Of a stretch of 64,000 bases of DNA, positions 1 through 64,000 are shown one piece after another (positions within the stretch are counted from its first letter, which is position 1; each line of letters opens with the position of its first letter). The stretch is from a virus: IMG/VR virus record IMGVR_UViG_3300033545_000002, positions 22,052 to 86,051 of that record. The stretch is one strand, 5' to 3'. Position numbers and translations under genes: made by a program. The notes beneath the pieces are model-generated. The model was not told the origin of the DNA. It did not search any database and saw only the letters and a list, made by a program, of their open reading frames with translations.

Positions 1-221
1 AATGTCAGCGTAGATTCTAATGAATACTTTTCAATGAACCCGTCGTATATTGACAGCCTTCTTTTTCTGCATTCCATCGCCTCGGCGTCATTAATCCAAG
101 ATGAAACACCGAGAGATGATGCATTGCGTATTTGGCAAACTCTTACTTCGTACCCTTCCAGCAATAGTTTTCTGGCAACACTTAGTATTGCGCAGTCGTA
201 AGTAAAGAAGCAAAAACGCAT
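1..221 (-). CDS. Partial N-terminus, possible ATP-grasp/PurD-like protein
   Basis: An open frame starts at the ATG at 219-221 and runs 73 codons off the left edge without a stop. The first residues (MRFCFFTYDC) followed by a helix and EGYEVRVC look like a Rossmann-type start, as in the N-terminal domain of ATP-grasp ligases of the PurD type, and KRRLSIYDGFIEK is compatible with that. The catalytic part lies outside the window, so the family is a guess. It starts 5 bases after the peptidase E-like gene ends and is probably co-transcribed with it. Confidence 0.5.
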   Translation of the reverse strand, partial: MRFCFFTYDCAILSVARKLLLEGYEVRVCQIRNASSLGVSSWINDAEAMECRKRRLSIYDGFIEKYSLESTLT

Positions 222-226
222 GATTT

Positions 227-850
227 TTAATTTTGAAGTAATTCAATCTTTTTACCCTCAAACCACAATGCCATATTATCATTCAAAAAAAGTATTGGCA
301 GTTTATTTCTCGGTAATTTATCCATATTTCTTTTTGTGGACGGAATATAGTCTTTTTCCTGAGCATGGCACATAATATAAAAGGGGGACAACCCAATTCC
401 ATCCATATCCTTTAACTTTCCTACCATTCCGGCCTCTTGTTCATCTTCATCATCGCAGGCAAATGAGATATTTGGAGCCATAATCATAGACCCTGCACTT
501 GTGCCTGTATAAATGATCTGATTATTATTAATAGCGTTTTTAATCACCATAAACATTTTTTTATCCTTCAACAGTTTTAGGATATATAAAGCACTCCCGC
601 CACAAATGTGTAAAATATCGAATTCTTTCATTCTTTTCTTAAACTCAACGCTCGTTATTCTCCTAAAATCGACATCCTCTACCTCAAAACCGTGAGACAA
701 AAATGCTTTTCTATCCTTATTTACCCATCTTTTACTTTTAAATGGATCAGCAGGGTTAGCAACAAATAACACCCTCGAATTATTTATACCTGCTCTTAGC
801 ACGAACAAATCAATAGTATCAGATAGCGTTGAGGCTAGGAACATTCTCAT
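227..850 (-). CDS. Peptidase E-like (family S51) protein
   Basis: A 207-residue protein with the S51/class I glutamine-amidotransferase-like fold signature: a GGSAL turn near residues 84-88, then the nucleophile elbow GTSAGS with the likely catalytic Ser at 118, and a candidate His near 162. Known S51 members cleave after N-terminal aspartate (Asp-X dipeptides) or, as cyanophycinases, beta-Asp-Arg bonds. The start ATG at 850 overlaps the racemase gene by 32 bases, so the two are probably translated together. An aspartate-specific peptidase beside an aspartate racemase suggests a shared substrate. Family call is firm; substrate is inferred. Confidence 0.85.
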   Translation of the reverse strand: MRMFLASTLSDTIDLFVLRAGINNSRVLFVANPADPFKSKRWVNKDRKAFLSHGFEVEDVDFRRITSVEFKKRMKEFDILHICGGSALYILKLLKDKKMFMVIKNAINNNQIIYTGTSAGSMIMAPNISFACDDEDEQEAGMVGKLKDMDGIGLSPFYIMCHAQEKDYIPSTKRNMDKLPRNKLPILFLNDNMALWFEGKKIELLQN

Positions 851-1547
851 ATAGAAAATCAGTTACCTTGTTTAATAAAATGAACCCAGGATCGATAATT
901 GGTATGTCTACATCCTTCTGCTTAATTACCAGAGGCAATTCGGTACAGCCCAACACAATAGCTTGCGCCCCGTTGCTTTTGAGAGATTTAATGAAAAACT
1001 CCATTGTTTCCCTTTCTTCTTTACCAGACTTACCGCTTTGAACAGACAAGATTATTTCGTTAATTAATCCCTGCTCATACGGAATCCCAAGAGAATGACA
1101 CTTAACCCCATTTTCTTCAAACCTATTCTTATAAATCTCAGACCTGTTAGTGCTTTCAGTACTTATCAGCCCAATGGAATGATACCCTGCGTTTTTGACA
1201 TGATCGACGCATTCATTTATCAGGTTTAGTATAGGTATGAAAGTATTGAATTGTAAATACTCATACACAATATGAGCCGTGTTGCAAGCTATGACTATGT
1301 AATCAACCTTTAAATATTCCATGTTTCTGATCGCATCCAACAAACTTTTCTTAACGGCTTCTTTATCCTCAATGCCCCTTTCGCTCCATCCTCCCATTGA
1401 TAAACTATGGATATACATTTCTGGGTATTGCTCATCTTGGGTCAGTTGATATTTCTTTTCAAGGATATTCAATATCATCCTGTACCAATTGCAACTGGCT
1501 GACGGACCCATTCCTCCTAAAATCCCCAATTTTTTAACATTGTTCAT
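819..1547 (-). CDS. Aspartate/glutamate racemase family protein
   Basis: A 242-residue PLP-independent Asp/Glu racemase. The N-terminus has the LGILGGMGP signature, the first catalytic cysteine lies in ACNTAH (Cys88) and the second in LGCTELPL (Cys201), so the two-cysteine acid/base pair is intact. Length matches bacterial aspartate racemases (about 230-245). These enzymes interconvert L- and D-aspartate or related amino acids in the cytoplasm. It overlaps the upstream hypothetical gene by 4 bases (ATGA) and the peptidase gene by 32 bases, so the three are likely one transcript at the end of the structural block. Substrate (Asp or Glu) is not certain. Confidence 0.88.
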   Translation of the reverse strand: MNNVKKLGILGGMGPSASCNWYRMILNILEKKYQLTQDEQYPEMYIHSLSMGGWSERGIEDKEAVKKSLLDAIRNMEYLKVDYIVIACNTAHIVYEYLQFNTFIPILNLINECVDHVKNAGYHSIGLISTESTNRSEIYKNRFEENGVKCHSLGIPYEQGLINEIILSVQSGKSGKEERETMEFFIKSLKSNGAQAIVLGCTELPLVIKQKDVDIPIIDPGFILLNKVTDFLYENVPSLNAI

Positions 1548-2101
1548 TGAGTGGATTTAATCTTATACTTATCCGACAAGGATTTATCATTTAATGATCT
1601 AACGTATGATTCGATGTCAACTCCAAAATCGTAAGACCCTTCTGTGTTAGTGCCTCTGTGCGCTGTAGGATAGTACTCTCTCGAAGTTAGCGAACCGAGC
1701 CAGTTATCAACTTCGCTTATTGGCCTTGTCATATAAGCCGGGTTGAGACCTTTCCTGACGTAAGCCAATTCTTCCGGCTTCATTGTTCCGAATGAATCTC
1801 CTTTTCTAAGTTGGTATTGCTCGTATTGTATATCATCGATTAACTTTGGATCAATGGATTTGTCAGGATTTTCTTTATTGTATTTTGATAGGTATTGAAG
1901 CCCTAAAGTCTGATCCCGTTTGTCCAAGTCTGCCGATCCGCCAACGCCCTCCTTTTGGAGGTAGTCGAGGAAATCGTTCCAATTTTTTCGCTGTACCAAA
2001 GTTAAGGGAGTGTAATCTTTTGGGGCATCGACTTTTTTAGCCGGTGTTTCTCCGCCCCCTTCGCTGTCATCAGTTGGGTAGTATAGTTTACAAAATATCA
2101 T
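1544..2101 (-). CDS. Hypothetical protein at end of the virion operon
   Basis: A 185-residue protein of unknown family. It is acidic and soluble, with a Gly/Pro-rich N-terminus and repeated Tyr-rich helices (LGLQYLSKYN, IQYEQYQL). The ATG at 2101 lies inside the small membrane ORF upstream, 14 bases before that ORF's stop, so it is either translated by coupling or could be reached by frameshifting from the membrane segment. It follows the giant virion protein and may be a virion component. No catalytic motif was seen. Confidence 0.6.
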   Translation of the reverse strand: MIFCKLYYPTDDSEGGGETPAKKVDAPKDYTPLTLVQRKNWNDFLDYLQKEGVGGSADLDKRDQTLGLQYLSKYNKENPDKSIDPKLIDDIQYEQYQLRKGDSFGTMKPEELAYVRKGLNPAYMTRPISEVDNWLGSLTSREYYPTAHRGTNTEGSYDFGVDIESYVRSLNDKSLSDKYKIKSTQ

Positions 2102-2183
2102 CTGGCCATTTTGGTGTGTGCTTTCCTCTCGTTCCCATATAAACGATAAATAACACGAATAATATAATTACTAAAGTTATCAT
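2088..2183 (-). CDS. Small single-TM peptide (31 aa)
   Basis: ATG at 2183-2181 overlaps the stop of the giant protein gene by 4 bases (ATGA). The 31 residues begin MITLVIILFVLFIVYM, a strong membrane segment, followed by a basic tail (GTRGKH). The position and coupling suggest a real small membrane protein, possibly holin- or spanin-like, or the N-terminal anchor of the overlapping downstream ORF if a frameshift occurs. Short length limits confidence. Confidence 0.45.
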   Translation of the reverse strand: MITLVIILFVLFIVYMGTRGKHTPKWPDDIL

Positions 2184-5100
2184 TTTTGATTTTTTTCGTA
2201 ATAAGGATCATTTTCTCTTCGCTCATCTACCCTTTGCTGGCTGGCATCTATTTTGTCGGCCCTGTCTTCCTCAGCCTGTTCTTTCGTCGGAACAAAGCCT
2301 CTGCCTCCTACCCTGAGTAGGATATTTTGCCAAGGATTCTCGCCTTTTCTTTCGATCAATTTACCGTCCGCATCCGTATCGAAATACTCAGATATGTTTT
2401 TACCTGCCATTTGAGTAGTAAAGCTATTGAATAAATTGGCAGGAGACTGAGCAATATCTCCAAGGCTCTTTAAAGCGGATTCTTCCCATGCCGTCCGAAC
2501 CACTTCGGAAAGTCCGTCAAAGGCTGCGGTTCCCTTGTCCGCCTCATCCTTGTAGTCTCCACGTTCATCCTTGTACTTTTGAACGTAGGTAGCCCCCATG
2601 ACGGCAGGCATCAAGGGGGGCAAGTGCATAATTACCGCTGACCAAAACTTACCTACCTTGTGCCCGTTTATGGCTATTTCGCCGTAATTCAATTCTTCCA
2701 ACTCCCCGGTATCGGCATTCAGGAACTTTCTTTTCTTTTTACCCTCCCCATAAGCTCCCCCGAATACCAAATTACCTTTGGCAGCCATTGATCCTGCCAC
2801 CATAGCCAATCCTAGACCTATAGCGCCCTTATTAAAGTATTGAATGATACTATCCCGCTTTTCGGCTGGTAGGCTTTGCATGTGCTCCCTGATAGCGTCC
2901 ATTGTGCCGTTAAAGTCTTTGATTCCATCTTTTATGGTCAGATCGTTAGCGTTGAGGGCCATCCCTATCTCATAGAAGGTTTTGCCAATAGCAACAGGGA
3001 TACCAGCCGTGTATTTGAATAAGCCCTCCGCCTCAATATTCAACGGAACTTTCAAAACAGGGGTTACCGATTGCAGCCAGAAAGCGAACGCCTTCCCCAA
3101 AAATCCCCCTTCTGACGCCTTGGCTTCGGCTCCCCGGATCGCTTCGGCTACTGGATTCTTATTCTGGAATTTGCCGCCTAAAAAGTCGTTATAAGATTGT
3201 AAAGCGATACCCTCCAATTTTGAAGGCGTCAATTGCTCTCCGGCCTTGATCCTTTCGGATGCTCTTTTCAGAAACCCTTCGACAAATGCTTGACGGGCTG
3301 AAATATCTTTTTCGGCTCCGTGGGTACGGCCAAATATTTCGAGTGTATGAATGATCCGGTTTATGCCCGTTCCGATAGCATGTTTACTCTTTTCATCAGC
3401 CCATGTGGTGCCTCGATACCCGCCCATGCTTTCTTCAAAAGTGGATACACCTGATTGTAGAATTTTCAACCGTTCAGCCCATGAATTAGGAGCAATAAAA
3501 TCATACATGGCAGCAGCGGCCCATTCGTATTGAGCGGACTGATAATCGTTGACTGCCTTGGTATATTCGTCGTCTTTGTATGGTTGGTATTCAGGTGTTC
3601 CTTTGAGTGAATTTAATTGATCGTTTGCGGCCTGTAAATTAGTAGTAGCTGTTTCGAGTGCCTTTGTCGTAGTGCCTCGTTTTTCGGCTGCCTGCCGTTG
3701 CGTCATACCCTTGAAAGAATCCTCAAAAGAACGGATTGTAGCATCATTGTTCAATACTTCCCGCTCTCCTTTTAGCCCTAACATTCTAAGTGCCGGGGTC
3801 GTTACTGTGCCAACCGTCCGCCTTACCAATGCATCCGAAACGGGCTTAACGACCGTAGCAACCAATACTTTCCCGTTGGTCATAATACCGGAAATTAGGT
3901 TGGCTCGTTGTAAACGTTGCAGACGGGTAATTTGCCGTTGCCAAAATCCTTGATTCTGTTTATGGTACTTGTCTATTTGGTAGGCTAAATCGTGTTCAGC
4001 CTTTTTTCGGTCGCGGGTTAGTTTCATCAATTCCTCATCCTTTTTATAGTCGGATAGTTTGTGGGCGTCTTCAAAATCACCGGCGGCCAACTTACGTTCA
4101 GCCTGTTCTTTACGCGTAATCTCTCTATTCTTGACTTGCTCTAACTGAATATCCTGAAGGGAGGAGTTGTTATCTTTTTTAAGTTGAGTGCTGAGATTTT
4201 TAAGATCGGAAAGAATTTCGGCCTTTCGCCCGGTCAGCAGGTTAGTGATATTAGTCGTATGCAACCGACTTGCGGCGGCTTGTGCCTTTTTGATCTTATC
4301 ATCCAACTCTCCGGCGTCAATTTTCACACCCATTTTATTCAACTCGCTTTGGACAGAACGGAGGGCCTTTTTATCTTCATCAGAAACGGTATCATCATTC
4401 AAGAGATCGGATATTTTATCCTTCAAATTACCGACGCGTTCGTTATGCGCTTCAATAACTTTTTCTTTGGCGGCGCGTGAATCTTTGCTTCCGGTTTCCA
4501 ACTTAACCCCGTTCTTAATAAGCGCCTTCCTTAATTCCTCTCGCTTGGCGGCCAAGTCCTTATCAACGCCTTTACCTTTCTTGGCTTTCTCCCATACTTT
4601 TTGATGATTGTCTAAATCGGCAATACGTTTATCGTATTCGGCCAATCTTTCGGCCTTCTTTTGCGCGTCTTTTATGTCACGGGCCGCGCGACCACGTTCT
4701 TTCAATAACTGGGCCTTTTCGTCGCGTAGCTTTTGTTCATAATCGGAAATGATCTTGGATTTTTTTTCCTTGTCAGCACCATAAAGATCACTACCGGCTT
4801 CCAATGCTCCGATATCTCTTTGCAGAACGGTAATGTCATGGAATGTCTGTGCGGACTTTTTTACCTGATCTTCTAAGTCTTTACTTTTCTCAGGAGTAAA
4901 CTTGCCTTCTTTCAAATAGGCATCCCGTAGGGTCTTAGCGTCCAATCCTGGGAAGGCTTTACCCAATTCCTCCACTCCCTTGTCGAGAATCTTTTCCGGG
5001 TCCGTTTGGCCTCTTTTAGCTATATCATGGAGATAATCACGGACCAATCCATTATCCACCATTTTTTGAGTAATGGCCTTAACGTCTGAATTTTTGGCAA

Positions 5101-8100
5101 TCTCTTTCATCTTGCCCAAAATGCCTTCCCGGTTGGTTTTGGCATTCAGGGTCTTGTCGTCCAAACCGGCATCTTTCAGACTACTTTTTATGTTTTCGGA
5201 AAGATCATCTTCGCTTAGATCCTTGTCTTTAAAGCGTTCGATAGCCTCAGAAATTAATTCAGGGATCTTTAAATCACCATTGGCTATTTTTTCGGCAATC
5301 CACCGGATAGCATCGGCGATTTTCTTTTGAATGTCAGGGCCGAATCCGGCCTTTTGGGTGCCTTCTGGCAAGTCGGCGCGTCCAAATTTCTCAAATTTAT
5401 CAGCAAAATCTTTTAGCTTACCGGCTATCTTCTGCGAACTTTCTTTGGTAACTCTCGTTCCCTTTTCAGGAGTTTTACCCTTCAGTGCCTCAGCGACGGC
5501 AGCCTTAATACGCTTATCGAATTCCTCCTTAGAAAATTTCTCATCCAGACTATTACGGGCTTTGTTTTCTTTTTGGTATTCCTCCTTCCACTTATTGAAA
5601 GCATCGTAGATCGGCTTAACTTTTTCCTGATCCGATTTACTCAGTTGTTTAAACTGCTCTTCGTTTTCTGGAATCTTTACGCCTACAGATGCGGAGGTAG
5701 CTTTACGCATGATCTGAACCTTTCCGTCAACCCCCATCTTCAAAAGAGACTGACGGAATTGGAAGGCCCGACCAGCTTCGCCGAAACTTAACAACCGCTC
5801 GGCCTTCATTTGCTCATTTTCCAAAAAAGCAGTACGGGCGGTCTGTTGATCATCGGCGGGGTTGAATTCATTTACAGCAGCTTCGCCATTAATATCCATC
5901 AATCGAATTCCGATTAATGCGAGCTGTTCGGTTGTAGGGTTAAACGCTTGCTTGATCGTCCCATCATCATTGAAAAACTCATTATGTAAAGCGTTCGTTT
6001 CAAACTCAGCCTGAGTCTGCCACGTCCTGCCATTCTTAGCGGCATCTTGGCTTAATCTACCAATCACCCTATCAACCGTCTCCCGGTTAGTTTCAGTGAA
6101 GGCATTTTCTTTTTGCACTCGCTCCGAAAGATCCTTTTTTTGGATGGACACCCATTCATTGTCATGAGGATGCAATCCATCCTCCGCAGGTCCGACGACC
6201 GGAGGCGGAGGTACAGAAGGGGGAGGTTCGTCACCTTTCACCGTAGATTTATCCTCCCCCTCTTTTTCGTTTAGCAGGGCTTCCCGCCCTTCGGCTTCTT
6301 TGGATTTTTCATCGCTTTCTGTTTTTATTGGTGAAGAAATAGTTTCTGGACTGACGACATTCGGTGGTTTAAGTTCCCCCGGCTGAATGACAGATATTTT
6401 AGACGGGTCTCTTTCTGTTGGAATAACATTCGGCGGCTTTAATTCGCCGGGTTGGATAACAGATATGCCGGACTTTTCTTTTAACTCCGCCCGCTTATCG
6501 TCGATCATTTTATCCTGTCCGGCTTCGTCAAGTGTGGCGAACTTTTCTTTTTCTTCCGGCGTAAAGAAATCGGCTTTGGCGAAATAGTCATCACGAATAT
6601 TTTTCTTATACTCCCCGGTAGGCTCCTTTTGTTCGTCCGACCCCGATGCCGGTTTTTCTGCTTCTGGCTTTACTTCTTCTGGGTACATTACTTTAGCCAA
6701 ATCAACAATATCATTACCATACTGATCTCTTACGGCCTGTTCTGCATTGGGTTGATTGGATGGACTGCCATCTGAATTTCTTCCAGCGGCTTGATCGGCG
6801 ACGGCCTTATAGAAGGACTCCGGGTTTTCTTTCGCTACCCCGTAAAAAGTGCCCAACTTATCCTTATTTTCTTCGATAAGACCCTTGGCGTGGTCCATGA
6901 TATCCTTTCCCTCTACGGTAGATTCGTCCTTTGCTGTGACAAATTCTTTATACCGTTGTGCAAATTCAGGATCATCACTTTTGTGAACGCCTTCGATAGT
7001 ACCATCCTTTTGCCACTTAGCAATCGTTCCTTCCTGTTCCAATGTTTTGAATGACCGATCCGACATGAATATAGGATGCCCTTCACCGTTGACTAGATAA
7101 GTGAATTTCGCCTGATCTCCTGCCGCTGCCTCCGCTTGGCTCCGATAATCTTTGGCCTTATTCTTATAAATATCCGATAGATTCTTGTTGTCTTTTGAGG
7201 ATTGTTCTGCAAGATAATCATGTTGATCTGCTAGTGCTAAGTTGTGTGCCTGATAAAGTTCTGTAATGTTTTTCGGGTCAAGGTTGGCTTGTCGGATATT
7301 CCTTTCAAGGTTGGTACTATACAACAATCCGGCTTTCAAGTCAGCTAAGTTTCTACGACCTTCCTCGTTCAATCCTTCGGGGTCTACATTGAAGATATGA
7401 AGTTTCAAAGCGTCCCGTAGAGCATTACCGTTACCGGCGAACTCTTGCCCGAGTGCGTAGTTCTGCGGGATCAAGTTCTTAAACTCCCCTTCGGACATAT
7501 GGACCATTTTTGTCCAATTGTCCACGCTTTTCATATACTGTCCGGGCGCGTGTAAAAGAGAAAGGCCGCCGCCAACAATCATTCCGTTGATAAGATTATC
7601 CTTGAAGTCTTTCGACTGCATGTAATCCCAAAAATCTGTTTTCTTTCCTTGTGCCTCTTGAGCGGTGGAATAGTCGTTATATCCAGACCATGTAAAGAAG
7701 GGTTGCGCCTCTGCCGTTCCTAAAAGTGCTTTTCTAACCGCCCCGCCTATAGTTGGCTTAACGATGTTTTTTGCTTTGAATAAAGTGCCGGACGTAACGG
7801 CCATCATCAACACGTTGGGTAAGAAGTCCTCACTCATTTGATTGGACATATAATGCGACGCATCGGCTTCTGTCAGCAAATTGCCCTGAGCGTCCCGCGT
7901 GTTTAGCATTTGACTATACGTCGAAAGGCCGCTTTGTGCTGTGAATAGACCAGCGCTAGCCAACCAGCCGATATATTCCGGCATCCCTGCGCCATCTGTA
8001 GCCAATCCTACCGCACTTGCCCCTGCGATGACAGGAACCATTGACCCGGCTTTTGATAGCCAGAAATCAGGGTCTTTTAGCGATTCCAGACCCTTCCAAT

Positions 8101-9706
8101 TCCATGAGGCCGCTACCTTAGATTGTTCGATTTGAGGGGATGAAATATCTTGAGCCTCGTAATATTGAACGTTCTTTTGGCCCCACTGAGTTTTGTTGAA
8201 GACATACTTAGACATGGCCCCGGATAGGTCGCTCATGGCCCCGCCAACCGATCCCCAAAACGCCCCGACGGATTTAGCTTTCTTATCGGCTTCTTTCTGC
8301 CACGCCTCATTGGAATCAATACCCATCCCGATAGCTATAGCATTCAGCCCGCCTTCATATCGTTTAACTAAGTTTTTGTACTTGTCTTCGTCCATCCCGG
8401 ACAGCCCTACCGTACCGTCTTTGTAGATGGTGAACTTAGGTTTGTCTTTTTTAAGCCCGGCGACAATGTATCCCTCAAAATCCTTTTGCGTTTTTTCGGT
8501 TATCTTTCGAATCTCCGTTTCGTAGTTGTCATTCAGTGATTTGAGCGCCGGATTCTGCTTTAACTCTGCCTCGACTTGCTTTCTCGCCACCTCATCGGTC
8601 ATCTTTCCCTCACCTACTAATTTGGCGTATTTTTCCTGAATGTCAACAAAGTCTTTATTCTGATAAGCTAATCCACCTTTACCGAAATATTTATGTTGCG
8701 TAGTGAGAATATCCTTATCTCTGTCTATGTTTACTTTGGCGTTAAGATCGGATATTTTATCCTTCGAAAAATATTCGTTAACCTCTTTATTCGCATTGAA
8801 GGCGTCCCTAAGTTCCGGGTGCCTTCTAGTGAATTCGTCGGTATACTCTTTCTGCTTTTTCTGGACAGGAATAGTATTCAGGTAATCAACAACCGATTTT
8901 GATACGTCCTGATAGGTACGATCCTTTTTATCCAAATCACCTGAAACTTGTGCATTAATAGCCGCGTCCCCTTTTTTGTTCATAAAGTCATCGACGTGCT
9001 TAATAACCCATTCCGTAGACTGTGGCGTTAACTTGTGGGTATCGGCATTCCATTGAAGGGGGCTTTTCATTTTGATACCCAATACATCCTGATCCGGTTT
9101 GTTATAGGCATCTACCCAATCGGATACACCTACGACATTTTTTAAATGATCGACAATTTCAGGTACGGCCTTCCTTTTGCTTTCATCGTATGATTTTTGT
9201 ATCTGCCCCCTGTAGTATTTTTCGCTATCCTGCAACTTGTCCAGACCGCCCGGATTGTTTGCGTTGTATATAGCCGTGTTTTTAGCACTTGCCGTTACCT
9301 GATTGATTTGTTCCTGGACAGCCTTATGCTGATCGACCAATGACTTTACGTAGTTGTCAGAAGAAGATTTTGACCAATCCGAAAGATTCTTACCCTTGTT
9401 GTTGAGTGCGCTTGAAATCTGTTCGAGAGGCGGACCAACGGGCATAGGGGCTGACCCTACGTCTTTTGGCGTGAGAACATTATTCTTGTAGTTCGCCGTT
9501 ACTTGTTTCGGATTTGAACCCCCAGTATCTACGTGTGGTTCCGTCTGCGAAGGTATCGGTAAAGAATCCGAAGGAGAAGGAGAGCCATCGGAGCCTTTTT
9601 TTTTTGGAACTGGCAATCCATCTTCGTCCAAAATAGAGGTATCCTTTTGAGAAGCTACCGGAATTGGAAGCCCTTCGTTATCATATCTGGTAGTAGTTCC
9701 GCCCAT
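2180..9706 (-). CDS. Giant 2508-residue putative ejection/cargo virion protein
   Basis: A single 2508-residue ORF, about 12 percent of the window. Order: Pro/Ser-rich low-complexity N-terminus (1-90); charged helical region; hydrophobic Ala/Gly-rich segment near 555-700 (contains GASAVGLATDGAG); a 14-residue tandem repeat (ISVIQPGELKPPNV twice, near 1080-1115); a Pro-rich hinge (PPPSVPPPPVVGP, near 1160); long Lys/Glu/Ala coiled-coil-like stretch (about 1300-2000); and a C-terminal hydrophobic region with VTPVLKVPLNIEAEG near 2210, like the TPF..P.NI motif of large polyvalent phage proteins. It starts immediately after the 554-residue protein's stop. By position after the hub it fits an internal/ejection protein such as T7 gp16 or crAss-like cargo. 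No lysozyme, protease or helicase motif was recognised. Confidence 0.7.
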   Translation of the reverse strand: MGGTTTRYDNEGLPIPVASQKDTSILDEDGLPVPKKKGSDGSPSPSDSLPIPSQTEPHVDTGGSNPKQVTANYKNNVLTPKDVGSAPMPVGPPLEQISSALNNKGKNLSDWSKSSSDNYVKSLVDQHKAVQEQINQVTASAKNTAIYNANNPGGLDKLQDSEKYYRGQIQKSYDESKRKAVPEIVDHLKNVVGVSDWVDAYNKPDQDVLGIKMKSPLQWNADTHKLTPQSTEWVIKHVDDFMNKKGDAAINAQVSGDLDKKDRTYQDVSKSVVDYLNTIPVQKKQKEYTDEFTRRHPELRDAFNANKEVNEYFSKDKISDLNAKVNIDRDKDILTTQHKYFGKGGLAYQNKDFVDIQEKYAKLVGEGKMTDEVARKQVEAELKQNPALKSLNDNYETEIRKITEKTQKDFEGYIVAGLKKDKPKFTIYKDGTVGLSGMDEDKYKNLVKRYEGGLNAIAIGMGIDSNEAWQKEADKKAKSVGAFWGSVGGAMSDLSGAMSKYVFNKTQWGQKNVQYYEAQDISSPQIEQSKVAASWNWKGLESLKDPDFWLSKAGSMVPVIAGASAVGLATDGAGMPEYIGWLASAGLFTAQSGLSTYSQMLNTRDAQGNLLTEADASHYMSNQMSEDFLPNVLMMAVTSGTLFKAKNIVKPTIGGAVRKALLGTAEAQPFFTWSGYNDYSTAQEAQGKKTDFWDYMQSKDFKDNLINGMIVGGGLSLLHAPGQYMKSVDNWTKMVHMSEGEFKNLIPQNYALGQEFAGNGNALRDALKLHIFNVDPEGLNEEGRRNLADLKAGLLYSTNLERNIRQANLDPKNITELYQAHNLALADQHDYLAEQSSKDNKNLSDIYKNKAKDYRSQAEAAAGDQAKFTYLVNGEGHPIFMSDRSFKTLEQEGTIAKWQKDGTIEGVHKSDDPEFAQRYKEFVTAKDESTVEGKDIMDHAKGLIEENKDKLGTFYGVAKENPESFYKAVADQAAGRNSDGSPSNQPNAEQAVRDQYGNDIVDLAKVMYPEEVKPEAEKPASGSDEQKEPTGEYKKNIRDDYFAKADFFTPEEKEKFATLDEAGQDKMIDDKRAELKEKSGISVIQPGELKPPNVIPTERDPSKISVIQPGELKPPNVVSPETISSPIKTESDEKSKEAEGREALLNEKEGEDKSTVKGDEPPPSVPPPPVVGPAEDGLHPHDNEWVSIQKKDLSERVQKENAFTETNRETVDRVIGRLSQDAAKNGRTWQTQAEFETNALHNEFFNDDGTIKQAFNPTTEQLALIGIRLMDINGEAAVNEFNPADDQQTARTAFLENEQMKAERLLSFGEAGRAFQFRQSLLKMGVDGKVQIMRKATSASVGVKIPENEEQFKQLSKSDQEKVKPIYDAFNKWKEEYQKENKARNSLDEKFSKEEFDKRIKAAVAEALKGKTPEKGTRVTKESSQKIAGKLKDFADKFEKFGRADLPEGTQKAGFGPDIQKKIADAIRWIAEKIANGDLKIPELISEAIERFKDKDLSEDDLSENIKSSLKDAGLDDKTLNAKTNREGILGKMKEIAKNSDVKAITQKMVDNGLVRDYLHDIAKRGQTDPEKILDKGVEELGKAFPGLDAKTLRDAYLKEGKFTPEKSKDLEDQVKKSAQTFHDITVLQRDIGALEAGSDLYGADKEKKSKIISDYEQKLRDEKAQLLKERGRAARDIKDAQKKAERLAEYDKRIADLDNHQKVWEKAKKGKGVDKDLAAKREELRKALIKNGVKLETGSKDSRAAKEKVIEAHNERVGNLKDKISDLLNDDTVSDEDKKALRSVQSELNKMGVKIDAGELDDKIKKAQAAASRLHTTNITNLLTGRKAEILSDLKNLSTQLKKDNNSSLQDIQLEQVKNREITRKEQAERKLAAGDFEDAHKLSDYKKDEELMKLTRDRKKAEHDLAYQIDKYHKQNQGFWQRQITRLQRLQRANLISGIMTNGKVLVATVVKPVSDALVRRTVGTVTTPALRMLGLKGEREVLNNDATIRSFEDSFKGMTQRQAAEKRGTTTKALETATTNLQAANDQLNSLKGTPEYQPYKDDEYTKAVNDYQSAQYEWAAAAMYDFIAPNSWAERLKILQSGVSTFEESMGGYRGTTWADEKSKHAIGTGINRIIHTLEIFGRTHGAEKDISARQAFVEGFLKRASERIKAGEQLTPSKLEGIALQSYNDFLGGKFQNKNPVAEAIRGAEAKASEGGFLGKAFAFWLQSVTPVLKVPLNIEAEGLFKYTAGIPVAIGKTFYEIGMALNANDLTIKDGIKDFNGTMDAIREHMQSLPAEKRDSIIQYFNKGAIGLGLAMVAGSMAAKGNLVFGGAYGEGKKKRKFLNADTGELEELNYGEIAINGHKVGKFWSAVIMHLPPLMPAVMGATYVQKYKDERGDYKDEADKGTAAFDGLSEVVRTAWEESALKSLGDIAQSPANLFNSFTTQMAGKNISEYFDTDADGKLIERKGENPWQNILLRVGGRGFVPTKEQAEEDRADKIDASQQRVDERRENDPYYEKNQK

Positions 9707-11370
9707 TATTGCATACCCGTTTGTTTGAGATAATCCGCGACACTCATTTTATATTTCTTAGCGCCTTTTTCGACTTGATCCTGAGTGAATTTTTTACCGT
9801 TCAGGGTGTACGTCTTACCGACAGCCGGTTTTTTATCCTGATGGGTTTGATCTATCGCCGTTCCGTCATCTTCCCCGGCATTGATCTTGTCGATAACATC
9901 ATTCCCCTTTCCTTGTAAAGCCTTATCGGCTACATCAATGGCGTAAGATAGGATTTTAGTCTCTACCACTCCTTTACCCATTGTAGCAAGTAAATTTCTT
10001 CTCGGCACAACGCTAAACTTATCAATTATTGGATTGCCATTTGAATCCAGCATCACATCTCCCGGCTTTACCCCCGGTGGCCTTTTATGTGATTCGTCAT
10101 ACCTTTTGTAAACAGACAATCGTAAATTTCCATCCGCCGTACGAGTGACCAAATCGGGATTGTTCCCTCTCAAAATCGTTTCCATGACAGGGCTAAAAGA
10201 CTGGCCCTCTTTCAGCGTCTGCTTTTCTCCTTCGGCGTAGTTTTTCAAGATCGTTTGAGGCACATCTACCACATCTTCATTCTCAATTCTCCCTCCACCG
10301 ATCTCTACAGGCTTTTTTTCCCCTGTCGTATTGCCCAACACGTTCGCATATTGACGGACTAAGAAATTAGCATTCTGCGGAGCGCCTTGCAATCTCAAAT
10401 TCTCATGAACGGCCGCCAGCTTTTCCCGATTGCCTTCCCTGATGGCTTCCATGTACAAGTTAGCATTTTCTCTCATCCCTAATAAGGAATAAGGATTCGC
10501 TGTACGGGTTGCGGATTTTTCACCTACAATGTCTTTATCGGACCCGTACATCATTTTGCCTAAGTTCTCATAAAATTCTTGTGGGTCTTTCGGATTGCCG
10601 AACTTTTGCATTTGCGACGGATCGCCTTTAATTTTTTCAAACTGTTCTGTAGCCCATCTTTTTATAGGCTGATTGTTTTCATCGGTGCCGGTTTCGTATC
10701 CTTGATTCCACATTCCTAAAGCGGAATTTCTATCATACCTTGTACCGGTCTCTTTGACCACCCATTCACTATGCGGCCCCTCGAAGGTTGAATTAGCAAA
10801 AGGTACTTCTACTTGTTTTTGCTTCAATATATTCCCCATTGCCGCTTCTGGGTCAAATTTCACCGGCGTGTCTAAAATAAACTTTTGACGCTGTCCTAAG
10901 GGAGTGGCATTGAATGTAGCCACTTTTTGTTTATTGTCATTGGTTGCTAAAGACGGATCTGATTCTAATATTTTTTCATGAGCATCGTTATAAATATTAT
11001 CCTGCTTGCTCGTGGTAGCGAGTGTTCTTAATTGACCAATCGACCTTTGGATTTCATTGAATCCGGGGCCTCCTAATGCGGCGTGAGGATCTTTAGCTAT
11101 GACATTCAATACGTCCCCCATCATTTTATTCAGTTTCGGTCGATCTTGTTGCATCACCGGCGTTTCCTGAATGGCTCCCAAGTCTTGATAAATCCCCTTC
11201 AGCATTTCTAATTGCTGCGCATACCTTTTTTGCTTCATTTCCGCGTTAAACTGAGCGGATTGGTTGAGTTCATGTACCGCGTCGCGGCTATCAAGGATGA
11301 CCCCCGGATTGACCGTCGCTTCCGGTTTTATATTGGTAAATTCACTTAAAGAAGGTGCTTGTGCTGCCAT
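9706..11370 (-). CDS. Putative internal virion protein (554 aa)
   Basis: A soluble, charged, mostly helical protein with a Gln-rich helix near residues 35-65 (QFNAEMKQKRYAQQLEML). It ends with a short motif (TYTLNGKKFTQDQVEKGAKK) that looks like a compact C-terminal domain. It sits between a 267-residue helical protein and the 2508-residue giant, the order expected for a set of three ejection proteins in podoviruses. No enzyme motif was seen. Function is inferred from position. Confidence 0.6.
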   Translation of the reverse strand: MAAQAPSLSEFTNIKPEATVNPGVILDSRDAVHELNQSAQFNAEMKQKRYAQQLEMLKGIYQDLGAIQETPVMQQDRPKLNKMMGDVLNVIAKDPHAALGGPGFNEIQRSIGQLRTLATTSKQDNIYNDAHEKILESDPSLATNDNKQKVATFNATPLGQRQKFILDTPVKFDPEAAMGNILKQKQVEVPFANSTFEGPHSEWVVKETGTRYDRNSALGMWNQGYETGTDENNQPIKRWATEQFEKIKGDPSQMQKFGNPKDPQEFYENLGKMMYGSDKDIVGEKSATRTANPYSLLGMRENANLYMEAIREGNREKLAAVHENLRLQGAPQNANFLVRQYANVLGNTTGEKKPVEIGGGRIENEDVVDVPQTILKNYAEGEKQTLKEGQSFSPVMETILRGNNPDLVTRTADGNLRLSVYKRYDESHKRPPGVKPGDVMLDSNGNPIIDKFSVVPRRNLLATMGKGVVETKILSYAIDVADKALQGKGNDVIDKINAGEDDGTAIDQTHQDKKPAVGKTYTLNGKKFTQDQVEKGAKKYKMSVADYLKQTGMQ

Positions 11371-11371
11371 T

Positions 11372-12175
11372 TTATTCTAAGGTAGAAATGTCTTGATCGG
11401 TATTCCAATAATTAGGCAACTGCCCAACTTTTGTTATATCTGGTGCCTTTGGATCGATATAATTTATATTGGCGGCCGGACTTCCAGCCGTTCCGCCCCC
11501 CGTATCCGACAAGCCAAACGTCCGATTATACGGTGTCACCTTGCTGTAATCCGGTTGGGCAGGTGTCCCCGGATTTGTTTTCATATAACTGTTTACTCCC
11601 GTTGCCGCCGCGCTTAGTGATCCTATCCCCTCATTCACCGCGTTATTTTCATTTGTCTTTGCTGCAATACGGCGGTCCTGAATTTCTTTTAGTTTACTTT
11701 CATACGGCTGTAGTTCATTGATACCGAATTGTATTCCTTTTTGTGCGGATATTTCACTGTTAGCTTTTGTGAACATATCAATATTCTGCTTATGCTCTTG
11801 CGCGTCCAATGCGGATTGACTTTTTAAACTATCGGCAAATACCTGATTCAATTCACCAAACTGATTAACCCCTGCTCCTGTTTCACTGAGCGCATGCGTA
11901 GATGTTGCAAGGCCGCGCTCTCGTTGCTCACCGGAGTATTGTTTTTCGCCAGAAGTGAGCCCTTGCGTTGCGAGATTTCCATAAATATTTCTGTTGATTA
12001 TGTCCTCGCTTGGAATGGAGTAGAACGGCCGCTTCATGGCCGCACCCTCACGGGCCGCCTTCTTATCTTGACTTTCGGCATGAAGCCCCTTGTATATTGA
12101 AAGCCCGGCGCTGACACCTGCGACGCCAACGGAAACCCAAGTTCTCTGAAAGCTATCTCCGAAATTAAGTCTCAT
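11372..12175 (-). CDS. Putative internal virion protein (267 aa)
   Basis: The N-terminus has a Gly/Ala/Val segment (VGVAGVSAGLSIYKG, near 16-30), then Gln/Ala/Ser-rich helices and a Gly/Pro-rich C-terminal tail. This pattern resembles small ejection proteins of podoviruses (T7 gp14-like), which insert into host membranes. It starts 11 bases inside the end of the cupin-like gene and is followed after one base by the 554-residue protein. The family was not identified. Confidence 0.55.
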   Translation of the reverse strand: MRLNFGDSFQRTWVSVGVAGVSAGLSIYKGLHAESQDKKAAREGAAMKRPFYSIPSEDIINRNIYGNLATQGLTSGEKQYSGEQRERGLATSTHALSETGAGVNQFGELNQVFADSLKSQSALDAQEHKQNIDMFTKANSEISAQKGIQFGINELQPYESKLKEIQDRRIAAKTNENNAVNEGIGSLSAAATGVNSYMKTNPGTPAQPDYSKVTPYNRTFGLSDTGGGTAGSPAANINYIDPKAPDITKVGQLPNYWNTDQDISTLE

Positions 12176-12599
12176 TTGTCAAAAGATTATTCGTATGATG
12201 CTCGATTATTCTGGCCTCGATTTCTTCCAAATCTTCAGTATCATCAGGATTGCTGTGGATAGTTATCCAATTACAATCTTCTATTACATCCAACACTCGG
12301 CGCGTTCCTGGTTCTGTTATTCCACAATGAGGGGCTTCTATCAACTCCCACCCTTTACCATCCTGCCACACTCTAACCTTACCCCTCAATACAAAGAATG
12401 GATGACGAAATTTATGTATCCGGCTGGTGATCTTGCTTCCGGCTGCCATGAAAATCTCTCTCATATACATGCCCGGCATGAAGGTATGGGCCAGTGGGAA
12501 ATCAGCCTTCTGGTAACGATCCAATAGCGCCCCTTCCAAAGCATCTATGCAATCGTTAACCTCTGGCCTTACCAATGATTCGGTATTAGTATAACACAT
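12165..12599 (-). CDS. Cupin-like protein
   Basis: A 144-residue protein whose centre reads as a single cupin beta-barrel: REIFMAAGSKITSRIHKFRHPFFVLRGKVRVW has the motif-1 pattern with His62 and His66 and a Gly-containing turn, then a second half with EPGTRRVLDVIEDCNWITIH. A metal site is possible but incomplete (the usual motif-1 Glu is not obvious). Similar small cupin proteins occur in phage structural modules with unknown roles. It overlaps the downstream 267-residue gene by 11 bases and the upstream gene by 14. Confidence 0.65.
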   Translation of the reverse strand: MCYTNTESLVRPEVNDCIDALEGALLDRYQKADFPLAHTFMPGMYMREIFMAAGSKITSRIHKFRHPFFVLRGKVRVWQDGKGWELIEAPHCGITEPGTRRVLDVIEDCNWITIHSNPDDTEDLEEIEARIIEHHTNNLLTNET

Positions 12600-12885
12600 C
12601 TTTAGGGTTTATTTTTATCGTTACCGGACCATCGGTAGCAGGACCTTTGAATGTCTTAATATCACATGAATCATATTCTGCCCAATAAAATTCTGTAGTC
12701 TTCATTTGTGTAAACAATGGGAACAAGGCTTGCATTTGCCAAAACAGAGTAGTGCTGTTATCAAAGGGAATTGCAGGTGGGCCAACTACCGGTTCCTGCT
12801 TTTGGATGGCTTTTAATACGGAGCCGGGTACTATTGCCGCTCCTATTGCGAATAAAGCTCTTTTGAAGAATGATTTTCTGTCCAT
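12586..12885 (-). CDS. Small membrane-targeted virion-module protein (99 aa)
   Basis: Begins MDRKSFFKRALFAIGAAIVPG, a basic then hydrophobic N-terminus like a signal or Tat-type leader, although a true twin-Arg pair is absent. Residues near 66-77 read FYWAEYDSCDIKTF, close to FYWLEYDSYDTLTF in the major capsid protein of this window. Lies between the hub operon and the cupin gene. Function unknown. Confidence 0.6.
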   Translation of the reverse strand: MDRKSFFKRALFAIGAAIVPGSVLKAIQKQEPVVGPPAIPFDNSTTLFWQMQALFPLFTQMKTTEFYWAEYDSCDIKTFKGPATDGPVTIKINPKDVLY

Positions 12886-12891
12886 ATCGGG

Positions 12892-13239
12892 TCAATAAAG
12901 AATATCTTGTAAAAAAGTGTTTTGCTGTATAAATGTATTGATTATCTGTGATATTCCGCTAGAAAAAGGGACAGCAGCGGGACGGAGGACCGTAAAAACT
13001 ATCCCTACCGCCCCTGGATTCGTGTTTATAGCTACGATTCCGCCCAAATTTCCGTTCAAAGTCTCAATCCGGTATAGGATAACCCCCGGCAACATCTCCT
13101 GAATTAAACTCTGAGAATAGGCATAAACAGCCTGCCCGGTGGCATTCGACCCCAATGAAGGTATGACCGACCGACTATCGTTGACAACGGCCATTATGAG
13201 CCTTTGGGTATCGATCTCATATTTTAGGCTATAAGTCAT
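12892..13239 (-). CDS. Small tail-module protein (115 aa)
   Basis: A beta-rich soluble protein with no recognised family. Its ATG at 13239 overlaps the stop of the giant hub protein by 4 bases (ATGA), indicating translational coupling and a shared structural role. It may be a tail or adaptor accessory protein. Confidence 0.6.
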   Translation of the reverse strand: MTYSLKYEIDTQRLIMAVVNDSRSVIPSLGSNATGQAVYAYSQSLIQEMLPGVILYRIETLNGNLGGIVAINTNPGAVGIVFTVLRPAAVPFSSGISQIINTFIQQNTFLQDILY

Positions 13240-16200
13240 TTCTTTTGATTCACCGTATCTGCCACAAGGTTATAAATAGTTTTCAGTTCAAAATACTTTC
13301 CCCGGTTGTTCGGATCGCCAATCAACCGGAACAAGAGGTAAAGGTTATAGATTCGTTTCCCGTCGATCAGCGTGGACCTGAAGGCATCCTGAATGCCAGG
13401 GGGGAAGAAAGACCACATATTTCTTTGCAGGGTAAGGTAGTACTTATTCTCAATCTTTTTAACTAGGTTCATGGGCACATAAGAAAAACTATTCGGGTCG
13501 TTGGTCCGTAAAAAGTCGATATACATGCCCGGTCCGTTGGTGTCCAAAACTAAGTTAGCGAATACTTTACTGACCTCCTGATTTTGGTTGAATACCCCTA
13601 TTATCGAAACGTCGTACTGGATTCCGTAGAACTGGTTGAAAGAAGTATTACCACTATTGTGAAGATACGGCACCCCGGCAGCAAAAGTCACCAATTGAAT
13701 GCCTGTAGTCTTCCCTTTCATTTTTCCATAGGCTTCCGGTGTGAAGTTTTCGAACCTAACGAATCTTCCTGTTATGGTATTATATACTAATGTTTCCTGA
13801 TGATTGAGGTCAATATTTTCACGCGTTGACCCGTAAGACGTTGGATCATTACTATTATTCCGGCGGGGGCGGAAGGTCAGGTACAGATTCCCCCTTTCTG
13901 TATCCACTCCCCCGATTACATCGAACCGGCTTGAATTTGGAGCCGTTGCATTCCAGTTTGATATAGCCCTTGTTTTGCTATTGAGGTATGAACTCATACC
14001 TCCCGTTACACCTTCTTTCGGATTGAACAAACTAATGTCCTTTGCCTGTCGGTAGTCCGATATGACCCATGCCTGATTTTTAAGGTCGAACCATGAAATC
14101 ATATCTTCGTAGATAACTACAGATCCCGTGTCCTCCTGCCTCATCCCGTAGTTGCTTCCGATTTTGGGATGCGCAGATCCTAATGCCTCATCTAAGTTCG
14201 CTACTTGTACCCCTTGTTCGTTCGCGTAGATATACTGAAAATTATAGTCGGTGACAAAGAAATCATTTTCACAAAGGAAGAACACTACGTTACGAACGGC
14301 GATAACCATAACTATCGCGCCGGACTTGAAATCTATAAACCGTTTTGCATTCGAAATCATAAAAGTTCCTACTCCGTTCAAAGTTCCGTTGCTGATAAAA
14401 TTATCTGATTTAGCGGCCTCATCAGTATACCACATCTGTTTGGCCAGATTATTATTGAAATTTACCCGTCCTCCGCTGGCTAGATCATACCCGAACGTAT
14501 CGCTGATGTTCTGGCTTTCGAAAGGATGAGAAAAATACTTATCCCCTATTAACGGAATGGTTATGTTCCTTTGAAATAAATAGGTATCCCAAAATGTAAT
14601 ATCAATTTCAGTCGGATAACTATAAGTCGGAACGCCATTTTCGTACCCTTCAAATTCTGCCACTTCGCCGTTAATGATCGGATAGAATCCTTGCGTTTCT
14701 GAAAACTGTAAAATACTGGATTGATCGGCAGGGGTCCAAAGCTCTATCCACATCCCTTTGGCATTAATAAGTGGAGTCAATCTTGGATCGTATAGGACAT
14801 ATATGGTGATAGCCTGAGTATTTTGAACCGTCTGAAGGGATACGGTTGTTCCCGTCGTTCCTGATCCGTCCGTTACACTAGTAGTGACGGATTGGGTATT
14901 ACTTAGATTATTGTTGATAATCGGGACCGTGCTGGTGCTCGGAATCAGGCCGGATGTTTGTGCCGCCTGATTGTAGTTAGATCCCAATATCTTTAAATCA
15001 ATAGGATTGCCGGTTAGTAAATTTCCGTTCCCGTCGTCCATGATGATAACTCTGTCTCCCGGTGTAAACTGATAGGTAGCCAGTGTGGAAAAGTTCCTTG
15101 CAACATTGTAATTATACAAACTCGTAATGCTTATAGAACAATATACCGCACTTGATGCGTCACTGACCACATTACCGTTATTGTCAATGTACTCGATATA
15201 ATCTCCCACCCATTCCGTATAGGCCGATTCTCTCAGGTTTTTGCTGACTCCCGGTGCTATCCATTTCCAATCTGGGTTAACTTGGTTTAGATTCAACGGC
15301 CCATTAATTAACCACTGAAAATACGTAGCCAATGTATTCCCCCTTTCGGTAAATGACGGGACAGGATTTTTACTGATGATATTCATAAAGGAAAGCCTGC
15401 CTGCCAAGTCTCCGACCACAACCGAATTAACATAAATACCCCCTGACTTTAGCGATTGTTCACTAGTATTCTGAATGTATATAGCCAACTTTAATAGTAT
15501 AGGATAATTCCTGATATTGCACGGGATGCAAGGAACTAATGCCTCATTGTATTGAGTAATAGGAATATTTCCGCAATCAGATATTGTAATGACAAAATTA
15601 CCGCCCGAATTAACATAAACATTACTCACTCTTGGAGTTGGAAATCCGTTGTGAATGATGAGGGTAAATTGTCCGTTTTCATTTGTCAAAACAGTCGCGC
15701 CGTCTTTTATTGAAACTGCGATATTGGAATACGGTATAGTTCCATCCAGTGAAGTGATTGTCCCGGATAAAAGAACCCTATTACAATCTCCTATAATCCC
15801 TGCGTTGTGGTCGGACAGATAAGCAGTAGGGTTTTGTTTCCACCCTGTTCCGCCCTGAGCGGTTTTTATATCAAAGTTGACCTGAACGCAATTGATATTC
15901 CCGATGATGTGAACGTCTGAAATACCGGCACTTGAACTAACGATATAAGCCCAATAAAAACCGTTTTTGTCTGTATACTTCCCCCAATCACTACCGCCTA
16001 TTGATCCTCCTGTTTGTGTTTGATAGGAGTATAACTCCATGCCTAACGGACTATTTTGCGACTCCTGAAAATATCCTTCTATGAATCTGAAATTATAAAT
16101 GCTCACATACGGACAATAAATATAGAAAAGGTCAGCCCCGTTTCCCCATACATCTACATTCCCGGCAGTGCAATCAATCTCTATTTCCTTAGAATAAGTG

Positions 16201-18044
16201 ACGATAGCGTTCGGTCTTATGGTATTCGTTTGAGAATTGACCGGGCTGGTTGACCTGGAATTCGCTATCCCGTAAATGTAAGTGCTTGTATCCTGAAAAT
16301 CTCCGGCGCTGGGTACACTATGCCTCCCAATAGTAGCTATATATCTTCCGGCAGGTATGGTGAAGGTAAACACACAAACAAAAAAACCTCCCGATATAAA
16401 GACGTTTCTAGCTAATGTCAACACATCTGGATTGCTAAAATCAAGCAAAGCGGGTAGCGGAACCAAACTAAAATCCTGGTTCACTTGATACCATTGCCCA
16501 TCCGTGTAATAAGGAGTGCCTTTCATGTAACACCTGAAAGCATCCTTGTCTGCGAAGTTGAGTCCGAAGTCTTTGCTTATATTAAAATCTATTCCGGCTT
16601 CCGTTGGCGATCCGCCTGTTCCTCCATAATTCAAGCCGCCAAATCTCATTGTCGTATCCGCTCCGTTATAATACCCAACTTGTGAAATATACCATGCTGA
16701 ATCTGTCGCCATCCCGATATACGCATAAAGCTGAACAGTTCGAGTTGGAACTAAGCACCCGACTTGCGGCTGTTCGGCCACATTAATACTCATGTTGCCC
16801 AAAACGGAACTGCTTAGGTTATCATAATTCCTACGGTTATTAACCAGCAATTCCCCGTCTCCTAAATCGCTGAGTCCGATACTGATCTGAGGAATATCAT
16901 TTTGCAACCTGACAAAATCAGTCTGATCTACTAATTGCAATACATTCGAATTATCGAAGGTGTATTGAATCTGATTCAGATTTGAATTGTAGTTATAGTT
17001 AGACCAAGGATTTGTTCTTGTCCAATAAGGTGTTCCTAAGACCGACGAATCGCTGGTTGATGATCCAGAAAATTTATAAATCGTATCATACAAATACCAA
17101 TCTGACCATTCCGTTTCCGGTGGAATATTATTAACAGCGTTGGTATTCTTTCTGATAAAAATATCTATACTTTCCACCATGCAAGACCCGGCGAACAAAG
17201 TAAACAGGGCCGTCTTTGGTAAGATATTAGGATTACTAAGATAATCTTCTGACTTTATGATGAGAGGTAAGGAGTAAGGGCTTGCAGTCGTCTGCCGTCC
17301 GTCTGTATAATTGAATCGATACGCTACCTGAAAAGCCGTATCTATTAACCGATTTACTTGATTAATGAGCGCCGGGGTATTAGCTATCGTCGCCACCAAA
17401 GGGGAATACATGGGTGGACGCATGGGCCATTCCAGCAACTCCCTACGGTCAAAATGCGGAGGAGTAAGCTGCCAGTAAGGGAATAGAGCAGGATTAAACC
17501 CGCTGGTTGCAATAGCCGCATTGACGTTTATAAATCCCTGCCAGCCTTTGCCGTTCGTATAGACAAGAAACTTTTCGACTATCTGCTTATTGGCATTCAA
17601 GACAAACCGAATCGACCACCGATGATCGGCCATGAACGCTTCCTGGTCTTCCGAAAAAGGCAAATTCGGGTCAACCACAATAGTACTCACTGCCCCAGTA
17701 TCACAATTGACCACATATAAGCCGTGATTACCGTTTTGGTTGATATTCGCCCAGTAAAGTTCGTTGGTTTCTACGCTAAAGAAACTACCTCCGTTTTTAT
17801 TCCATCCTGCCGGGTAAAAGTTTGCTGGGATACCGGAAAGAATTTGATTACTTCGGATCGGGCTTTGCACAAGGGCATTATATCCGGTTTGCGTTCCGTC
17901 TTTTGTCCCGGCTTCTTCCGAAGGATTACCATGCTGATCGAAGCCGACGCCCTTCAAGAAAATTGTCTCTTGCGGAGTGAGGCGCTCGACGGCATTATCA
18001 GTGTTTAGGAAAATTGGTAGTATTTGTTCTTCCTTTTGCGCCAT
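13236..18044 (-). CDS. Large tail hub/stabilization (muzzle-like) protein
   Basis: A 1602-residue beta-rich protein. The N-terminal quarter describes a propeller- or sandwich-like fold and contains YRFNYTDGRQTTASPYS (near residue 240), a motif type I associate with the large tail stabilization/hub proteins of crAss-like and other Bacteroidota phages. The middle has Ig/carboxypeptidase-regulatory-like segments (NRVLLSGTITSLDGTIPYSNI, with a FTLIIHNG turn, near 755-800). The C-terminal third has VRNVVFFLCENDFF and LYLTFRPRRNN strands. It lies directly after the ring-like 396-residue gene (3-base gap). Assignment rests on length, motif and neighbours. Confidence 0.6.
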   Translation of the reverse strand: MAQKEEQILPIFLNTDNAVERLTPQETIFLKGVGFDQHGNPSEEAGTKDGTQTGYNALVQSPIRSNQILSGIPANFYPAGWNKNGGSFFSVETNELYWANINQNGNHGLYVVNCDTGAVSTIVVDPNLPFSEDQEAFMADHRWSIRFVLNANKQIVEKFLVYTNGKGWQGFINVNAAIATSGFNPALFPYWQLTPPHFDRRELLEWPMRPPMYSPLVATIANTPALINQVNRLIDTAFQVAYRFNYTDGRQTTASPYSLPLIIKSEDYLSNPNILPKTALFTLFAGSCMVESIDIFIRKNTNAVNNIPPETEWSDWYLYDTIYKFSGSSTSDSSVLGTPYWTRTNPWSNYNYNSNLNQIQYTFDNSNVLQLVDQTDFVRLQNDIPQISIGLSDLGDGELLVNNRRNYDNLSSSVLGNMSINVAEQPQVGCLVPTRTVQLYAYIGMATDSAWYISQVGYYNGADTTMRFGGLNYGGTGGSPTEAGIDFNISKDFGLNFADKDAFRCYMKGTPYYTDGQWYQVNQDFSLVPLPALLDFSNPDVLTLARNVFISGGFFVCVFTFTIPAGRYIATIGRHSVPSAGDFQDTSTYIYGIANSRSTSPVNSQTNTIRPNAIVTYSKEIEIDCTAGNVDVWGNGADLFYIYCPYVSIYNFRFIEGYFQESQNSPLGMELYSYQTQTGGSIGGSDWGKYTDKNGFYWAYIVSSSAGISDVHIIGNINCVQVNFDIKTAQGGTGWKQNPTAYLSDHNAGIIGDCNRVLLSGTITSLDGTIPYSNIAVSIKDGATVLTNENGQFTLIIHNGFPTPRVSNVYVNSGGNFVITISDCGNIPITQYNEALVPCIPCNIRNYPILLKLAIYIQNTSEQSLKSGGIYVNSVVVGDLAGRLSFMNIISKNPVPSFTERGNTLATYFQWLINGPLNLNQVNPDWKWIAPGVSKNLRESAYTEWVGDYIEYIDNNGNVVSDASSAVYCSISITSLYNYNVARNFSTLATYQFTPGDRVIIMDDGNGNLLTGNPIDLKILGSNYNQAAQTSGLIPSTSTVPIINNNLSNTQSVTTSVTDGSGTTGTTVSLQTVQNTQAITIYVLYDPRLTPLINAKGMWIELWTPADQSSILQFSETQGFYPIINGEVAEFEGYENGVPTYSYPTEIDITFWDTYLFQRNITIPLIGDKYFSHPFESQNISDTFGYDLASGGRVNFNNNLAKQMWYTDEAAKSDNFISNGTLNGVGTFMISNAKRFIDFKSGAIVMVIAVRNVVFFLCENDFFVTDYNFQYIYANEQGVQVANLDEALGSAHPKIGSNYGMRQEDTGSVVIYEDMISWFDLKNQAWVISDYRQAKDISLFNPKEGVTGGMSSYLNSKTRAISNWNATAPNSSRFDVIGGVDTERGNLYLTFRPRRNNSNDPTSYGSTRENIDLNHQETLVYNTITGRFVRFENFTPEAYGKMKGKTTGIQLVTFAAGVPYLHNSGNTSFNQFYGIQYDVSIIGVFNQNQEVSKVFANLVLDTNGPGMYIDFLRTNDPNSFSYVPMNLVKKIENKYYLTLQRNMWSFFPPGIQDAFRSTLIDGKRIYNLYLLFRLIGDPNNRGKYFELKTIYNLVADTVNQKK

Positions 18045-18046
18045 GA

Positions 18047-19237
18047 TTAATAGTAATATCCATAATAACGATCTTCCCGATGATCCATATAGCTAGGTAC
18101 GAATGCTCTGGGAGCAATTGTCTTTCCTAATTCCGCTATCCTCATCTTATTTAATTCCAAAAACAGACCCCACTTTTCCCTAGAATATTGCTGGCCAAAT
18201 GACCCGGCCATATCTCTTAATTCAGGATTTTGCTTCATAGAAAAATATTGCACCCCTGTCATGAATGTATCCTTTGCGATATAAGGAATCAGTAAATTTT
18301 TCAGATCAATATCTTCATAAAATCTTACCAATGCTTTTTCAAATCCGAAGTCATGTGGGAATACCAATCGGTTTCCGTTTTCACTGATATTATATACGTT
18401 CCGGTATTCTCTCCTGAATCTTCCCGGTTCACATCCGCACTGAATGGAAAACCAATCCATTTTATTATCGCAGTAATAAACCCATTCGTTATCATTTGGA
18501 CTGGGCGGACACATGGCCGTACCGCCAACCGCATAAGGTTCGGTAACGGTTGTTAAATTTCCGGGGTTGATGTTGTTCTGAAAATTACGAATACCACAAC
18601 TTTCGCAAAGAAGGTTCACATTCTGTTCCGTATCGCAGATACAACCGTTGGCGTCCGTTTCACATTGACACATCTGGGTTGAGGTCGTTACCAAAATCGT
18701 ATCCGTCCAAACGCTATTTGTATAAACCCTTTGAATGCCCTGGCTCTCTTGATAGACCACTCCGTTTTCTCCAACTGCCAACCGGCTAATGGCATTAAAA
18801 GAAATAGGATTTCCATTCGGCAAAAAGTCGGATACCGTAGTCTGTACGGCTACATACCCTTTTATCGTGTTGCAGAGATTATATCCGCACTTTTTTTCGC
18901 AAGCGCAATTTTTTTCGGCGGGGACTTCTACAATATCGTCAGAAATTTGTACGTTACGGTAAATAACATGCATGACCCCTCTTTCGTCAATAACATTGAC
19001 CGAACTAACTCTATTTGAATTGCATGGCAGGTCCAAAGAATTAGTTCTCTTGTTGACGGAGAATTCTTTTCGTATTGGTATTTTTAGCCTTTTGGCTATT
19101 TTTAAAGTTGTTTCGTTCAGATCATTCCACACATCTTTGGAGCAAGACAGATAAACCCCTTTTTTTCGACGCAATAAATCGCCGCTCCGCAAGCAGAGGT
19201 CATCAATTACATCCATACAAGGTTGAAATCTGGCCAT
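18047..19237 (-). CDS. Cysteine-rich putative ring/adaptor protein
   Basis: A 396-residue protein in the neck/tail module. It contains 18 cysteines, many as close pairs (CAC, CQC, CIC, CESC, CGC) between residues 115 and 265, which is unusual for a cytoplasm-assembled virion part and suggests metal binding or disulfides after release. The C-terminus is helical with a Tyr-rich end (RYYGYYY). Its ATG shares a base with the stop of the 224-residue gene. The role as a ring protein is inferred from its place between capsid and hub. Confidence 0.6.
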   Translation of the reverse strand: MARFQPCMDVIDDLCLRSGDLLRRKKGVYLSCSKDVWNDLNETTLKIAKRLKIPIRKEFSVNKRTNSLDLPCNSNRVSSVNVIDERGVMHVIYRNVQISDDIVEVPAEKNCACEKKCGYNLCNTIKGYVAVQTTVSDFLPNGNPISFNAISRLAVGENGVVYQESQGIQRVYTNSVWTDTILVTTSTQMCQCETDANGCICDTEQNVNLLCESCGIRNFQNNINPGNLTTVTEPYAVGGTAMCPPSPNDNEWVYYCDNKMDWFSIQCGCEPGRFRREYRNVYNISENGNRLVFPHDFGFEKALVRFYEDIDLKNLLIPYIAKDTFMTGVQYFSMKQNPELRDMAGSFGQQYSREKWGLFLELNKMRIAELGKTIAPRAFVPSYMDHREDRYYGYYY

Positions 19238-19911
19238 TATTGAACTTCTGTTTGTTGATTAGGTATTCTTTGCTTTAACTCCTTTTGTTGAGGGGTATAG
19301 CTATTATCAATTCCCTTATTCATAAATTCCGGCATCCCCAACATCTTTCCCAGAACCAAGTTAGATGCGTCGAATGCTACATCCCTGGATATATCCGGAT
19401 CGATTCCGGGAGCGTCAAAACTAGATTCCACATCCAATTTAGTAACACATGGAGGGAGATTATACGTGTTTAACCCAGTTCCTTTTATTACAGCGAATTT
19501 GAAAAAATTGTATTCCGCCTTCCCCTCGTAAAAATATTCTTCTCCGGCTTCAACCAAATCTATTGACTTGCAATCCCCTCCATCATTGCACCCAATAGGA
19601 TACATACTTACGATATGGGCATCGTGCGGCATCCGGAACATATCAAATCCGGTCATGTCCGCCCGTCTCATTCCTATTAGATTAGCTTCGCCCAGTTTAA
19701 ACGGAAGAATAGACAGCAACGGAGATATAAAGTAAAAGGCGTTCCCGTCTTTATTTCTTTTGCTGGCGTTGTAGTATATCCTGAAAACTTCCGCCACAGA
19801 TAATTTTAAAAATTCAAGCACATCTTCTTTACTAAAGCTCCTACTAGTTGCTTTAGCTCTGCCAGAATTGTACATCTGCCAGTTAAGTTCGGAAAGAGTG
19901 CTTAATAACAT
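19237..19911 (-). CDS. Putative head-tail adaptor (224 aa)
   Basis: A mixed alpha/beta protein with an N-terminal helical half (LSVAEVFRIYYNASKRN, near 36-52) and a Pro/Gln-rich tail. It overlaps the upstream membrane-protein stop and the downstream Cys-rich gene start by one base each, so it is part of the tight structural operon. Family not identified. Confidence 0.6.
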   Translation of the reverse strand: MLLSTLSELNWQMYNSGRAKATSRSFSKEDVLEFLKLSVAEVFRIYYNASKRNKDGNAFYFISPLLSILPFKLGEANLIGMRRADMTGFDMFRMPHDAHIVSMYPIGCNDGGDCKSIDLVEAGEEYFYEGKAEYNFFKFAVIKGTGLNTYNLPPCVTKLDVESSFDAPGIDPDISRDVAFDASNLVLGKMLGMPEFMNKGIDNSYTPQQKELKQRIPNQQTEVQ

Positions 19912-20210
19912 TATATTTTCTTAAAAAGATAAAAATTTACATAAACTAAAACAAAAATGTCAAATACCCATGCAAATAATTCTATGGGCCTCCATCCAAA
20001 AGCGTACAAAGCAGAAGGCCAAAAAGTAATTGTTCCGCCGACCGACGCACTACATTTTATGCACAACCCCATCGGATTCGAAAACCATAATTTCTGTTTC
20101 TTCAACCATTTTTTATAGCCTTCCAAAATCATTCCGTCGCCCATCGCCTGTTGAAATCCATTTATAGCCAATCCTTGAAAAATAACAAATATCAATATTT
20201 CTAACATCAT
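19911..20210 (-). CDS. Small membrane protein in the structural operon (99 aa)
   Basis: The ATG at 20210 overlaps the stop of the 251-residue gene by 4 bases (ATGA), so I prefer it over the TTG at 20243. Two or three membrane segments: MMLEILIFVIFQGLAI at the start and WVFDIFVLVYVNFYLF at the end, with GLCIKCSASVGG in the loop between them. Its membrane nature in a virion operon could mean a lysis or membrane-docking role; not proven. Confidence 0.6.
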   Translation of the reverse strand: MMLEILIFVIFQGLAINGFQQAMGDGMILEGYKKWLKKQKLWFSNPMGLCIKCSASVGGTITFWPSALYAFGWRPIELFAWVFDIFVLVYVNFYLFKKI

Positions 20211-20962
20211 ACTATACTTATTTGGCTTAATGCTTGCGCCCAATCTGAAAACTGTTTATCTCTTGCGTAAATTCCAAACAAATGATTCAGCGCCTTAAAA
20301 AGAGGCTGAAAGGCCGCGTTACCCCACTCCGTATCCACGGTTGTAGTGGCACTTATTGTCCAGGTATCATCCGGATTCATATCGTAACCCACCGTATAAA
20401 CCAACTCCTGTCGTACATATAGGATGAAAACTTTGCTCAAATCCGCTGGGCATATACGTATCTGCACCTGTCCTGTTTCTGCATTCTGACCGGTATTGAA
20501 ACCAATCGGATTCCAGTATGTTGGAGCCTTGTAAGAACTTGTTGTAAGGTAATCAAATTCTGATTGCGGGACAATAGCAATCGGTCGGCGCTGGCATCCT
20601 CCTTTTAAAGTAGCGGTTAAGAATTGTTGCGCTGTGGAAATTGGAACAACAACCTCCCCGCATTCACCCGCTTTATTTACGATAACGCTAGGCGCTCCTA
20701 ATATATTCCGGTAGTTGGTCGGCAAGGATATTAACCCTCCGGATGGTGGAATGCAGGCCACTTGCACAAAGGGAGCAATAATATCTAAAAGCTGAGCATT
20801 GTCTGGATATAGTGCTACGCATTTGTCAATCAAAAAAGAGGTGGCCGTGTTAATCATCGAACTGAATACCCATGGGGGTAGGAAAAAATTCTGAGAACCG
20901 TTGCTGACCGAAATGAGCGCGGTATATAGATTTTGAAGAGATGATTTGCTACTGTTAAGCAC
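20207..20962 (-). CDS. Putative adaptor/ring protein with GTG start
   Basis: A 251-residue mostly alpha/beta protein. The only usable start is GTG at 20962: an in-frame TAA lies three codons upstream and the nearby ATG is in another frame. The C-terminal half has VFILYVRQELVYTVGYDM, with strands typical of small adaptor folds. It lies after the fibre-like gene (23-base gap) and before the membrane gene (ATGA). Function inferred from context. Confidence 0.6.
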   Translation of the reverse strand: MLNSSKSSLQNLYTALISVSNGSQNFFLPPWVFSSMINTATSFLIDKCVALYPDNAQLLDIIAPFVQVACIPPSGGLISLPTNYRNILGAPSVIVNKAGECGEVVVPISTAQQFLTATLKGGCQRRPIAIVPQSEFDYLTTSSYKAPTYWNPIGFNTGQNAETGQVQIRICPADLSKVFILYVRQELVYTVGYDMNPDDTWTISATTTVDTEWGNAAFQPLFKALNHLFGIYARDKQFSDWAQALSQISIV

Positions 20963-20985
20963 ATTTTTTTATTTTAAACATCTTA

Positions 20986-23900
20986 TTAGCATCCGGAACC
21001 ATTAGCGCCAACGAAAATCTGATCCGTGGCTAGGTAGGTCCTGGATGGGAAAGTATACGTACCTGCTGATGTAATCGCAATACAGCTTATTTCAGTCCCG
21101 TTCACTTCCAATACCACACTGGACGGAATAACACTAGGCGTTCCGCTGATCGTTATTGAAATAGACCCGGTGAAAGCCGAATGCGTTCCCGTTACTTCGC
21201 CGCCAGGATTGACAGGGAAGCTACCCCCAGTAATTGCAAATCCTACAATGCCGTTAACGGATGTAATTTGAGATCCTACCATATCGCTCGTAACCTGAAC
21301 TGTATTGCCGGTGCAAGACGATCCGGTGTATGATCCCACGACGCCAGTGGACGAATTCAAATTAAATATTTCAGTACTTGCAGACTGAACAACATAAGTA
21401 TCTCCTGTGACAGGAGTAGTCAAAGCGCTATCCAGATAAAGAACTTGTCCTACTCCGAAGGCTCCGTTTGTATAGAGCGTTACCGTAGAACCAGAGCAAA
21501 TCGTTCCGGGGTTAGTTCCTAAAATATAGGTTCCTGCTGTACCGGATGTACAATTGCTTCCTGTTGCACTTCCTACTACTCCGGTTGTGGAATTAAGATT
21601 GTAAATGGCTCCGTTTAATGTGTTCGCAATCAAAGTGTAGCCAGTTACAGGAGTGGTCAAACCGGAATTGGTATACATAGTCGTTCCCGGACCGAAAGCA
21701 ACATTCGAGTAAAGGATAACTGGAGAATCCCCGCATATAGCATAAATCACATTATCCAATAAGAAATTACCGCTAAGAACCCCACCGGCTTGCGTGGTGA
21801 CTTGGGAAATGAATGGCGTTCCGCCGCAATTATTCCCTACCGAAACGTCATAAGTCGTTCCGGGAGTCAATCCTGTAATAAGATACGGAGTAGTCCCGTT
21901 TATATTTCCATTCGGGAAAAGATTTATGCCGCTATTGGCTGTGATCCATGTAGTCGTTCCGTGTATCCGGTATTGCAGGGTAACGATCTGGTTGGCCGTA
22001 GGGACGGGCGAAAAGGTAACGCCATAAAACCCAATCGTACTTGTGCTTGTAGATGAAAAGTTGACCGCAGAAATACCCGGACAAGTCCCCGGAGCAGTGC
22101 AGACTATAGCGCAAAAAGCCTGTTTTACTGCTGTGTTAGCATTAACGGCATTAATGAACGCCATGGCTGCCTGGCTTGAAGTCAAGGTTGTACAAGCTCC
22201 GCCTACGATGGACAAAAACCGGTCGCTGGCATAGTTGAAGGTAGCATTAGGATTGTCTGAGAAAAGGGCCTGCAATTTTGCGCAAGTGAATGCCACAAGC
22301 GTATTGATCCTGTTGCAAATATTGCAAATCGCGTTTGTCAAGGCTCCATTGTATGACTGCTGAGTGGTATTGGCTTGATAAGTGGTTTGGACGACATTGT
22401 TATTGTAATCCAAGGTGCAAAGTGTGAGTGCATTACCTAATGCCACTTGAAGGGCTGTTAAGTTGCACAAGAAATTGATGATAGCTTGCAAGACTTGAAC
22501 CAAAGTAACGCTAGTGGCCTGGAATGCCTGCGTAACATTCGGACTGCTGAAGGTCATGGTGGCGGCCACGTTGGTATTATTAACCGATAAGATCGTCAGG
22601 GTGCCGCTGGTCACCGTTGCGCTGAAAGTTCCCAATGTGAGGCTATTCAACCAAGCAGCGACCGCCGTAGGATTGTTCCCGAACAGATTAGCAGGAGCGG
22701 CATAGGTATTCCCGTTTATAACCACATTGACCAAAAGAGTAGACCCGGTCACCGCCTGAGAAAGGGAATAGTTTACTTCAGAGGTATTGATAACGCACAA
22801 GCCGTTTAATCCCAAAATACTCCCCGCTGCCGTTACCAATGAATTCAACTGAGCTAACAACGTAGGATCATCTGCAATGGCTGTCAGGATATACCCGGCC
22901 ATTGTATCATAATTGAAGGTTATGATGTACTGAACGGTGTTTGAAATGGCGGTATTTATCTGAATGGTAAATGCCAAATCCCCAGTATTCCCCTTTACTA
23001 TTTGATAAACGTTAGAGGCAATATCATAAATTAGGGTATCTCCGGCAGCCGTTGGCGACGGTACGGTTGTTCCCCCCACTCCATTCAAAACGATGGAGGT
23101 AACCGCCGGATTGATTGGGGTAAATTCACTTTGAGTAAGAGAAGATGACCCGCAATCACAAGAAAGATATTTTTTAATATAATCAACTTCAAATTGGGCA
23201 TCCTGTCCGCTGGACTGTTTCATAAATCCACTAAGGACAAACATGGAAATATCGGCAATCTGCTGTTTTGCGTTGGCCCCTATAGCATTATTGCATTCCC
23301 GGATGGCCGTCTGCTGAATTTTTTGGATGCAACAAAGGATCTGAGACATTTTATTGTTGCAGGTCACAGGAAAGACTCCCGGCCCGTTGGCTCCTATGAT
23401 GTACGATACTAGCACATAAACATCCTGCCCAATGGCATAGGTTGCCACGGATGTACATTGTATACTATATTGACCCGTGTAGACGACGTTATTTGTGATT
23501 GGGGTTCTGGTGAAACTTAGAGGCCCGAGTGTGCCCACTGGATAGTACAAAGTACCGGTTTTTGTGACCGACTGCGGCTGAAGGCCGTTGTAAACCATTG
23601 GTGTAACCTCTTTAACGGTCAGAACGGAATTAATACAATCAGGAGTTAAGGAAAATATTCCGGTAACATAACCGCTGTCCGTTAAATTGGTCGGCTGGCA
23701 AATAGTGCTATAGATAATGTTCGTTTGGTAAATCTGCCCTCCCGTATCTTGTATGGCCGCGTAGATAGCATACGTCTGAAATAAGAAAGCGAAATTGACA
23801 CTCGACAAATCCAACACCCATGAAGTAGTTGTTCCGGCATTTGGTATCTGAGGCGTTGTAAAATTGATAGATGCTAACGTAACACCATCCTGATCAATAA

Positions 23901-24045
23901 CACTAAATGAAACAGGGCGGTTGGCTAAGTTCGGCCCTACGGTGAAGGGAAGTAAATTGAAGGTCATCCTCCGATTGTAGATATCAATATTGACACTCCA
24001 ACCGAAGCTCGTAATTGTCCCACTATTCACCGATATTTGAGGCAT
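20986..24045 (-). CDS. Large fibre/decoration-like protein with FnIII and repeats
   Basis: A 1019-residue beta-rich, Thr/Ser/Asn-rich protein of the type seen in tail or head fibres. A fibronectin type III-like segment ends LTPGTTYDVSV near residue 728. It is followed by two tandem repeats of about 70 residues sharing LTTPVTG and NLNS.TGVVGS.TGS.C. The N-terminal part has an Ig-like look. It is the first gene after the terminator at 24067-24094. It may bind glycans or host surface, but the fold is guessed from composition. Confidence 0.65.
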   Translation of the reverse strand: MPQISVNSGTITSFGWSVNIDIYNRRMTFNLLPFTVGPNLANRPVSFSVIDQDGVTLASINFTTPQIPNAGTTTSWVLDLSSVNFAFLFQTYAIYAAIQDTGGQIYQTNIIYSTICQPTNLTDSGYVTGIFSLTPDCINSVLTVKEVTPMVYNGLQPQSVTKTGTLYYPVGTLGPLSFTRTPITNNVVYTGQYSIQCTSVATYAIGQDVYVLVSYIIGANGPGVFPVTCNNKMSQILCCIQKIQQTAIRECNNAIGANAKQQIADISMFVLSGFMKQSSGQDAQFEVDYIKKYLSCDCGSSSLTQSEFTPINPAVTSIVLNGVGGTTVPSPTAAGDTLIYDIASNVYQIVKGNTGDLAFTIQINTAISNTVQYIITFNYDTMAGYILTAIADDPTLLAQLNSLVTAAGSILGLNGLCVINTSEVNYSLSQAVTGSTLLVNVVINGNTYAAPANLFGNNPTAVAAWLNSLTLGTFSATVTSGTLTILSVNNTNVAATMTFSSPNVTQAFQATSVTLVQVLQAIINFLCNLTALQVALGNALTLCTLDYNNNVVQTTYQANTTQQSYNGALTNAICNICNRINTLVAFTCAKLQALFSDNPNATFNYASDRFLSIVGGACTTLTSSQAAMAFINAVNANTAVKQAFCAIVCTAPGTCPGISAVNFSSTSTSTIGFYGVTFSPVPTANQIVTLQYRIHGTTTWITANSGINLFPNGNINGTTPYLITGLTPGTTYDVSVGNNCGGTPFISQVTTQAGGVLSGNFLLDNVIYAICGDSPVILYSNVAFGPGTTMYTNSGLTTPVTGYTLIANTLNGAIYNLNSTTGVVGSATGSNCTSGTAGTYILGTNPGTICSGSTVTLYTNGAFGVGQVLYLDSALTTPVTGDTYVVQSASTEIFNLNSSTGVVGSYTGSSCTGNTVQVTSDMVGSQITSVNGIVGFAITGGSFPVNPGGEVTGTHSAFTGSISITISGTPSVIPSSVVLEVNGTEISCIAITSAGTYTFPSRTYLATDQIFVGANGSGC
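21311..21745 (-). repeat. Two tandem protein repeats in the fibre-like gene
   Basis: Two consecutive units, about 21549-21745 and 21311-21515, each encode a stretch from an (I)C[GS] turn through LYTN/LYSN..F, DSALTTPVTG or NSGLTTPVTG, to NLNS.TGVVGS.TGS.C. They are diverged at the DNA level, so this is an old duplication, consistent with a beta-repeat fibre. Confidence 0.7.
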
Positions 24046-24066
24046 CTACTATTTTTTATTCTTATT

Positions 24067-24094
24067 AAAAAAGGCCGTCCTGTGATGAACGGCC
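24067..24094 (-). terminator. Rho-independent terminator after the capsid operon
   Basis: On the minus strand, GGCCGT (24094-24089) pairs with ACGGCC (24078-24073) across a 10-base loop and is followed by a run of six T (24072-24067). It lies downstream of the capsid-side genes and just before the fibre-like gene, splitting the structural block. A second small hairpin (CCTGT/ACAGG, 24100-24113) lies next to it. Confidence 0.8.
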
Positions 24095-24135
24095 CTTGAC
24101 CTGTCTTTACAGGATATAATTTACTAACCCAATCC

Positions 24136-24747
24136 CTAAGACGTACACGAACCAGCCGTAATTTGGTCAAGGCTCCAACTAGTGCTAGGCACCCCCGGCT
24201 GCGGGCAAAGTTGAGCAATCGGGAAAGTATAAGAGAATACGATGTAATGCGATACGGAACTTATGTTCGATCTTAAACGCACGTTGCCTATATACTGACC
24301 CACATAAGCCTGAGAAATTAATCCATGTGCATCTGCGGACCCGTTGTCGGCGCGAGATATACAATAAGCAAGCGCGGTCGGTGTCACAAAAAGTGGAATG
24401 CCTCCGGGCTGACCGATATAGGTTGTAGTAAGGCTTCCGGTTCCGTTAAAGGCTGCTTCTGCATTGGCTACGGAGATACAATCAATGACCACTCCCTGGC
24501 CATTCTGTTCGACGTACACACCGGTTAAGATGTTTGGATCTGCAAGGTCTGCGGATGACGGCTCAAAGGTTACCAGATATTGAATCTGGTTTTGGCCAGG
24601 CACCAAATACCGCTTAATCCAGGCTGGTCGGGGCGTAAAAGCTCCGATCAAGTCCGCATTAATCGATATCTGATTATTGCTATCGTACCCGGTAAAATGC
24701 GGGGCCTTATAGAGCGCGTATGCCGCTGTTAAAATCGTGTTTGCCAT
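24136..24747 (-). CDS. Putative head decoration/structural protein (203 aa)
   Basis: A beta-rich protein with no enzyme motif, ending in WSLDQITAGSCTS. The last gene of the capsid transcript before the terminator, and five bases after the 332-residue gene. Its position and composition fit a capsid decoration or fibre protein. Confidence 0.55.
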   Translation of the reverse strand: MANTILTAAYALYKAPHFTGYDSNNQISINADLIGAFTPRPAWIKRYLVPGQNQIQYLVTFEPSSADLADPNILTGVYVEQNGQGVVIDCISVANAEAAFNGTGSLTTTYIGQPGGIPLFVTPTALAYCISRADNGSADAHGLISQAYVGQYIGNVRLRSNISSVSHYIVFSYTFPIAQLCPQPGVPSTSWSLDQITAGSCTS

Positions 24748-24752
24748 TTAGC

Positions 24753-25751
24753 TTATTTTAGCTTTGAAACCAATTCTTTAAATGATTGCGTTGCCATGAA
24801 AACCTGGTCCTCGATATAATGATCTAACATCCACTGAATCATTCCCTCTCCTTTTGCCTTGATGTCTGACATGATCAAGTTCTTTTTACCATTCACTTCC
24901 AAGGCAATGTGTCCGTCTTTTGTCAGATCCAATGCTTTGTAGGATTCTGCCTTTCTGAAAGCGTCCTCTACCCCTGCTTTGTACTGACCGATCAGGTAGA
25001 AAAAATCTACAGGTTCGGCATTGGCGTACTCTAAAAGAACTTTATAAATCTGAAGGTCTCCTGACAACAGATTTGTGTCTCCGAATTCAGGCCTGTCCCC
25101 CATGATTTTGAACAAGTTCTTTATCTCGCTGGGCTTGTTCGAAAGGGTCTTAACGAATATGCCTGCATCGATACTGCTCTCAATCCTCTTTATCGAACCC
25201 TGATCAACGTGTTCATCCGTAATCTCGTAATATCTGTACCCTTTTATGGCCGGGTCCGGATTCTTTGATTTACTGTCCCTGCTTGAAGGATGAACCCGCA
25301 AGAAGGTGATAAACAACTCATCTTTTTTCGGATCAAACTTATTTTCACCGGCCGAAAGAACAATGGACGCTCCTTTTACATGATTCCCTTCCTGATTATC
25401 TCTTACGACGATCTTTTGAACATTCTGCTGGTATTCGAAATCCAATGAGCGGCTTTGGGGAAGATACCGAATTTCAATCGCATACCCTCCATTCGTTCCC
25501 CAATCCATGAATTCGATCTCTCCTTTGTATCCAGGCGTGTTAAACTCAATCTCTGTCCCGTCAGCTTTAGGTTTTCCCGCAATCACTCTCCGTCCCCACA
25601 CCCTGGCCTGATTGATGATCAAGTGACTCCCCACGGGAATATACCTTTTCATCTGTGGCCCCGTAGGCTCTCCTGTTTTCTTGTTTACCTGAGCAACGAT
25701 TGCCTCTCCCGGCCTTTCGTTACCTACCTGGATAACATAACCTCCTGCCAT
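24753..25751 (-). CDS. Putative structural protein downstream of capsid
   Basis: A 332-residue protein with a beta-rich N-terminal half (residues 1-190) and a helical C-terminal half. An AAAAAGG stretch lies 8 bases before its ATG at 25751. It directly follows the capsid gene, a common place for head-completion or head-fibre proteins. Family not recognised. Confidence 0.6.
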   Translation of the reverse strand: MAGGYVIQVGNERPGEAIVAQVNKKTGEPTGPQMKRYIPVGSHLIINQARVWGRRVIAGKPKADGTEIEFNTPGYKGEIEFMDWGTNGGYAIEIRYLPQSRSLDFEYQQNVQKIVVRDNQEGNHVKGASIVLSAGENKFDPKKDELFITFLRVHPSSRDSKSKNPDPAIKGYRYYEITDEHVDQGSIKRIESSIDAGIFVKTLSNKPSEIKNLFKIMGDRPEFGDTNLLSGDLQIYKVLLEYANAEPVDFFYLIGQYKAGVEDAFRKAESYKALDLTKDGHIALEVNGKKNLIMSDIKAKGEGMIQWMLDHYIEDQVFMATQSFKELVSKLK

Positions 25752-25804
25752 AAAACACCTTTTTAAAATTTCATCAAATGTTCGACCTCATATAAAGACT
25801 ACCC

Positions 25805-27253
25805 TTAGTTGGTAGACTGTTTCGTCAAAAGGCCCAGTGCGGTCGGGCGGTGGAATTCGATTCCGTAGGTAGTGGAAACGTACACATTCAACGTACGGCC
25901 ACCCTGTTTCCTGAAATCGAACTGCCAGATATTGTCTACCATTGCGGGTTCGGCACCTTCCAGATAGCAGAAGGTAATGAACGGAATGGTATTCCCGGCC
26001 TGATCCTTGAATTTGGCCAAAGGCATCATCAGGGCGAAATATTCCAGGATATTACCATACCGACGGTGATCCAGAATGTCGATCATGTACGGGGTAAACT
26101 TGTATCCGAAGGCTTCGAAGTTCTTGAAGTCGAAGTAGGTGAAATCCCTTGCTCCTGTTCCGCCGGGGCCAAACAGTTCATAGACATAGTTCTGACCGGA
26201 TGCGGCAATCATCAAACCGATGCTTTCCGACCAATCTTCCCAAAAGCCAAAGTCGTGAATCAGCATGTATTCGTTACAGCCATTCACCCGGCGAAGGGTC
26301 TTGATCATCCCGAAAAGGATCTGTTTCAGAGAAACGCTGGAAAAAATATCATACCCGGCATTGAACATGCCGTAAGTTGTAGCTATAGGAACAAGTCCGT
26401 CCATGCCCTTCGCGTTGCCGTAGTCCCTTTGACCAAACAGCAAGTTGATGTTCATGTTATCCTTGATGAACGCTTCGCATTGGCCATGAAGAGCAGGGAT
26501 GTAGAAGAAATCCACCGCTTCCCCACGCGTATTCAGACCCTTGATGACTTTGAAGTCCCGGTCATACACGTAGTTGTTGATTTCCGACTGATCCACGAAG
26601 AACCCTTTTTCAAAGGTCTGGGCATACGCCTTGTACATCGTCGGAGGGTTCAAAACGAGACCTTCCGTAATGATATTGTTCGTATCCAGCATGGTATAAT
26701 GCCGGAGCGGATCGATGATGATTGTGTATCGGGAATAAGCGGAAAAGTTGATCGATTGGCCGTTGATCGGCGTGAAGGTGACGACGTTGGTCGTCTTATT
26801 GACGGCAGTGATAAAGACTTTCTGCCGGTTAAGTTCCTTGATATAAGCGTAATAACCTTCTATGGGTTTGGTGTAGTTTCCAACTTGGCTAGACGAAAGC
26901 GCATCAATAGTGCCGGTCACCGGAGCGCCGGGAGCGCCTACATTGCTATTCCCGTCTATTACAAAGGTCAGCGTATCGTAGGAATCGTATTCCAGCCAAT
27001 AAAACTGATTGGCCGGAACGGTCCGATTTTCGGAACCAAACGCGGCCATCATCTGCGAAAACAACGCTTCCGGGCTTCTCTCATCGTAGGGCATGATTAC
27101 CTGAGCGCCAGAACCGCCCCTCAACTGCCGGATGGCAGGTAATAGAGCGGCTTGCTTTAGGGAGTCATACATGACTAGCGGTGTTTGACCCGCGATTACC
27201 TGATCTATCGAAAAGTTCCCAGCATCGCACTGGAAAGTGTTAAGATTCGCCAT
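25805..27253 (-). CDS. Major capsid protein (probable HK97 fold)
   Basis: A 482-residue protein, the right size and place for a major capsid protein: scaffold upstream, portal and terminase further upstream. It contains FYWLEYDSYDTLTF near residues 84-97 and a C-terminal half rich in Phe/Tyr/Gly strands, like MCPs of crAss-like phages of about 490 residues. No cleavage site was identified. The antisense frame is open for 430 codons, which I treat as a codon-bias artefact. Confidence 0.75.
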   Translation of the reverse strand: MANLNTFQCDAGNFSIDQVIAGQTPLVMYDSLKQAALLPAIRQLRGGSGAQVIMPYDERSPEALFSQMMAAFGSENRTVPANQFYWLEYDSYDTLTFVIDGNSNVGAPGAPVTGTIDALSSSQVGNYTKPIEGYYAYIKELNRQKVFITAVNKTTNVVTFTPINGQSINFSAYSRYTIIIDPLRHYTMLDTNNIITEGLVLNPPTMYKAYAQTFEKGFFVDQSEINNYVYDRDFKVIKGLNTRGEAVDFFYIPALHGQCEAFIKDNMNINLLFGQRDYGNAKGMDGLVPIATTYGMFNAGYDIFSSVSLKQILFGMIKTLRRVNGCNEYMLIHDFGFWEDWSESIGLMIAASGQNYVYELFGPGGTGARDFTYFDFKNFEAFGYKFTPYMIDILDHRRYGNILEYFALMMPLAKFKDQAGNTIPFITFCYLEGAEPAMVDNIWQFDFRKQGGRTLNVYVSTTYGIEFHRPTALGLLTKQSTN

Positions 27254-27272
27254 AAATTGTTTTATTTAAAAA

Positions 27273-28349
27273 CTACTTCTTTCCTTGTAAAGAATCCATC
27301 ACTTGCTGCTGTGCGCTTCCTTTGTCTGCCCCGCCGGTTACTTTCGGATCTTGTAACAATGGGAATGGATTTTTAGCCCCGACCGATCCTCTTTTGTAAC
27401 CTTTTTCATCACCTCTTTTCAGGAACGTTTCAGCTATTTTTTGCAGTCCGGTTTCTCGTTGTGTAGACCAAATTTCGGCTTCCGCTTCTCTTTTGGCTAT
27501 CTCTCCCAACTGCTTCAAATCACCCTTTTTGTATAACTGGAAGGTGCTGGCGTTCCTCATTTTCTTATCGACCTTCGCGTAAATTTCTTTGCGCTGGTCG
27601 TCCGTCAAGTCAATTTCCACCGGCACTGTATCCTCTCCGTCTTTGGTTTCGAACAGCTTGACTTTAGCCGGGATGTTCTCCTGAATGAATCCGGCCATCT
27701 TTTTGTTGTAGTCCGGGAGGTCATTCTTTATCGACCGATCTTCGTCAAATTCTGTTTTTACCCTTGTATAAGAACTTTCCAGCGGGGAGCGCATTTCAGT
27801 CGCCTCTTTCGTTATTTTTGCTAGTCCCCTAGCCTTTGTTTTTTCGTTCGTGCTGTTCAGATGATACTCGGACTCAAAATCTTCTTTTGCCCTTGTTTCC
27901 ACATCTGCCGGATCAACATCCGGATTTTCTGCTTTCCAGGCCGGGAGCCAGCTTTCGTAAACGGCGGTCCTGTCATCCTTTTGTTTCAGCGTTTCCAGTT
28001 TCGTAAATTCGTCGGGTTTCATCAGACCTTGCTCCACAGCGTATTTCTGCATTTCTACCCGGTATAGGTTTTCCCTTTTTTCTATTTCTTCTGAGCTTTC
28101 TAACTTGTCCTCTTTGGGCTTCAAACGCTCCTTCAGGGCGTCCAAGCTCTCTAATCCCAACTCTTCGAGTAATCCCTTGTATGGGTCAACTACGGGAGCA
28201 TCTTCTTTCTTCTCGGTATTCGCGCCGCCTGCGGGAGCTACTACTGGTTCGACCTTCTTTTCTTCTGGATTTTTGACCTCGGTAGTTTCTTTTATTTTGG
28301 CGGCATGTTGGGTGACTATATCGTTCACCGTTAAAGTTTCATCTGCCAT
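27273..28349 (-). CDS. Putative scaffold protein
   Basis: A Lys/Glu-rich, mainly helical protein of 358 residues starting at the ATG at 28349 (MADETLTVND). A longer open frame begins at 28415, but that extension is hydrophobic and covers the divergent intergenic region, so I reject it. The composition and the position immediately before the capsid gene fit an internal scaffold. Residues about 35-75 are Pro/Ala/Glu-rich. Confidence 0.7.
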   Translation of the reverse strand: MADETLTVNDIVTQHAAKIKETTEVKNPEEKKVEPVVAPAGGANTEKKEDAPVVDPYKGLLEELGLESLDALKERLKPKEDKLESSEEIEKRENLYRVEMQKYAVEQGLMKPDEFTKLETLKQKDDRTAVYESWLPAWKAENPDVDPADVETRAKEDFESEYHLNSTNEKTKARGLAKITKEATEMRSPLESSYTRVKTEFDEDRSIKNDLPDYNKKMAGFIQENIPAKVKLFETKDGEDTVPVEIDLTDDQRKEIYAKVDKKMRNASTFQLYKKGDLKQLGEIAKREAEAEIWSTQRETGLQKIAETFLKRGDEKGYKRGSVGAKNPFPLLQDPKVTGGADKGSAQQQVMDSLQGKK

Positions 28350-28449
28350 GTAAAACGCTTTATAGTAGTAAAATAAAGGGTGTTTTATTAATAATTTGTA
28401 TGTTTGTGGCAACAAAACCCATTATTTTTAATTTCAACTCCAAAAATCT
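28350..28449. promoter_or_regulatory. Divergent promoter region between scaffold and plus-strand genes
   Basis: An AT-rich 100-base gap that separates divergent genes. On the plus strand TATGTTTG (28399-28406) matches the Bacteroidota -7 box TAnnTTTG and lies 44 bases before the ATG at 28450; no clear -33 element was found. No matching -7 box was found for the minus-strand scaffold operon, although that operon must begin here. Confidence 0.5.
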
Positions 28450-28758
28450 ATGCCTAGAAACAACCGTATTGTTGAAATTTATAAAGGCATTATCATCCGA
28501 GAAAGCAATATTTACAGTCAACGTTTCAATGCGGTGCAGTACAAAATGCTAATACTGGACTCGGAAAGGACCGGTTTGCCAATAAGCCAAATTTTATCAC
28601 TAAGCTCTAAGCCATGTGAAAAATGCGTTAATATAGATGTGATAGCCTATAATCAAGATTCACAAAAAGTATCTATCAAAAGAGGGATATTATACGACAA
28701 CGGAAAGCAGCGAAGTGGAGTTTCAATCATAAAACAAGCTCATGCAAAAACCAAATGA
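28450..28758 (+). CDS. Hypothetical protein, plus-strand insert in head module
   Basis: A 102-residue basic protein with a CEKC pair near residue 56. It is transcribed against the surrounding portal and capsid genes from its own promoter region and overlaps the next gene by 17 bases. No family recognised; the opposite orientation suggests a separately regulated accessory gene. Confidence 0.6.
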   Translation: MPRNNRIVEIYKGIIIRESNIYSQRFNAVQYKMLILDSERTGLPISQILSLSSKPCEKCVNIDVIAYNQDSQKVSIKRGILYDNGKQRSGVSIIKQAHAKTK

Positions 28759-29461
28759 TTCAATTATTCTCGCCCAAAAGATGCTTCTTGATTTGGAGAA
28801 AAATTATCTTCCTGATCTAGAACTTATAAACCTTCACACAATCTTTCGTCCTGTATACAAACATAATCTTACCATATTAAATCAGAATGCTATTGTCGCT
28901 TTCGTAATATTCGCATATTCTGAAGAAAGTCCTTGGTTAAACCCCCGTCAAGATCGTTTGGCGAATAAGAAATACATTTTATCGGGTATCAGCGTAGATC
29001 CCTCCCATAGGATTTACAAAGAAATTATCGAATATCAAAATGACGCCATACAGGAAGTCATTCTTAATTACTTACTTTTCTGCACCGATTCCAGATGGCG
29101 GGAAATTATTTCTTTATTGGAGTACCATGATAAAATGTTCCTATTCTGTAATCAACGAACTTCCGACAAGCAAAAAACCGGCACTTCTGTAGCCGAGGGA
29201 GGGGCGATAACTGAAACTTTTGAATATATCGATCAAATAGATGTAGCCAAAATAAATAAAGAGAAAGGAGAGTTGATGATTAAAGCCATTGAAGCCAGGC
29301 AAAAAGCTGAAACACTTCTCAAGACATTAGAAAGTGATTATCAAAAAACCGATTCGGCAACGCAGTCTGATTTTGGTTTTCAATTTTCCGATGTCCGCAA
29401 GTACGATCCCCTAAAATGGGAAGATCGTATCCGTCGTAGACATCAGGAAAATAAATCTTAG
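28742..29461 (+). CDS. Hypothetical protein with C-terminal coiled coil
   Basis: A 239-residue protein: an alpha/beta N-terminal part (1-150) and a charged helical tail (KINKEKGELMIKAIEARQKA, near 170-190) likely to form a coiled coil. Its stop codon overlaps the portal gene's stop on the opposite strand (29458-29461), so there is no room for a terminator between the convergent genes. Function unknown. Confidence 0.65.
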   Translation: MQKPNDSIILAQKMLLDLEKNYLPDLELINLHTIFRPVYKHNLTILNQNAIVAFVIFAYSEESPWLNPRQDRLANKKYILSGISVDPSHRIYKEIIEYQNDAIQEVILNYLLFCTDSRWREIISLLEYHDKMFLFCNQRTSDKQKTGTSVAEGGAITETFEYIDQIDVAKINKEKGELMIKAIEARQKAETLLKTLESDYQKTDSATQSDFGFQFSDVRKYDPLKWEDRIRRRHQENKS

Positions 29462-31980
29462 ACCGACGCCGGTTGCAATGCATCAGCCGTCTCGTTCTGT
29501 CGCTGTAATTGGGCCTTGTTGTTATCTGCGGAAATTTTATTATTCTTAAGTTGTTCTTTCTGAGTGGCCATTGTCTGAGCCTTTAATTTATTTTCCAGAT
29601 CCAACAACCTAGCATCTATACTTCCCTGATTGTTTTGGTTTTGGTCCTTTCCGTCTGCTTTTGCTTTTTGAAGGGCTTGTGCTATTTTTAGATCAGCATC
29701 TTTCTGCTCCATTATCTGTTGGTGCTGTAGCTCGGCTTGTGCCGCGGCCTCCTTCTTTTTCTTAGTGAGCGACATTCTCATCAGACAGAACGATTCCTTC
29801 CAGTTGTCAGCCCCCAATAGCAAATATAAAATATCTTCATCTAACTTTCCTTGTGCTACTAAGTTTTCGGCTAACTTCATAACAAATTCTTTTTTACCAG
29901 AATTGTCCACATAGTTTATGGACAACCCAACCGACTCGGGAGGCACATCCTCCATCCCTTCAATTAATAATCCGTCTGTCACCCCGAGTATATTTCTAAA
30001 CTCATCGTAACGATCAGTTATTCCCAATTCCTTCGATTCTTCGCCACACATCAAAATGTATCGAACAAATCTTTCAGCGGTGGCCTTCACGATAAATTCA
30101 TAAGCCTTCTGTAAGAACCATTTAGAATTGTCGCTACCTTTAACGGCCTCTTGAATTCCGGTTGTAGTTACGCGAGGCTTTGCCGCGTTGGGATCATTCC
30201 CGAGTGCAATATTAAGTTGACTATAAAGATTTACTATTTGTCCGAGAAATTTATCCGCCCTGTCTAACCACCCATTCTTATAAACCAATATCAATTTTTG
30301 AGGGTCTATAATCTGCTTGCCCTGCTTGTCAACCATTTTTAAAAATCCTTTCCCAGACTGTTTTATCATCCTGAATTGTTCTTGAGCGGCCTCTACTTCG
30401 TTCCCACCTGTCGGTTCTGTTCCTTCACCAGGATTAATGGCGTTTTCCTCATCGACTGAGGCCAATAATCCACCCATCAATTCATCTGAAAGTATTGTAG
30501 CGTCAATATCGTTAACTAAACAGTTTTGATAAGAATTCCATGCGAAATTTATCTTTCCCATGTACGCCTGTACAATATCGGTAGTGGATGCCTGTTTAGA
30601 GTTGTCGTAAATAACAAGTGGACATTTCGAGTATCGCCCATCCTCTCCGGTCCTAAATTGATCTTGATTTTTTCTTATATCGAAAATAAAGTTAGCCTGC
30701 CATGCATAGTCAGCATTGGATAACTGGGCATCGGTCGGGGGTATATAATAAAAACTACGCCAAACGTTGTAATTTTTTTCTTTTCGCTGTATTTCATATT
30801 GATTTTTGACATAGACATCCCATGTCATTCCCGTTCGTTCGTAGTTTGGCCAATTGGCAACCACCTCATCCATGTTTATTTCATAGTCCTGAGACAAAAC
30901 ACCACATCTGCCTATTCTAATCATAGCATCATCTCTTATTCGATTGGGTCTTTCTACGTTTTCAATCCAATCAATACCATGACTAGTCCCTTGACTTTTA
31001 TTCCAAAGGAAAACTTCTTTTAGCTTTTCCGGCTTCAATCCGAATCCGCATGTTTTTACAAAGTCAGCAAAAGTTATCTCATATTCAATGAAATAATACT
31101 GAATATCTTCACCATCTTTTCTTCGAAATGGGCTGATAAATAAAATGGCCGGATCAAATCCCTCTATCACTGGCCGTCCGGTTATCCTGTCGGTATACCA
31201 TTCTAAACATTCTTTATTAAAGTGCCTGAGATTATCAAAGACTTCATCCGCCCATCGATCATCCCAGCGGTTGAGTTTGAACATATAGTAATCGATGCCT
31301 TTTTCAATAGCCTGTTCATAATCCCCCTTATAGACCATTTCGTTATAAAGCATCAAATCTTCATTGCTCTCGATTTTGTTTTTTATTAGGTCGGAAAATT
31401 TTGAAACTACGTCGTTACCCATCTCCTTTCCGTCGTTTCCTTTTTGTTGGTGTTCTGAAAAGTTTTTGATCCACTTGTATGGATCTTGACTTTCGGAGAT
31501 GCCTGGGATACCCAACTCTTTACAAAAGTCATTGATGATCCAACGAACTTGACGGCTATAAAGGGCCTTATAGCTGTCTCTCATCTTACGTGTCTTAGAG
31601 TATTTATCGGTAAAATTGGCTTCTATCTGTTTGCCCATGCGCTGAATTTCGGCCCGCATGTTATTGAGTAAGTGAATATAGACCGGATTGGCTTTTCGAT
31701 CAGCGGTTACATAGGTGGCAAGTCCGCCGCCGCCTTCGGGAGTTATGGGATCAAACATTTGATCCATTTCTTTTTCATCAATCTCTAGCAAATCTGTCTT
31801 TCTGTATTTTATCGCCCGCTTGGGATCAAGAAACCTCTTACAATTTTTCTTTGCAAAATAAATTACCTGAGCCGCCCAGACCTCATTCTTAAGGTCAATC
31901 GGGAAATACGATAAATCACTGAAAAAATTGGTCCTATCTTTAAGGGAGGGCTTTTTCGAGTCTTTTTTCTCCTTGGCCAT
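29458..31980 (-). CDS. Portal protein
   Basis: An 840-residue protein located between the terminase region and the scaffold/capsid genes, as expected for a portal. Large size matches the long portals of crAss-like phages. The C-terminal 110 residues are Gln/Lys/Ala-rich and probably coiled coil (barrel-like). No enzyme motifs. It is preceded by a 51-base AT-rich gap with no recognisable element. Confidence 0.7.
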   Translation of the reverse strand: MAKEKKDSKKPSLKDRTNFFSDLSYFPIDLKNEVWAAQVIYFAKKNCKRFLDPKRAIKYRKTDLLEIDEKEMDQMFDPITPEGGGGLATYVTADRKANPVYIHLLNNMRAEIQRMGKQIEANFTDKYSKTRKMRDSYKALYSRQVRWIINDFCKELGIPGISESQDPYKWIKNFSEHQQKGNDGKEMGNDVVSKFSDLIKNKIESNEDLMLYNEMVYKGDYEQAIEKGIDYYMFKLNRWDDRWADEVFDNLRHFNKECLEWYTDRITGRPVIEGFDPAILFISPFRRKDGEDIQYYFIEYEITFADFVKTCGFGLKPEKLKEVFLWNKSQGTSHGIDWIENVERPNRIRDDAMIRIGRCGVLSQDYEINMDEVVANWPNYERTGMTWDVYVKNQYEIQRKEKNYNVWRSFYYIPPTDAQLSNADYAWQANFIFDIRKNQDQFRTGEDGRYSKCPLVIYDNSKQASTTDIVQAYMGKINFAWNSYQNCLVNDIDATILSDELMGGLLASVDEENAINPGEGTEPTGGNEVEAAQEQFRMIKQSGKGFLKMVDKQGKQIIDPQKLILVYKNGWLDRADKFLGQIVNLYSQLNIALGNDPNAAKPRVTTTGIQEAVKGSDNSKWFLQKAYEFIVKATAERFVRYILMCGEESKELGITDRYDEFRNILGVTDGLLIEGMEDVPPESVGLSINYVDNSGKKEFVMKLAENLVAQGKLDEDILYLLLGADNWKESFCLMRMSLTKKKKEAAAQAELQHQQIMEQKDADLKIAQALQKAKADGKDQNQNNQGSIDARLLDLENKLKAQTMATQKEQLKNNKISADNNKAQLQRQNETADALQPASV

Positions 31981-32031
31981 TTACAGAATTTCTATAAAAC
32001 TAGCAAATATTTCTATTTTCTGCGGAAAAAT

Positions 32032-32448
32032 TCAGTTTAGCAGCAACCCAGCGTTTTCTACAAGAAGGAGTTCGGCGGCATCGTAGTTGTTGGAGTAGTG
32101 GTCTTTTAGCCGTTCAAAAAGCTGCATAAACCAGTTGAAATAGTAGGAGCCATACCAATTTTCTTGAATGAACTTCGCGGCATCTAAGGCAAGATCATTA
32201 TCGTTTCGCAGGTCATAAAATCGCATCAGCCATGACTTGTAATCCTTTGATACTTCTATATACGTGATGTATCGACCGCAGACGCATATCTGGATAGCAT
32301 AGGGCAAATTTCCGTTCTCCAATTCAACCATAAAGCCGTCAAAATAAGATTGACTTATCAGCATTAGATTATGAGAGACGGAACGAGAATCGGTCGCCTC
32401 ACCAATTAATCCGCTTTCGTTGATCTTATTTACAAGAAATTTCGTCAT
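32032..32448 (-). CDS. Hypothetical protein before portal (138 aa)
   Basis: A small mostly helical protein with several Tyr/Phe-rich segments (WYGSYYFNWFMQLFER near 96-111). It overlaps the GroES-like gene by 23 bases, so it belongs to the same operon. No family recognised. Confidence 0.6.
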   Translation of the reverse strand: MTKFLVNKINESGLIGEATDSRSVSHNLMLISQSYFDGFMVELENGNLPYAIQICVCGRYITYIEVSKDYKSWLMRFYDLRNDNDLALDAAKFIQENWYGSYYFNWFMQLFERLKDHYSNNYDAAELLLVENAGLLLN

Positions 32449-33169
32449 CAGCTAAAAGTATATCCCCTTTAAATGCGACGGCAATACGATACGCCGCTAT
32501 TTCTCTGTCGAACCAATCGTCCTTTTTCAAAAAAATTGCCTGCCCGCATTTGAAAATACAATCTTCAGGAACGGCAATCACTTTTCTGACTACGACTGGA
32601 TTTGTTTCCCTCATTGCTTCCCCTCTTGCACTTACTATTTTTAGGTAATCTGGTTTGTACTCCATAAAAACATATGGGTCGAACGGAATCAATTCCTCCC
32701 CTCTCACAATCCCCAATATCCTGGATATATGATTATAATCTCCTTTTACCCATGCTCTCCTTCCATTAATAAGGGGTGAGTTTGTATCATGGTAGGTCGT
32801 GTGCGCCACTATAGAAATCAATTGGTCCTTTTTTACAAAACCTATGCAGTCGTCGGTCAAATTAGACACGAGATAATCCAGAATAAGTGTGTCCCCTACT
32901 TCTACATCATGCACACTTATCCCCACAGCTATGCACTCTCCTACACAAACGTTTTGTTGAAATCTTCGCTCGTACCCCTCCTCAAAATGGATCGGCTCGA
33001 AGAATAATCTTTTCTTCGTCCCATCTTCTAGGACAATTTCCTTGCTGATCAAATCCTGAATCTGCTGTTGTGTGATCCGGATAAGTACACGGTCTGGAGC
33101 CGGGATGATAGATAGCCGATCATAGAAATGGTTAACCCTATCGAATACGCTTCTTTTATTTTTTCCCAT
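32426..33169 (-). CDS. GroES-like protein, probably two domains
   Basis: A 247-residue protein. The first half reads like a GroES barrel: PAPDRVLIRI, an extended charged loop (SKEIVLEDGTKKRL), then GECIAVGISVHDVEVGDTLILDYL and a strand ending KKDQLISIVA. The second half (from YVFMEYKPDYLKIV) repeats a similar strand order, with VVVRKVIAVPEDCIFKCGQAIFLKK. Tandem GroES domains would be unusual. Phage cochaperonins such as T4 gp31 replace GroES to fold the capsid protein. It overlaps the adjacent single-domain GroES-like gene by 14 bases. Confidence 0.6.
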   Translation of the reverse strand: MGKNKRSVFDRVNHFYDRLSIIPAPDRVLIRITQQQIQDLISKEIVLEDGTKKRLFFEPIHFEEGYERRFQQNVCVGECIAVGISVHDVEVGDTLILDYLVSNLTDDCIGFVKKDQLISIVAHTTYHDTNSPLINGRRAWVKGDYNHISRILGIVRGEELIPFDPYVFMEYKPDYLKIVSARGEAMRETNPVVVRKVIAVPEDCIFKCGQAIFLKKDDWFDREIAAYRIAVAFKGDILLADDEISCK

Positions 33170-33452
33170 CTGTCACGAATTTGCAAAGAATGTTCTGATG
33201 ATTTATGGTAAAATAAACCTTCCCATCCTCTTCTATTTTAGTGCTTGCGGCCCGATAAAATGACACAAAGTCCCCCTTTTTCCAGAACTTCACATCGTCG
33301 CCGACCGCAAATATAGTTCCCCGATTCTGGGCTTTTTTTTCGTTCTCTTTTTGAATATCCGACTTGACTATTTTTGTTTCTCCTAAATCAATTTCATCCT
33401 CTAATTTTTCAGGGATGATTAACACTAAGTCTAAGTTTGGAACCGGGATCAT
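33156..33452 (-). CDS. GroES-like co-chaperonin
   Basis: A 98-residue protein, the usual length of GroES. It starts MIPVPNLDLVLIIPEK, followed by a loop rich in Lys/Glu, then RGTIFAVGDDVKFWKKGDFVSF (matching the GroES G.V.AVG...KVGD.V pattern) and a C-terminal strand HQNILCKF (like the ILAKI-type ends). It probably works with host GroEL on capsid or another late protein. It lies between terminase and portal. Confidence 0.72.
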   Translation of the reverse strand: MIPVPNLDLVLIIPEKLEDEIDLGETKIVKSDIQKENEKKAQNRGTIFAVGDDVKFWKKGDFVSFYRAASTKIEEDGKVYFTINHQNILCKFVTDGKK

Positions 33453-33476
33453 ATATTTATTTTTGTTTTTTATTTA

Positions 33477-35483
33477 TCATCTGACCGGAGGGAACACAGA
33501 TTGAGACGCTTTTAGCATCCGTTGTACGCTGTTGTCTGTAGTGTTTGTAAATACAAGTTGATCGGCTCCATATTCACACATGATTGTCGCCATCGTTACG
33601 TGGGAATTTTGAGAATTGGCAATGTCAAAGTTAATGAAATCCAAAAGCCCATCTTCAAAAGGATAGCACTCTACCTGATCTTTATCTTCCTCCGGATTTT
33701 TTGGAGCGGCAAATTTAGTGGCCAACCGCTGAACGCCATTCTCGGTTGTCTTATCTGTCGTGTGCATCCCGAAAATTCCTTTCTTGTCAGTCAATAAGAA
33801 ATCTTCCATCCCGTTATCTATAAAGACATCATCGGTATCCCCTACGTTTCTTTCCACTTTTATCGGAGCGCCGTAATACCTACAGGCTTTTACCGCTTCG
33901 AAGTGTGCGTCTTTTGGATCATCTGGCCTATGCAACATCAACGCACAATACTCATTTACAACTCCACTGCCAAAATAATCAAACTTTTTCCAGACAACCA
34001 AGCAGGCTAATGACAAGTTTTTGCTTGTAGTGTTTTTCTTCTTAAACTTTATGGGGTCGTACCCAATTACAAATTCAGGATTGGTAGGTTTCAAATACTG
34101 ACCTTTTACACTGCTCCGCCATCTATTTCTAGTATCAATATTCCGTTCTGCCGAAAAAAATGGGTGGATAGCGATCAACCATATCCCACCTTCATCTGGT
34201 TCAAATGAAACTCGCCCTTTCATATCCGGCATACTAAAGTTGCCTCTTACATACGGTTTTTTGTCTCTCGGCAAAAGGTTCAGTGCGTCAAGTCTATCTT
34301 GCATCCTTAATGCCGGTAGATAATCCTTGCTCGTCGCTGCCAGCAATCCGTGTTTCCTTATCAATGGCAACCGGCGCATTTCAAAGATTCTCGCTTTGGA
34401 ATTAGCCGGATGTTTATTAACTTCCCCTTTTACATAGGCTTCGGCGCTATCCTTGTTTATTTTTCCGAACTTTGTATAAGCTGGGTCGCGGTGTTCCTCT
34501 GGAATATCCGCTGAATGAATGGCGCTAATAAACCATTCGTAAAGTCCGCTAGTCGTTCTACCGTTGGCATCCCTTATCTTTGGATTACTATCATAGACTA
34601 TTTTGCACCCTTCTTTAACGGACTGGGCAACGTCGTCTGAATCTCCCATCGTGGAAAGCACATCGACCTTTCCTTTGATCCCATATTCCACCACGCATTT
34701 TTTGTTGACCCCAAGCGTTTCTTCAATGGATGCCTCCGTCCATTTAAAGGCTTCGTCCATTATAATCAGCTTCTTCTTGTAGGTGTCTACCGCATGGGCA
34801 ACGGTGGGATAGGCCATAACAGTACCCTTCAAATAATCGTCAGGCACATCGTTTAAAACATCAACCTTATTATTGACAAGCTCTAAGGCATTCCTCGGCT
34901 TTTTCCCGTTGGGCGCATAGAACATCCCTCGCATCCAGCGGGGCCTTTCCATGTACGAATCAATGATTGGTCGCAAAAGCGATTGGATGCATTTCGGGTG
35001 ATCAGTGCTTTGTAGTGCAATCTTGTGGTTTTCATCTTCAATAAGGGTATATATTGCTTCCTCTAATTCCTCCGTTGTGATTCCGCACCGCCTGCACTTT
35101 AAAATCGCTTTGCCGTAACAATAAGGGTCTTTCCGCACCAAGTCCCGGAAGTAAAAGTCAAACCGCTGCTGCTCCAAATATTGAGCATACCCAAACTCCC
35201 ATTTAGACATCTGCATGAAGTCCCAATGCATTCCTGTTATCCAAATCAACTCACCGCCAATGAACATCCACATCCCGTTATAGAAGTAGTCGTCCATTTT
35301 TTCGATGTACTCTCCCCTCTCTCTTACCGTCATCCTCTTTACGTCTCTTATCTCCGGCCGCCGCCATATCTGGTCCTCTTTTTTCTTATCGTAGTTCAGA
35401 ATTAGCTTTTCGTCTCTGGGCTCAGGCGGCAAAGAATATTCGTATAAGCCGTCCATTAACTGTATAATATTCCCTTTAGCCAT
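33477..35483 (-). CDS. terL: Terminase large subunit
   Basis: Starting at the ATG at 35483 (668 residues), which overlaps the upstream zinc-finger gene by 8 bases; the longer frame to 35516 would use TTG. Walker A-like KCRRCGITTEE lies near 129-139 and Walker B KKLIIMDEA near 236-244. The C-terminal nuclease region has VIGYDPIKF near 445 and KVERNVGDTDD near 525, with acidic residues that probably bind metal. It packages DNA into the prohead. The residues fit the terminase family well. Confidence 0.88.
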   Translation of the reverse strand: MAKGNIIQLMDGLYEYSLPPEPRDEKLILNYDKKKEDQIWRRPEIRDVKRMTVRERGEYIEKMDDYFYNGMWMFIGGELIWITGMHWDFMQMSKWEFGYAQYLEQQRFDFYFRDLVRKDPYCYGKAILKCRRCGITTEELEEAIYTLIEDENHKIALQSTDHPKCIQSLLRPIIDSYMERPRWMRGMFYAPNGKKPRNALELVNNKVDVLNDVPDDYLKGTVMAYPTVAHAVDTYKKKLIIMDEAFKWTEASIEETLGVNKKCVVEYGIKGKVDVLSTMGDSDDVAQSVKEGCKIVYDSNPKIRDANGRTTSGLYEWFISAIHSADIPEEHRDPAYTKFGKINKDSAEAYVKGEVNKHPANSKARIFEMRRLPLIRKHGLLAATSKDYLPALRMQDRLDALNLLPRDKKPYVRGNFSMPDMKGRVSFEPDEGGIWLIAIHPFFSAERNIDTRNRWRSSVKGQYLKPTNPEFVIGYDPIKFKKKNTTSKNLSLACLVVWKKFDYFGSGVVNEYCALMLHRPDDPKDAHFEAVKACRYYGAPIKVERNVGDTDDVFIDNGMEDFLLTDKKGIFGMHTTDKTTENGVQRLATKFAAPKNPEEDKDQVECYPFEDGLLDFINFDIANSQNSHVTMATIMCEYGADQLVFTNTTDNSVQRMLKASQSVFPPVR

Positions 35484-35670
35484 TATGCAATTTATAGAAT
35501 TCAAGGGCTTTCCCAATCAATTCCCTTCTATTAGAATGCCAGTTAGCCATGTACTCTGATTTGCAGGTCCGGCAATAAGCCTGTTTTTTAGCCAATAACT
35601 CAGGTTCTATAGGATGCCCGCAGTTAGAGCAATCAGCTTTCCGATGTCCTTTTTTTGACCTGATTATCAT
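35476..35670 (-). CDS. Small zinc-finger protein before terminase
   Basis: A 64-residue protein from the ATG at 35670. It holds a four-cysteine zinc ribbon CSNCG...CRTC (spacing C-x2-C-x17-C-x2-C), then a basic helix. A longer frame to 35775 runs over the promoter region and is rejected. It is the first gene after the late promoter and may be a small terminase partner or a regulator; neither is shown. Confidence 0.6.
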   Translation of the reverse strand: MIIRSKKGHRKADCSNCGHPIEPELLAKKQAYCRTCKSEYMANWHSNRRELIGKALEFYKLHNG

Positions 35671-35694
35671 TTTAACTTCTACTAGACGTTCTTT

Positions 35695-35746
35695 GTGGAA
35701 CATCCGTGGAACCAAATATACGAAATCGTGGAACTTTTCGTGAAAC
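35695..35746 (-). promoter_or_regulatory. Late promoter with four phased GTTCCAC repeats
   Basis: Minus-strand -7 box TATATTTG (35720-35713, a perfect TAnnTTTG) lies about 43 bases before the zinc-finger start. Four copies of GTT[CT]CAC surround it, with their first base at 35746, 35734, 35712 and 35701. Two are upstream and two downstream of the box, with spacing 12, 22 and 11, roughly whole helical turns. This suggests a DNA-binding regulator straddling the promoter of the packaging/portal genes. Confidence 0.65.
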
Positions 35747-35768
35747 ACCAAAACAGACAGAATAAAAT

Positions 35769-36563
35769 TCAGCAATTAACGGCATACTTCGAAATAATGT
35801 CGTTCGCCATAGCTATCCCCAATGCTGTAATTCTGAGTTTAACGCCCTTGCTTCGCCCGATCTTATCCACCAATCCTTTCCTTTGCAGGCTGCCGAAGGC
35901 TAGTCTTATTTGAGTGCCGCTGGCGTTGTAAGCGTACTTGTAAACCTCTTTATATATCTGACTGCTAACCATTTCCCGGCCGTGGTAGAGGAAAATAAGG
36001 ACTAGGAATTCGGGCATTCCGATGCCTATGCTCATTACCCACTTCTTCTTTTGGGATTCGTAAAAGGATAAAAATCGGCAGATATACTCCATTTGCGTCT
36101 TATATTCGCCAATCTTTGTATTTTTTTGATTTTTATTCTGAATTAAAAAGTTGTATGCTGGGCTAACTGATAAGGAATTCATCCTCCCATACGTATCCAT
36201 CAATTCTTTTCCCGCCAAACAGAAATCTCCGTGCGAAATTAGCTTTCCAGCTTCCTCAACGGTATTCCCTCCTTTCTTTAAAGACGCCTTCCAAGCCAGA
36301 AACTCGCCCTCAGTCATGCCCTCCTTCTCGTCCTCTACCATCAAAATCCAGCGTTTATTTAACGCTTTTAGCAGCACATACATCTTCCCAGCTAAACCAA
36401 GTTTGTTAGAAGATTTGGCATCATACACGGCCCCGCGCCGGAACATTTTAAACATTAATTCTTTGGGCAACTGGCTCTTTTCCAAAGGCCCCATGTTCTC
36501 GGCCAACTTAGCGAACAAGAGGTCGAAATTGTCGTTTTCGATATCGAATCTAAGTTTCGGCAC
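35769..36563 (-). CDS. Winged-helix protein before the late promoter
   Basis: A 264-residue protein. The C-terminal 90 residues read as a winged helix (helices followed by IRLAFGSLQRKGLVDKIG and a wing KGVKLRITALG). It starts at a GTG at 36563 that overlaps the preceding stop (TAGTG). The gene ends just before the GTTCCAC repeats, so it may regulate the late promoter or act as a small terminase; the data do not distinguish these. Confidence 0.6.
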   Translation of the reverse strand: MPKLRFDIENDNFDLLFAKLAENMGPLEKSQLPKELMFKMFRRGAVYDAKSSNKLGLAGKMYVLLKALNKRWILMVEDEKEGMTEGEFLAWKASLKKGGNTVEEAGKLISHGDFCLAGKELMDTYGRMNSLSVSPAYNFLIQNKNQKNTKIGEYKTQMEYICRFLSFYESQKKKWVMSIGIGMPEFLVLIFLYHGREMVSSQIYKEVYKYAYNASGTQIRLAFGSLQRKGLVDKIGRSKGVKLRITALGIAMANDIISKYAVNC

Positions 36564-37177
36564 TATATGTTGTGGGTATACATTTTAAAGGACTGAGCTT
36601 GGTAAGCAGACCAATCTATGTCTCGTTTTTCGATGCTCGAATATCCTGGGCGCTGGTTACTCAACATTGGCAGAGTGCAAAAACTCTTATTTAACGGCTG
36701 AATGAACCGCATGAGCAGAATATCGTAAGCCAGGGTGGGATTCTTTTCAATAAGGGGTACGATGAGTTTCATAGCCTCCGAGCTGTAAACTATAGCGTTA
36801 GTGGAGTACGATGAACGGATACGTAGAATATTTTGTGATACTCTTTCAGGACGCGACAATAAATTACAGGATAAGAAAAGACAGTGGTAGTCTTTCGGAA
36901 CTTGTGGCCATATTTCGTCCATTGCTGGCCAGAATGGTACAAGGAAATGATTGTCATCCTCTAAGACCAAAACATTTTTTTCTTTCTTCGCTACGGTACA
37001 AGTAAACAGTCGGTGCATTGTCAGAAGCAACCCAACTACTCCGTTTTCGTGTTCTGTCGCTTCCCATCTCGCAGACTGAATATCATGCTCCTGAAGCTCA
37101 GGCCAAATTACCTCAGTACGCTTCGCCCCAACTTCATTAGGTAGAGAGATTACAAATATTTTGTCGAAGTACTTCAT
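36563..37177 (-). CDS. Glycosyltransferase family 25-like
   Basis: A 204-residue protein beginning FDKIFVISLPNEVGAKRTEV, matching the GT25 (LPS biosynthesis) start, with the nucleotide-sugar/metal motif VLVLEDDNH near residues 69-77. GT25 enzymes add galactose or related sugars. Its ATG overlaps the FkbM gene by 4 bases (ATGA). Last gene of the glycan island. Confidence 0.8.
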   Translation of the reverse strand: MKYFDKIFVISLPNEVGAKRTEVIWPELQEHDIQSARWEATEHENGVVGLLLTMHRLFTCTVAKKEKNVLVLEDDNHFLVPFWPAMDEIWPQVPKDYHCLFLSCNLLSRPERVSQNILRIRSSYSTNAIVYSSEAMKLIVPLIEKNPTLAYDILLMRFIQPLNKSFCTLPMLSNQRPGYSSIEKRDIDWSAYQAQSFKMYTHNI

Positions 37178-37797
37178 TTTTTGACCAAAAGGGCATCACC
37201 CCAATTAGTATTACCGGCCCACATGGTTTCTACCCTCACAAGATCAAATTTAGCCAAAAATTCGTCAAGTTCTTCAATGAGAGGACAACCGACATACAGG
37301 TGCGCCTTATTGACCTCCAAATAAACCCATTTGAATTGGTTAAGCAACCCGCCCATCCCTCTCAGGGCAAACAATTCCGCCCCCTGTATATCAATGTTCA
37401 GGAAATCAAAATCATTCAACTCGCCGTTCGGAAATAAGGAATCTATCCTCCATATTTTACAAGGAATGTCCCTTGTATAGAAAACGTCCGGGTGAACGAC
37501 CTTGTGGGTTCCTAGCTCAAGTATTGAACTTGACTGCCCGGCGTTGTTCGATTCATGTAGCACAACATCCCCGTTTATATCGCCTATGCAAACATTGTAT
37601 GCCGTGGCCTCTGGATTAGATGAAATGTTACTGACCAATTTTTTATAGATGTCGGGGTTCGGCTCTATCCAAATCTGTTTTTTTACTCCAAGTTCCATAT
37701 ACACGGGAAATTCCTCCCCAATATTTCCGCCAATATGAAGCACTCCTTTCGGATGAATCTTGTATTTCGGCCAAAGACCTCTGAAATCTATAAGCAT
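37174..37797 (-). CDS. FkbM-family methyltransferase
   Basis: A 207-residue SAM-dependent methyltransferase of the FkbM type: GVLHIGGNIGEE (motif I) near residues 18-29, IEPNP acidic end of strand 2 near 44-48, and FLNIDIQGAELFAL near 132-145. FkbM enzymes O-methylate sugars and polyketides. Overlaps the GT25 gene by 4 bases and follows another methyltransferase. Acceptor unknown. Confidence 0.85.
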   Translation of the reverse strand: MLIDFRGLWPKYKIHPKGVLHIGGNIGEEFPVYMELGVKKQIWIEPNPDIYKKLVSNISSNPEATAYNVCIGDINGDVVLHESNNAGQSSSILELGTHKVVHPDVFYTRDIPCKIWRIDSLFPNGELNDFDFLNIDIQGAELFALRGMGGLLNQFKWVYLEVNKAHLYVGCPLIEELDEFLAKFDLVRVETMWAGNTNWGDALLVKK

Positions 37798-37800
37798 TTG

Positions 37801-38343
37801 TTACGGTTTACGTACCCAAAAAGAAGCCATTGCCGGTTCTTCATCAGGCACTATATTTATTTCAAGACCTTTCTCTTTGAAAAAATCGTTCACCGCCTTG
37901 TTTACCCCATAAGATAAGTTCAAATAGTCATGCCCGCTGATAATGCCACCTGAAACGACTTTGGGGAAAGATAATACCAGATCGTTCATCACATTGTAGT
38001 AGTCGTGCGCCGCGTCGATGTAAATAAGGCCAAATGTATTGTCAGGCAATAGTGGAATTTTGTCTTTCGTAAGTCCCCTCAATTCAAAAACTTTATAATC
38101 CCACGGCTTAATTCGCTGCATTGCTTCGTAGTGATTATTGTCATGCCATGATTGGTTAAACCCTCCGTCGCCAGCTTGACCAGGAATACAAGCCCAGTTG
38201 TCGATCATATAGAACACGTCCACATTCCATCCGCATATCTGCTGGCTGAATCTTCCTTCGGCGCAACCTAATTCGGCCACAATTCTAGGAAGTTTAAACT
38301 CATCCAGCAATTTACCAAGCTCCGATCTGAAATTTATTTGCAT
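37801..38343 (-). CDS. SAM-dependent methyltransferase
   Basis: A 180-residue class I methyltransferase. AELGCAEGRFS near residues 23-33 is motif I, FGLIYIDAAHDYYNV near 104-118 is the acidic motif with the usual DxxHxY, and the end has GGIISGHDYLN near 132-142. It resembles Methyltransf_24/TylF-like sugar O-methyltransferases. Starts 10 bases inside the upstream GT25-like gene. Confidence 0.82.
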   Translation of the reverse strand: MQINFRSELGKLLDEFKLPRIVAELGCAEGRFSQQICGWNVDVFYMIDNWACIPGQAGDGGFNQSWHDNNHYEAMQRIKPWDYKVFELRGLTKDKIPLLPDNTFGLIYIDAAHDYYNVMNDLVLSFPKVVSGGIISGHDYLNLSYGVNKAVNDFFKEKGLEINIVPDEEPAMASFWVRKP

Positions 38344-39119
38344 TCTACAAAGTTAAATGTTGCCGGATCAAAATCTGTTATCTTATCCTGCCACCAATAT
38401 CTTGAATTTTCAATACTTCCATTCAGCTTACTAAACCCAGAGAAGCGAGTAATCCCGGTCCCGATGTCAGATAAATTATCAATCTGTTTCACTGCCCCCG
38501 GCAAAAGGCAGTACGTCTTTAACATGGGTTGCATTCGGATCATGCTGTAGTCGATCCCTATTGAAGTCGGGATTTGGCTTTCTAAGGTGCCTAAGACCTG
38601 TTCAATGCTATTCTTGTTCACTATATAGGCATACGTGCAGAAGCAAGCCAAAGTTCTTAATATGCGAGGGTCATCTGTACGGTCTGCATCCCTGCCCAAA
38701 TCAATACCGGGCAAAAGCGGATTGTGTCCTGTGTACCAATGCGGCGGTCCGATATGCACGGTAGCTCCAAGCCAAATTATATCCCAATTCTTCCCGTCAA
38801 GATATTTTTCAAAGTACTCGATCCTTTCGTGGAAGTCTGAACAAATGTCCAAATCATCCTCCATCACGAATGCATGTTTATTAACAGACAACGCCTTTTG
38901 CATTACTCCCATTTGACTAGCATAGCATCCGCAAGCGCCAGGAGTGCGCCTTAGCATGGTCCCCCATTTATTATGATCCCATTGATGATCTCGCGTCCTT
39001 ATCGCATCAAATCGCTCTGCTTTGATCCCTACGCGCTCCAATTCTTTCTCCATTCGCTCCCGCCTGTCTGTTCGGTGCGCTAAATTTACATAGGCTATAT
39101 AGCAGTCGTCTAAAAGCAT
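38334..39119 (-). CDS. Glycosyltransferase family 25-like (second copy)
   Basis: A 261-residue GT25-type protein: CYIAYVNLAHRTDRRERM at residues 6-23 and the DxD-like motif AFVMEDDLDI near 83-92, followed by IIWLGATVH. It overlaps the methyltransferase genes on both sides by about 10 bases. Two GT25 genes in the same operon suggest different acceptors or linkages. Confidence 0.85.
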   Translation of the reverse strand: MLLDDCYIAYVNLAHRTDRRERMEKELERVGIKAERFDAIRTRDHQWDHNKWGTMLRRTPGACGCYASQMGVMQKALSVNKHAFVMEDDLDICSDFHERIEYFEKYLDGKNWDIIWLGATVHIGPPHWYTGHNPLLPGIDLGRDADRTDDPRILRTLACFCTYAYIVNKNSIEQVLGTLESQIPTSIGIDYSMIRMQPMLKTYCLLPGAVKQIDNLSDIGTGITRFSGFSKLNGSIENSRYWWQDKITDFDPATFNFVECK

Positions 39120-39679
39120 GGTACATTGTCGTTTTTAACAACAGACCAGACCCCATGCCCGTCCCTTGTGGAAGCGATATAAAGCCGGTCGGCTGGAATT
39201 ATTTCTCTTACGGCCCTGCCAACTTCCGGATTTTCGGTGGACAGTACATCATGTCCCGAAAGTATCCCATCATGGAGTAGCTTTCTGTTCCAAAGAAAAA
39301 TTTCGGCGCGGGTCTGATTATATTTATGAGAACTGTCGATAAAAATATGGTGGAAATAGCCGTCTGGGAATTTCGTGGACGCGTCAAGCGAACTCATTTC
39401 CAAAAACTCAATCTTATTCCCCAATCCGCTATTCACTAAGTTACTGATTATTTCGTTCCGCTGGCTTGCTCCTCCGTAGTCGCAATTATCAACGGCAATG
39501 AATCTTTCGATCTCTTTGCCAGCGTTCAGTATGGCTTCTGCCAAAAATATGCAACTCTTACCCGTTCCCAATCCCACTTCCACCACCCTTGCAGGTGACG
39601 GTATCCGTTCTGCAACGCTCAGGTAATACGATTCGTAATCAAACATACTTCCGCCTATTTGTGCCGAGTAATTCCGCAT
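39110..39679 (-). CDS. SAM-dependent methyltransferase (second copy)
   Basis: A 189-residue class I methyltransferase: VVEVGLGTGKSCIFLAEA near residues 32-49 is motif I, IAVDNCDYGG near 60-69 follows strand 2, and HHIFIDSSHKYNQTR near 109-123 has the DxxHxY pattern. DGILSGHDVLS near 136-146 matches the neighbouring paralogue. Starts directly before the second GT25. Confidence 0.82.
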   Translation of the reverse strand: MRNYSAQIGGSMFDYESYYLSVAERIPSPARVVEVGLGTGKSCIFLAEAILNAGKEIERFIAVDNCDYGGASQRNEIISNLVNSGLGNKIEFLEMSSLDASTKFPDGYFHHIFIDSSHKYNQTRAEIFLWNRKLLHDGILSGHDVLSTENPEVGRAVREIIPADRLYIASTRDGHGVWSVVKNDNVPCF

Positions 39680-39691
39680 AGTTAAATACTT

Positions 39692-40000
39692 TTAATTCAT
39701 CCCCGTCGATGGCCTTAATCTTGATTGAAGTTGCTCTATAGATTCGGCCATGTCTTTTTTATATCTAGGTTCGCAGTTTTCAGCGTATTCCTGTTGACCC
39801 GCGTACGTCTCAATAAGAAATCTGTTCATTACTCCCATCTGCATTTCAATTGGGATGTCTTCGAATTGCACTCCGTCCCTAAATAGATTTCGCCATACTT
39901 CTTTCTTTTGATAGCCGATTATCCATTTTTTGAAAACATCTATAGCGTAAGGGCATTTTTCCTCCATTTCTTCAAAAAACGCTTTATCCAGTCTTCCCAT
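39692..40000 (-). CDS. Hypothetical helical protein in glycan island
   Basis: A 102-residue protein from the ATG at 40000 (MGRLDKAFFEE); the longer frame would overlap the glycosyltransferase end. It is rich in Glu/Lys/Met/Gln helices and has no motif I recognise. It lies 2 bases after the CgeB-type gene ends and probably belongs to the operon. Confidence 0.6.
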   Translation of the reverse strand: MGRLDKAFFEEMEEKCPYAIDVFKKWIIGYQKKEVWRNLFRDGVQFEDIPIEMQMGVMNRFLIETYAGQQEYAENCEPRYKKDMAESIEQLQSRLRPSTGMN

Positions 40001-40002
40001 TG

Positions 40003-41157
40003 TCAAATATTTTGCTCCCACCTGAATTGAAGTGTTTTTTCGGCTCCGCATCCGCAGTCGGACCAAAAACCTTTTAGTCTCTTGCAATCACATTCCTTTA
40101 CCCCTTCGAATTCATCTCCCGGTTGACCAGGTATCACTCCGTTGATAACATGCGCTCCCGCTTTTAAACAGGCGTCTGCGTAATAGACCTCCACATCTTG
40201 CGATTTGATATTTTGGACAACACCCATCATTTCTTTTATCCTTGCTGTCCATGTGTGGTTTGCTAAAACGTATTGCCTACCCGCTTCGCCGATTCTCTTT
40301 GCAGATTCTGGCCTGGCTAAATAATATTCAATCTTTTCCTTTAGGAAATGGAAGTCGGGCCACCAATCCAGCACGTCTACATCAAACAACTTTTCTACCC
40401 CTTTAAAATGCTTTGTCAGGCAAAGTACTCCGCACATCATAGCCCTCCAAATTCTATCCGACTGGTAAAGAGTATGATTGAAATTATTGTGACAAACGAC
40501 GATAGCGGCAGATTGATAAATCTCTACTTCCTCTTTTTGACCGATCATTTTACTACCATCCCAATTGTTGCCGTATACTTTGAAATCGTCCGGGAACTCT
40601 TTCTGCAAAAACTCTACCATTTCAACCCGCTCTTTTGATAACGGGAATTGATGGTTTGTGTTCATAAAATTGTTTCCGATGAACACAACGCCTTTTCGCT
40701 CCTTAGTTTCGTCCGGCTTGTAGATGTCAGGGTCCGCACTGCTCTGTAAACACATGACGTTATTGTACCCACGCCTATTGCATTCGTCTACGTCCTCCTG
40801 ATTTGAAAAACACATTAAACCGATATGAGGAACGAGATTGTACATCCATTGTGTTTTCTCGTTGATACGAATATCGAAAGTAAAGTTGACAGTGAAAGCT
40901 ATTTTTGAAAGAGCCTGCCATGTTTCTAAGTCTATGATGTCGCTCGATTGTATTTGGGCAAAGATCAGGTCCGGCTTCATCTTCTCGGCCTCATGGATCA
41001 TCGCACGTTGCATCAAGTCTTTGCCTATCTGGTATCTTTCCAGTTGAAAATCGAAACACTTGTAATCCACAAATCCTGCCTGCATAAATCCGTCCATGAT
41101 ACCCTTGTTGGAATATCCGTTCGGAGCAATCAACGCGATATGGAAAACTTTGGTCAT
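40003..41157 (-). CDS. CgeB-type glycosyltransferase with Cys-rich tail
   Basis: The start at 41157 gives an ATGA overlap with the GT11 gene and 384 residues; four codons upstream is another ATG. The second half reads GVVFIGNN, IVVCHNNFNHTLYQSDRIWRAMMCGVLCLT and EAGRQYVLANHTWTARI, as in CgeB/glycosyltransferase 1 family proteins. The last 50 residues carry a Cys cluster (CDCKRLKGFWSDCGCG) that is not typical of the family. Donor and acceptor are unknown. Confidence 0.75.
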   Translation of the reverse strand: MTKVFHIALIAPNGYSNKGIMDGFMQAGFVDYKCFDFQLERYQIGKDLMQRAMIHEAEKMKPDLIFAQIQSSDIIDLETWQALSKIAFTVNFTFDIRINEKTQWMYNLVPHIGLMCFSNQEDVDECNRRGYNNVMCLQSSADPDIYKPDETKERKGVVFIGNNFMNTNHQFPLSKERVEMVEFLQKEFPDDFKVYGNNWDGSKMIGQKEEVEIYQSAAIVVCHNNFNHTLYQSDRIWRAMMCGVLCLTKHFKGVEKLFDVDVLDWWPDFHFLKEKIEYYLARPESAKRIGEAGRQYVLANHTWTARIKEMMGVVQNIKSQDVEVYYADACLKAGAHVINGVIPGQPGDEFEGVKECDCKRLKGFWSDCGCGAEKTLQFRWEQNI

Positions 41158-41918
41158 AACTTTATCCATTCTGGTAAAAGAATATCTTTTGTATCAACGT
41201 CCCGATTGTATTCGTCTTTCCAAAAATCTTGGAACCATTTTTTTTGAGTAATGACCAACTTATCCGGATTCCTGTTCAAATACGCTCCCCACCAAGAAAA
41301 GGTGCTACTGCTAGAAATATTACAGGCGCAACAACTAATCTCAATCAAATCTTCCTCTATACTTTTATTTTCGCTGTATTCGAAATCATAAATATGACCG
41401 AACGTCGCCTTGAAGTATGGAATGTCGTCCGAATAAACACGAAACCGTTTAATGCCCTTTGTTTCCCTTACTAGATCGATAGATGCTCTTATGTATGGCT
41501 CGTCGATCAAAATATGTTTTCCAGGTATCGTCCTGAAGTCACCAAACCTCCCGTGCAAACTACAAACATCTTCAATACATTTCCAAGGATAGTTAAACAG
41601 TTCTATAATCTTATCTCTGTACTCATCAAAGAAAAGAGGACTTTGCCAGTAACCGCGAAGGACAACCTGCAAGCCATCCCATTCTTTCTTGTACTCAATC
41701 GGCGCATGATGGAAGTGCTGCTCTACTATTTCAATGTCTTGCCTTCCTTGAACCCAGTTAGGATTTACTAAGTGTTGCAGGTAAATTGGACAATGGTATT
41801 GATCATGCGTCCGATTTGGTACGGTAAACTCTACTCCATTTTTTAATGACAGCCCTGCCGCTGTAGCAGTCTGAAATAAAAAATTCCCCATTCGACCACC
41901 GTGGATAAACCCGATCAT
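41154..41918 (-). CDS. GT11 alpha-1,2-fucosyltransferase-like protein
   Basis: A 254-residue protein with the GT11 start GRMGNFLFQTATAAGLS (compare GRLGNQLFQ) at residues 8-24 and the C-terminal signature ISSSSTFSWWGAYLNRN near 199-215. HGRFGDF near 122-128 replaces the usual HxRRGD-like motif, so the acceptor site may differ. Overlaps the oxygenase gene by 4 bases. GT11 enzymes usually transfer fucose to galactose. Confidence 0.8.
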   Translation of the reverse strand: MIGFIHGGRMGNFLFQTATAAGLSLKNGVEFTVPNRTHDQYHCPIYLQHLVNPNWVQGRQDIEIVEQHFHHAPIEYKKEWDGLQVVLRGYWQSPLFFDEYRDKIIELFNYPWKCIEDVCSLHGRFGDFRTIPGKHILIDEPYIRASIDLVRETKGIKRFRVYSDDIPYFKATFGHIYDFEYSENKSIEEDLIEISCCACNISSSSTFSWWGAYLNRNPDKLVITQKKWFQDFWKDEYNRDVDTKDILLPEWIKL

Positions 41919-42589
41919 TTAGTAAATCTTTTATAATACTCCCCTTCAACAAACTTTGTTTTGCGCGTTATACTCTCCCCTCCTGCCTCTGGATTATACT
42001 TTGAGATCGGCAACACGCGAAAATCCATAGATACGCGAGTTTTCCCGGTCTTATTAGACCTGTTTCCATGTCGGAGAACATTTCCGTCGAATTGAATAAG
42101 TCGCCCTATTTGGAGCGGTATTGGCTCAAAATCGTTCTTCCCCGGTTCGGATTCTACCCACGGGCATGCGGTATCTTTTGAATCTGTGAGCGGAATGATA
42201 AAGTTTAGTTCCCCGGCAGGGTGATGAAATTCTGCATCCGTATGGAAGTCCCCGACCGCTACGTTACCTGGAAGATGCACTCTGAAAGTCGGAAATTTTT
42301 GATAAAGGAAGTCCTCATCGAATAACGGTGCAACAACTTCCGAAACAAACCATTCGTACATCAATTCAAAATCAGGCCAACCACCTTTATACCGTTCGTA
42401 AAAACGCTCATGGAAAATGGTAGAACTGTCTTTTCCCACTTCGAACAATTCGACATGCTGTTCTATCAGAAGATGATGCAGGTCTTTCAAATGCCTTGTT
42501 CCAGGCCACTTGTTTCCCCAGAACAATAGCTCCAAGTGTTTTCCAAAATTAAATTTGGACTGCCTGAATGGGATGACGGTATATCTCAT
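41915..42589 (-). CDS. 2-oxoglutarate/Fe(II) oxygenase-like protein
   Basis: A 224-residue protein with an HxD iron motif in DFHTDAEFH (His116, Asp118), a distal His in VLRHGNRSNKTG (His174) and Arg185 in KTRVSMDFR as the likely 2-oxoglutarate anchor. The three residues needed for a facial triad are therefore present. The spacing fits sugar or antibiotic hydroxylases such as StrG-like proteins. Overlaps the GT2 gene by 4 bases. Confidence 0.78.
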   Translation of the reverse strand: MRYTVIPFRQSKFNFGKHLELLFWGNKWPGTRHLKDLHHLLIEQHVELFEVGKDSSTIFHERFYERYKGGWPDFELMYEWFVSEVVAPLFDEDFLYQKFPTFRVHLPGNVAVGDFHTDAEFHHPAGELNFIIPLTDSKDTACPWVESEPGKNDFEPIPLQIGRLIQFDGNVLRHGNRSNKTGKTRVSMDFRVLPISKYNPEAGGESITRKTKFVEGEYYKRFTK

Positions 42590-43293
42590 CTAAGTGATCT
42601 TAGTTGATGTTCAATCTGCATGTGCAAATGTCCTGAACGGTGAGCGTTTTGTTTGTAATGGGATAGGGGGTGTACGGTGTGCTGATATGTTAAGCCCTGG
42701 ACTATCTTTATTTTTCTTCCAGATTCCAGCCACCTAAATGCCATGTACAGACTGTCCGCCGTTATCGGGTCGATATCGCCACTCCACACTTCCAAATACC
42801 CCGACCTATGCACGAAATAATTTGCTGTGTTTAAAAGGGTGGCGCACATTGGCCATTCCATGTATCTCGCAATATTTTCTTTCACCAAAATAAGATCAGA
42901 AAATGTAGTGTAATCGAAATGTGGGTAGGCAAAATATGGAGCGTAAATTGTATCGGGTTGCCATTCTTCAATTTCAAAAAGTCGATCCAGATAATACGAA
43001 TTAAATACGTTATCGCTGTCAGCCAAAATATTCCACTCACAATCCGACAATTCGATGGCGTTCTTCTTGTTCCGGTAGCAGTCGACGTTGCGACCGTTCC
43101 TGAATAGCCTCACCTTACCCATTCCACCAACTGCCGCGTCCAATTCGTTGTAAGATTCCTGGCTTGAGAAGTCATCTACGATAGTTACAGAGGATACCCG
43201 ATCATCATACAACACCTGTTCAAAGGCCCTTAGCGTCCATTCGGGACGCATGTAAGTAGGTATTGCAATTCCTATAGTTCTGCCTTCGTTCAT
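42586..43293 (-). CDS. Family 2 glycosyltransferase
   Basis: A 235-residue GT-A fold protein: IGIAIPTYMRPEWTLRAFE near residues 7-25, VTIVDDFSS near 36-44, and the DxD-type NILADSDNVFNSYYL near 87-101. First gene of the glycan island and directly downstream of the pseudoknot-like leader, so its translation is the most exposed to that structure. Confidence 0.85.
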   Translation of the reverse strand: MNEGRTIGIAIPTYMRPEWTLRAFEQVLYDDRVSSVTIVDDFSSQESYNELDAAVGGMGKVRLFRNGRNVDCYRNKKNAIELSDCEWNILADSDNVFNSYYLDRLFEIEEWQPDTIYAPYFAYPHFDYTTFSDLILVKENIARYMEWPMCATLLNTANYFVHRSGYLEVWSGDIDPITADSLYMAFRWLESGRKIKIVQGLTYQHTVHPLSHYKQNAHRSGHLHMQIEHQLRSLR

Positions 43294-43301
43294 AAAACGG
43301 T

Positions 43302-43424
43302 ATCGCGTTCGAGGGTGGTTGTCTAAGAAATTAAACCTGTGAAGGAGTAAAAACTATCCGACCCTGAACGCGATTATTTTAAACTTTAAAGTTGTTGATT
43401 TTCATGTTTTAACTTCTTAGACAA
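43302..43424 (-). promoter_or_regulatory. Pseudoknot-like leader of the glycan operon
   Basis: On the minus-strand RNA, 43424-43406 can pair with 43336-43319 (11 perfect pairs plus more after a mismatch) and 43374-43362 can pair with 43315-43302 (13 pairs with one bulge). The pairs interleave, giving an H-type pseudoknot whose second stem ends eight bases before the GT2 start codon. A nine-codon mini-ORF (43405-43379, MKINNFKV) lies in the first loop. The rest of the 159-base gap shows no promoter box. Confidence 0.6.
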
Positions 43425-43452
43425 GACGAAAGTAATTAATCCTTCCAAACCG

Positions 43453-43689
43453 TCAAAATTTATTTCCTGGTTTACCGCTTGGCGCTTTTGTCTTTACAAC
43501 CGGACGGAGAATGCCATGATTCTGCCTCAACTCTCGTTCAGCCTTTCTGATCAGCGTGGCCCTATTTCCGGCATGAACAATAATCTCCGGCTCTACAATG
43601 ACACCTTCCAATTCTTCGCCTATATCCGTGATGGACATATCGAAATAGGTGGCTGTCGATGGTTGCTTTCTTCTTTTACTAGCTATCAT
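43453..43689 (-). CDS. Hypothetical protein (78 aa)
   Basis: A small basic protein with a Lys/Arg-rich start and a central acidic segment (GEELEGVIVEPEI). Overlaps the zinc-ribbon-like gene by 4 bases. No family recognised. Last gene before the leader of the glycan island. Confidence 0.55.
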   Translation of the reverse strand: MIASKRRKQPSTATYFDMSITDIGEELEGVIVEPEIIVHAGNRATLIRKAERELRQNHGILRPVVKTKAPSGKPGNKF

Positions 43690-43928
43690 CTTTTTTTATT
43701 TTTAGATTTACGTTTTTGTTTCGGTTCTGCTTTTGCTGGTATTTCAATGGGGTACTTGTCTTTTCTATTTGGACGTAGTGTCCCCTTAGTAACGGTTGTG
43801 ATGTGAAAAAAGCCACAAAAAGAGCATTTGTAAACCGAATATTTATACCTGCCGTACCTTTGCCTTAGCCCTCCCAAGTCATCATAGGCATCTTGTGATT
43901 TCTCGTATTGACGTTTGTCGCATTCCAT
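43686..43928 (-). CDS. Small zinc-finger-like protein
   Basis: Starts at the ATG at 43928 (MECDKRQYEK); the longer frame uses TTG. 80 residues with a KCSFCGFFHITT half-ribbon near residues 34-45 and a Lys-rich tail. This resembles small phage proteins with an early Cys and a CxxC...H pattern. Function unknown. Confidence 0.6.
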   Translation of the reverse strand: MECDKRQYEKSQDAYDDLGGLRQRYGRYKYSVYKCSFCGFFHITTVTKGTLRPNRKDKYPIEIPAKAEPKQKRKSKNKKR

Positions 43929-43930
43929 TT

Positions 43931-44161
43931 TTAAAAGCAATAATACGGATCATGCGAAAACAAAACTGAATCTTTTTCAAACTCCGGGTTCCTCACGACC
44001 TTTGGCTTTCGTTGTTCCTCTGCTCTTGCTACACAACATAGGTGATCGATATAACGCTTTGGCACACCCATTTTCAAAGCTATGGTCTTGTGGCGTACTC
44101 TTTCGGACGCCAGTCGAAGGACTTCCTCTTTCTGTTCGGGCGTGAGTAGTGGGTTAGGCAT
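43931..44161 (-). CDS. HTH-like small protein
   Basis: From the ATG at 44161, 76 residues; the frame upstream would need TTG. The segment LTPEQKEEVLRLASERVRHKTIALKMGVPKRYIDHL looks like a helix-turn-helix of the homeodomain/sigma-4-like type. It overlaps the DUF3310 gene by 8 bases. Could regulate DNA or simply be a small DNA-binding protein. Confidence 0.6.
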   Translation of the reverse strand: MPNPLLTPEQKEEVLRLASERVRHKTIALKMGVPKRYIDHLCCVARAEEQRKPKVVRNPEFEKDSVLFSHDPYYCF

Positions 44162-44384
44162 TGCTTTCAATATTTTGAATTTTTCGATTCAAATAAAATT
44201 GTGCTTTTTTCAAGTCCTCCAATTCTTTCAGTGGGTCTTTCTTCCCTGCCCTGCATATGTATTTAACTGCATTGCCTAAATGGAACCCCAACTCCCATGC
44301 CTCAATGACTTTTATAGCCTCATAAACAGTATCCCCGCCGTAATGATTGGGGTGATTGATGGCTTCATTTTTCTTCGGTGTCAT
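44154..44384 (-). CDS. DUF3310 protein (phage nucleotide kinase-like)
   Basis: From the ATG at 44384 (MTPKKNEAINH), 76 residues. Contains NHPNHYGGDTVYEAIKVIEA and GNAVKYICRAGKKD...DLKKAQFYL, the hallmark of DUF3310. This small helical family is common in phages and its biochemical role is not clear. Overlaps ThyX by 20 bases. Confidence 0.85.
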   Translation of the reverse strand: MTPKKNEAINHPNHYGGDTVYEAIKVIEAWELGFHLGNAVKYICRAGKKDPLKELEDLKKAQFYLNRKIQNIESNA

Positions 44385-45078
44385 ATAGTGCCTTTGCGAT
44401 ATTAGGGAATTTTTCAATAAATATTTTCTTTATTTCAGCAGCAACCTCCCTATGTTCCAATTGTGCATGGTGATCCGTTCTCTGTTCAAGATAATGAATC
44501 CAGCTACGGACGCTCCCATTGAGATACATAGTTGTGCTACTAGCCATTGGAAGAATCATACGGGCACATTCTTTAGCTACACCAGCCTCCAACAAGCCAC
44601 GATACACATCTTGAACAATTTGCATCAAAGCATCAACAACAACCGACGCACGTGTATTATGATCCGTATGAAGTAATAAACCATGAGGAATATAGTTTTC
44701 GCCAATAGCCGGGTCAAATCTATCTTCACTGCTTTGCCTATTTGTAGCACCGGCCCTTCTAAATTGAATATCCTCCCTCTCCATCACTTCCGCATACCGC
44801 TGGCTAAATTCCTGCGGCTTAATGGACCAGTGACGAAGAATTTGAATGGCTATAGCCTTTGAGGTTTTTACCTCTACCGTCATGTTCACCATGTCAAAGG
44901 GAGACCAGTGTTTGTTTTTGATAAGATATTTTAACAATTTGGAGGCCGTATCCATATTCCCCTGATTCTGCGGACTACTAACGCGTGCCATATAAACAAT
45001 CAGGTCTTCGGCAGAATTAATATTCCAATCAATTGATGAAACTGTAGGTGTTGTAACAGAGACTAATTTTACGTGCAT
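44365..45078 (-). CDS. thyX: Flavin-dependent thymidylate synthase ThyX
   Basis: A 237-residue ThyX. The signature motif appears as RHWSIKPQEFSQRY (residues 82-95), where the third residue of the usual RHRX7S is Trp instead of Arg. Other ThyX-like stretches include WSPFDMVNMT near 58-67 and CARMILPMASSTTMY near 167-181. Makes dTMP from dUMP with flavin and folate, feeding phage DNA synthesis. The Trp change is seen in other ThyX-like proteins as far as I recall. Confidence 0.88.
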   Translation of the reverse strand: MHVKLVSVTTPTVSSIDWNINSAEDLIVYMARVSSPQNQGNMDTASKLLKYLIKNKHWSPFDMVNMTVEVKTSKAIAIQILRHWSIKPQEFSQRYAEVMEREDIQFRRAGATNRQSSEDRFDPAIGENYIPHGLLLHTDHNTRASVVVDALMQIVQDVYRGLLEAGVAKECARMILPMASSTTMYLNGSVRSWIHYLEQRTDHHAQLEHREVAAEIKKIFIEKFPNIAKALYDTEEK

Positions 45079-45081
45079 TGC

Positions 45082-45438
45082 TTACGGTTTGTTGTGAAAT
45101 AATATTTCGACCAATCTCGATCCATTTACTTCGGTGTTAGTTTGCTTCAGTGGAAATCTTTTTCCACCTTTTAGTAAGTTGGGCAACTTCTCAACCAAAA
45201 CTTCGATAATCAAAACCGCCCATACCAAAGCGCCTCCTTCTCTTTTGCAAATTAAAAAGCCGTCTGGATCGTCGTTGACATAAAAATATAGCCTATCCAC
45301 CTCCGTTACAAAGCTAATTCTTTTCCCTATCTCCAACCCGTAATGTTCTATGGCACCTCTTGAAAAATACATATACTTATCTCGGAAGACTACTGTGGCC
45401 CTAGCCAATGATTTTGATTTAACGTTTAGGATTTCCAT
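45082..45438 (-). CDS. Hypothetical protein (118 aa)
   Basis: A beta-rich small protein between ThyX and the SSB-like gene, spaced 3 to 5 bases from each. No family recognised. It has an RDKYMYFSRGAIEHYGL start-like helix-strand pattern, possibly DNA-binding. Confidence 0.55.
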   Translation of the reverse strand: MEILNVKSKSLARATVVFRDKYMYFSRGAIEHYGLEIGKRISFVTEVDRLYFYVNDDPDGFLICKREGGALVWAVLIIEVLVEKLPNLLKGGKRFPLKQTNTEVNGSRLVEILFHNKP

Positions 45439-45443
45439 AAGGG

Positions 45444-45824
45444 TCAGAAGGGAAGATCCGAAATTGGTTCAGTAATATTGTCAGCGGGACCAGATGATCC
45501 GGATGAAGACTGACGAGGTGGGGCATCTATCCCGTCGCCTATCCCGTTAACATCTCTATCTGAAATCGGCTTACCGGATCGATCCGATTTTTTGAAATTA
45601 CCGATATACAATTTTTTATCCACATCCTTCATCTCCTTGGGTGGGTTCAATTGAGCGGATGCTATGTTGCCATACTTGTCCGCTTCTGCATTTACCCAAA
45701 AATTAACAGCGGCATAGATATGGCCGTTCGTTCCTTTGGTGAAGGCCGAATGCTTTTCTCTTGCCTGATCGATAAGCAAAGTGAGATCGATGCTACCGTA
45801 ATAAAGCTGATTGTCGTTGTTCAT
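45444..45824 (-). CDS. SSB-like protein
   Basis: A 126-residue protein with a compact N-terminal domain (YYGSIDLTLLIDQAREKHSAF...HIYAAVNFWVN, likely OB-fold), a Ser/Gly/Pro-rich linker and the acidic C-terminal tip EPISDLPF. This tip resembles the conserved acidic tails of bacterial and phage SSBs. Expected to coat single-stranded DNA. It overlaps the next gene by 4 bases. Confidence 0.6.
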   Translation of the reverse strand: MNNDNQLYYGSIDLTLLIDQAREKHSAFTKGTNGHIYAAVNFWVNAEADKYGNIASAQLNPPKEMKDVDKKLYIGNFKKSDRSGKPISDRDVNGIGDGIDAPPRQSSSGSSGPADNITEPISDLPF

Positions 45825-46132
45825 TTTTTAATTTTTAATAACCAATTTATATCAAGTTCTGTTTTCAATGGTCTGTCGGTCTCTTTATCTTTTAGCGTCA
45901 CCATTCGGCCACTCTCGCATTCCTCGAAGATATAGATTCCGGTGATAATAAAGATTCGTCCATTCGTTTTCGGATTGAAATCATCGATGTGAACTTCTTC
46001 GTTCGGAAAAAATGTTTCGCCGTTTCTGTTCTTACCGTATGTAACTGCGCAAGCACCGCACACATAATATTTCCTGGATGGCAACGCCAACACCACGTCC
46101 TCCCGTTCTTCCAAGCAATTACTGCATCGCAT
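45821..46132 (-). CDS. Zinc-ribbon protein (103 aa)
   Basis: The N-terminus is a four-Cys zinc ribbon (CSNC, then CGAC at residue 25-28), followed by a beta-rich C-terminal half. Overlaps neighbours on both sides and is therefore part of the replication transcript. Function unknown. Confidence 0.6.
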   Translation of the reverse strand: MRCSNCLEEREDVVLALPSRKYYVCGACAVTYGKNRNGETFFPNEEVHIDDFNPKTNGRIFIITGIYIFEECESGRMVTLKDKETDRPLKTELDINWLLKIKK

Positions 46133-46472
46133 GATCCCTCCTGTATTGTTCGGCTCTTATGAAGATTGTGTCTTTAAATCTTTGGATGTTAGATAGCATC
46201 CAATGCTGCCTCAACCAAGCGTCTGTGTAAGCCCATTGCAAAAAACTTTTAAGCCTTCGCTCTGCCTCCAATTCGACCCACTCAATATTCCCTTCTTCAC
46301 ATCGCTTCCGTAACGATTGTAAAATGTACTTCAAATCTCTGGGTTGGCTACCTTGAAAGCTAGGTTTGACACCAAATTTTTCTTCCGTGAACGAAAAGAA
46401 CACTTCCACCATTTTTTGAAAGTGTGGCTCTGGCGGATTTTTTACCTTCGGTGTTTTTTTAGACTTTGACAT
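46119..46472 (-). CDS. Hypothetical helical replication-module protein
   Basis: A 117-residue basic/helical protein immediately downstream of the primase-helicase (13-base gap). Segments such as RDLKYILQSLRKRCEEGN and FLQWAYTDAWLRQHW are alpha-helical with aromatics. Could be a loader or accessory factor by position only. Confidence 0.55.
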   Translation of the reverse strand: MSKSKKTPKVKNPPEPHFQKMVEVFFSFTEEKFGVKPSFQGSQPRDLKYILQSLRKRCEEGNIEWVELEAERRLKSFLQWAYTDAWLRQHWMLSNIQRFKDTIFIRAEQYRRDHAMQ

Positions 46473-46485
46473 AGTAATATTTTAA

Positions 46486-48372
46486 TCAGAACGGGTCAGG
46501 CCCATCAGCATACGGAAGTCTCATATTTACATCAATCATTTCTTGCCTCATGGTTGGCGCTGGGCTTGATCGTTTAGGATCGCAAAACGGAACCATATTT
46601 AGAGGATCTACAAACCTTCTTATATCCCAATTCATCAACATATCGAAATCGCCAGGCTTCCCACCAGTCCGCCTTCTCTTGATTTTTTGAACATAAATTT
46701 TAACTTCTGGGCTTGTTTTTTTGATGTGATGATTAGGGCGATAATAAGAAATGATGGAATCTGATTTATTGGCCCACATGGCCCCCCCTGATATGTCGTA
46801 CATATCTACTGGCGGCAATGACTTGTCGGCTTCCCTCTGTTGTTTTACCGGATGCGCAACGATGTTATACACTACAGAATTAAGCAACGCAAACCTCTTT
46901 ACATCTTTCAATTGTTCAGACAAATATTGATCTTCTCGCTGATATGGTTTTTGCAAATGGTCAAGTTGATTCCACGGATCAATCAAAACACCGTCTACGC
47001 CTTTTTTCAAAACAAGATACCTGAATTTTTCATGGATTGAATTTATATCGTGACCGTCTTCTGGGTAAACGTAGAAAATATGCCGATCTATAAAAAGACA
47101 TGCTTCCACATATTCATCCTCCGACATATCTTTAAGCCGTTTGCCGACATACATTTCAACAATGTCATCATAAAAATCAACTGGGGGATAATTCTCTGGA
47201 CTGAAGACAGCCCACGTCCAGCCGTCGTAAATACTTTTAGTAAGCATCATCTGCAAAATCAACGTGGTTTTGCCGTGGTTTGCGTGTCCAACTATAAGAT
47301 TTATTTCTCCTTTTTTCCATCTAAAAAATTCATCCATTTCACCAAAATGCGTTTTTGGCGCAAGCTGAATACCTTTCCTGAAATTTTCCAGCATGGTTGG
47401 GAATATATCTTCAACATAAAATATTCCATCAACAGGAATAAACTGTGCATTGTTGATAACATTAACAACAACATCTTTCCCCAAATATTGTAAAACCTCA
47501 TTCAAGTCTTTGCAACGTCTTTTCATATTTCCGTCTGCTGGTACGCATTCTTCTAGTGGATAAGAAATAACCTTACATCTCTCAACACCAAGTCTTCTAA
47601 TCAATTCCTCCTTCAACGATTCCCCGGCCTTGTCTCCGTCAGTAGCAATAATAAATTCTTCCACCCCAATCAACCATTCAGCACAATTGTCTATATAATC
47701 CAATTTTTGTTCACCCATCGAAGCCCCGTTTGGAACGGACACCTGCCCCCACTTACTAAATTCATTATTCGTTATTTCCCCTGTTGTTTCATCCACAATT
47801 GGATCAACACCAAATCCAGATTCAAAAGAACTCATGCAATCAATCTCACCTTCCGTCAAAATGCAAAACTTTTTATCGGAAATAGAAGGAAGGTTAAACA
47901 AAATAAGTTCCGCCCCCTTACACATTTTAAATTCCTTCTTGGATGTTCTGTACTTGACGTTAATAAGCTCACCATTTCTAAAGTAAGGGAAACACACACA
48001 ATTTTCACGGGTGCCTGTCTGTGGCATAATCTCTTCTTTGCTAAAGATGAAAAAGTGTTCAAGTGTATTTTTTGAAACCCCCCTTAACCTAAACCATTTT
48101 TCAGCGTTTTCTCTAAGTTCAATTTGTTTCAAAATATCTTTAGCTGGCAATTCGTATTTTTTAATTTCTCTTTTTCTTTCCGACGAACGAACATTACCTC
48201 TAAAGTTGCACCCATCGTTATGACATTTGTATTCTCCGGTTGTAATATTCACGCTAAGTGAACGATCTTTTTTATTTTTTCTTCCATCATGGCATCCTGG
48301 GCAAAATGTTTTTTCGCTACCGGCTCGGCGCGTCAACTTAATCCCCAAATCACACAATTTATCGTAATACAT
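46486..48372 (-). CDS. Primase-helicase (T7 gp4-like)
   Basis: A 628-residue fusion. N-terminal zinc site (Cys24, Cys27, Cys50, Cys55), Toprim-like core (LTEGEIDCMS and ATDGDKAGES), then a RecA-like helicase with Walker A VGHANHGKTTL near residue 356 and the DGVLIDPWNQLDHL motif. Couples fork unwinding and primer synthesis. The order and size match T7 gp4 and crAss-like primase-helicases. It follows the DUF4373-like gene by 3 bases. Confidence 0.88.
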   Translation of the reverse strand: MYYDKLCDLGIKLTRRAGSEKTFCPGCHDGRKNKKDRSLSVNITTGEYKCHNDGCNFRGNVRSSERKREIKKYELPAKDILKQIELRENAEKWFRLRGVSKNTLEHFFIFSKEEIMPQTGTRENCVCFPYFRNGELINVKYRTSKKEFKMCKGAELILFNLPSISDKKFCILTEGEIDCMSSFESGFGVDPIVDETTGEITNNEFSKWGQVSVPNGASMGEQKLDYIDNCAEWLIGVEEFIIATDGDKAGESLKEELIRRLGVERCKVISYPLEECVPADGNMKRRCKDLNEVLQYLGKDVVVNVINNAQFIPVDGIFYVEDIFPTMLENFRKGIQLAPKTHFGEMDEFFRWKKGEINLIVGHANHGKTTLILQMMLTKSIYDGWTWAVFSPENYPPVDFYDDIVEMYVGKRLKDMSEDEYVEACLFIDRHIFYVYPEDGHDINSIHEKFRYLVLKKGVDGVLIDPWNQLDHLQKPYQREDQYLSEQLKDVKRFALLNSVVYNIVAHPVKQQREADKSLPPVDMYDISGGAMWANKSDSIISYYRPNHHIKKTSPEVKIYVQKIKRRRTGGKPGDFDMLMNWDIRRFVDPLNMVPFCDPKRSSPAPTMRQEMIDVNMRLPYADGPDPF

Positions 48373-48375
48373 TGC

Positions 48376-48954
48376 CTATTCTTGATTTCGTTTTACGAAA
48401 TGTGGTTGATACCCTCCTTCCTGAAATAACTGTTGCTGATCTTTCGTCAATGGTTGCTTTTGCCCATTTTTGAAAATAGCCTCTTTCCCGTCTTCCGAAA
48501 ACCCAACCGCGCTTTCTTCTTTCTTTCTTTGTTTATTTCTTTCTTTCTTTGCACCATTTTGCATTGCATTTGCATCCGCTTGCTCTGCATTTGTTTGCAA
48601 ATGCTTTGCAAATGCAGCGTTTCTTCGCTTATCACTTATGTCATTCCTTTTAGCCAAATTCCTTGTAACTCTATTGGATTTCAGTATGTTATCCATTATT
48701 AAAAAAAGTTTATAGTTGTTAACACAACAGTCTAGTACTTTTTTTATATATGAACTGCTCTCGTTAACATCTTTTGCAATTGCAGCAAAAGTGATCTCGT
48801 CAAGCTCTAAACTGCCTCCTTCCTCATGCATCATCTCGCAAGTTGCCCAATAAATCCCCAATCCAGACGACTTAAAATCCTTCACCAATGCCCCTATTTT
48901 ACGGTCATTTCTAGCGTTGAGATCATGAGAAAAATAGTTTTTGTCGCCAGCCAT
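48376..48954 (-). CDS. DUF4373-like Rep protein with QxxLF motif
   Basis: A 192-residue protein starting DKNYFSHDLNARNDRKIGALVKDF, matching the Lin1244/DUF4373 winged-helix N-terminal type, then a helix-rich middle with Lys/Arg/Gln stretches and QQQLF at 173-177 near the C-terminus. Its gene holds an origin-like repeat array. Family members are linked to phage replication initiation. Adjacent to primase-helicase. Confidence 0.7.
   Translation of the reverse strand: MAGDKNYFSHDLNARNDRKIGALVKDFKSSGLGIYWATCEMMHEEGGSLELDEITFAAIAKDVNESSSYIKKVLDCCVNNYKLFLIMDNILKSNRVTRNLAKRNDISDKRRNAAFAKHLQTNAEQADANAMQNGAKKERNKQRKKEESAVGFSEDGKEAIFKNGQKQPLTKDQQQLFQEGGYQPHFVKRNQE
48516..48617. repeat. Origin-like array inside the Rep-like gene
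   Basis: The gene contains four GCATTTG or CAAATGC heptamers at 48566, 48587, 48598 and 48609, with the last three exactly 11 bases apart (the first 21 bases earlier), two of them in inverted orientation. Next to them (48516-48550) is a strongly strand-biased CTTT tract. The 11-base spacing is not a codon multiple, so coding repeats do not explain it. The plan recalls lambda O, whose origin lies inside the gene. Confidence 0.5.
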
Positions 48955-48957
48955 GAT

Positions 48958-49410
48958 TTAAGTTGTTTCCTCTACGTAAGTACCTTCCATAGCCATATCT
49001 CCTAATATTGTTGCCTGCCAAGCATATAAATGTGTCAAGAATACAACCTCACCTTCTTTTATAGTAAAAAGAAGAATCATTCTATGAACTCCAGGGTAAG
49101 CTCTTGGTGGATCAACGCTTATAAACCAAATAGGTTCCGGATCAATAGCGTGTCGTTCTTTTCTGAATTTGGTAATTTTATAGTAGGCAAAACACTCTTT
49201 TATAAATTCAATAATAAAATGACAATCTTTGCAACAGGTGGCGAGATCATCATCTGGAACATCCCAAGGCTCTTTATAATAGGCATCATGATGAACATGA
49301 AGTGTTTTTTTAGTATCCCCACAATATTTACAAGCAAACCCATCTCTTTCTAAAATTTTAAGCCTCTTTTTTTGCCACCTTGGGTCGAGTAGTTTTTCTG
49401 AGTAAGTCAT
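48958..49410 (-). CDS. HNH endonuclease-like protein
   Basis: A 150-residue protein with the phage HNH pattern: DPRWQKKRLKILERDGFACKYCG, TLHVHHDAYY, and CCKDCHFI, giving Cys pairs and the His-His motif. May be a packaging-type HNH, a homing nuclease or a restriction-like enzyme. It follows the ncRNA candidate, which lies upstream of its start. Confidence 0.75.
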   Translation of the reverse strand: MTYSEKLLDPRWQKKRLKILERDGFACKYCGDTKKTLHVHHDAYYKEPWDVPDDDLATCCKDCHFIIEFIKECFAYYKITKFRKERHAIDPEPIWFISVDPPRAYPGVHRMILLFTIKEGEVVFLTHLYAWQATILGDMAMEGTYVEETT

Positions 49411-49436
49411 AAGCGATAAATTAAAAAGGGTAGGTA

Positions 49437-49630
49437 TAGAAACAAAAGTCCCCCGCTGGTCGACGGGGGAGCTTAAGTTTCTCGGGCTTTTACCTCCGAT
49501 ATTCTTTAAAGACCTTCGTATTCCGACCAGAAAATACTTCGGTTAAATATTATGTATAGTTATGATTTAACATTGTGCGGTAACTTTTAAGAGGAATCAA
49601 ATTGGAGACTAAGATAGTGAAATGTTTTTT
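49437..49630 (-). ncRNA. Candidate structured RNA with kissing loops
   Basis: The 239-base gap holds several pairings on the minus strand: GTTAAAT/ATTTAAC (49571-49542), GTATT/AATAC (49537-49518) with a loop carrying CUGGUCG, a 10-base palindrome (49512-49503), UCGG/CCGA (49499-49482) and a strong CCCCCG/CGGGGG hairpin (49469-49450). The last hairpin's loop (CGACCAG) is perfectly complementary, seven bases, to the CUGGUCG loop, a kissing interaction. A U-rich end follows the strong hairpin. No ORF over 30 codons was found in it. Confidence 0.55.
49450..49469 (-). terminator. Strong hairpin at the end of the candidate RNA
   Basis: CCCCCG (49469-49464 on the minus strand) pairs with CGGGGG (49455-49450), loop TCGACCAG, followed by ACTTTTGTTT. 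It could end the upstream transcript or be part of the RNA fold. The U-run is interrupted, so termination may be partial. Confidence 0.55.
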
Positions 49631-49637
49631 GATTCAC

Positions 49638-49645
49638 CAAAATTA
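49638..49645 (-). promoter_or_regulatory. -7 box for the candidate RNA/HNH transcript
   Basis: TAATTTTG on the minus strand (49645-49638) is a perfect TAnnTTTG. A TTG lies about 17 bases upstream (within the end of the 74-residue gene). It would start transcription near 49630, giving the candidate RNA its own promoter. Confidence 0.5.
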
Positions 49646-49649
49646 TTTT

Positions 49650-49874
49650 CTACCAATTCTGCCAAGGGGCCTTTGCACCTATTTCCAAAATACCTGATTT
49701 GTCTTTACGTGCGTAGAAGAAAGCCTTCGGAGCGCCGTTCATTATTTTCCTGACGGCATATGGAGCATCTGCTTCATATCGGATGGATCGGTCTTTGTTA
49801 TAAATAAGACACTTGGAGCCGACATAAAATCCTGGAATATTTGATTCAAGTCCCAACTGAACTTTTACAATCAT
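49650..49874 (-). CDS. Hypothetical protein (74 aa)
   Basis: A small beta-rich basic protein with no recognised family, nine bases after the helicase-methyltransferase gene ends. Its 3' end holds the -7 box of the ncRNA region. Confidence 0.55.
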   Translation of the reverse strand: MIVKVQLGLESNIPGFYVGSKCLIYNKDRSIRYEADAPYAVRKIMNGAPKAFFYARKDKSGILEIGAKAPWQNW

Positions 49875-49883
49875 AAATTTATT

Positions 49884-52058
49884 TTACTTGAATAGTAATT
49901 GCTGCCTGTTTCCTTGTTCAGCAGCGCGACAATTTCTGATAGCAAGGTCGAAATAGCTTTTCTTCAATTCAAAACCAATTCCATTTCGTCCCATTTTGAT
50001 AGCCTGAAATACTTCGCTTCCAATGCCCATAAAAGGCGTCAGGATCGTATCTCCTTTGTTTGACCATAAGGTAATCGTTCGTTCGATTGTCTGTAACTGA
50101 AGCGGCGCAATATGTTTCTCGTCGGCTTCCCCACGGCCTTCTCTCCCATTCAACGTATCGCCGTAGTCAATGTCCATCCACACAGGGGATGCGTATTGTT
50201 GCCATGTATCGACGGATATTTCACATTTCACCGGATGTTCGTGTTCACCTGGTTTTCTGAACACCAGTAAGTAGTCTGGTATTCCGACCCGGCTCATGGC
50301 AGCATCTTTTTTAACCTGCTTATGAAGTAATCCTAATGCTTTAGTCCGCTGCATCTCCGTGACTGGATTTTTCCAAATTGTCACTCTGGAATGATAAATA
50401 AATCCAACATCTTCGAATGACTGTCGGATCATATTTGAAAAATCACGCAATCCAATATACCCTTCTTTACCTTTTTGGATGGGCAAATCCATACAATGAA
50501 CAACTACATTCCGGCCGGACCACATGATCCTATGAAGTTCTTTTGCCAAAAAATTGAAAGCTATGAAAAACTCTTTGTAGTCTTTGCTATTACCCATATC
50601 TTCCAATTCGTCACTGTAAACATATAATTCAGAAAACGGGGGAGAAAATATTGACAGACCAATGCTTTCGTCAGGAATATTTTTAATCAACTGAACACAA
50701 TCGCCCAATTGTATTTTAAAGTTATTGCCGATTTCCTCCTGAAATTGTCGTTCCATTTTTTCTTTTGATTTTAATTTTCGGTTGACGGCTTTAGTCATTT
50801 CCTCTTGCATTTGCTCGAATTGTCGCTCCTTTTCTCTCAATATCCGACCAACGTTTTGCATGGTATCGGTAGTGACTAGATAGACATTCACCTGATCTTT
50901 TTGGCCAAAGCGCCAAGATCGACGAATGGATTGGAATACTGCCTCAAATGAGAAGTCGGGGGCAGCGAATATTTGGTTATGGCAATTTTGAAAATTAAGC
51001 CCGGCTCCGGCGATTTTGCTCTTAGTGAGTAGCACCCGTATCTTTCCAAGTGCAAAATCGGATAACTTTTCTTCCTTCCACTCTACAGTGTCACTACCAC
51101 GAACCTCAACTGCATCAGGAATTAGGCGTTTCAATTCATCGCCTTCCTCATTCTGCTTTATCCAAATCAAAAAAGTTTCATCTGATCCGTTGACAATATC
51201 AGCAACTTTAGAAAGTCTTTTATCCTTAGTCCTGCGTAATTCTTGATTAAATGATGTTGCCGAAACCGCTGAATCATTGAACAACATCCCGTTATCCTTT
51301 TTGTCAGTTTCGATTTGAAGTTCGATGAAATTTAATGGTGGCAAATCATACCCGGATTGCTCAAACCCAATGTCAGAAGGCTTTTGGAACATAATGGCCC
51401 ACGTACTTACCCATTCCCAAAACACACGATTGCTATGGCCTTTTAGCCGCCATTTATTCGTTTCGCCGCCGTCATGGACAAAATACATAGCCAGCATTTC
51501 CGAACGCGGCATTACATCTAAAAACTCGCTGTAATTGCCAATCTCCATCGGGCTGTTCGGCGAAGGAGTGGCCGACCATACGGATTTATACGGAGTTCTT
51601 TTGAATAAGTCAATAATTTGATTCCGATAAGCCCCTTCATGGTTTTTGAGTATGCTGCCCTCATCTAATACAATGCCAGAAAATTCAGGAATCCAATCAA
51701 CGATGTTATCCAATTGGTCATAGTTGATAATGTATATTCCCATCTTTGGCGGTCGTGTTAACTTTTCTACGGGAATATGGATGTTCTTACCTTCTGTAAT
51801 TGTTTGAGAAGAAACTGCCAACGGAGCCATGATTAGGACAGGAGCATTCGTATGGTCAACAACCGCCTGTGCCCACCTTAACTGCATTCTGCTTTTCCCC
51901 GTTCCTGTCCCGCTGAACACTCCGTATTTCCCGGCAGACAAAGACTTATTAACAATAAAATTCTGGAAAGGAAACAAAAATGAACTATTGATATTGGCCT
52001 CAAACCCGCTATGAATATGCTCTTTTCGTTTTGTTTCCAGGAACTGTTCGTAGGTCAC
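49884..52058 (-). CDS. Fused SNF2-type helicase and DNA methyltransferase
   Basis: A 724-residue fusion with a GTG start that overlaps the preceding stop (GTGA). N-terminal helicase: Walker A FSGTGTGKSRM (50-56 core), DEAD-like LDEG (131-134), motif VI QSIRRSWRFGQKDQV near 390. C-terminal methyltransferase: FSPPF near 480, PFMGIGSE at 675-682, giving the beta-class N6-adenine/N4-cytosine order (IV before I). The protein ends RQQLLFK, a clamp-binding-like QxxLF. May modify phage DNA against restriction, with helicase-driven access; unlike typical stand-alone methyltransferases. Confidence 0.82.
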   Translation of the reverse strand: MTYEQFLETKRKEHIHSGFEANINSSFLFPFQNFIVNKSLSAGKYGVFSGTGTGKSRMQLRWAQAVVDHTNAPVLIMAPLAVSSQTITEGKNIHIPVEKLTRPPKMGIYIINYDQLDNIVDWIPEFSGIVLDEGSILKNHEGAYRNQIIDLFKRTPYKSVWSATPSPNSPMEIGNYSEFLDVMPRSEMLAMYFVHDGGETNKWRLKGHSNRVFWEWVSTWAIMFQKPSDIGFEQSGYDLPPLNFIELQIETDKKDNGMLFNDSAVSATSFNQELRRTKDKRLSKVADIVNGSDETFLIWIKQNEEGDELKRLIPDAVEVRGSDTVEWKEEKLSDFALGKIRVLLTKSKIAGAGLNFQNCHNQIFAAPDFSFEAVFQSIRRSWRFGQKDQVNVYLVTTDTMQNVGRILREKERQFEQMQEEMTKAVNRKLKSKEKMERQFQEEIGNNFKIQLGDCVQLIKNIPDESIGLSIFSPPFSELYVYSDELEDMGNSKDYKEFFIAFNFLAKELHRIMWSGRNVVVHCMDLPIQKGKEGYIGLRDFSNMIRQSFEDVGFIYHSRVTIWKNPVTEMQRTKALGLLHKQVKKDAAMSRVGIPDYLLVFRKPGEHEHPVKCEISVDTWQQYASPVWMDIDYGDTLNGREGRGEADEKHIAPLQLQTIERTITLWSNKGDTILTPFMGIGSEVFQAIKMGRNGIGFELKKSYFDLAIRNCRAAEQGNRQQLLFK

Positions 52059-52312
52059 TGTACGAGTATTTTTATGTAGTCAGGATGCTTGTGGACGGCT
52101 TGCTTTGACCAATCACCTCTTGCTGGCCGACGTTCAATTATCATCTTCAATGATCCATACCATCCCGGAAACTTATCACCTATTTTCATTTGGTAATCTT
52201 TTGGAACGATTAGTTTATAAACACCGTCCTTAGTGTAAGGAGGATATTGAAAACAATGTGGGATAGGTGTCTGACCACCTGGCGGTATATTGATAGGAAT
52301 TTCGTGTATCAT
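52055..52312 (-). CDS. Hypothetical protein (85 aa)
   Basis: A small basic protein, overlapping both neighbours by 4 bases (GTGA and ATGA), hence translationally coupled between the SLOG protein and the helicase-methyltransferase. No family recognised. Confidence 0.6.
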   Translation of the reverse strand: MIHEIPINIPPGGQTPIPHCFQYPPYTKDGVYKLIVPKDYQMKIGDKFPGWYGSLKMIIERRPARGDWSKQAVHKHPDYIKILVQ

Positions 52313-52737
52313 ATTTTTACAATTTTCATTTTCTTTGTTCTGTCTTTAAACTTTTTAATGGTGTCATGGGTTCCGGGGCTGGAGTAATCCCAAAACGAGA
52401 TGCCTTCATCGGCGAAGTCTGCAATCTTTGTGTTTCGATTAGGCCCGGCAAGAGCGTTATATTCCCCGTATTGACCCATGCGCCTCAAACAAGGTTCGGC
52501 CATATCTTTCCAATCAGCCTGGAACCCTTTGTATGGAATGCCTTTTTCTTTGGCGTAGTCTCTGGCAATGGCGTCCACTCCCCTTGCTTTTTCATCGTCA
52601 ATTGCCACACCGGAAACAATCATTTCAACTTTATGGATTTTCCTAAACTCATCCAATTCAAAATATACTCGCTTTTTGTTACTATACGTACGGGTGCCGA
52701 CAACAGCTAATTTTATAGGTTTCCCAATCGTTTGCAT
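52309..52737 (-). CDS. SLOG-family (DprA/YspA-like) protein
   Basis: From the ATG at 52737 (MQTIGKPIKLAV), 142 residues. Core KLAVVGTRTYSNKKRV near 9-24, then IVSGVA and GVDAIARDYAKEKGIPYKGF, a Rossmann-like SLOG/DUF2493 pattern, and a C-terminal GPNRNTKIADFADEG. Such proteins bind nucleotides or ADP-ribose-like ligands. The longer frame to 52788 would use GTG and overlap the clamp gene more. Role unknown. Confidence 0.78.
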   Translation of the reverse strand: MQTIGKPIKLAVVGTRTYSNKKRVYFELDEFRKIHKVEMIVSGVAIDDEKARGVDAIARDYAKEKGIPYKGFQADWKDMAEPCLRRMGQYGEYNALAGPNRNTKIADFADEGISFWDYSSPGTHDTIKKFKDRTKKMKIVKI

Positions 52738-52738
52738 T

Positions 52739-53743
52739 CTACTCTGTTTGCGTGTGAAGTTGCATGATGAGTGTGGTAAACTTTTCACCGGGAGTTTTGA
52801 CCCAGTAAAAGTTTTGTCCTTTGAAAAAATGAATGTCCTCCGCGTCGATGGCCATTAGCAATCGGTTCATGTGTTCCGCATTGTAGGTGAAAGGGGCGGA
52901 CGGTGTTAGTTTTTCTATGTTTTGCTCCAAGCTAATGTCCATGTTTTTGTCGTTCATAAACATTTTGCCTTCCTGCAAAGTAACGAAGGGGATCTTGCTG
53001 GATTGGGCGCACTCCGAATTGAATTGCTGCATGTCGCTGGCGGAAATATTAAATTCCTCTTTGTCACTTGTTATCTTCCCGTAATTGATAACGTTGATGT
53101 ATTTTATCTCTTGTTTTGCAAACCCGATAACCCCATTGTCGGTGTAGAAAAACATATAATTATCGGAATATGCGTATTCTTTAATGGAAAGTTTTGAAAT
53201 GACTTGTGCATGTCTGTTATCCAGTACAATCTCAAATTCTTCGTCAACCGGCTCTGAAAAAAAAATGATTCCATTCGATGCACAAATATGCCCATTACCT
53301 ACCATAATGAACGACATCCAGGAAGTGTTAGTTTCGTCAATTTTCAGTGGGAAATACTGCGCCCGATCCAACACTTTCATAAAGTTTTCAGAGATGGGGA
53401 ACCGCTCACTGGTCGGTTCGGGAATCATTGGGAACCCAACCAAATCCGGTACTTGAAACGTTATGGGTATTTTCGTGTCGGTGATTGTCACTTTGTTCCC
53501 TTTTTGCGTGATGTTTAAAAAGTCGGTAGCTTCGTTGCTTAACTTGACGCCCAACAATTTTTCATCCACCAATATCGGCTTGTCAATACCAGAGCATTCA
53601 AATTGGACGAAAGAGGTTAGGACACTTTTTGTTGCCTTCCCATTCTCCAATTTGATGTACTCTAAAATCGGTAGAATGTTGTGCCCTTTGATGTGGGACG
53701 CCATTTTTTGAAAGGCTCTAAGCCCCGTTACAGAAATATTCAT
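52739..53743 (-). CDS. Beta-clamp-like protein (DnaN-like)
   Basis: A 334-residue protein with the domain pattern of a sliding clamp: SVTGLRAFQKMASHI, NILPILEYIKLENG and a C-terminal AEHMNRLLMAI...TTLIMQL, typical of the third clamp domain. Length is slightly below bacterial DnaN (about 370). Expected to tether replication proteins to DNA. A phage DNA polymerase is not in the window. Adjacent genes end in QxxLF motifs. Confidence 0.72.
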   Translation of the reverse strand: MNISVTGLRAFQKMASHIKGHNILPILEYIKLENGKATKSVLTSFVQFECSGIDKPILVDEKLLGVKLSNEATDFLNITQKGNKVTITDTKIPITFQVPDLVGFPMIPEPTSERFPISENFMKVLDRAQYFPLKIDETNTSWMSFIMVGNGHICASNGIIFFSEPVDEEFEIVLDNRHAQVISKLSIKEYAYSDNYMFFYTDNGVIGFAKQEIKYINVINYGKITSDKEEFNISASDMQQFNSECAQSSKIPFVTLQEGKMFMNDKNMDISLEQNIEKLTPSAPFTYNAEHMNRLLMAIDAEDIHFFKGQNFYWVKTPGEKFTTLIMQLHTQTE

Positions 53744-53753
53744 TTATTGTTTT

Positions 53754-54122
53754 TTAGAAAAGTTTTTCTTGCCGGTCTGTTTTAATCGCCGCCTCCGCCT
53801 TCTTAATAATTTTGGCTTGCTTGTCAGTTTTGGGCGGCGGCAATTCTCCGATTTGGGATTTGATATACTCGCGCATACGCTCCATTCCATCTTTATTTTC
53901 GTCTGTCTTATTCAATCGGTATCGGAAATAATATCCAGGCTTCTCATCGTATATTGACTTAAACTCTTTCTTGTCTTTGCTAATAATCACACCGAACTTT
54001 TGCTCAATTGATCTGGACAGCTCTCTGCTTAGATTAGTACAGTGGAATTTATGAAAGCCATCCGCTATCGTCATAGTGTCTCCATTCAACAAGGCAATCG
54101 CTATTGCGCATATTTGTGTCAT
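53754..54122 (-). CDS. Small protein ending in clamp-binding-like QEKLF
   Basis: A 122-residue protein with a helical, Lys-rich C-terminus that ends exactly in QEKLF (118-122). The clamp gene follows directly (10-base gap). The terminal motif suggests it docks to the clamp; its catalytic or regulatory function is not known. First gene of the minus transcript from the divergent gap. Confidence 0.6.
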   Translation of the reverse strand: MTQICAIAIALLNGDTMTIADGFHKFHCTNLSRELSRSIEQKFGVIISKDKKEFKSIYDEKPGYYFRYRLNKTDENKDGMERMREYIKSQIGELPPPKTDKQAKIIKKAEAAIKTDRQEKLF

Positions 54123-54190
54123 GGGTGTGAAGGTAGAAATATATTTTTAATTTCCAATTAATTTATTTTACTTTACATAAAATTACTTTA
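54123..54190. promoter_or_regulatory. Divergent promoter region
   Basis: A 68-base AT-rich gap between the minus-strand 122-residue gene and the plus-strand RHH gene. Candidate -7 boxes, each one base off TAnnTTTG, are TATATTTC on the minus strand (54143-54136) and TATATTTT on the plus strand (54140-54147). No clear -33 elements. Confidence 0.4.
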
Positions 54191-54346
54191 ATGGCAGATA
54201 CGAAACAAATAAGCGCGACCATTGACGGAGATTTAGCAGAATGGGTGGCTACTGAGGCAAAGGCAGATCGGCGCACGTTTAGTGAAATGGTGGGTATTTT
54301 ATTGGAGGAGGCAAAAGCTAAACGGGAAAAATTAGTGAAGAAATGA
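54191..54346 (+). CDS. Ribbon-helix-helix protein (51 aa)
   Basis: A short frame starting MADTKQISATIDGDLAEW: a beta-strand (QISATID) then helices, the Arc/RHH pattern, with LLEEAKAKREKLVKK at the end. Its stop overlaps the next ATG (ATGA). First gene of the plus-strand accessory operon, so it may regulate that operon or the divergent genes. Confidence 0.7.
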   Translation: MADTKQISATIDGDLAEWVATEAKADRRTFSEMVGILLEEAKAKREKLVKK

Positions 54347-55092
54347 AAACGCCTCCTAAACATTGGCAAAACACCAGCTTGCAGCACATTCCCGGCGAAC
54401 GATGGACAGACTGCATATTCATAGACACTAATGGGAAAAGTTACGATTACGGTGACTTATATAAGGTTTCAACGATGGGGCGAGTGAAGAATACTCCGCA
54501 TTTGCATAAAATCAGAAAGGATTGTACTATCCCGGTCAAAGAAAGAATAATGAGGCCAGACAATTTAAATGGGACTGATTATTTGAGAGTTAGGCTCACT
54601 AAAAATGGTAAAAGCAGCGCGCTCTTGGTACATAGACTCGTTATGCTTTGCTTTACAGAAAAAATACCGGGGAAAGACAAGGTTAACCATAAAAAGGGTG
54701 TCAAGTGGGATAATAGGCTAAAAATGCTAGAATGGTCCGATCATCCTGAGAATATTCAACACGCATATGACACCGGATTGCATCATGGCAGGCCGGGCGA
54801 AGAAAGCGCGATGGCTAAAATTGACAACAAAACAGCATTGTTGATATTCGATTCTGCTGGTACGCAACATGAGATAGCCATAAAGTTCAATGTCAGTCGT
54901 AGTGTAGTATGCGCCATTAAAAGAGGGGCAACTTGGGGAAAAATAACTAATAAACAACTAGTTAAGGAAAGATTCCCACTATCTACAAGTGATATTTTGG
55001 CTATAAGATTATCTAATAAATTAGCCACGGATTTAGCCAAACAGTATAAAAAATCGGTCAAGTTAATAAGATTGATAAGAAATGCCGTATAA
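54343..55092 (+). CDS. NUMOD4-HNH-type endonuclease
   Basis: A 249-residue protein: a NUMOD4-like start (ERWTDCIF...YKVSTMGRVKN), an HNH segment (LLVHRLVMLCF...KDKVNHKKGVKWDNRLKMLEW) and an HTH-like end (TQHEIAIKFNVSRSVVCAIKRG). Similar proteins are often free-standing homing endonucleases. Overlaps RHH by 4 bases and NinG by 11. Confidence 0.82.
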   Translation: MKTPPKHWQNTSLQHIPGERWTDCIFIDTNGKSYDYGDLYKVSTMGRVKNTPHLHKIRKDCTIPVKERIMRPDNLNGTDYLRVRLTKNGKSSALLVHRLVMLCFTEKIPGKDKVNHKKGVKWDNRLKMLEWSDHPENIQHAYDTGLHHGRPGEESAMAKIDNKTALLIFDSAGTQHEIAIKFNVSRSVVCAIKRGATWGKITNKQLVKERFPLSTSDILAIRLSNKLATDLAKQYKKSVKLIRLIRNAV

Positions 55093-55624
55093 TTCAACGA
55101 TACGATCGAAAGTTGGGCAATGCAGTTTTGCTGGGTGCAATTATTACGGCCCGTTAACAAAACAATTATGTAACCAGCATTACTGGTTTCGGCTTAGAAT
55201 GAAGTCGGCCGAAAAGTTTGTAGAGCGAGAGATAAAGGAGGATGGGCTACAGGATTTAATTACCGATCTTGACGTGCTTGTTAGTCGGTGGGTAAGGTAC
55301 AGCGCCGTAGGGCCGGGCAATCTTGTTCAATGCTATACCTGTTCTAATAAATTTCCGCCGTCTGATATTGATGCGGGACATTATATAAGTCGGGGATGTA
55401 TGCTTTTGCGGTTCGATGTAGACCGAAATATAAGGCCCCAATGCCAGATTTGCAACCGAACTAAGTACGGGAAGGCGGCTATTTTTGGTCAGAACCTTGA
55501 AAAAGAAAGGCCCGGAATAACCGAAATCCTGTACGAAGAAAGCAAATTAGTTTACAAATGGAGCAGGGAAGAATTGCGCGGCCTAATTGCGGAATTTACC
55601 CAAAAACTAAAAAACCTTAAATAA
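55082..55624 (+). CDS. NinG-like recombination protein
   Basis: A 180-residue NinG/Rap-like protein. It has an N-terminal CSFAGC zinc-like pair and the conserved DAGHYISRGCMLLRFDVDRNIRPQCQICN segment, here near residues 97-125. NinG family proteins act in phage recombination and contain an HNH-type metal site. Overlaps the NUMOD4-HNH gene by 11 bases. Confidence 0.8.
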   Translation: MPYNSTIRSKVGQCSFAGCNYYGPLTKQLCNQHYWFRLRMKSAEKFVEREIKEDGLQDLITDLDVLVSRWVRYSAVGPGNLVQCYTCSNKFPPSDIDAGHYISRGCMLLRFDVDRNIRPQCQICNRTKYGKAAIFGQNLEKERPGITEILYEESKLVYKWSREELRGLIAEFTQKLKNLK

Positions 55625-55635
55625 ACTCACCACCC

Positions 55636-55953
55636 ATGACTTCTCAGGATATAGAAAGAGGGAATCGGCTAATCGCGGAATTTGATGGTGTGAAGCTCGG
55701 TGAGGACAAATATTCCTGGCGTCCGGGATGTACAGAACCATTGCAGGTACATCATCTAAATTATCATAAAGAATGGGGATGGCTGATGCCGGCGGCTAAA
55801 AAAATCCTTGGATTAACGCCGATACAAGGAAAAGCCATGCAGCATATTCTCCAAATGGAAGTAGTGGTCAGCGCCTTAATGGTTGCCGATATAGATAAAC
55901 TTTACGCCGCCGTCCTACAATTTCTCGAATGGTACAATAGTCAATCATGCTGA
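55636..55953 (+). CDS. Hypothetical protein (105 aa)
   Basis: A helical protein starting ERGNRLIAEFDGVKLGEDKYSWRPG, a pattern recurring in Bacteroidota phages (as I remember it). Contains KEWGWLMPAAKKILGL. Overlaps the next gene by 7 bases. Function unknown. Confidence 0.6.
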   Translation: MTSQDIERGNRLIAEFDGVKLGEDKYSWRPGCTEPLQVHHLNYHKEWGWLMPAAKKILGLTPIQGKAMQHILQMEVVVSALMVADIDKLYAAVLQFLEWYNSQSC

Positions 55954-56204
55954 AGGTTTGTGAACATAAATGCGATCAATGTCTTTTCTCGGCGAATAGA
56001 ATAGTATCTAAGGCGCGGATGGCTGGCATTATCCGGAACTGCCTGAAGAAAGATATTCATTTCGAATGCCACAAAGGAACGATTTCGGGAACGCCAATAG
56101 TATGTCGTGGATTTTTCGATCAGTATCCTACCCAGATGATCCGTATCGCAGAAAGACTTAACGTCGTACAATTTGTAAATCCAGATAATTTAGTCAACAA
56201 GTAA
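55947..56204 (+). CDS. Small CxxC protein (85 aa)
   Basis: Contains CDQCLFSANRIVSKARM, then HFECHKG and VVC-type cysteines, a zinc-binding-like set. RIAERLNVVQFVNPDN lies near the end. Recurrent small phage family by my recognition. Function unknown. Confidence 0.6.
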   Translation: MLKVCEHKCDQCLFSANRIVSKARMAGIIRNCLKKDIHFECHKGTISGTPIVCRGFFDQYPTQMIRIAERLNVVQFVNPDNLVNK

Positions 56205-56217
56205 ACAGGAAAAGTAT

Positions 56218-56472
56218 ATGACAAAGAAAGCGACAACCAAGCAAATCACCGTCAAGGTGAATGAAGAAAACCCGGAGCCATTGGAAATTTTGGCGAAGGC
56301 TATTATCGACGTGTCGGATGGGTTTGAAAAGATCAACAAGTCCAAAATGACGCGGAAGGCCATTGTTCTTTTGTTGCAGGCGGCGATTGGAGGAAGCCTG
56401 ATCACGCAGCAGCAAATAAACGACGTTCTGGATTACGGTCCCAAATTGAAAACCCTTTATACAAAGCCATGA
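56218..56472 (+). CDS. Hypothetical protein (84 aa)
   Basis: A basic N-terminus then a helical region; the final bases overlap the next start by 4 bases (ATGA). No family recognised. Confidence 0.55.
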   Translation: MTKKATTKQITVKVNEENPEPLEILAKAIIDVSDGFEKINKSKMTRKAIVLLLQAAIGGSLITQQQINDVLDYGPKLKTLYTKP

Positions 56473-56819
56473 CCCCTACACTACCACAGGCAGAGATAGA
56501 CCGGATCGCGGCGGACGCTAATTCAAAATGGCCGCTTGATGAAAACGATCCGCCAACTAAATATACTTCGAGCCGAAATGCACTGATGCTGGATTTTCGG
56601 TCAGCATTCATCGCCGGAGCCCAGGCGGAAGTAGTTAGAGGAAGGGAACAGGAACGGACGCGGTTCATTGAGTTTCTGCAATGGCTATCTGCGGAGAAAG
56701 CGGAATATTCGATTTTGTACGGAGGCGATCCGGAACGGTTTTGTTCCATAGACCACGATTATACCAGCGAACAAATTGCTGACCTCTATATTTTGGAAAC
56801 GCTAAAAAGGAAAGGATGA
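56469..56819 (+). CDS. Hypothetical protein (116 aa)
   Basis: A helical, charged protein with RSAFIAGAQAEVVRGREQE near residues 44-62. Coupled on both sides by 4-base overlaps. No family recognised. Confidence 0.55.
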   Translation: MTPTLPQAEIDRIAADANSKWPLDENDPPTKYTSSRNALMLDFRSAFIAGAQAEVVRGREQERTRFIEFLQWLSAEKAEYSILYGGDPERFCSIDHDYTSEQIADLYILETLKRKG

Positions 56820-57127
56820 CAGACAGACAACTTATCGACGAATTGGAAAAGTGGAGACCACAATACGATTTCAATTTCCAGCTATGGAGCGAAGACCGCG
56901 TAAACTGCTCCATCTGCAAAGGCGACATTAGAATTGCCGAGTTTAATCAGTGCGAAACGATTAGGGAGGGTTTTGAGAAATGTATCGGATGGATAAAGGC
57001 CCAGAACCCAAAAGGCGTCGTCTACCCGGAGGCCATCGGAAGCCGTTGCGTAATCTGCGGGTCTAAAATCGCTATTGGAAATGATATTTGCGGTGAATGC
57101 GCTTGTGAAGATGATTGCAGCGCGTAA
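56816..57127 (+). CDS. Small zinc-ribbon protein (103 aa)
   Basis: Several Cys pairs (CSIC, CVIC, CGECAC) in the second half suggest zinc binding. Overlaps the preceding gene by 4 bases. Function unknown. Confidence 0.6.
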   Translation: MTDRQLIDELEKWRPQYDFNFQLWSEDRVNCSICKGDIRIAEFNQCETIREGFEKCIGWIKAQNPKGVVYPEAIGSRCVICGSKIAIGNDICGECACEDDCSA

Positions 57128-57150
57128 CCCCCTCTCATCGTCCCTATAAC

Positions 57151-57180
57151 AGAGTAACTTATAAAACGTAAGGAATATGA
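57151..57180 (+). repeat. Leader repeat, copy 1
   Basis: AGAGTAACTTATAAAACGTAAGGAATATGA, including the Shine-Dalgarno-like AAGGA and the start of the next gene. A near-copy lies at 58803-58833 before another gene. Confidence 0.6.
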
Positions 57181-57455
57181 GTAATAAAATTGAGATAACC
57201 GAACGTCAGGCGCAGCAGTTCAACCGGATGCTTTCGCAACTCCGGAAAATAGCCAGAGACTACATGACGCCAGCGCAAATGCAGCGCGGACATGATCTAG
57301 GACGAGGTATGGGGCCGTCTTATGAGGAAGAATTGGAGATGGCCTATGAAAATATTCAGCAAGAGGCCGTGCATGGCGCTAATGGCGTCAGCTCCATTAA
57401 AATAGCAAATCCTTCACCTTTAACCCCCTCCCAGAAGCATGGAAAGCAAAGATGA
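57177..57455 (+). CDS. Hypothetical protein (92 aa)
   Basis: A helical Gln/Arg-rich protein (TERQAQQFNRMLSQLRKIAR). Overlaps the next gene by 17 bases. No family recognised. Confidence 0.55.
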   Translation: MSNKIEITERQAQQFNRMLSQLRKIARDYMTPAQMQRGHDLGRGMGPSYEEELEMAYENIQQEAVHGANGVSSIKIANPSPLTPSQKHGKQR

Positions 57456-57654
57456 GAAGAAGTCAGCGTCCCCCGTATCCCGATCCGTCTATCAAAAGTT
57501 AGCGGAAGAAAACAAAAGGCTGAAAGCGGATATATACGTGCTTGCGATGGGCGGGGCGGCAGATTTCGCCGAAGTTATTACGCGCTGGAAAAAGCATTTC
57601 TATCAGAAAAAGGCAATCGACGAGGCCATGCGAGAACTTTTTAAAAAAAGATAA
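57439..57654 (+). CDS. Hypothetical protein (71 aa)
   Basis: A charged helical protein with ADFAEVITRWKKHFYQKKA. Follows directly in the accessory operon. No family recognised. Confidence 0.55.
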   Translation: MESKDEKKSASPVSRSVYQKLAEENKRLKADIYVLAMGGAADFAEVITRWKKHFYQKKAIDEAMRELFKKR

Positions 57655-57655
57655 C

Positions 57656-57715
57656 ATGAGTAACAAACTACAGCAATGGGAGTACAGGGCGATAAAATAT
57701 TTATTATGGAACTAA
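57656..57715 (+). pseudogene. Possible truncated gene remnant before AP2-HNH
   Basis: A 19-codon frame (MSNKLQQWEYRAIKY...) that stops at 57715, just after the AP2-HNH start at 57706. The start resembles DUF4177-type proteins (WEYR.). It could be a gene interrupted by insertion of the endonuclease gene. Too short to prove. Confidence 0.3.
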
Positions 57716-58197
57716 CGATTCATTCAAAAAAATACGGCAATCACACTGTCGCCTTCGATGAGGCGGATAGGCCGATAATTGATTCATATACATGGAGTTT
57801 ATTCAAGCCGAAGGATCGTAATAAGTTTTACGCTGTAACCTGCGTTAGCAAACGAATTATATTGATGCACAGGCTGTTGGTTAAGTCTGATTTGCAAATT
57901 GATCACATCGATGGTAATGGGCTAAACAACCAAAGGAACAATTTGCGGCCTGCGTCTAATTCCCAAAATGCAATGAACAAGGGAGGGGGTAATGGCACGT
58001 CCTCCGGCTTTAAGGGTGTCTCTTGGCATAAGAAAGCCGGGAAATGGTTGGTCCAAATAATTCACAATGGTATTTGGATAAATGGCGGATTTTTTGAATC
58101 CAAAATCGAAGCGGCTGAACGATACAATGAATTGGCTATTGAATACCACGGCGAATTTGCCAAATTAAATGAAATTCCTAAAACTCAACCCCAATGA
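57706..58197 (+). CDS. AP2-HNH homing-type endonuclease
   Basis: From the ATG at 57706, 163 residues; a longer start at 57676 adds ten residues of poor fit. The HNH part is MHRLLVKSDLQIDHIDGNGLNNQRNNLR and the AP2-like DNA-binding part SSGFKGVSWHKKAGKWLVQI, followed by AAERYNELAIEYHGEFAKLN. Often a mobile gene. Overlaps the following gene by 4 bases. Confidence 0.85.
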   Translation: MELTIHSKKYGNHTVAFDEADRPIIDSYTWSLFKPKDRNKFYAVTCVSKRIILMHRLLVKSDLQIDHIDGNGLNNQRNNLRPASNSQNAMNKGGGNGTSSGFKGVSWHKKAGKWLVQIIHNGIWINGGFFESKIEAAERYNELAIEYHGEFAKLNEIPKTQPQ

Positions 58198-58808
58198 CAC
58201 CAATACCTGAAGAGTTTATAATTGCCAAAGGCAAAGCTGCCGAGGAATATAAAGAGCGATGTAAAGTAGATCGGGATAGTGGCCATTTGGCCGACTGCGA
58301 TTTTTCAGAGGGTGCCGAATGGGCCTACCGCCTTCTATCTTCTCAGGGGCTCCGATGGGTGAAGTGTACCGAACGAATGCCGCAATTACCAAATCCGCTC
58401 CCTGCTGATACGCCAGACGAACGACCGGTGATATTTTTTAACCTTCGGCATTCATCGACGGGAGTTTGGTTTCCGAGTTATGGGATCAAAGCGGAAGATC
58501 AATTTCCTTTAGAAGCCAACATAAACCGAACGCTTTATGATCAAGGATTCGGGCGAGAATATTGGGAATGGCTGGACGAATCCACTGCACCTATTCAGCA
58601 AACGATGCGGTGGGTGAAGGGAGATGAACTTCCAGAGGAATCGGATTATTATATTTCAGAAGTAGTCTCTAATGTGGGCGGAGTGCAGACGGGTAACGTG
58701 AAATATCTGCAATATATAAAAGGGGCTGATCATTTTCTAGGTCTTCATGAACATGAACGTGTTGTAAGATGGCTACTCGAACCCGAATCCGCTGCACCTA
58801 TTCAGTAA
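58194..58808 (+). CDS. DUF551-like protein with two repeats
   Basis: A 204-residue protein in which RWVKCTERMPQLPN (near 53) and RWVKGDELPEESDYYISE (near 139) resemble the DUF551 start (W[IV].VEERLP-type). Two such repeats suggest duplication. Function unknown. Overlaps AP2-HNH by 4 bases. Confidence 0.6.
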   Translation: MTPIPEEFIIAKGKAAEEYKERCKVDRDSGHLADCDFSEGAEWAYRLLSSQGLRWVKCTERMPQLPNPLPADTPDERPVIFFNLRHSSTGVWFPSYGIKAEDQFPLEANINRTLYDQGFGREYWEWLDESTAPIQQTMRWVKGDELPEESDYYISEVVSNVGGVQTGNVKYLQYIKGADHFLGLHEHERVVRWLLEPESAAPIQ

Positions 58809-58833
58809 CTTATTAAACAAGGAGTATATGACA
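58803..58833 (+). repeat. Leader repeat, copy 2
   Basis: CAGTAACTTATTAAACAAGGAGTATATGAC, with a strong AAGGAG. It shares the AGTAACTTAT.AAAC..AAGGA core with 57151-57180. Confidence 0.6.
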
Positions 58834-59070
58834 AACAAAGAATTTCAAGAATTATTACAGAAGCATCCGGATGATATGCCAATCCGCATTTTGATATATC
58901 CGGAAGCGAAATCAAAGCCTGAAGATTTTGATATCGACAATATTATACTAACATCCGACACAGCATTTGTGGATGAGGAAGCATCATATGATACTTGGGA
59001 TACTGAAGACGGCAAGATTGAACTTGGGGATGGCCCACAATATTTACTTATCAACCCGATAATTCTCTGA
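58828..59070 (+). CDS. Hypothetical protein (80 aa)
   Basis: An acidic small protein starting TNKEFQELLQKHPDDMPIRI and ending in a beta strand (QYLLINPIIL). No family recognised. Confidence 0.6.
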   Translation: MTNKEFQELLQKHPDDMPIRILIYPEAKSKPEDFDIDNIILTSDTAFVDEEASYDTWDTEDGKIELGDGPQYLLINPIIL

Positions 59071-59096
59071 CTTAATCCCTCCCTCTATGTCAAGCA

Positions 59097-59134
59097 GGAA
59101 TCTATTTTGTAAACGTAAAAAGTAAAGAGAATGA
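59097..59134 (+). repeat. Gene-start repeat, copy A
   Basis: GGAATCTATTTTGTAAACG then a TAAA-rich stretch to the start codon of the 198-residue gene. It matches 59762-59801 nearly exactly, differing by a two-base insertion. Confidence 0.75.
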
Positions 59135-59727
59135 GCAAGGATAAGTCGGAAGTCAGAACGGATGGCAGAGCAGTATTTTATACTGTTCTGTACAAGAGTT
59201 TTCGTGAGGCGGCATTGGAATGCGGGTATGCGCTTGCCGTTCATGGTAGTATGATCAGCGACATGGATTTGATTGCCGTTCCGTGGGTGAATGATGCAAA
59301 GACGCCGGATGAGCTTGCGAAGGCAATTTCAGATTGCATTGACGCTACGGTCTGGAAAGATCATCACTTGATGGATCGGCACGAAAAACCGCATGGACGC
59401 GTCACCTACACGATCAGCATCTATTCTGATTGGCACATTGACCTGAGCGTTATTCCATTGGGCAAACCTTCCGGGTTTCAAATGCGCATTGTTGACGAGA
59501 CCGCTCAGGACATGGCAACGGCTATAGGCATTTCAGAAAGTCGCCGCGTTTACCTGTCTCAACAAATGGATGATATTTCGAGAGGAAATAGTAATCAAGC
59601 CGTTCGATCCTGCAATTTATTCAATGATATCCTATTTGCTTGTCAGAGTATTGAAGAAGTGGTTTATTGTGTCCACGTTCACACATCCTGGCTCTTACAG
59701 CGCGGAATAATGCCATTTGTAAACTAA
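59131..59727 (+). CDS. Hypothetical two-part phage protein (198 aa)
   Basis: The first half has ECGYALAVHGSMISDMDLIAVPW, a pattern I recall from phage proteins of nucleotidyltransferase-like look, and ends in HIDLSVIPLGKP. The second half is a helical domain. No catalytic residues identified with confidence. Confidence 0.6.
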   Translation: MSKDKSEVRTDGRAVFYTVLYKSFREAALECGYALAVHGSMISDMDLIAVPWVNDAKTPDELAKAISDCIDATVWKDHHLMDRHEKPHGRVTYTISIYSDWHIDLSVIPLGKPSGFQMRIVDETAQDMATAIGISESRRVYLSQQMDDISRGNSNQAVRSCNLFNDILFACQSIEEVVYCVHVHTSWLLQRGIMPFVN

Positions 59728-59761
59728 TTCCATCACCCCATAAAGTATAAACGCCTTTCAT

Positions 59762-59801
59762 GGAATCTATTTTGTAAACGTAAATAAAGTAAAGAGAATG
59801 A
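59762..59801 (+). repeat. Gene-start repeat, copy B
   Basis: The second copy of the leader at 59097-59134. It precedes the 132-residue gene. Just upstream is a further repeated piece, CATAAAGTATAAA (59739-59751 and 60191-60203). Confidence 0.75.
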
Positions 59802-60196
59802 AAGTAGATGGAATTCCGTTTTTGGTTCACGACAAATGGGATGCAGAATTGGCCGGATACGAATATTATGAAATGCGAGATAAATGCCTATTTGCTATCC
59901 TTTGGTCTGAAAGGCCGGAAGGCGGTTACAATATGTCTGATTTCTATCCGTTCGTAGCGATGAAAAAAGTCATCAATCAGGGAATTGAGGCTTATGAAGG
60001 CATTTCATTGTGCGACGCAATGGATGTTTATAAAGACCCGGACGGCAAAGAAAGCCGGGTTCGAAAAGTGGGTGTCCATGGCCGCACATATCTCCCGGTT
60101 ATTTGCATGGATCAGACGGATCGAATGACAGTTGTTTCCAACCCGGACGAAATTTTACAACCTTTTTTAAACCGGTGGAATTCCCTCACCACATAA
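59798..60196 (+). CDS. Hypothetical protein (132 aa)
   Basis: A soluble acidic protein with several Tyr/Trp-rich strands (GYEYYEMRDKCLFAILW). No family recognised. In the accessory operon. Confidence 0.6.
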   Translation: MKVDGIPFLVHDKWDAELAGYEYYEMRDKCLFAILWSERPEGGYNMSDFYPFVAMKKVINQGIEAYEGISLCDAMDVYKDPDGKESRVRKVGVHGRTYLPVICMDQTDRMTVVSNPDEILQPFLNRWNSLTT

Positions 60197-60206
60197 AGTA
60201 TAAAGT

Positions 60207-60488
60207 ATGAGCACAGGTAAGCGAATTCCGATCAGTTCTGCACAAAATATCGGAAAAAGTTTTGGGTACACGCAGGTTATTATAACTGCTTTTGATAAAG
60301 AGACGGGGATAACCAACGTTACAACTTGGGGTAAGTCTCAGTCAGATTGTGAACAAGCGGCTGTAGGTGGAAACTTTGTGAAGAAAGCACTCGGCTGGCC
60401 TCCCGAAAAGTGTAAGGATAAGCCAGCGCGGCAGATCAGAAAGGAAAAGAAATCTATCACCCATCAAATAACAGATCATGGAGAATAA
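60207..60488 (+). CDS. Hypothetical phage protein (93 aa)
   Basis: Pattern STGKRIPISSAQNIGKSFGY and GWPPEKC resemble small phage or mobile-element proteins I have seen without known function. Overlaps the next gene by 11 bases. Confidence 0.6.
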   Translation: MSTGKRIPISSAQNIGKSFGYTQVIITAFDKETGITNVTTWGKSQSDCEQAAVGGNFVKKALGWPPEKCKDKPARQIRKEKKSITHQITDHGE

Positions 60489-60660
60489 AGATCGACAAGG
60501 TTTATGTCCTTCGATAGCCGATTGTGGACAAAGCGGTTGTCAAGGATTTTGTATTCCAAAAACTCCACCGTCTCCGGCCATAGAACCCATTGAACGCCCA
60601 CCCAGCGTGTACTCCAACTCTACCCATGAAGAGATGATTGATAAAATATTAAGCATATGA
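60478..60660 (+). CDS. Small Cys/Pro-rich protein (60 aa)
   Basis: Cysteines at CPSIADCGQSGCQGFC suggest metal binding, followed by a Pro-rich tail. Overlaps neighbours. Function unknown. Confidence 0.55.
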   Translation: MENKDRQGLCPSIADCGQSGCQGFCIPKTPPSPAIEPIERPPSVYSNSTHEEMIDKILSI

Positions 60661-60911
60661 AACACGATATCCTGGCATCCTTTAATAAGCTAATTTCACA
60701 TTCGTTCGTTCGTTACCGAGGATTTTTACTTGAAAGAAAGAACGGAGGCTTAACATACAATGGACAATATTTTGCTAATTTAGAGGAGCTAGACGCTTAT
60801 ATCGACCTACGATTTCAACATCTTGAAGAATCTCTTAACCGAATAAAATCAAATACAAATGAGCAGCAAGAAAAAGACAACAACCCAGAGCGACAAGACA
60901 CCCGCAGTTAA
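60657..60911 (+). CDS. Hypothetical protein (84 aa)
   Basis: A small helical protein (LEELDAYIDLRFQHLEESL) with a Gln/Asn/Glu tail. Its last 53 bases overlap the next gene in another frame. Confidence 0.55.
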   Translation: MKHDILASFNKLISHSFVRYRGFLLERKNGGLTYNGQYFANLEELDAYIDLRFQHLEESLNRIKSNTNEQQEKDNNPERQDTRS

Positions 60912-61323
60912 AAAAGCTGACAGCCCTAAATCTAGTCAGCACTCTCAAACAATTACGTACGAGTATCGGCCAGCGGAAGTAATCGCTGAACTGAATTCAG
61001 AAAATGAATCTTTGCGTGAAAAACTCAGGCAGTTAAAGGACCCAAGGCCGAATCCTCAGCCAAATCTTGCTCAAAAAGAAAGGCAGTCTTACTTAAATGA
61101 TATTGCCAGTGCGTACAATCACCAACTGAGCAGAATGTCGTTGAACGTAGAGGTCCTGATTGAAGTATCTAACCGAATCCAAATTAACAAGGAGGAGACG
61201 GCCCAATGCGGTCAGCCAGACCCAGCCGATCTTACCACACGACTTTCTAATTACAACAACTATTTCAGCTATCAGAACGACCGACTGGAAGCTGCTTTAA
61301 CCAAACTCCAAAACCTAGTATAA
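60859..61323 (+). CDS. Hypothetical coiled-coil protein (154 aa)
   Basis: Lys/Thr-rich start, then a coiled coil (EVIAELNSENESLREKLRQL) and a second helical part. A long 53-base overlap with the preceding gene. Function unknown. Followed by a 66-base gap without obvious elements. Confidence 0.55.
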   Translation: MSSKKKTTTQSDKTPAVKKADSPKSSQHSQTITYEYRPAEVIAELNSENESLREKLRQLKDPRPNPQPNLAQKERQSYLNDIASAYNHQLSRMSLNVEVLIEVSNRIQINKEETAQCGQPDPADLTTRLSNYNNYFSYQNDRLEAALTKLQNLV

Positions 61324-61389
61324 AACAGTTTATTAATCTACGAAAACGGCCTAAAATTTGCTACTTTCACACTCAAAATCCCCCTCAAA

Positions 61390-61905
61390 ATGTCTATTTT
61401 TGGTGAGAGCAAACAAGAAAAAGAGGAGTTTCATATCATTGACCGCCTTCTAGGGATCATTGAAAACCTCACTTTCAGAAGGGAACGGATTCGATTAATC
61501 GTTTTTTTTCACAACAAAAATACATGTATGTCGACAGTAAATTCAGTAACATTCACAGCACTCACCCCTGATCAGGGTGTCATCGCAGTAGTAGACACGG
61601 CAAATGGTAACGCAATTCTCACCGGCACTTTGGCAAATCTTTCGGCGGTCGAAAGTGATCCCACGCAAGATACGGCCAGCATCGACAGTACGGCCCCTAA
61701 CACCCTTGACGTAACACCCATCACCAACACGGGAGCCACAATGGTCACGGTTAAGGGAGACTTTACCAGCACCGGGAACGCTGGCATCACCGATGGAACG
61801 GTTTTCCCCGGCATCACCGTTCAGGTAGCCGTCACTAACAACATTCCGACCACGCCGCCTCCGCCACCCACTCCTGTTCCGGGATTACAGGTTACCTTCC
61901 CGTAA
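61390..61905 (+). CDS. Ig-like small virion/surface protein
   Basis: A 171-residue frame. From residue 47 (alternative ATG at 61528, MSTVNSVTFTALTP) it is an Ig-like beta domain (NTLDVTPITNTGATMVTVKGD), ending in a Pro-rich tail. The first 46 residues are helical and may be a separate part, or the true start may be 61528. Followed by a terminator. Possibly a displayed Ig-like protein. Confidence 0.6.
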   Translation: MSIFGESKQEKEEFHIIDRLLGIIENLTFRRERIRLIVFFHNKNTCMSTVNSVTFTALTPDQGVIAVVDTANGNAILTGTLANLSAVESDPTQDTASIDSTAPNTLDVTPITNTGATMVTVKGDFTSTGNAGITDGTVFPGITVQVAVTNNIPTTPPPPPTPVPGLQVTFP

Positions 61906-61934
61906 TCGAATCCACAGCACGTTTAAACGCAAAA

Positions 61935-61960
61935 GAAGCCCCTTTACCGGGGCTTTCTTC
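61935..61960 (+). terminator. Rho-independent terminator
   Basis: AAGCCCC (61936-61942) pairs with GGGGCTT (61949-61955) across a six-base loop, followed by TCTTC. Ends the accessory operon on the plus strand after the Ig-like gene. Confidence 0.8.
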
Positions 61961-61997
61961 ATTGGCATGGGAATTGCATCGCACTAGAGTAAATCCC

Positions 61998-62177
61998 ATG
62001 ACAATCCTAACTATTGTAATTGTATTGGCGGTAGCGGCGGTTATCTGCTACTTATCGTGGAAATATTTGCCCGGAAATTGGAAGCTCGTCCCAATCGGCT
62101 TAATTATTTTAGCCCTTGTTGTCTGGTTCTTTTCCTTGACGGGGATCGCGGGAGGATTGAATACTAGGGTGAGGTAG
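61998..62177 (+). CDS. Small two-TM membrane protein (holin-like)
   Basis: From the ATG at 61998, 59 residues with two hydrophobic segments (ILTIVIVLAVAAVICYLSW and LVPIGLIILALVVWFFSL). Could be a holin or another small membrane protein; no endolysin is adjacent. The upstream frame to 61962 adds a poor-fitting start. Confidence 0.65.
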   Translation: MTILTIVIVLAVAAVICYLSWKYLPGNWKLVPIGLIILALVVWFFSLTGIAGGLNTRVR

Positions 62178-62180
62178 GGA

Positions 62181-62420
62181 CTAAAGCGTCATGGTGTAAT
62201 TGGTAAGCACTCCGAATGGACAATTTTGCTGACCGCAGGGCTGCCTCATTTGTCCGCTCATTAGTTCTTTCCCGCATCCTCCACAAATAGCCTCTACGGT
62301 CGGCTGGAAGTAACGACTAAGGTCTTGTTTTGACGTCTCAGGGAAATAAGGCTTCCTTTCAACCGGCTGAACAACCGGAACGCCCAACTCTTTAGCCCTT
62401 TCTTCAATTGATTTTTCCAT
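62181..62420 (-). CDS. Small zinc-binding protein (79 aa)
   Basis: Cysteines at CGGCG...CGQQNC suggest a zinc finger. Convergent with the membrane gene, 3 bases away. Function unknown. Confidence 0.55.
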   Translation of the reverse strand: MEKSIEERAKELGVPVVQPVERKPYFPETSKQDLSRYFQPTVEAICGGCGKELMSGQMRQPCGQQNCPFGVLTNYTMTL

Positions 62421-62461
62421 AAAATTATATTTTTAGAGTTCTATACTAAGCTCTTCACCAG

Positions 62462-63712
62462 TTAAGCGGGTTGTTTTTGTTTCATTTTTCCGCGGATTTC
62501 AGCCTCAACGTCACTAGCAAATTCAACGTTATTTTTAAGAAGGTCTTTGACGCTTTCCCGGCCTTGCCCCAATTTATCATCGCCACGGCTATACCAACTT
62601 CCTGCCTTTTTGATAATGCCAAGATCAACCGCCGTATCGACAAGTTCGCCTGATTTTGAAATTCCTTCGCCATACATAATATCAAATTCGGCTTTTTTGT
62701 ACGGCGGCGCTACCTTGTTTTTGATAACTTTTACGGTTGTTCTGTTCCCCATAATTTCGTCGCCGTCTTTAATCTGTGCATTCCGACGAACGTCAAGCCG
62801 GATAGACGAATAGAATTGAAGAGCTAGGCCACCCGGGGTTGTTTCCGGCGATCCGTAAACGATACCTATTTTATTCCGCAATTGGTTGATGAAGATACAA
62901 AGCGTGTTGGTTTTTTTAATAATCCCCGCCAATTTTCGGCAAGCCTGTGACATTAAACGGGCGTGTGCCCCCATTTTTGAATCCCCCATTTCTCCCTCCA
63001 ATTCGGCTTTCGGAACAAGAGCGGCCACGCTATCAATTACTACCACGCCATATTCACCACTTGAAATATGCCGATCTGCAATTTCTAAAGCTTGCTCCCC
63101 GTAATCCGGCTGCGAAACGGTCAATTCTTCTATTTTAACCCCCAAATTGCGGGCGTATTCCTGATCGAAAGCGTGTTCTGCGTCGATCATCAGGCACTTT
63201 AGACCCATTTTTTGAGCTTCGGCAATCGTATGGATAGCGATAGTTGTCTTACCAGAGCTTTCTGGGCCGTAAATTTCGACCATTCGGCCGCGCGGCAACC
63301 CACCAACTCCCAACGCAATATCCAGCCCAAAAGACCCCGTAGAAATCGCCTCAATGCCGTGCATAGGGCCATCCCCCAAAAACATTACCGATCCTTCGCC
63401 GAAATCTGCATTACACTTCGAAATGACTTCCCGAATCCGCTTCATACTTTCGTTGGACGGTTTTTCTTTTAACCCTTTTTCATCCACAACCAACTCTGTT
63501 TTTGGAGCAGGAGGGGGTAATGGTTCGGCAATCGGAGCGTCAAGAGTGGCTAAAAATGTCTCAATCTTTGGAATCCAACTTTCCGGCATGGATTTTCCGC
63601 CGCCGAGGACTGCACTAAGGGAATTTTTTGGCAAACCAATTGATTCTTCGAGTGTTGTCTTCTTTTCTCCGGCTTCGACTAACTGGTTTAGTCTTAAAAT
63701 TAGTTCTTGCAT
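62462..63712 (-). CDS. recA: RecA recombinase with N-terminal HTH-like extension
   Basis: From the ATG at 63712, 416 residues. Residues 85-416 are a complete RecA: Walker A GPESSGKT (149-156), [16 protein letters not shown], and NQLRNKIG...SPETTPGG. The first 55 residues ([22 protein letters not shown]) look like an HTH, joined by a Pro-rich linker ([10 protein letters not shown], 62-71). Typical RecA is about 350 residues. It may couple recombination to DNA binding or autoregulation. Confidence 0.9.
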
Positions 63713-63740
63713 CAAAAAGGTTATTTATTGGGTGAAAAAA

Positions 63741-63834
63741 GTTAGTGCAACTAACTAAAACTAATCGTCGCACTAAGGACAAAACTAACTGTTTGGATGA
63801 ACAAAATTAGGAATAAAAAACTAAATAAACTAAT
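63741..63834 (-). promoter_or_regulatory. ACTAA repeat region and promoter of recA
   Basis: GTTAGT-GCA-ACTAAC (63741-63755) is a perfect inverted repeat; further ACTAA copies start at 63754, 63760, 63772, 63784, 63820 and 63829. Two perfect minus-strand -7 boxes, TAGTTTTG (63787-63780) and TAATTTTG (63809-63802), lie among them. The remainder of the gap (to 63906) has an AT-rich stretch and a C8 run (63872-63879), with no other element seen. Confidence 0.6.
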
Positions 63835-63906
63835 AAATGTATGAAATAATTAAACTATTTATCTTGTGGGTCCCCCCCCTCTCTCTAATTAAATAAAACC
63901 AAAGCC

Positions 63907-64000
63907 ATGAACAACGAAATAAAGCGGATTGATATAAAGCAGGCTATAGATAATGAGATCCATCGCGGCGGACTGCCCCCTAAGATGCCGAAACATTTCG
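63907..64000 (+). CDS. Partial hypothetical protein at right edge
   Basis: A frame starting MNNEIKRIDIKQAIDNEIHR and running off the right edge. Divergent from recA. Family cannot be called from 31 residues. Confidence 0.55.
   Translation, partial: MNNEIKRIDIKQAIDNEIHRGGLPPKMPKHF

What the first reader, a model, noticed from the sequence alone, without database searches (positions are those of the whole stretch)
43302..43424. H-type pseudoknot leader in front of a phage glycan operon
Seen: two interleaved inverted repeats (17-18 base and 13-base stems) in the gap before the GT2 gene, arranged B' A' B A on the minus-strand RNA, with A ending eight bases before the start codon and a nine-codon mini-ORF in the loop. 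Known: pseudoknots in phage leaders (for example T2 gene 32) control translation. Inferred: the element controls translation of the glycosyltransferase operon.
Basis: partly seen in the sequence, partly recalled or inferred. Interest (0 to 1): 0.75.

Follow-up and report, generated by a model that had tools for sequence, protein, structure and literature searches.

The report
Knotted RNA leader before phage sugar genes
The start of this phage's sugar-transfer gene message can fold into a long knot-like RNA shape, and some distantly related phages keep the same shape in the same place with different letters, which suggests a working but undescribed switch for these genes.

Summary
In the 159-nt gap before the GT2 gene (42586-43293, minus) two stems interleave: A (43424-43408 with 43335-43319; 17 bp, one G.U) and B (43374-43361 with 43316-43302; 9+5 bp around a bulge). 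B ends 8 nt before the AUG. No shuffle of its own leader (0 of 20,000) or of the window's minus strand (0 of 240) scores as high.

The decisive evidence is comparative. Four other phage records have the same A1-B1-A2-B2 order directly before a GT2 gene, with different stem sequences. In three phages (window, L092, L180) the core is 123, 123 and 121 nt long. Two further leaders (L194, L182) can be aligned: 18 of 19 pairs kept, two double compensatory changes. In four of five a Bacteroides-type promoter ends 2-5 nt before A1, putting A1 at the mRNA 5' end (inferred).

Likely function: gating of translation on an SD-less mRNA. B2 covers the A-rich site at -11 to -13 in three of five; all five starts have U at -1 and -3. 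A terminator/attenuator reading remains open. No Rfam match. Function is inferred, not shown.

The parts
43454..43457 (-). putative promoter -33 element TTTG
   Evidence: TTTG-N19-TACTTTCG found (there 45 of 2000 shuffles of the whole gap held a match somewhere); fixed just before A1, 3 of 2000 shuffles of the preceding 45 nt reach its score; same spacing in L092, L180 and L194
43427..43434 (-). putative promoter -7 element TACTTTCG (consensus TAnnTTTG, one mismatch)
   Evidence: consensus from PMC7366714 (passages)
43408..43424 (-). A1: 5' strand of stem A, with 2 nt between it and the -7 element, so probably at the mRNA 5' end (inferred)
43375..43407 (-). loop 1, 33 nt
   Evidence: loop 1 is 34 nt in L092 and 38 nt in L180
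43379..43405 (-). mini-ORF in loop 1 (MKINNFKV, stop); not conserved as a peptide
43361..43374 (-). B1: 5' strand of stem B
43336..43360 (-). loop 2, 25 nt
43319..43335 (-). A2: 3' strand of stem A
43302..43316 (-). B2: 3' strand of stem B, positions -9 to -23 of the start codon
43294..43301 (-). 8-nt spacer ACCGUUUU before the AUG
42586..43293 (-). GT2 glycosyltransferase (PF00535), first gene after the leader
   Evidence: E 2.6e-10
37174..42589 (-). downstream glycan genes: GT11-like, Glyco_trans_1_2, GT25-like, Methyltransf_24 (two), FkbM methyltransferase and an unassigned 224-aa protein

Best explanation
This is a cis-acting 5' leader RNA of a phage glycosyltransferase operon. Transcription probably starts at A1 (inferred from the promoter). 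The transcript folds so that A1, the mRNA 5' end, pairs with A2, and B1 in the loop pairs with B2, which follows A2 almost without a gap and ends 8-10 nt before the AUG in three phages. In these Bacteroidota-type mRNAs without Shine-Dalgarno sequence, initiation depends on an open, A-rich stretch about 11-14 nt before the AUG and on A at -3. Here that stretch is inside helix B and -1 and -3 are U, so the first glycosyltransferase would be poorly translated until the knot is opened. Shown: the pairing potential, its recurrence in five phage records, the position, and compensatory change in one alignable pair. Inferred: the Bacteroidota host, that the RNA forms both stems at once, that it represses, and that something (phage factor, ribosome in the leader, timing) relieves it; the trigger is unknown.
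For: Window: 0 of 20,000 leader shuffles and 0 of 240 shuffles of the minus strand score as high. Same architecture before GT2 genes in L092 (0 of 20,000), L180 (0 of 20,000; two 14-bp stems), L194 (2 of 20,000) and L182 (92 of 20,000). Core lengths 123, 123 and 121 nt and spacers to the AUG of 8, 10 and 9 nt in window, L092 and L180 with different stem sequences. L194 versus L182: 18 of 19 pairs kept, two G-C to A-U double changes, one C-G to U-G; sliding the partner by 1-3 columns drops paired cells from 97% to 26-53%. In a screen of 1594 gene starts of 14 phage records the three best are GT2 leaders (window, L180, L194) and L092's ties for fourth with two other genes (rule tuned on known cases). 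Promoter TTTG-N19-TA just before A1 in window, L092, L180 and L194 (3, 1, 0 and 0 of 2000 shuffles). All five starts have U at -1 and -3 against 76 of 692 starts. In F. johnsoniae A at -3, -6, -12, -13 promotes initiation and structure near the start tunes it (PMC6847099, passages). G.U pairs in the window's stem A and L182's stem B exist only in the sense RNA.
Against: No expression or probing data. L200's (=L179's) GT2, 49% identical, has a 113-nt gap with no such pairing (5575 of 20,000 shuffles as good), and L206's GT2 lies close behind a promoter-like site with no such leader. L182 is the weakest case: 92 of 20,000 shuffles, no -33 box, and in the screen it only ties with unrelated genes. 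In L194 and L182 B2 lies farther from the AUG (23 and 13 nt) and leaves -11 to -13 free, and A2 and B2 are 15-16 nt apart. Rough energies do not favour the knot over the best nested fold in L092 (-36.8 against -39.4) and L182 (-22.8 against -23.6). Two-sequence covariation does not stand out in the shuffle control (123 of 500). Stems over one helical turn may be hard to form together. U-runs after B2 fit a terminator as well.
Confidence: 0.5

Rival explanations
1. Transcription attenuator: B plus the U-run before the AUG is an intrinsic terminator, and A (or a ribosome or factor on A1 or loop 1) decides whether it forms.
For: B is G+C-rich (0.57-0.78); a T-run of 5 or more lies in the last 24 nt in 4 of 5 leaders against 6.9% of 793 starts; it follows B2 directly in L180 and after 2 nt in L092.
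Against: The window itself has only four T, 4 nt after B2; B1 and B2 are 44, 50 and 41 nt apart in window, L092 and L180, long for a terminator; no NusG-type gene (PF02357) at E 0.001 in 14 phage records, some of them fragments.
Confidence: 0.22
2. 5'-end protection: pairing of the terminal A1 shields the mRNA from 5'-end-dependent decay; effect on translation is secondary.
For: Only 2-5 nt lie between the -7 element and A1 in all five leaders.
Against: Does not explain B, nor the near-constant distance from B2 to the AUG in three phages; no decay data.
Confidence: 0.12
3. Leader-peptide switch: a ribosome on the short ORF after A1 melts A and covers B1, opening the GT2 start.
For: An AUG lies 2-8 nt after A1 in 4 of 5 leaders; in the window the ORF fills loop 1 almost exactly.
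Against: L092 has no AUG there; L180 has AUG-UAA; the L194 and L182 peptides are in different frames (by eye), so no peptide is conserved.
Confidence: 0.09
4. DNA-level or chance inverted repeats with no RNA role.
For: The crude energy score finds comparable pairs in 61 of 200 shuffles of the window's minus strand.
Against: Recurrence before GT2 genes in five phage records, strand-specific G.U pairs, compensatory changes, fixed lengths.
Confidence: 0.04

Closest known systems
T4/RB69 gene 32 translational operator (pseudoknot bound by gp32)
   Same: Phage mRNA leader with a pseudoknot 5' of the start of a gene it is thought to control; sequence diverges among phages.
   Different: That pseudoknot is about 28 nt and is followed by more than 40 nt of less structured RNA with the ribosome site, and is bound by the gene's own product (PMC535899, passages). 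Here each stem strand spans 9-19 nt, B2 lies 8-23 nt from the AUG, there is no SD-like site, and the gene is a glycosyltransferase.
Ribosomal-protein operators with pseudoknots (S15 rpsO, L20 rpmI; recalled, listing only)
   Same: Interleaved pairing close to the start codon, thought to block or trap the initiating ribosome.
   Different: Those depend on a ribosomal protein ligand and on SD-based initiation (recalled); no Rfam family matches here and no ligand is known.
Intrinsic-terminator attenuators and processive antitermination leaders of glycan operons (UpxY, LoaP; listing only)
   Same: A structured leader before a polysaccharide gene cluster; B plus U-run resembles a terminator in L180 and L092.
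   Different: No NusG-type protein found in 14 phage records, very long B loop, weak U-run in the window.
Translational attenuators with leader peptides (erm, tetQ; recalled)
   Same: Short ORF inside a structured leader.
   Different: No conserved peptide; one of five leaders has no AUG in that loop.

Membership tests
H-type RNA pseudoknot | two stems in A1-B1-A2-B2 order | tested here: met
   window and four other leaders
H-type RNA pseudoknot | both stems formed in one molecule | not testable with these tools
   only rough energy sums: knot favoured in window, L180 and L194; not in L092 or L182
T4 gene 32 type operator | small pseudoknot well upstream, followed by less structured repeats and a ribosome site | tested here: not met
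   stems are longer, B2 lies 8 nt from the AUG in the window, no SD-like site at this start by eye
T4 gene 32 type operator | the controlled gene encodes a single-strand binding protein that represses it | tested here: not met
   the gene is a PF00535 glycosyltransferase; repression itself was not tested
Known Rfam RNA family (riboswitches included) | match above gathering score | tested here: not met
   no match in the window; two chance-level hits at E 2 and 3.9 in 43200-43520
Intrinsic terminator / attenuator | G+C-rich stem followed at once by a U-run | tested here: inconclusive
   met in L180 and L092, the run comes 4 and 8 nt after B2 in L194 and L182, weak in the window
Leader-peptide attenuator | conserved upstream ORF | tested here: not met
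   AUG absent from this loop in L092, peptides unlike each other
sigma-ABfr type promoter | TTTG about -33 and TAnnTTTG about -7 | tested here: met
   TTTG-N19 with one mismatch in the -7 box in window, L092, L180 and L194; L182 has a perfect -7 only; activity not tested

The most novel reading that the evidence does not exclude
A new class of phage regulatory RNA: a long 5'-terminal pseudoknot whose stems exceed a helical turn, possible because A1 is the free 5' end and can thread through the loop of B, and which is built to gate SD-less initiation by burying the A-rich ribosome site. Architecture is conserved while the stem sequence is free to change, so sequence-based RNA searches miss it.
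Probability: 0.3. Interest if true: 0.78.

Novelty: new variant of a known kind. Interest (0 to 1): 0.6.

Why it matters
How single genes are regulated at translation in Bacteroidota, whose mRNAs lack Shine-Dalgarno sites, is to my knowledge little explored. A leader that buries the A-rich initiation site gives a direct test. Because the fold and the spacing are kept while the letters change, families of this kind can escape covariance-model libraries; a screen for promoter plus interleaved stems plus start codon may find more. It also suggests that these phages control their surface- or virion-sugar genes after transcription starts.

Tried and rejected
Closest relatives by sequence: no match of the GT2 region in phages by DNA or of the GT2 by protein, none by GT2 peptides in viral contigs, none with the A2-B2 junction as exact 21-base pattern, none of 50 records (49 found by thyX, of 80 thyX loci held, plus L082) holds the GT2. 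Neighbour gene 41915-42589 led to one record with a different gene upstream. Terminase peptides found nothing. A GT2 alignment found only L092's record again in viral contigs, and no GT2 of L180 or L194 type is in phages.

Rejected candidates: L181 17527 (strands inside a coding gene), the L175 hits near 12938 (mostly inside genes), L179/L200 (no architecture), L206 and L253 (no leader). The single genome scan gave 4 bacterial GT2 relatives: L255 showed no such leader upstream of its farthest in-frame ATG, L254 and L256 had no in-frame ATG upstream of the match, and L257 was not looked at. Riboswitch reading: no Rfam match, no conserved loop sequence seen by eye. HDV-, group I- or type III antitoxin-like folds: considered from memory only. 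PADLOC: no match for three proteins.

Limits of my own screens: the rule was set after L092 had been seen (before L180, L194, L182), and there the window itself was not a hit, because its 9-bp B core lies 8 nt from A2. So the rankings are partly circular; the shuffle counts are the better test. In one search (3054 starts) window 36 and L180 35 exceed all shuffles (five per start; best 29), L194 27 does not, and L092 25 ties with two unrelated genes. Nine loci were dropped there as duplicates. Of the 14 records, one (G102) was scanned only to 16,000 of 32,046 bases and one (G051) lacks about 0.9 kb. Backgrounds are ORF lists, not curated genes. The promoter motif over the whole window is only mildly enriched (15 and 14 hits on the two strands; shuffles of the minus strand mean 8.7, sd 2.6). 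Literature: searches listed no description of such a leader in the titles and abstract beginnings shown (6-10 papers shown per search, of up to 114); only open-access papers are held.

Full report
What is there. The 159-nt gap between the small ORF 43453-43689 and the GT2 gene 42586-43293 (PF00535, E 2.6e-10) holds two interleaved inverted repeats on the minus-strand RNA. A1 43424-43408 pairs with A2 43335-43319 (17 bp, one G.U). B1 43374-43361 pairs with B2 43316-43302 (9 bp, bulged C, 5 bp). Loop 1 is 33 nt, loop 2 is 25 nt, A2 and B2 are 2 nt apart, and B2 ends 8 nt before the AUG.

Chance. By a score that rewards Watson-Crick pairs the element is first on the minus strand of the 64-kb window (28; next 21) and 0 of 240 block-shuffled copies reach it. 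Shuffling the 140 nt before the ATG, 0 of 20,000 reach 29. A cruder energy score was not decisive (61 of 200 shuffled copies), and nested folding gives z -2.33.

Setting. The window lies in an 86,051-base virus record. Most of the gene starts listed show no Shine-Dalgarno-like site by eye, starts in this and related records are A-rich upstream, and the terminase is distantly like those of Cellulophaga, Maribacter and Flavobacterium phages, so a Bacteroidota host is likely (inferred). Downstream genes are glycosyltransferases and methyltransferases.

Relatives. Direct searches for the GT2 failed. An alignment of the primase-helicase found L092 and L093 (both 63% identity) and, refined, L175-L199. 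L093 has no such cluster near its primase. L092 has a partly syntenic cluster with a GT2 36% identical. In the 137-nt gap before it lie A1 (8+8 bp around a 3x3 loop), B1, A2, 1 nt, B2 (10 bp), 10 nt, ATG. L180 (GT2 38%) has two perfect 14-bp stems in the same order, 1 nt between A2 and B2, 9 nt to the ATG. L194 and L182, in more distant records (primase 36-37%) and with another GT2 type (44% identical to each other), have 11+9 and 9+10 bp stems with a 15-16-nt spacer between A2 and B2. Own-leader shuffles reaching the score: L092 0, L180 0, L194 2, L182 92 of 20,000 each; L200 (the L179 phage), without the architecture, 5575 of 20,000.

Conservation of form, not letters. In window, L092 and L180 the core from A1 to B2 is 123, 123 and 121 nt, and B2 is 8, 10 and 9 nt from the AUG, though stem sequences differ. 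L194 and L182 can be aligned: 18 of 19 pairs kept, two double changes, one G.U. With two sequences the shuffle control is weak (123 of 500), but sliding the partner by 1-3 columns lowers paired cells from 97% to 26-53%.

Specificity. A screen of 2391 starts, with a rule set after L092 was seen but before L180, L194 and L182 were, put L092's GT2 first (score 18; one of at most 4782 shuffled starts scored higher, 19). In 1594 starts of 14 phage records, with a rule tuned on the known cases, the three best are GT2 leaders (window 36, L180 35, L194 27); L092's scores 25, tied with two genes not known to be glycosyltransferases, and L182's scores 19 and does not stand out. Of 13 related records 10 have PF00535 matches, and of 50 more distant ones 1. 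Of 14 GT2 loci listed, six have a gap of 100 nt or more before the gene; with the window that makes seven, and five of the seven have the architecture. L200 lacks it, and L206 (start codon uncertain) lies close behind a promoter-like TATCTTTG. The other eight have gaps under 100 nt or overlap the previous ORF.

Promoter. In window, L092, L180 and L194 the sequence TTTG-N19-TAnnTTnn ends 2-5 nt before A1; 3, 1, 0 and 0 of 2000 shuffles of the preceding 45 nt score as well. L182 has a perfect TACGTTTG 4 nt before A1 without the -33 box. This is the B. fragilis sigma-ABfr consensus; in F. johnsoniae only the -7 box was confirmed (PMC7366714, passages). A1 is therefore probably the 5' end of the mRNA. 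Over the whole window the motif is only mildly enriched.

Start region. In 692 ORF starts of these records A is enriched at -11 to -13 (0.51-0.59) and at -3 (0.47); all five leaders have T at -1 and -3, against 76 of 692, and in window, L092 and L180 positions -11 to -13 are inside B2. In F. johnsoniae A at -3, -6, -12 and -13 promotes initiation and secondary structure near the start tunes it (PMC6847099, passages). Hence the preferred reading: the leader holds the first glycosyltransferase start in a poorly initiating state. What relieves it is unknown.

Alternatives. Runs of five or more T lie in the last 24 nt in 4 of 5 leaders against 6.9% of 793 starts, so B could be a terminator; the window's own run is weak and the B loop long (41-50 nt in window, L092 and L180). 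No NusG-type gene was found in 14 records. The mini-ORF is not conserved. Stems of this length exceed a helical turn; a free 5' end at A1 would allow threading (inference).

Known kinds. No Rfam family matches. The gene 32 operator differs in size, position and gene (PMC535899, passages). Five literature searches listed no such leader. I file it as a new variant of a known kind, a pseudoknot-type regulatory leader, with function inferred.

Noticed in passing
L092 13435-14166 and 16268-17437; L181 14049-14900: Homing-endonuclease-like ORFs (NUMOD4/HNH- and GIY-YIG-like by eye, not scanned) sit in or beside relatives' glycosyltransferase clusters, suggesting mobility of these operons.
   Followed up: no
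window 49884-52058: SNF2/helicase-type domains and an N6/N4 DNA methylase domain in one 724-aa protein.
   Followed up: no
window 54343-55092, +: ORF with a NUMOD4 motif, a free-standing homing endonuclease candidate at a strand switch.
   Followed up: no
window 44365-45078: ThyX (PF02511) with relatives of up to 71% identity in viral contigs; of 19 window genes compared with 80 such loci, nine loci share a second gene, mostly the DUF3310 neighbour, so it may be exchanged between phages.
   Followed up: partly
window 43382-43393: Perfect 12-bp palindrome AACTTTAAAGTT inside loop 1; could be a small hairpin or a DNA-binding site.
   Followed up: no
L206 (record G108): GT2 gene directly behind a TATCTTTG box, i.e. 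perhaps a nearly leaderless version of the same kind of gene; start codon uncertain.
   Followed up: partly

Follow-up and report, generated by a model that had tools for sequence, protein, structure and literature searches.

Loop-loop pairing combined with a terminator is known from pT181-type antisense attenuators, in which both occur in the leader of a replication gene and the pairing partner is a separate antisense RNA. In the phage leader described here, by contrast, both kissing loops are located in one and the same leader. Another loop contact is known from the Pistol ribozyme, in which a hairpin loop pairs into the internal region of the following helix; the topologies of the Pistol and HDV-like ribozymes were considered for our RNA and dropped, since the strand order differs and an Rfam match is absent.

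Several phage RNAs share part of the layout. The put RNA of HK022, a cis-acting antitermination RNA, is a nascent phage transcript that folds into two hairpins behind an early promoter and is present in two copies per genome (PMC9378689). The kissing-loop leader resembles put as a nascent two-hairpin RNA of a phage; however, put stabilises elongation past downstream terminators, whereas the second hairpin of the leader itself carries a U-run directly before the gene. Furthermore, the loops pair with each other in the leader, whereas the paper on put mentions neither kissing nor a pseudoknot (PMC9378689). In the leader of T4 gene 32, too, a tertiary structure precedes a U/A-rich start region (PMC3014915), but this leader serves a single gene whose protein ligand is known, is built as an H-type pseudoknot and has no U-run terminator, whereas our leader consists of two kissing hairpins; in the window, unlike in the gene 32 operator, an HNH gene and not one for a single-strand binding protein is located downstream. 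IsrK of prophage Gifsy-1 likewise has a promoter, an intrinsically terminated short RNA and readthrough into a phage gene (PMC4825925), yet the host group is a different one and IsrK is not known to have a kissing-loop architecture. AbiF/RCd22 and the type III toxin-antitoxin RNAs also combine a structured RNA and a terminator upstream of a protein gene that is co-transcribed by readthrough, but these RNAs bind and inhibit the downstream toxin and carry motif repeats (PMC12373285). In contrast, the genes downstream of kissing-loop leaders are mutually unrelated, and the gap in the window has no such repeats and is followed by an HNH gene, which sets it apart from a type III system. A guide-RNA or HEARO/IscB reading, prompted by the HNH gene, was rejected on two grounds: many unrelated genes are preceded by this kind of RNA, and the HNH protein matches the HNH-endonuclease type only.

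A search with all 4227 families of Rfam 15 gave no match above the gathering threshold in the window, and permissive Rfam scans, run on the gap in the window, on 14 HNH loci and on 11 loci of typical members, returned only weak unrelated matches far below threshold. We found no published description of the kissing-loop leader in the open-access literature, so one may exist undetected. The parts are known separately, as cis-acting phage RNAs, leader pseudoknots and attenuators, and it is their combination as a recurrent phage leader that seems to be new.

The window analysed here comprises 64,000 nucleotides and is part of an 86-kb viral record (IMG/VR IMGVR_UViG_3300033545_000002). On its minus strand, the region 49411-49649 contains, in this order, a TAnnTTTG box, a hairpin termed P1, a GC-rich terminator-like hairpin termed P2 and a U-rich tail, followed by the HNH gene (Table 1). 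An earlier note on this DNA had described several hairpins in a gap lacking a coding frame, with a strong GC-rich hairpin at the end, two fully complementary loops and a perfect TAnnTTTG box just upstream. All these features could be located: P1 and P2 were found in the gap, their loops L1 and L2 are exact 7-nt complements on the minus strand, the box is a perfect match, and the gap contains no minus-strand ORF of at least 20 amino acids. The predicted energies are -7.0 kcal/mol for P1, -16.3 kcal/mol for P2 and -10.4 kcal/mol for the L1:L2 duplex. TAnnTTTG is the -7 element of the primary sigma factor of Bacteroidota (PMC7366714), a phylum that we infer for the host of the window phage. A TTG is found 17 nt upstream of the box (49665-49663), and the 5' part of the leader contains the inverted repeat GTTAAAT/ATTTAAC. 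The sequence after P2 reads CUUUUGUUUC, a U-run as in the leader class described below; the ATG of the HNH gene follows 38 nt 3' of the P2 core, within the 60 nt used for the class. Similar gaps of other phages, described below, keep the box, both hairpins and the loop complementarity, and in nearly all of them the element immediately precedes a start codon and has a terminator-like hairpin and a U-run at its 3' end; it is therefore most likely both a leader and, if terminated, a short RNA. This supports the earlier proposal, in which the gap encodes an independently transcribed phage RNA or serves the HNH gene as a structured leader.

Table 1. Features of the window copy and neighbouring genes, and loop pairs of isolated phages.
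Feature	Position	Strand	Remarks
Putative promoter box TAATTTTG	49638-49645	-	perfect TAnnTTTG match
Leader 5' part	49544-49637	-	sequence from box to P1
Hairpin P1, ACC GAA GUAUUUU[CUGGUCG]GAAUAC GAA GGU	49512-49543	-	symmetric GAA/GAA internal loop
Loop L1, CUGGUCG	49524-49530	-	kissing partner A
Terminator-like hairpin P2	49438-49482	-	outer helix AGAAAC/GUUUCU
P2 core UCCCCCG/CGGGGGA	49449-49470	-	
Loop L2, CGACCAG	49456-49462	-	kissing partner A'; adjoins 3' strand of P2
U-rich tail CUUUUGUUUCU	49438-49448	-	after P2 core; terminator-like
HNH endonuclease, 150 aa, DPRWQKKRLKILERD family	48958-49410	-	downstream gene
74-aa protein, no family assigned	49650-49874	-	upstream gene; 3' end overlaps promoter region
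DNA helicase-methyltransferase fusion (SNF2-like helicase and N6/N4 DNA methyltransferase)	49884-52058	-	
Replication-initiation-like protein and primase-helicase	around 49.5 kb	-	
Loops of FCV-3			GTAGAGAG/CTCTCTAC
Loops of lillamy9-1			GTGAGACG/CGTCTCAC
Loops of morran9-1			GTGAGAAG/CTTCTCAC
Loops of mumin and snusmum			GTGGAACG/CGTTCCAC
Loops of Cellulophaga phi10:1 and phi19:1			GTACGAC/GTCGTAC; before genes leading into primase

This layout is found again, ahead of early genes and with different but matching loops, in many viral contigs as well as in named phages of Flavobacterium and Cellulophaga. The order is TAnnTTTG, P1 within about 25 nt, an A-rich linker of about 15-40 nt, P2, a U-run and the ATG, and the loop region of P2 is complementary to the P1 loop over 6-9 nt. 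The class was discovered by collecting relatives of the HNH protein and inspecting the gaps before their genes. Several of these gaps have a strong hairpin or pseudoknot beside the ATG, and two loci (L021 and L027) carry kissing loops. In a pseudoknot-score test, the HNH gaps came out ahead of the controls, but many control gaps scored too; since the controls were also enriched, the search was widened to the general class.

Three scans were made that condition on separate features but draw on the same sequence set. A descriptor blind to promoter and gene position was run on both strands of 2.87 Mb and gave 38 distinct matches at a score of at least 50, compared to 1.83 in shuffled sequences. 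TAnnTTTG is located within 60 nt upstream in 28 of them (shuffles 0; background 60-mers 3.4%), and the ATG of an ORF within 60 nt downstream in 34. With the conditions for U-run and gene switched off, a promoter-anchored scan (score at least 44) yielded 40 matches versus 2.0 in shuffled sequences. Its distinct matches number 33, and all except one have at least five T in the 8 nt after P2, a feature found at -18 to -11 of only 7% of ordinary genes; an ATG follows 6-48 nt downstream in 30. In the third scan, 71 elements were picked by box, P1 and terminator while kissing was ignored. An L1:L2 match of at least 7 nt was present in 23, whereas permutation of L1 gave a mean of 0.65 and a maximum of 4 (500 permutations). 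Tenacibaculum phage JQ and the first 50 kb of crAss001 contained no descriptor match in the version that excludes hairpins shorter than 25 nt. The descriptor also did not match Cellulophaga phi10:1, in which the element is present by eye (Table 1). We are almost certain that the kissing-loop leader class is a real RNA; its structure is well supported, and its function is proposed from the sequence.

Comparison of isolates of Ficleduovirus, Lillamyvirus and Muminvirus, which carry the element at the same genomic place, revealed how the loops vary among Flavobacterium phages (Table 1). In the resulting alignment, 97.9% of the cells of the kissing helix are paired and five of its eight pairs have changed on both sides, as have seven of the 11 pairs of the P2 helix; when the partner was slid by one to three columns as a control, pairing was at most 42.5%. 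The covariation at the loop positions that the earlier note had proposed to look for is thus seen as compensatory changes of the kissing helix in same-type gaps of other phages. In addition, IMG/VR was searched with the conserved P2 bases alone, leaving the loop out, and nearly all matches with a U-run tail had a complementary P1 loop. The loops found in this way were GTAGAGG, GTAGCAG, GTAGCGG, GTAGGAG, GTGCAT, GCGCAT, TGTGCCC and TGTGCGC, and their partners match with one near-miss (L209). Matches without a complementary loop lacked the box and the U-run too and resemble chance matches in coding DNA. In a second alignment, the kissing helix was 100% paired, with two pairs changed on both sides.

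The compensatory loop changes argue against an element acting at the DNA level, such as a replication origin or inverted repeats bound by a protein next to the replication genes. The gap does adjoin replication genes and contains inverted repeats, one of them AT-rich. However, the pairing order A-B-A'-B' is unlike that of a DNA cruciform, the elements are oriented with respect to the strand, with the promoter ahead and the U-run behind, and one phage can carry several of them; moreover, no abrupt change in GC skew is seen at 49.5 kb. A DNA element is therefore very improbable.

Two variants were observed among the members. At L209:4829-4975, the P1 loop TGTGCGC faces the P2 loop GGGCACA with one mismatch, while relatives pair TGTGCCC or TGTGCGC; the mismatch is possibly an intermediate of a loop switch. 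The subfamily of L200, L205 and L215 (alignment A6) has an extra hairpin with a GCCGAAAGGC tetraloop in the interval between box and P1, a pair of which is compensated in relatives.

The window copy is a real feature, but by itself it exceeds chance only weakly and is not striking for 64 kb. When the gap was shuffled 4000 times with its dinucleotides preserved, 21 shuffles gave two hairpins with a 7-nt loop match, and a scan of the whole window in 240-nt steps found one further 7-nt loop pair on each strand. TAnnTTTG sites are not over-represented in the window (46 observed, 60 expected), and the overall fold stability of the gap is unremarkable (z = -1.97, minus strand). The window alone cannot decide, and the support for its copy comes from the comparison with related phages. 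A direct homolog of this copy was not among the sequences searched: blastn of the gap against phages gave none, the covariance-model search suggested by the earlier note, run with a single-sequence model of the window copy on 90 related loci (0.8 Mb), returned zero homologs, and searches with terminase, replication initiator and primase identified no close relative of the window phage.

The window copy also departs from the norm of the class. The distance between its box and P1, about 95-100 nt, is outside the spacing of the class (2-24 nt elsewhere), and its P1-P2 linker is 47 nt long compared to mostly 13-38 nt in other members. It has no GGA/GAA inner loop, its U-run is weaker than the norm, and in a separate pseudoknot-score test it reached p = 0.087. 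These atypical distances, the loop pairs in gap shuffles and elsewhere in the window, and the expectation that about 1.8 of the 38 matches at a score of at least 50 are due to chance would fit another explanation for this copy, namely that it lies outside the class and combines a promoter with a common terminator or hairpin, the loops being complementary by chance. We give this a low probability. With a descriptor score of 50.5, the copy is the sole match of at least 50 in the window and the remainder of the record, and its gap is non-coding, with the element on the coding strand and a perfect box ahead of it. Furthermore, relatives from the family of the downstream gene also bear such leaders (L021/L148, L027/L159, L061). 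Thus, the window copy very probably belongs to the kissing-loop leader class, an assignment based on architecture, not on sequence homology.

As to function, we give about an even chance to the reading that the window gap provides the HNH gene with a structured 5' leader that acts as a transcription attenuator and yields in addition a short terminated RNA. RNA polymerase would start at the TAnnTTTG promoter and make P1 first, then the linker and then P2, the loop of which would kiss the P1 loop in the nascent leader. P2 and the U-run would form an intrinsic terminator inside the leader, usually 6-20 nt upstream of the start codon. There, most transcripts would end, giving compact RNAs some 80-110 nt long, or about 190 nt for the window copy, and the downstream gene would be expressed only by readthrough. 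The rate of termination would be set or sensed by the kissing complex of P1 and P2. The anatomy is that of an attenuator, as a signal recognisable by its sequence as an intrinsic terminator sits between promoter and start codon. The comparisons support the box, both hairpins, the kissing, the U-run and the place before the ATG; termination, an effect of kissing on termination and regulation by a phage or host factor are what we infer. Since P1 would dock at the moment when P2 and the U-run emerge from the polymerase, the kissing seems to be placed to alter termination. The strict U-run argues for a terminator and the fixed closeness to the ATG for a leader function. We identified no alternative antiterminator hairpin, and, as A' is located outside the P2 stem, kissing and P2 appear to be compatible and not exclusive, in which the leader differs from a classical two-state attenuator.

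Of the 8 nt after P2, 78% are T; in the sequence ahead of ordinary genes of these loci, T accounts for 27% and A for 46%. Such a composition points to the U-run of a terminator and not to a generic start region, although the U-run could also serve as the U/A-rich ribosome-binding region of Bacteroidota. It therefore weighs against a translational operator, in which the kissing structure would nucleate a phage single-strand/RNA-binding protein whose spread over the U/A-rich start would block ribosomes, in the way that gp32 of T4 acts on the leader of its own gene. The operator of T4 gene 32 shares the succession of leader tertiary structure, unstructured U/A-rich stretch and start codon (PMC3014915), and replication-type genes are frequent downstream of the leaders; however, single-strand binding proteins are not among the regulated genes seen, and we consider this reading unlikely.

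It might also be possible, though we think it quite unlikely, that the terminated leader is the main product and acts in trans as an independent small RNA with both ends paired, the downstream gene being incidental. The element has a promoter and a terminator of its own, and IsrK of Gifsy-1 offers a phage precedent, as this sRNA is ended by intrinsic termination and readthrough turns it into an mRNA (PMC4825925). Against this, a start codon on the same strand is almost always 6-23 nt away, although its position was not used in the search, and the loops differ among relatives, so that a constant exposed seed is missing.

A further reading concerns the loops. As L1 and L2 are complementary within one leader, a terminated leader from one phage could also kiss the nascent P2 of another copy of the element, and the loops might then serve as a trans-acting specificity code between phages, an idea that we hold to be doubtful. 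If it were true, loop differences among close relatives would decide on the mutual silencing of phages, similar to antisense-RNA plasmid incompatibility and the RNA immunity of the P4/P1 type. In the lillamy/mumin pair, 4 of 16 kissing positions differ, compared to 6 of 80 positions elsewhere; these few comparisons fit a fast divergence of the loops.

The leader class is a recurrent covarying RNA next to genes of replication type in phages of the Bacteroidota type, among them isolates from Flavobacterium and Cellulophaga, and it provides a handle on the timing of gene expression in little-studied phages. An intrinsic terminator coupled to a loop-loop contact in one nascent RNA would be a test case for the influence of tertiary structure on termination, and the class can be tested directly in existing phage-host pairs.

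Many of the genes downstream of other members are of replication type (helicase-methyltransferase, primase, replication initiation). Relatives of the helicase-methyltransferase encoded next to the window copy, up to 67% identical, occur in many viral contigs, and several carry a kissing-loop leader on this gene. HNH endonuclease-type genes crowd the replication region of the window (48958-58197), with two assigned by PHROGs (48958-49410 and 57676-58197) and two seen by eye (at 54343 and 55082). In diverse viral contigs, HNH genes of the WQKKRLK family often have a strong H-type pseudoknot with a 5' strand of 8-13 nt abutting the ATG (L144, L136, L143, L132, L152 and L153). One of these loci, L144, has a sigma-70-like promoter and lacks the U-run, and may represent a related device outside Bacteroidota. 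To the left of the window in the same record (G000), an IS200/IS605-type TnpA-like ORF lies beside a second ORF (L121:171-590 and 649-1356). By eye, this second ORF starts with an HNH domain and ends with a TnpB-like tail, and it is possibly a recombined transposon gene.
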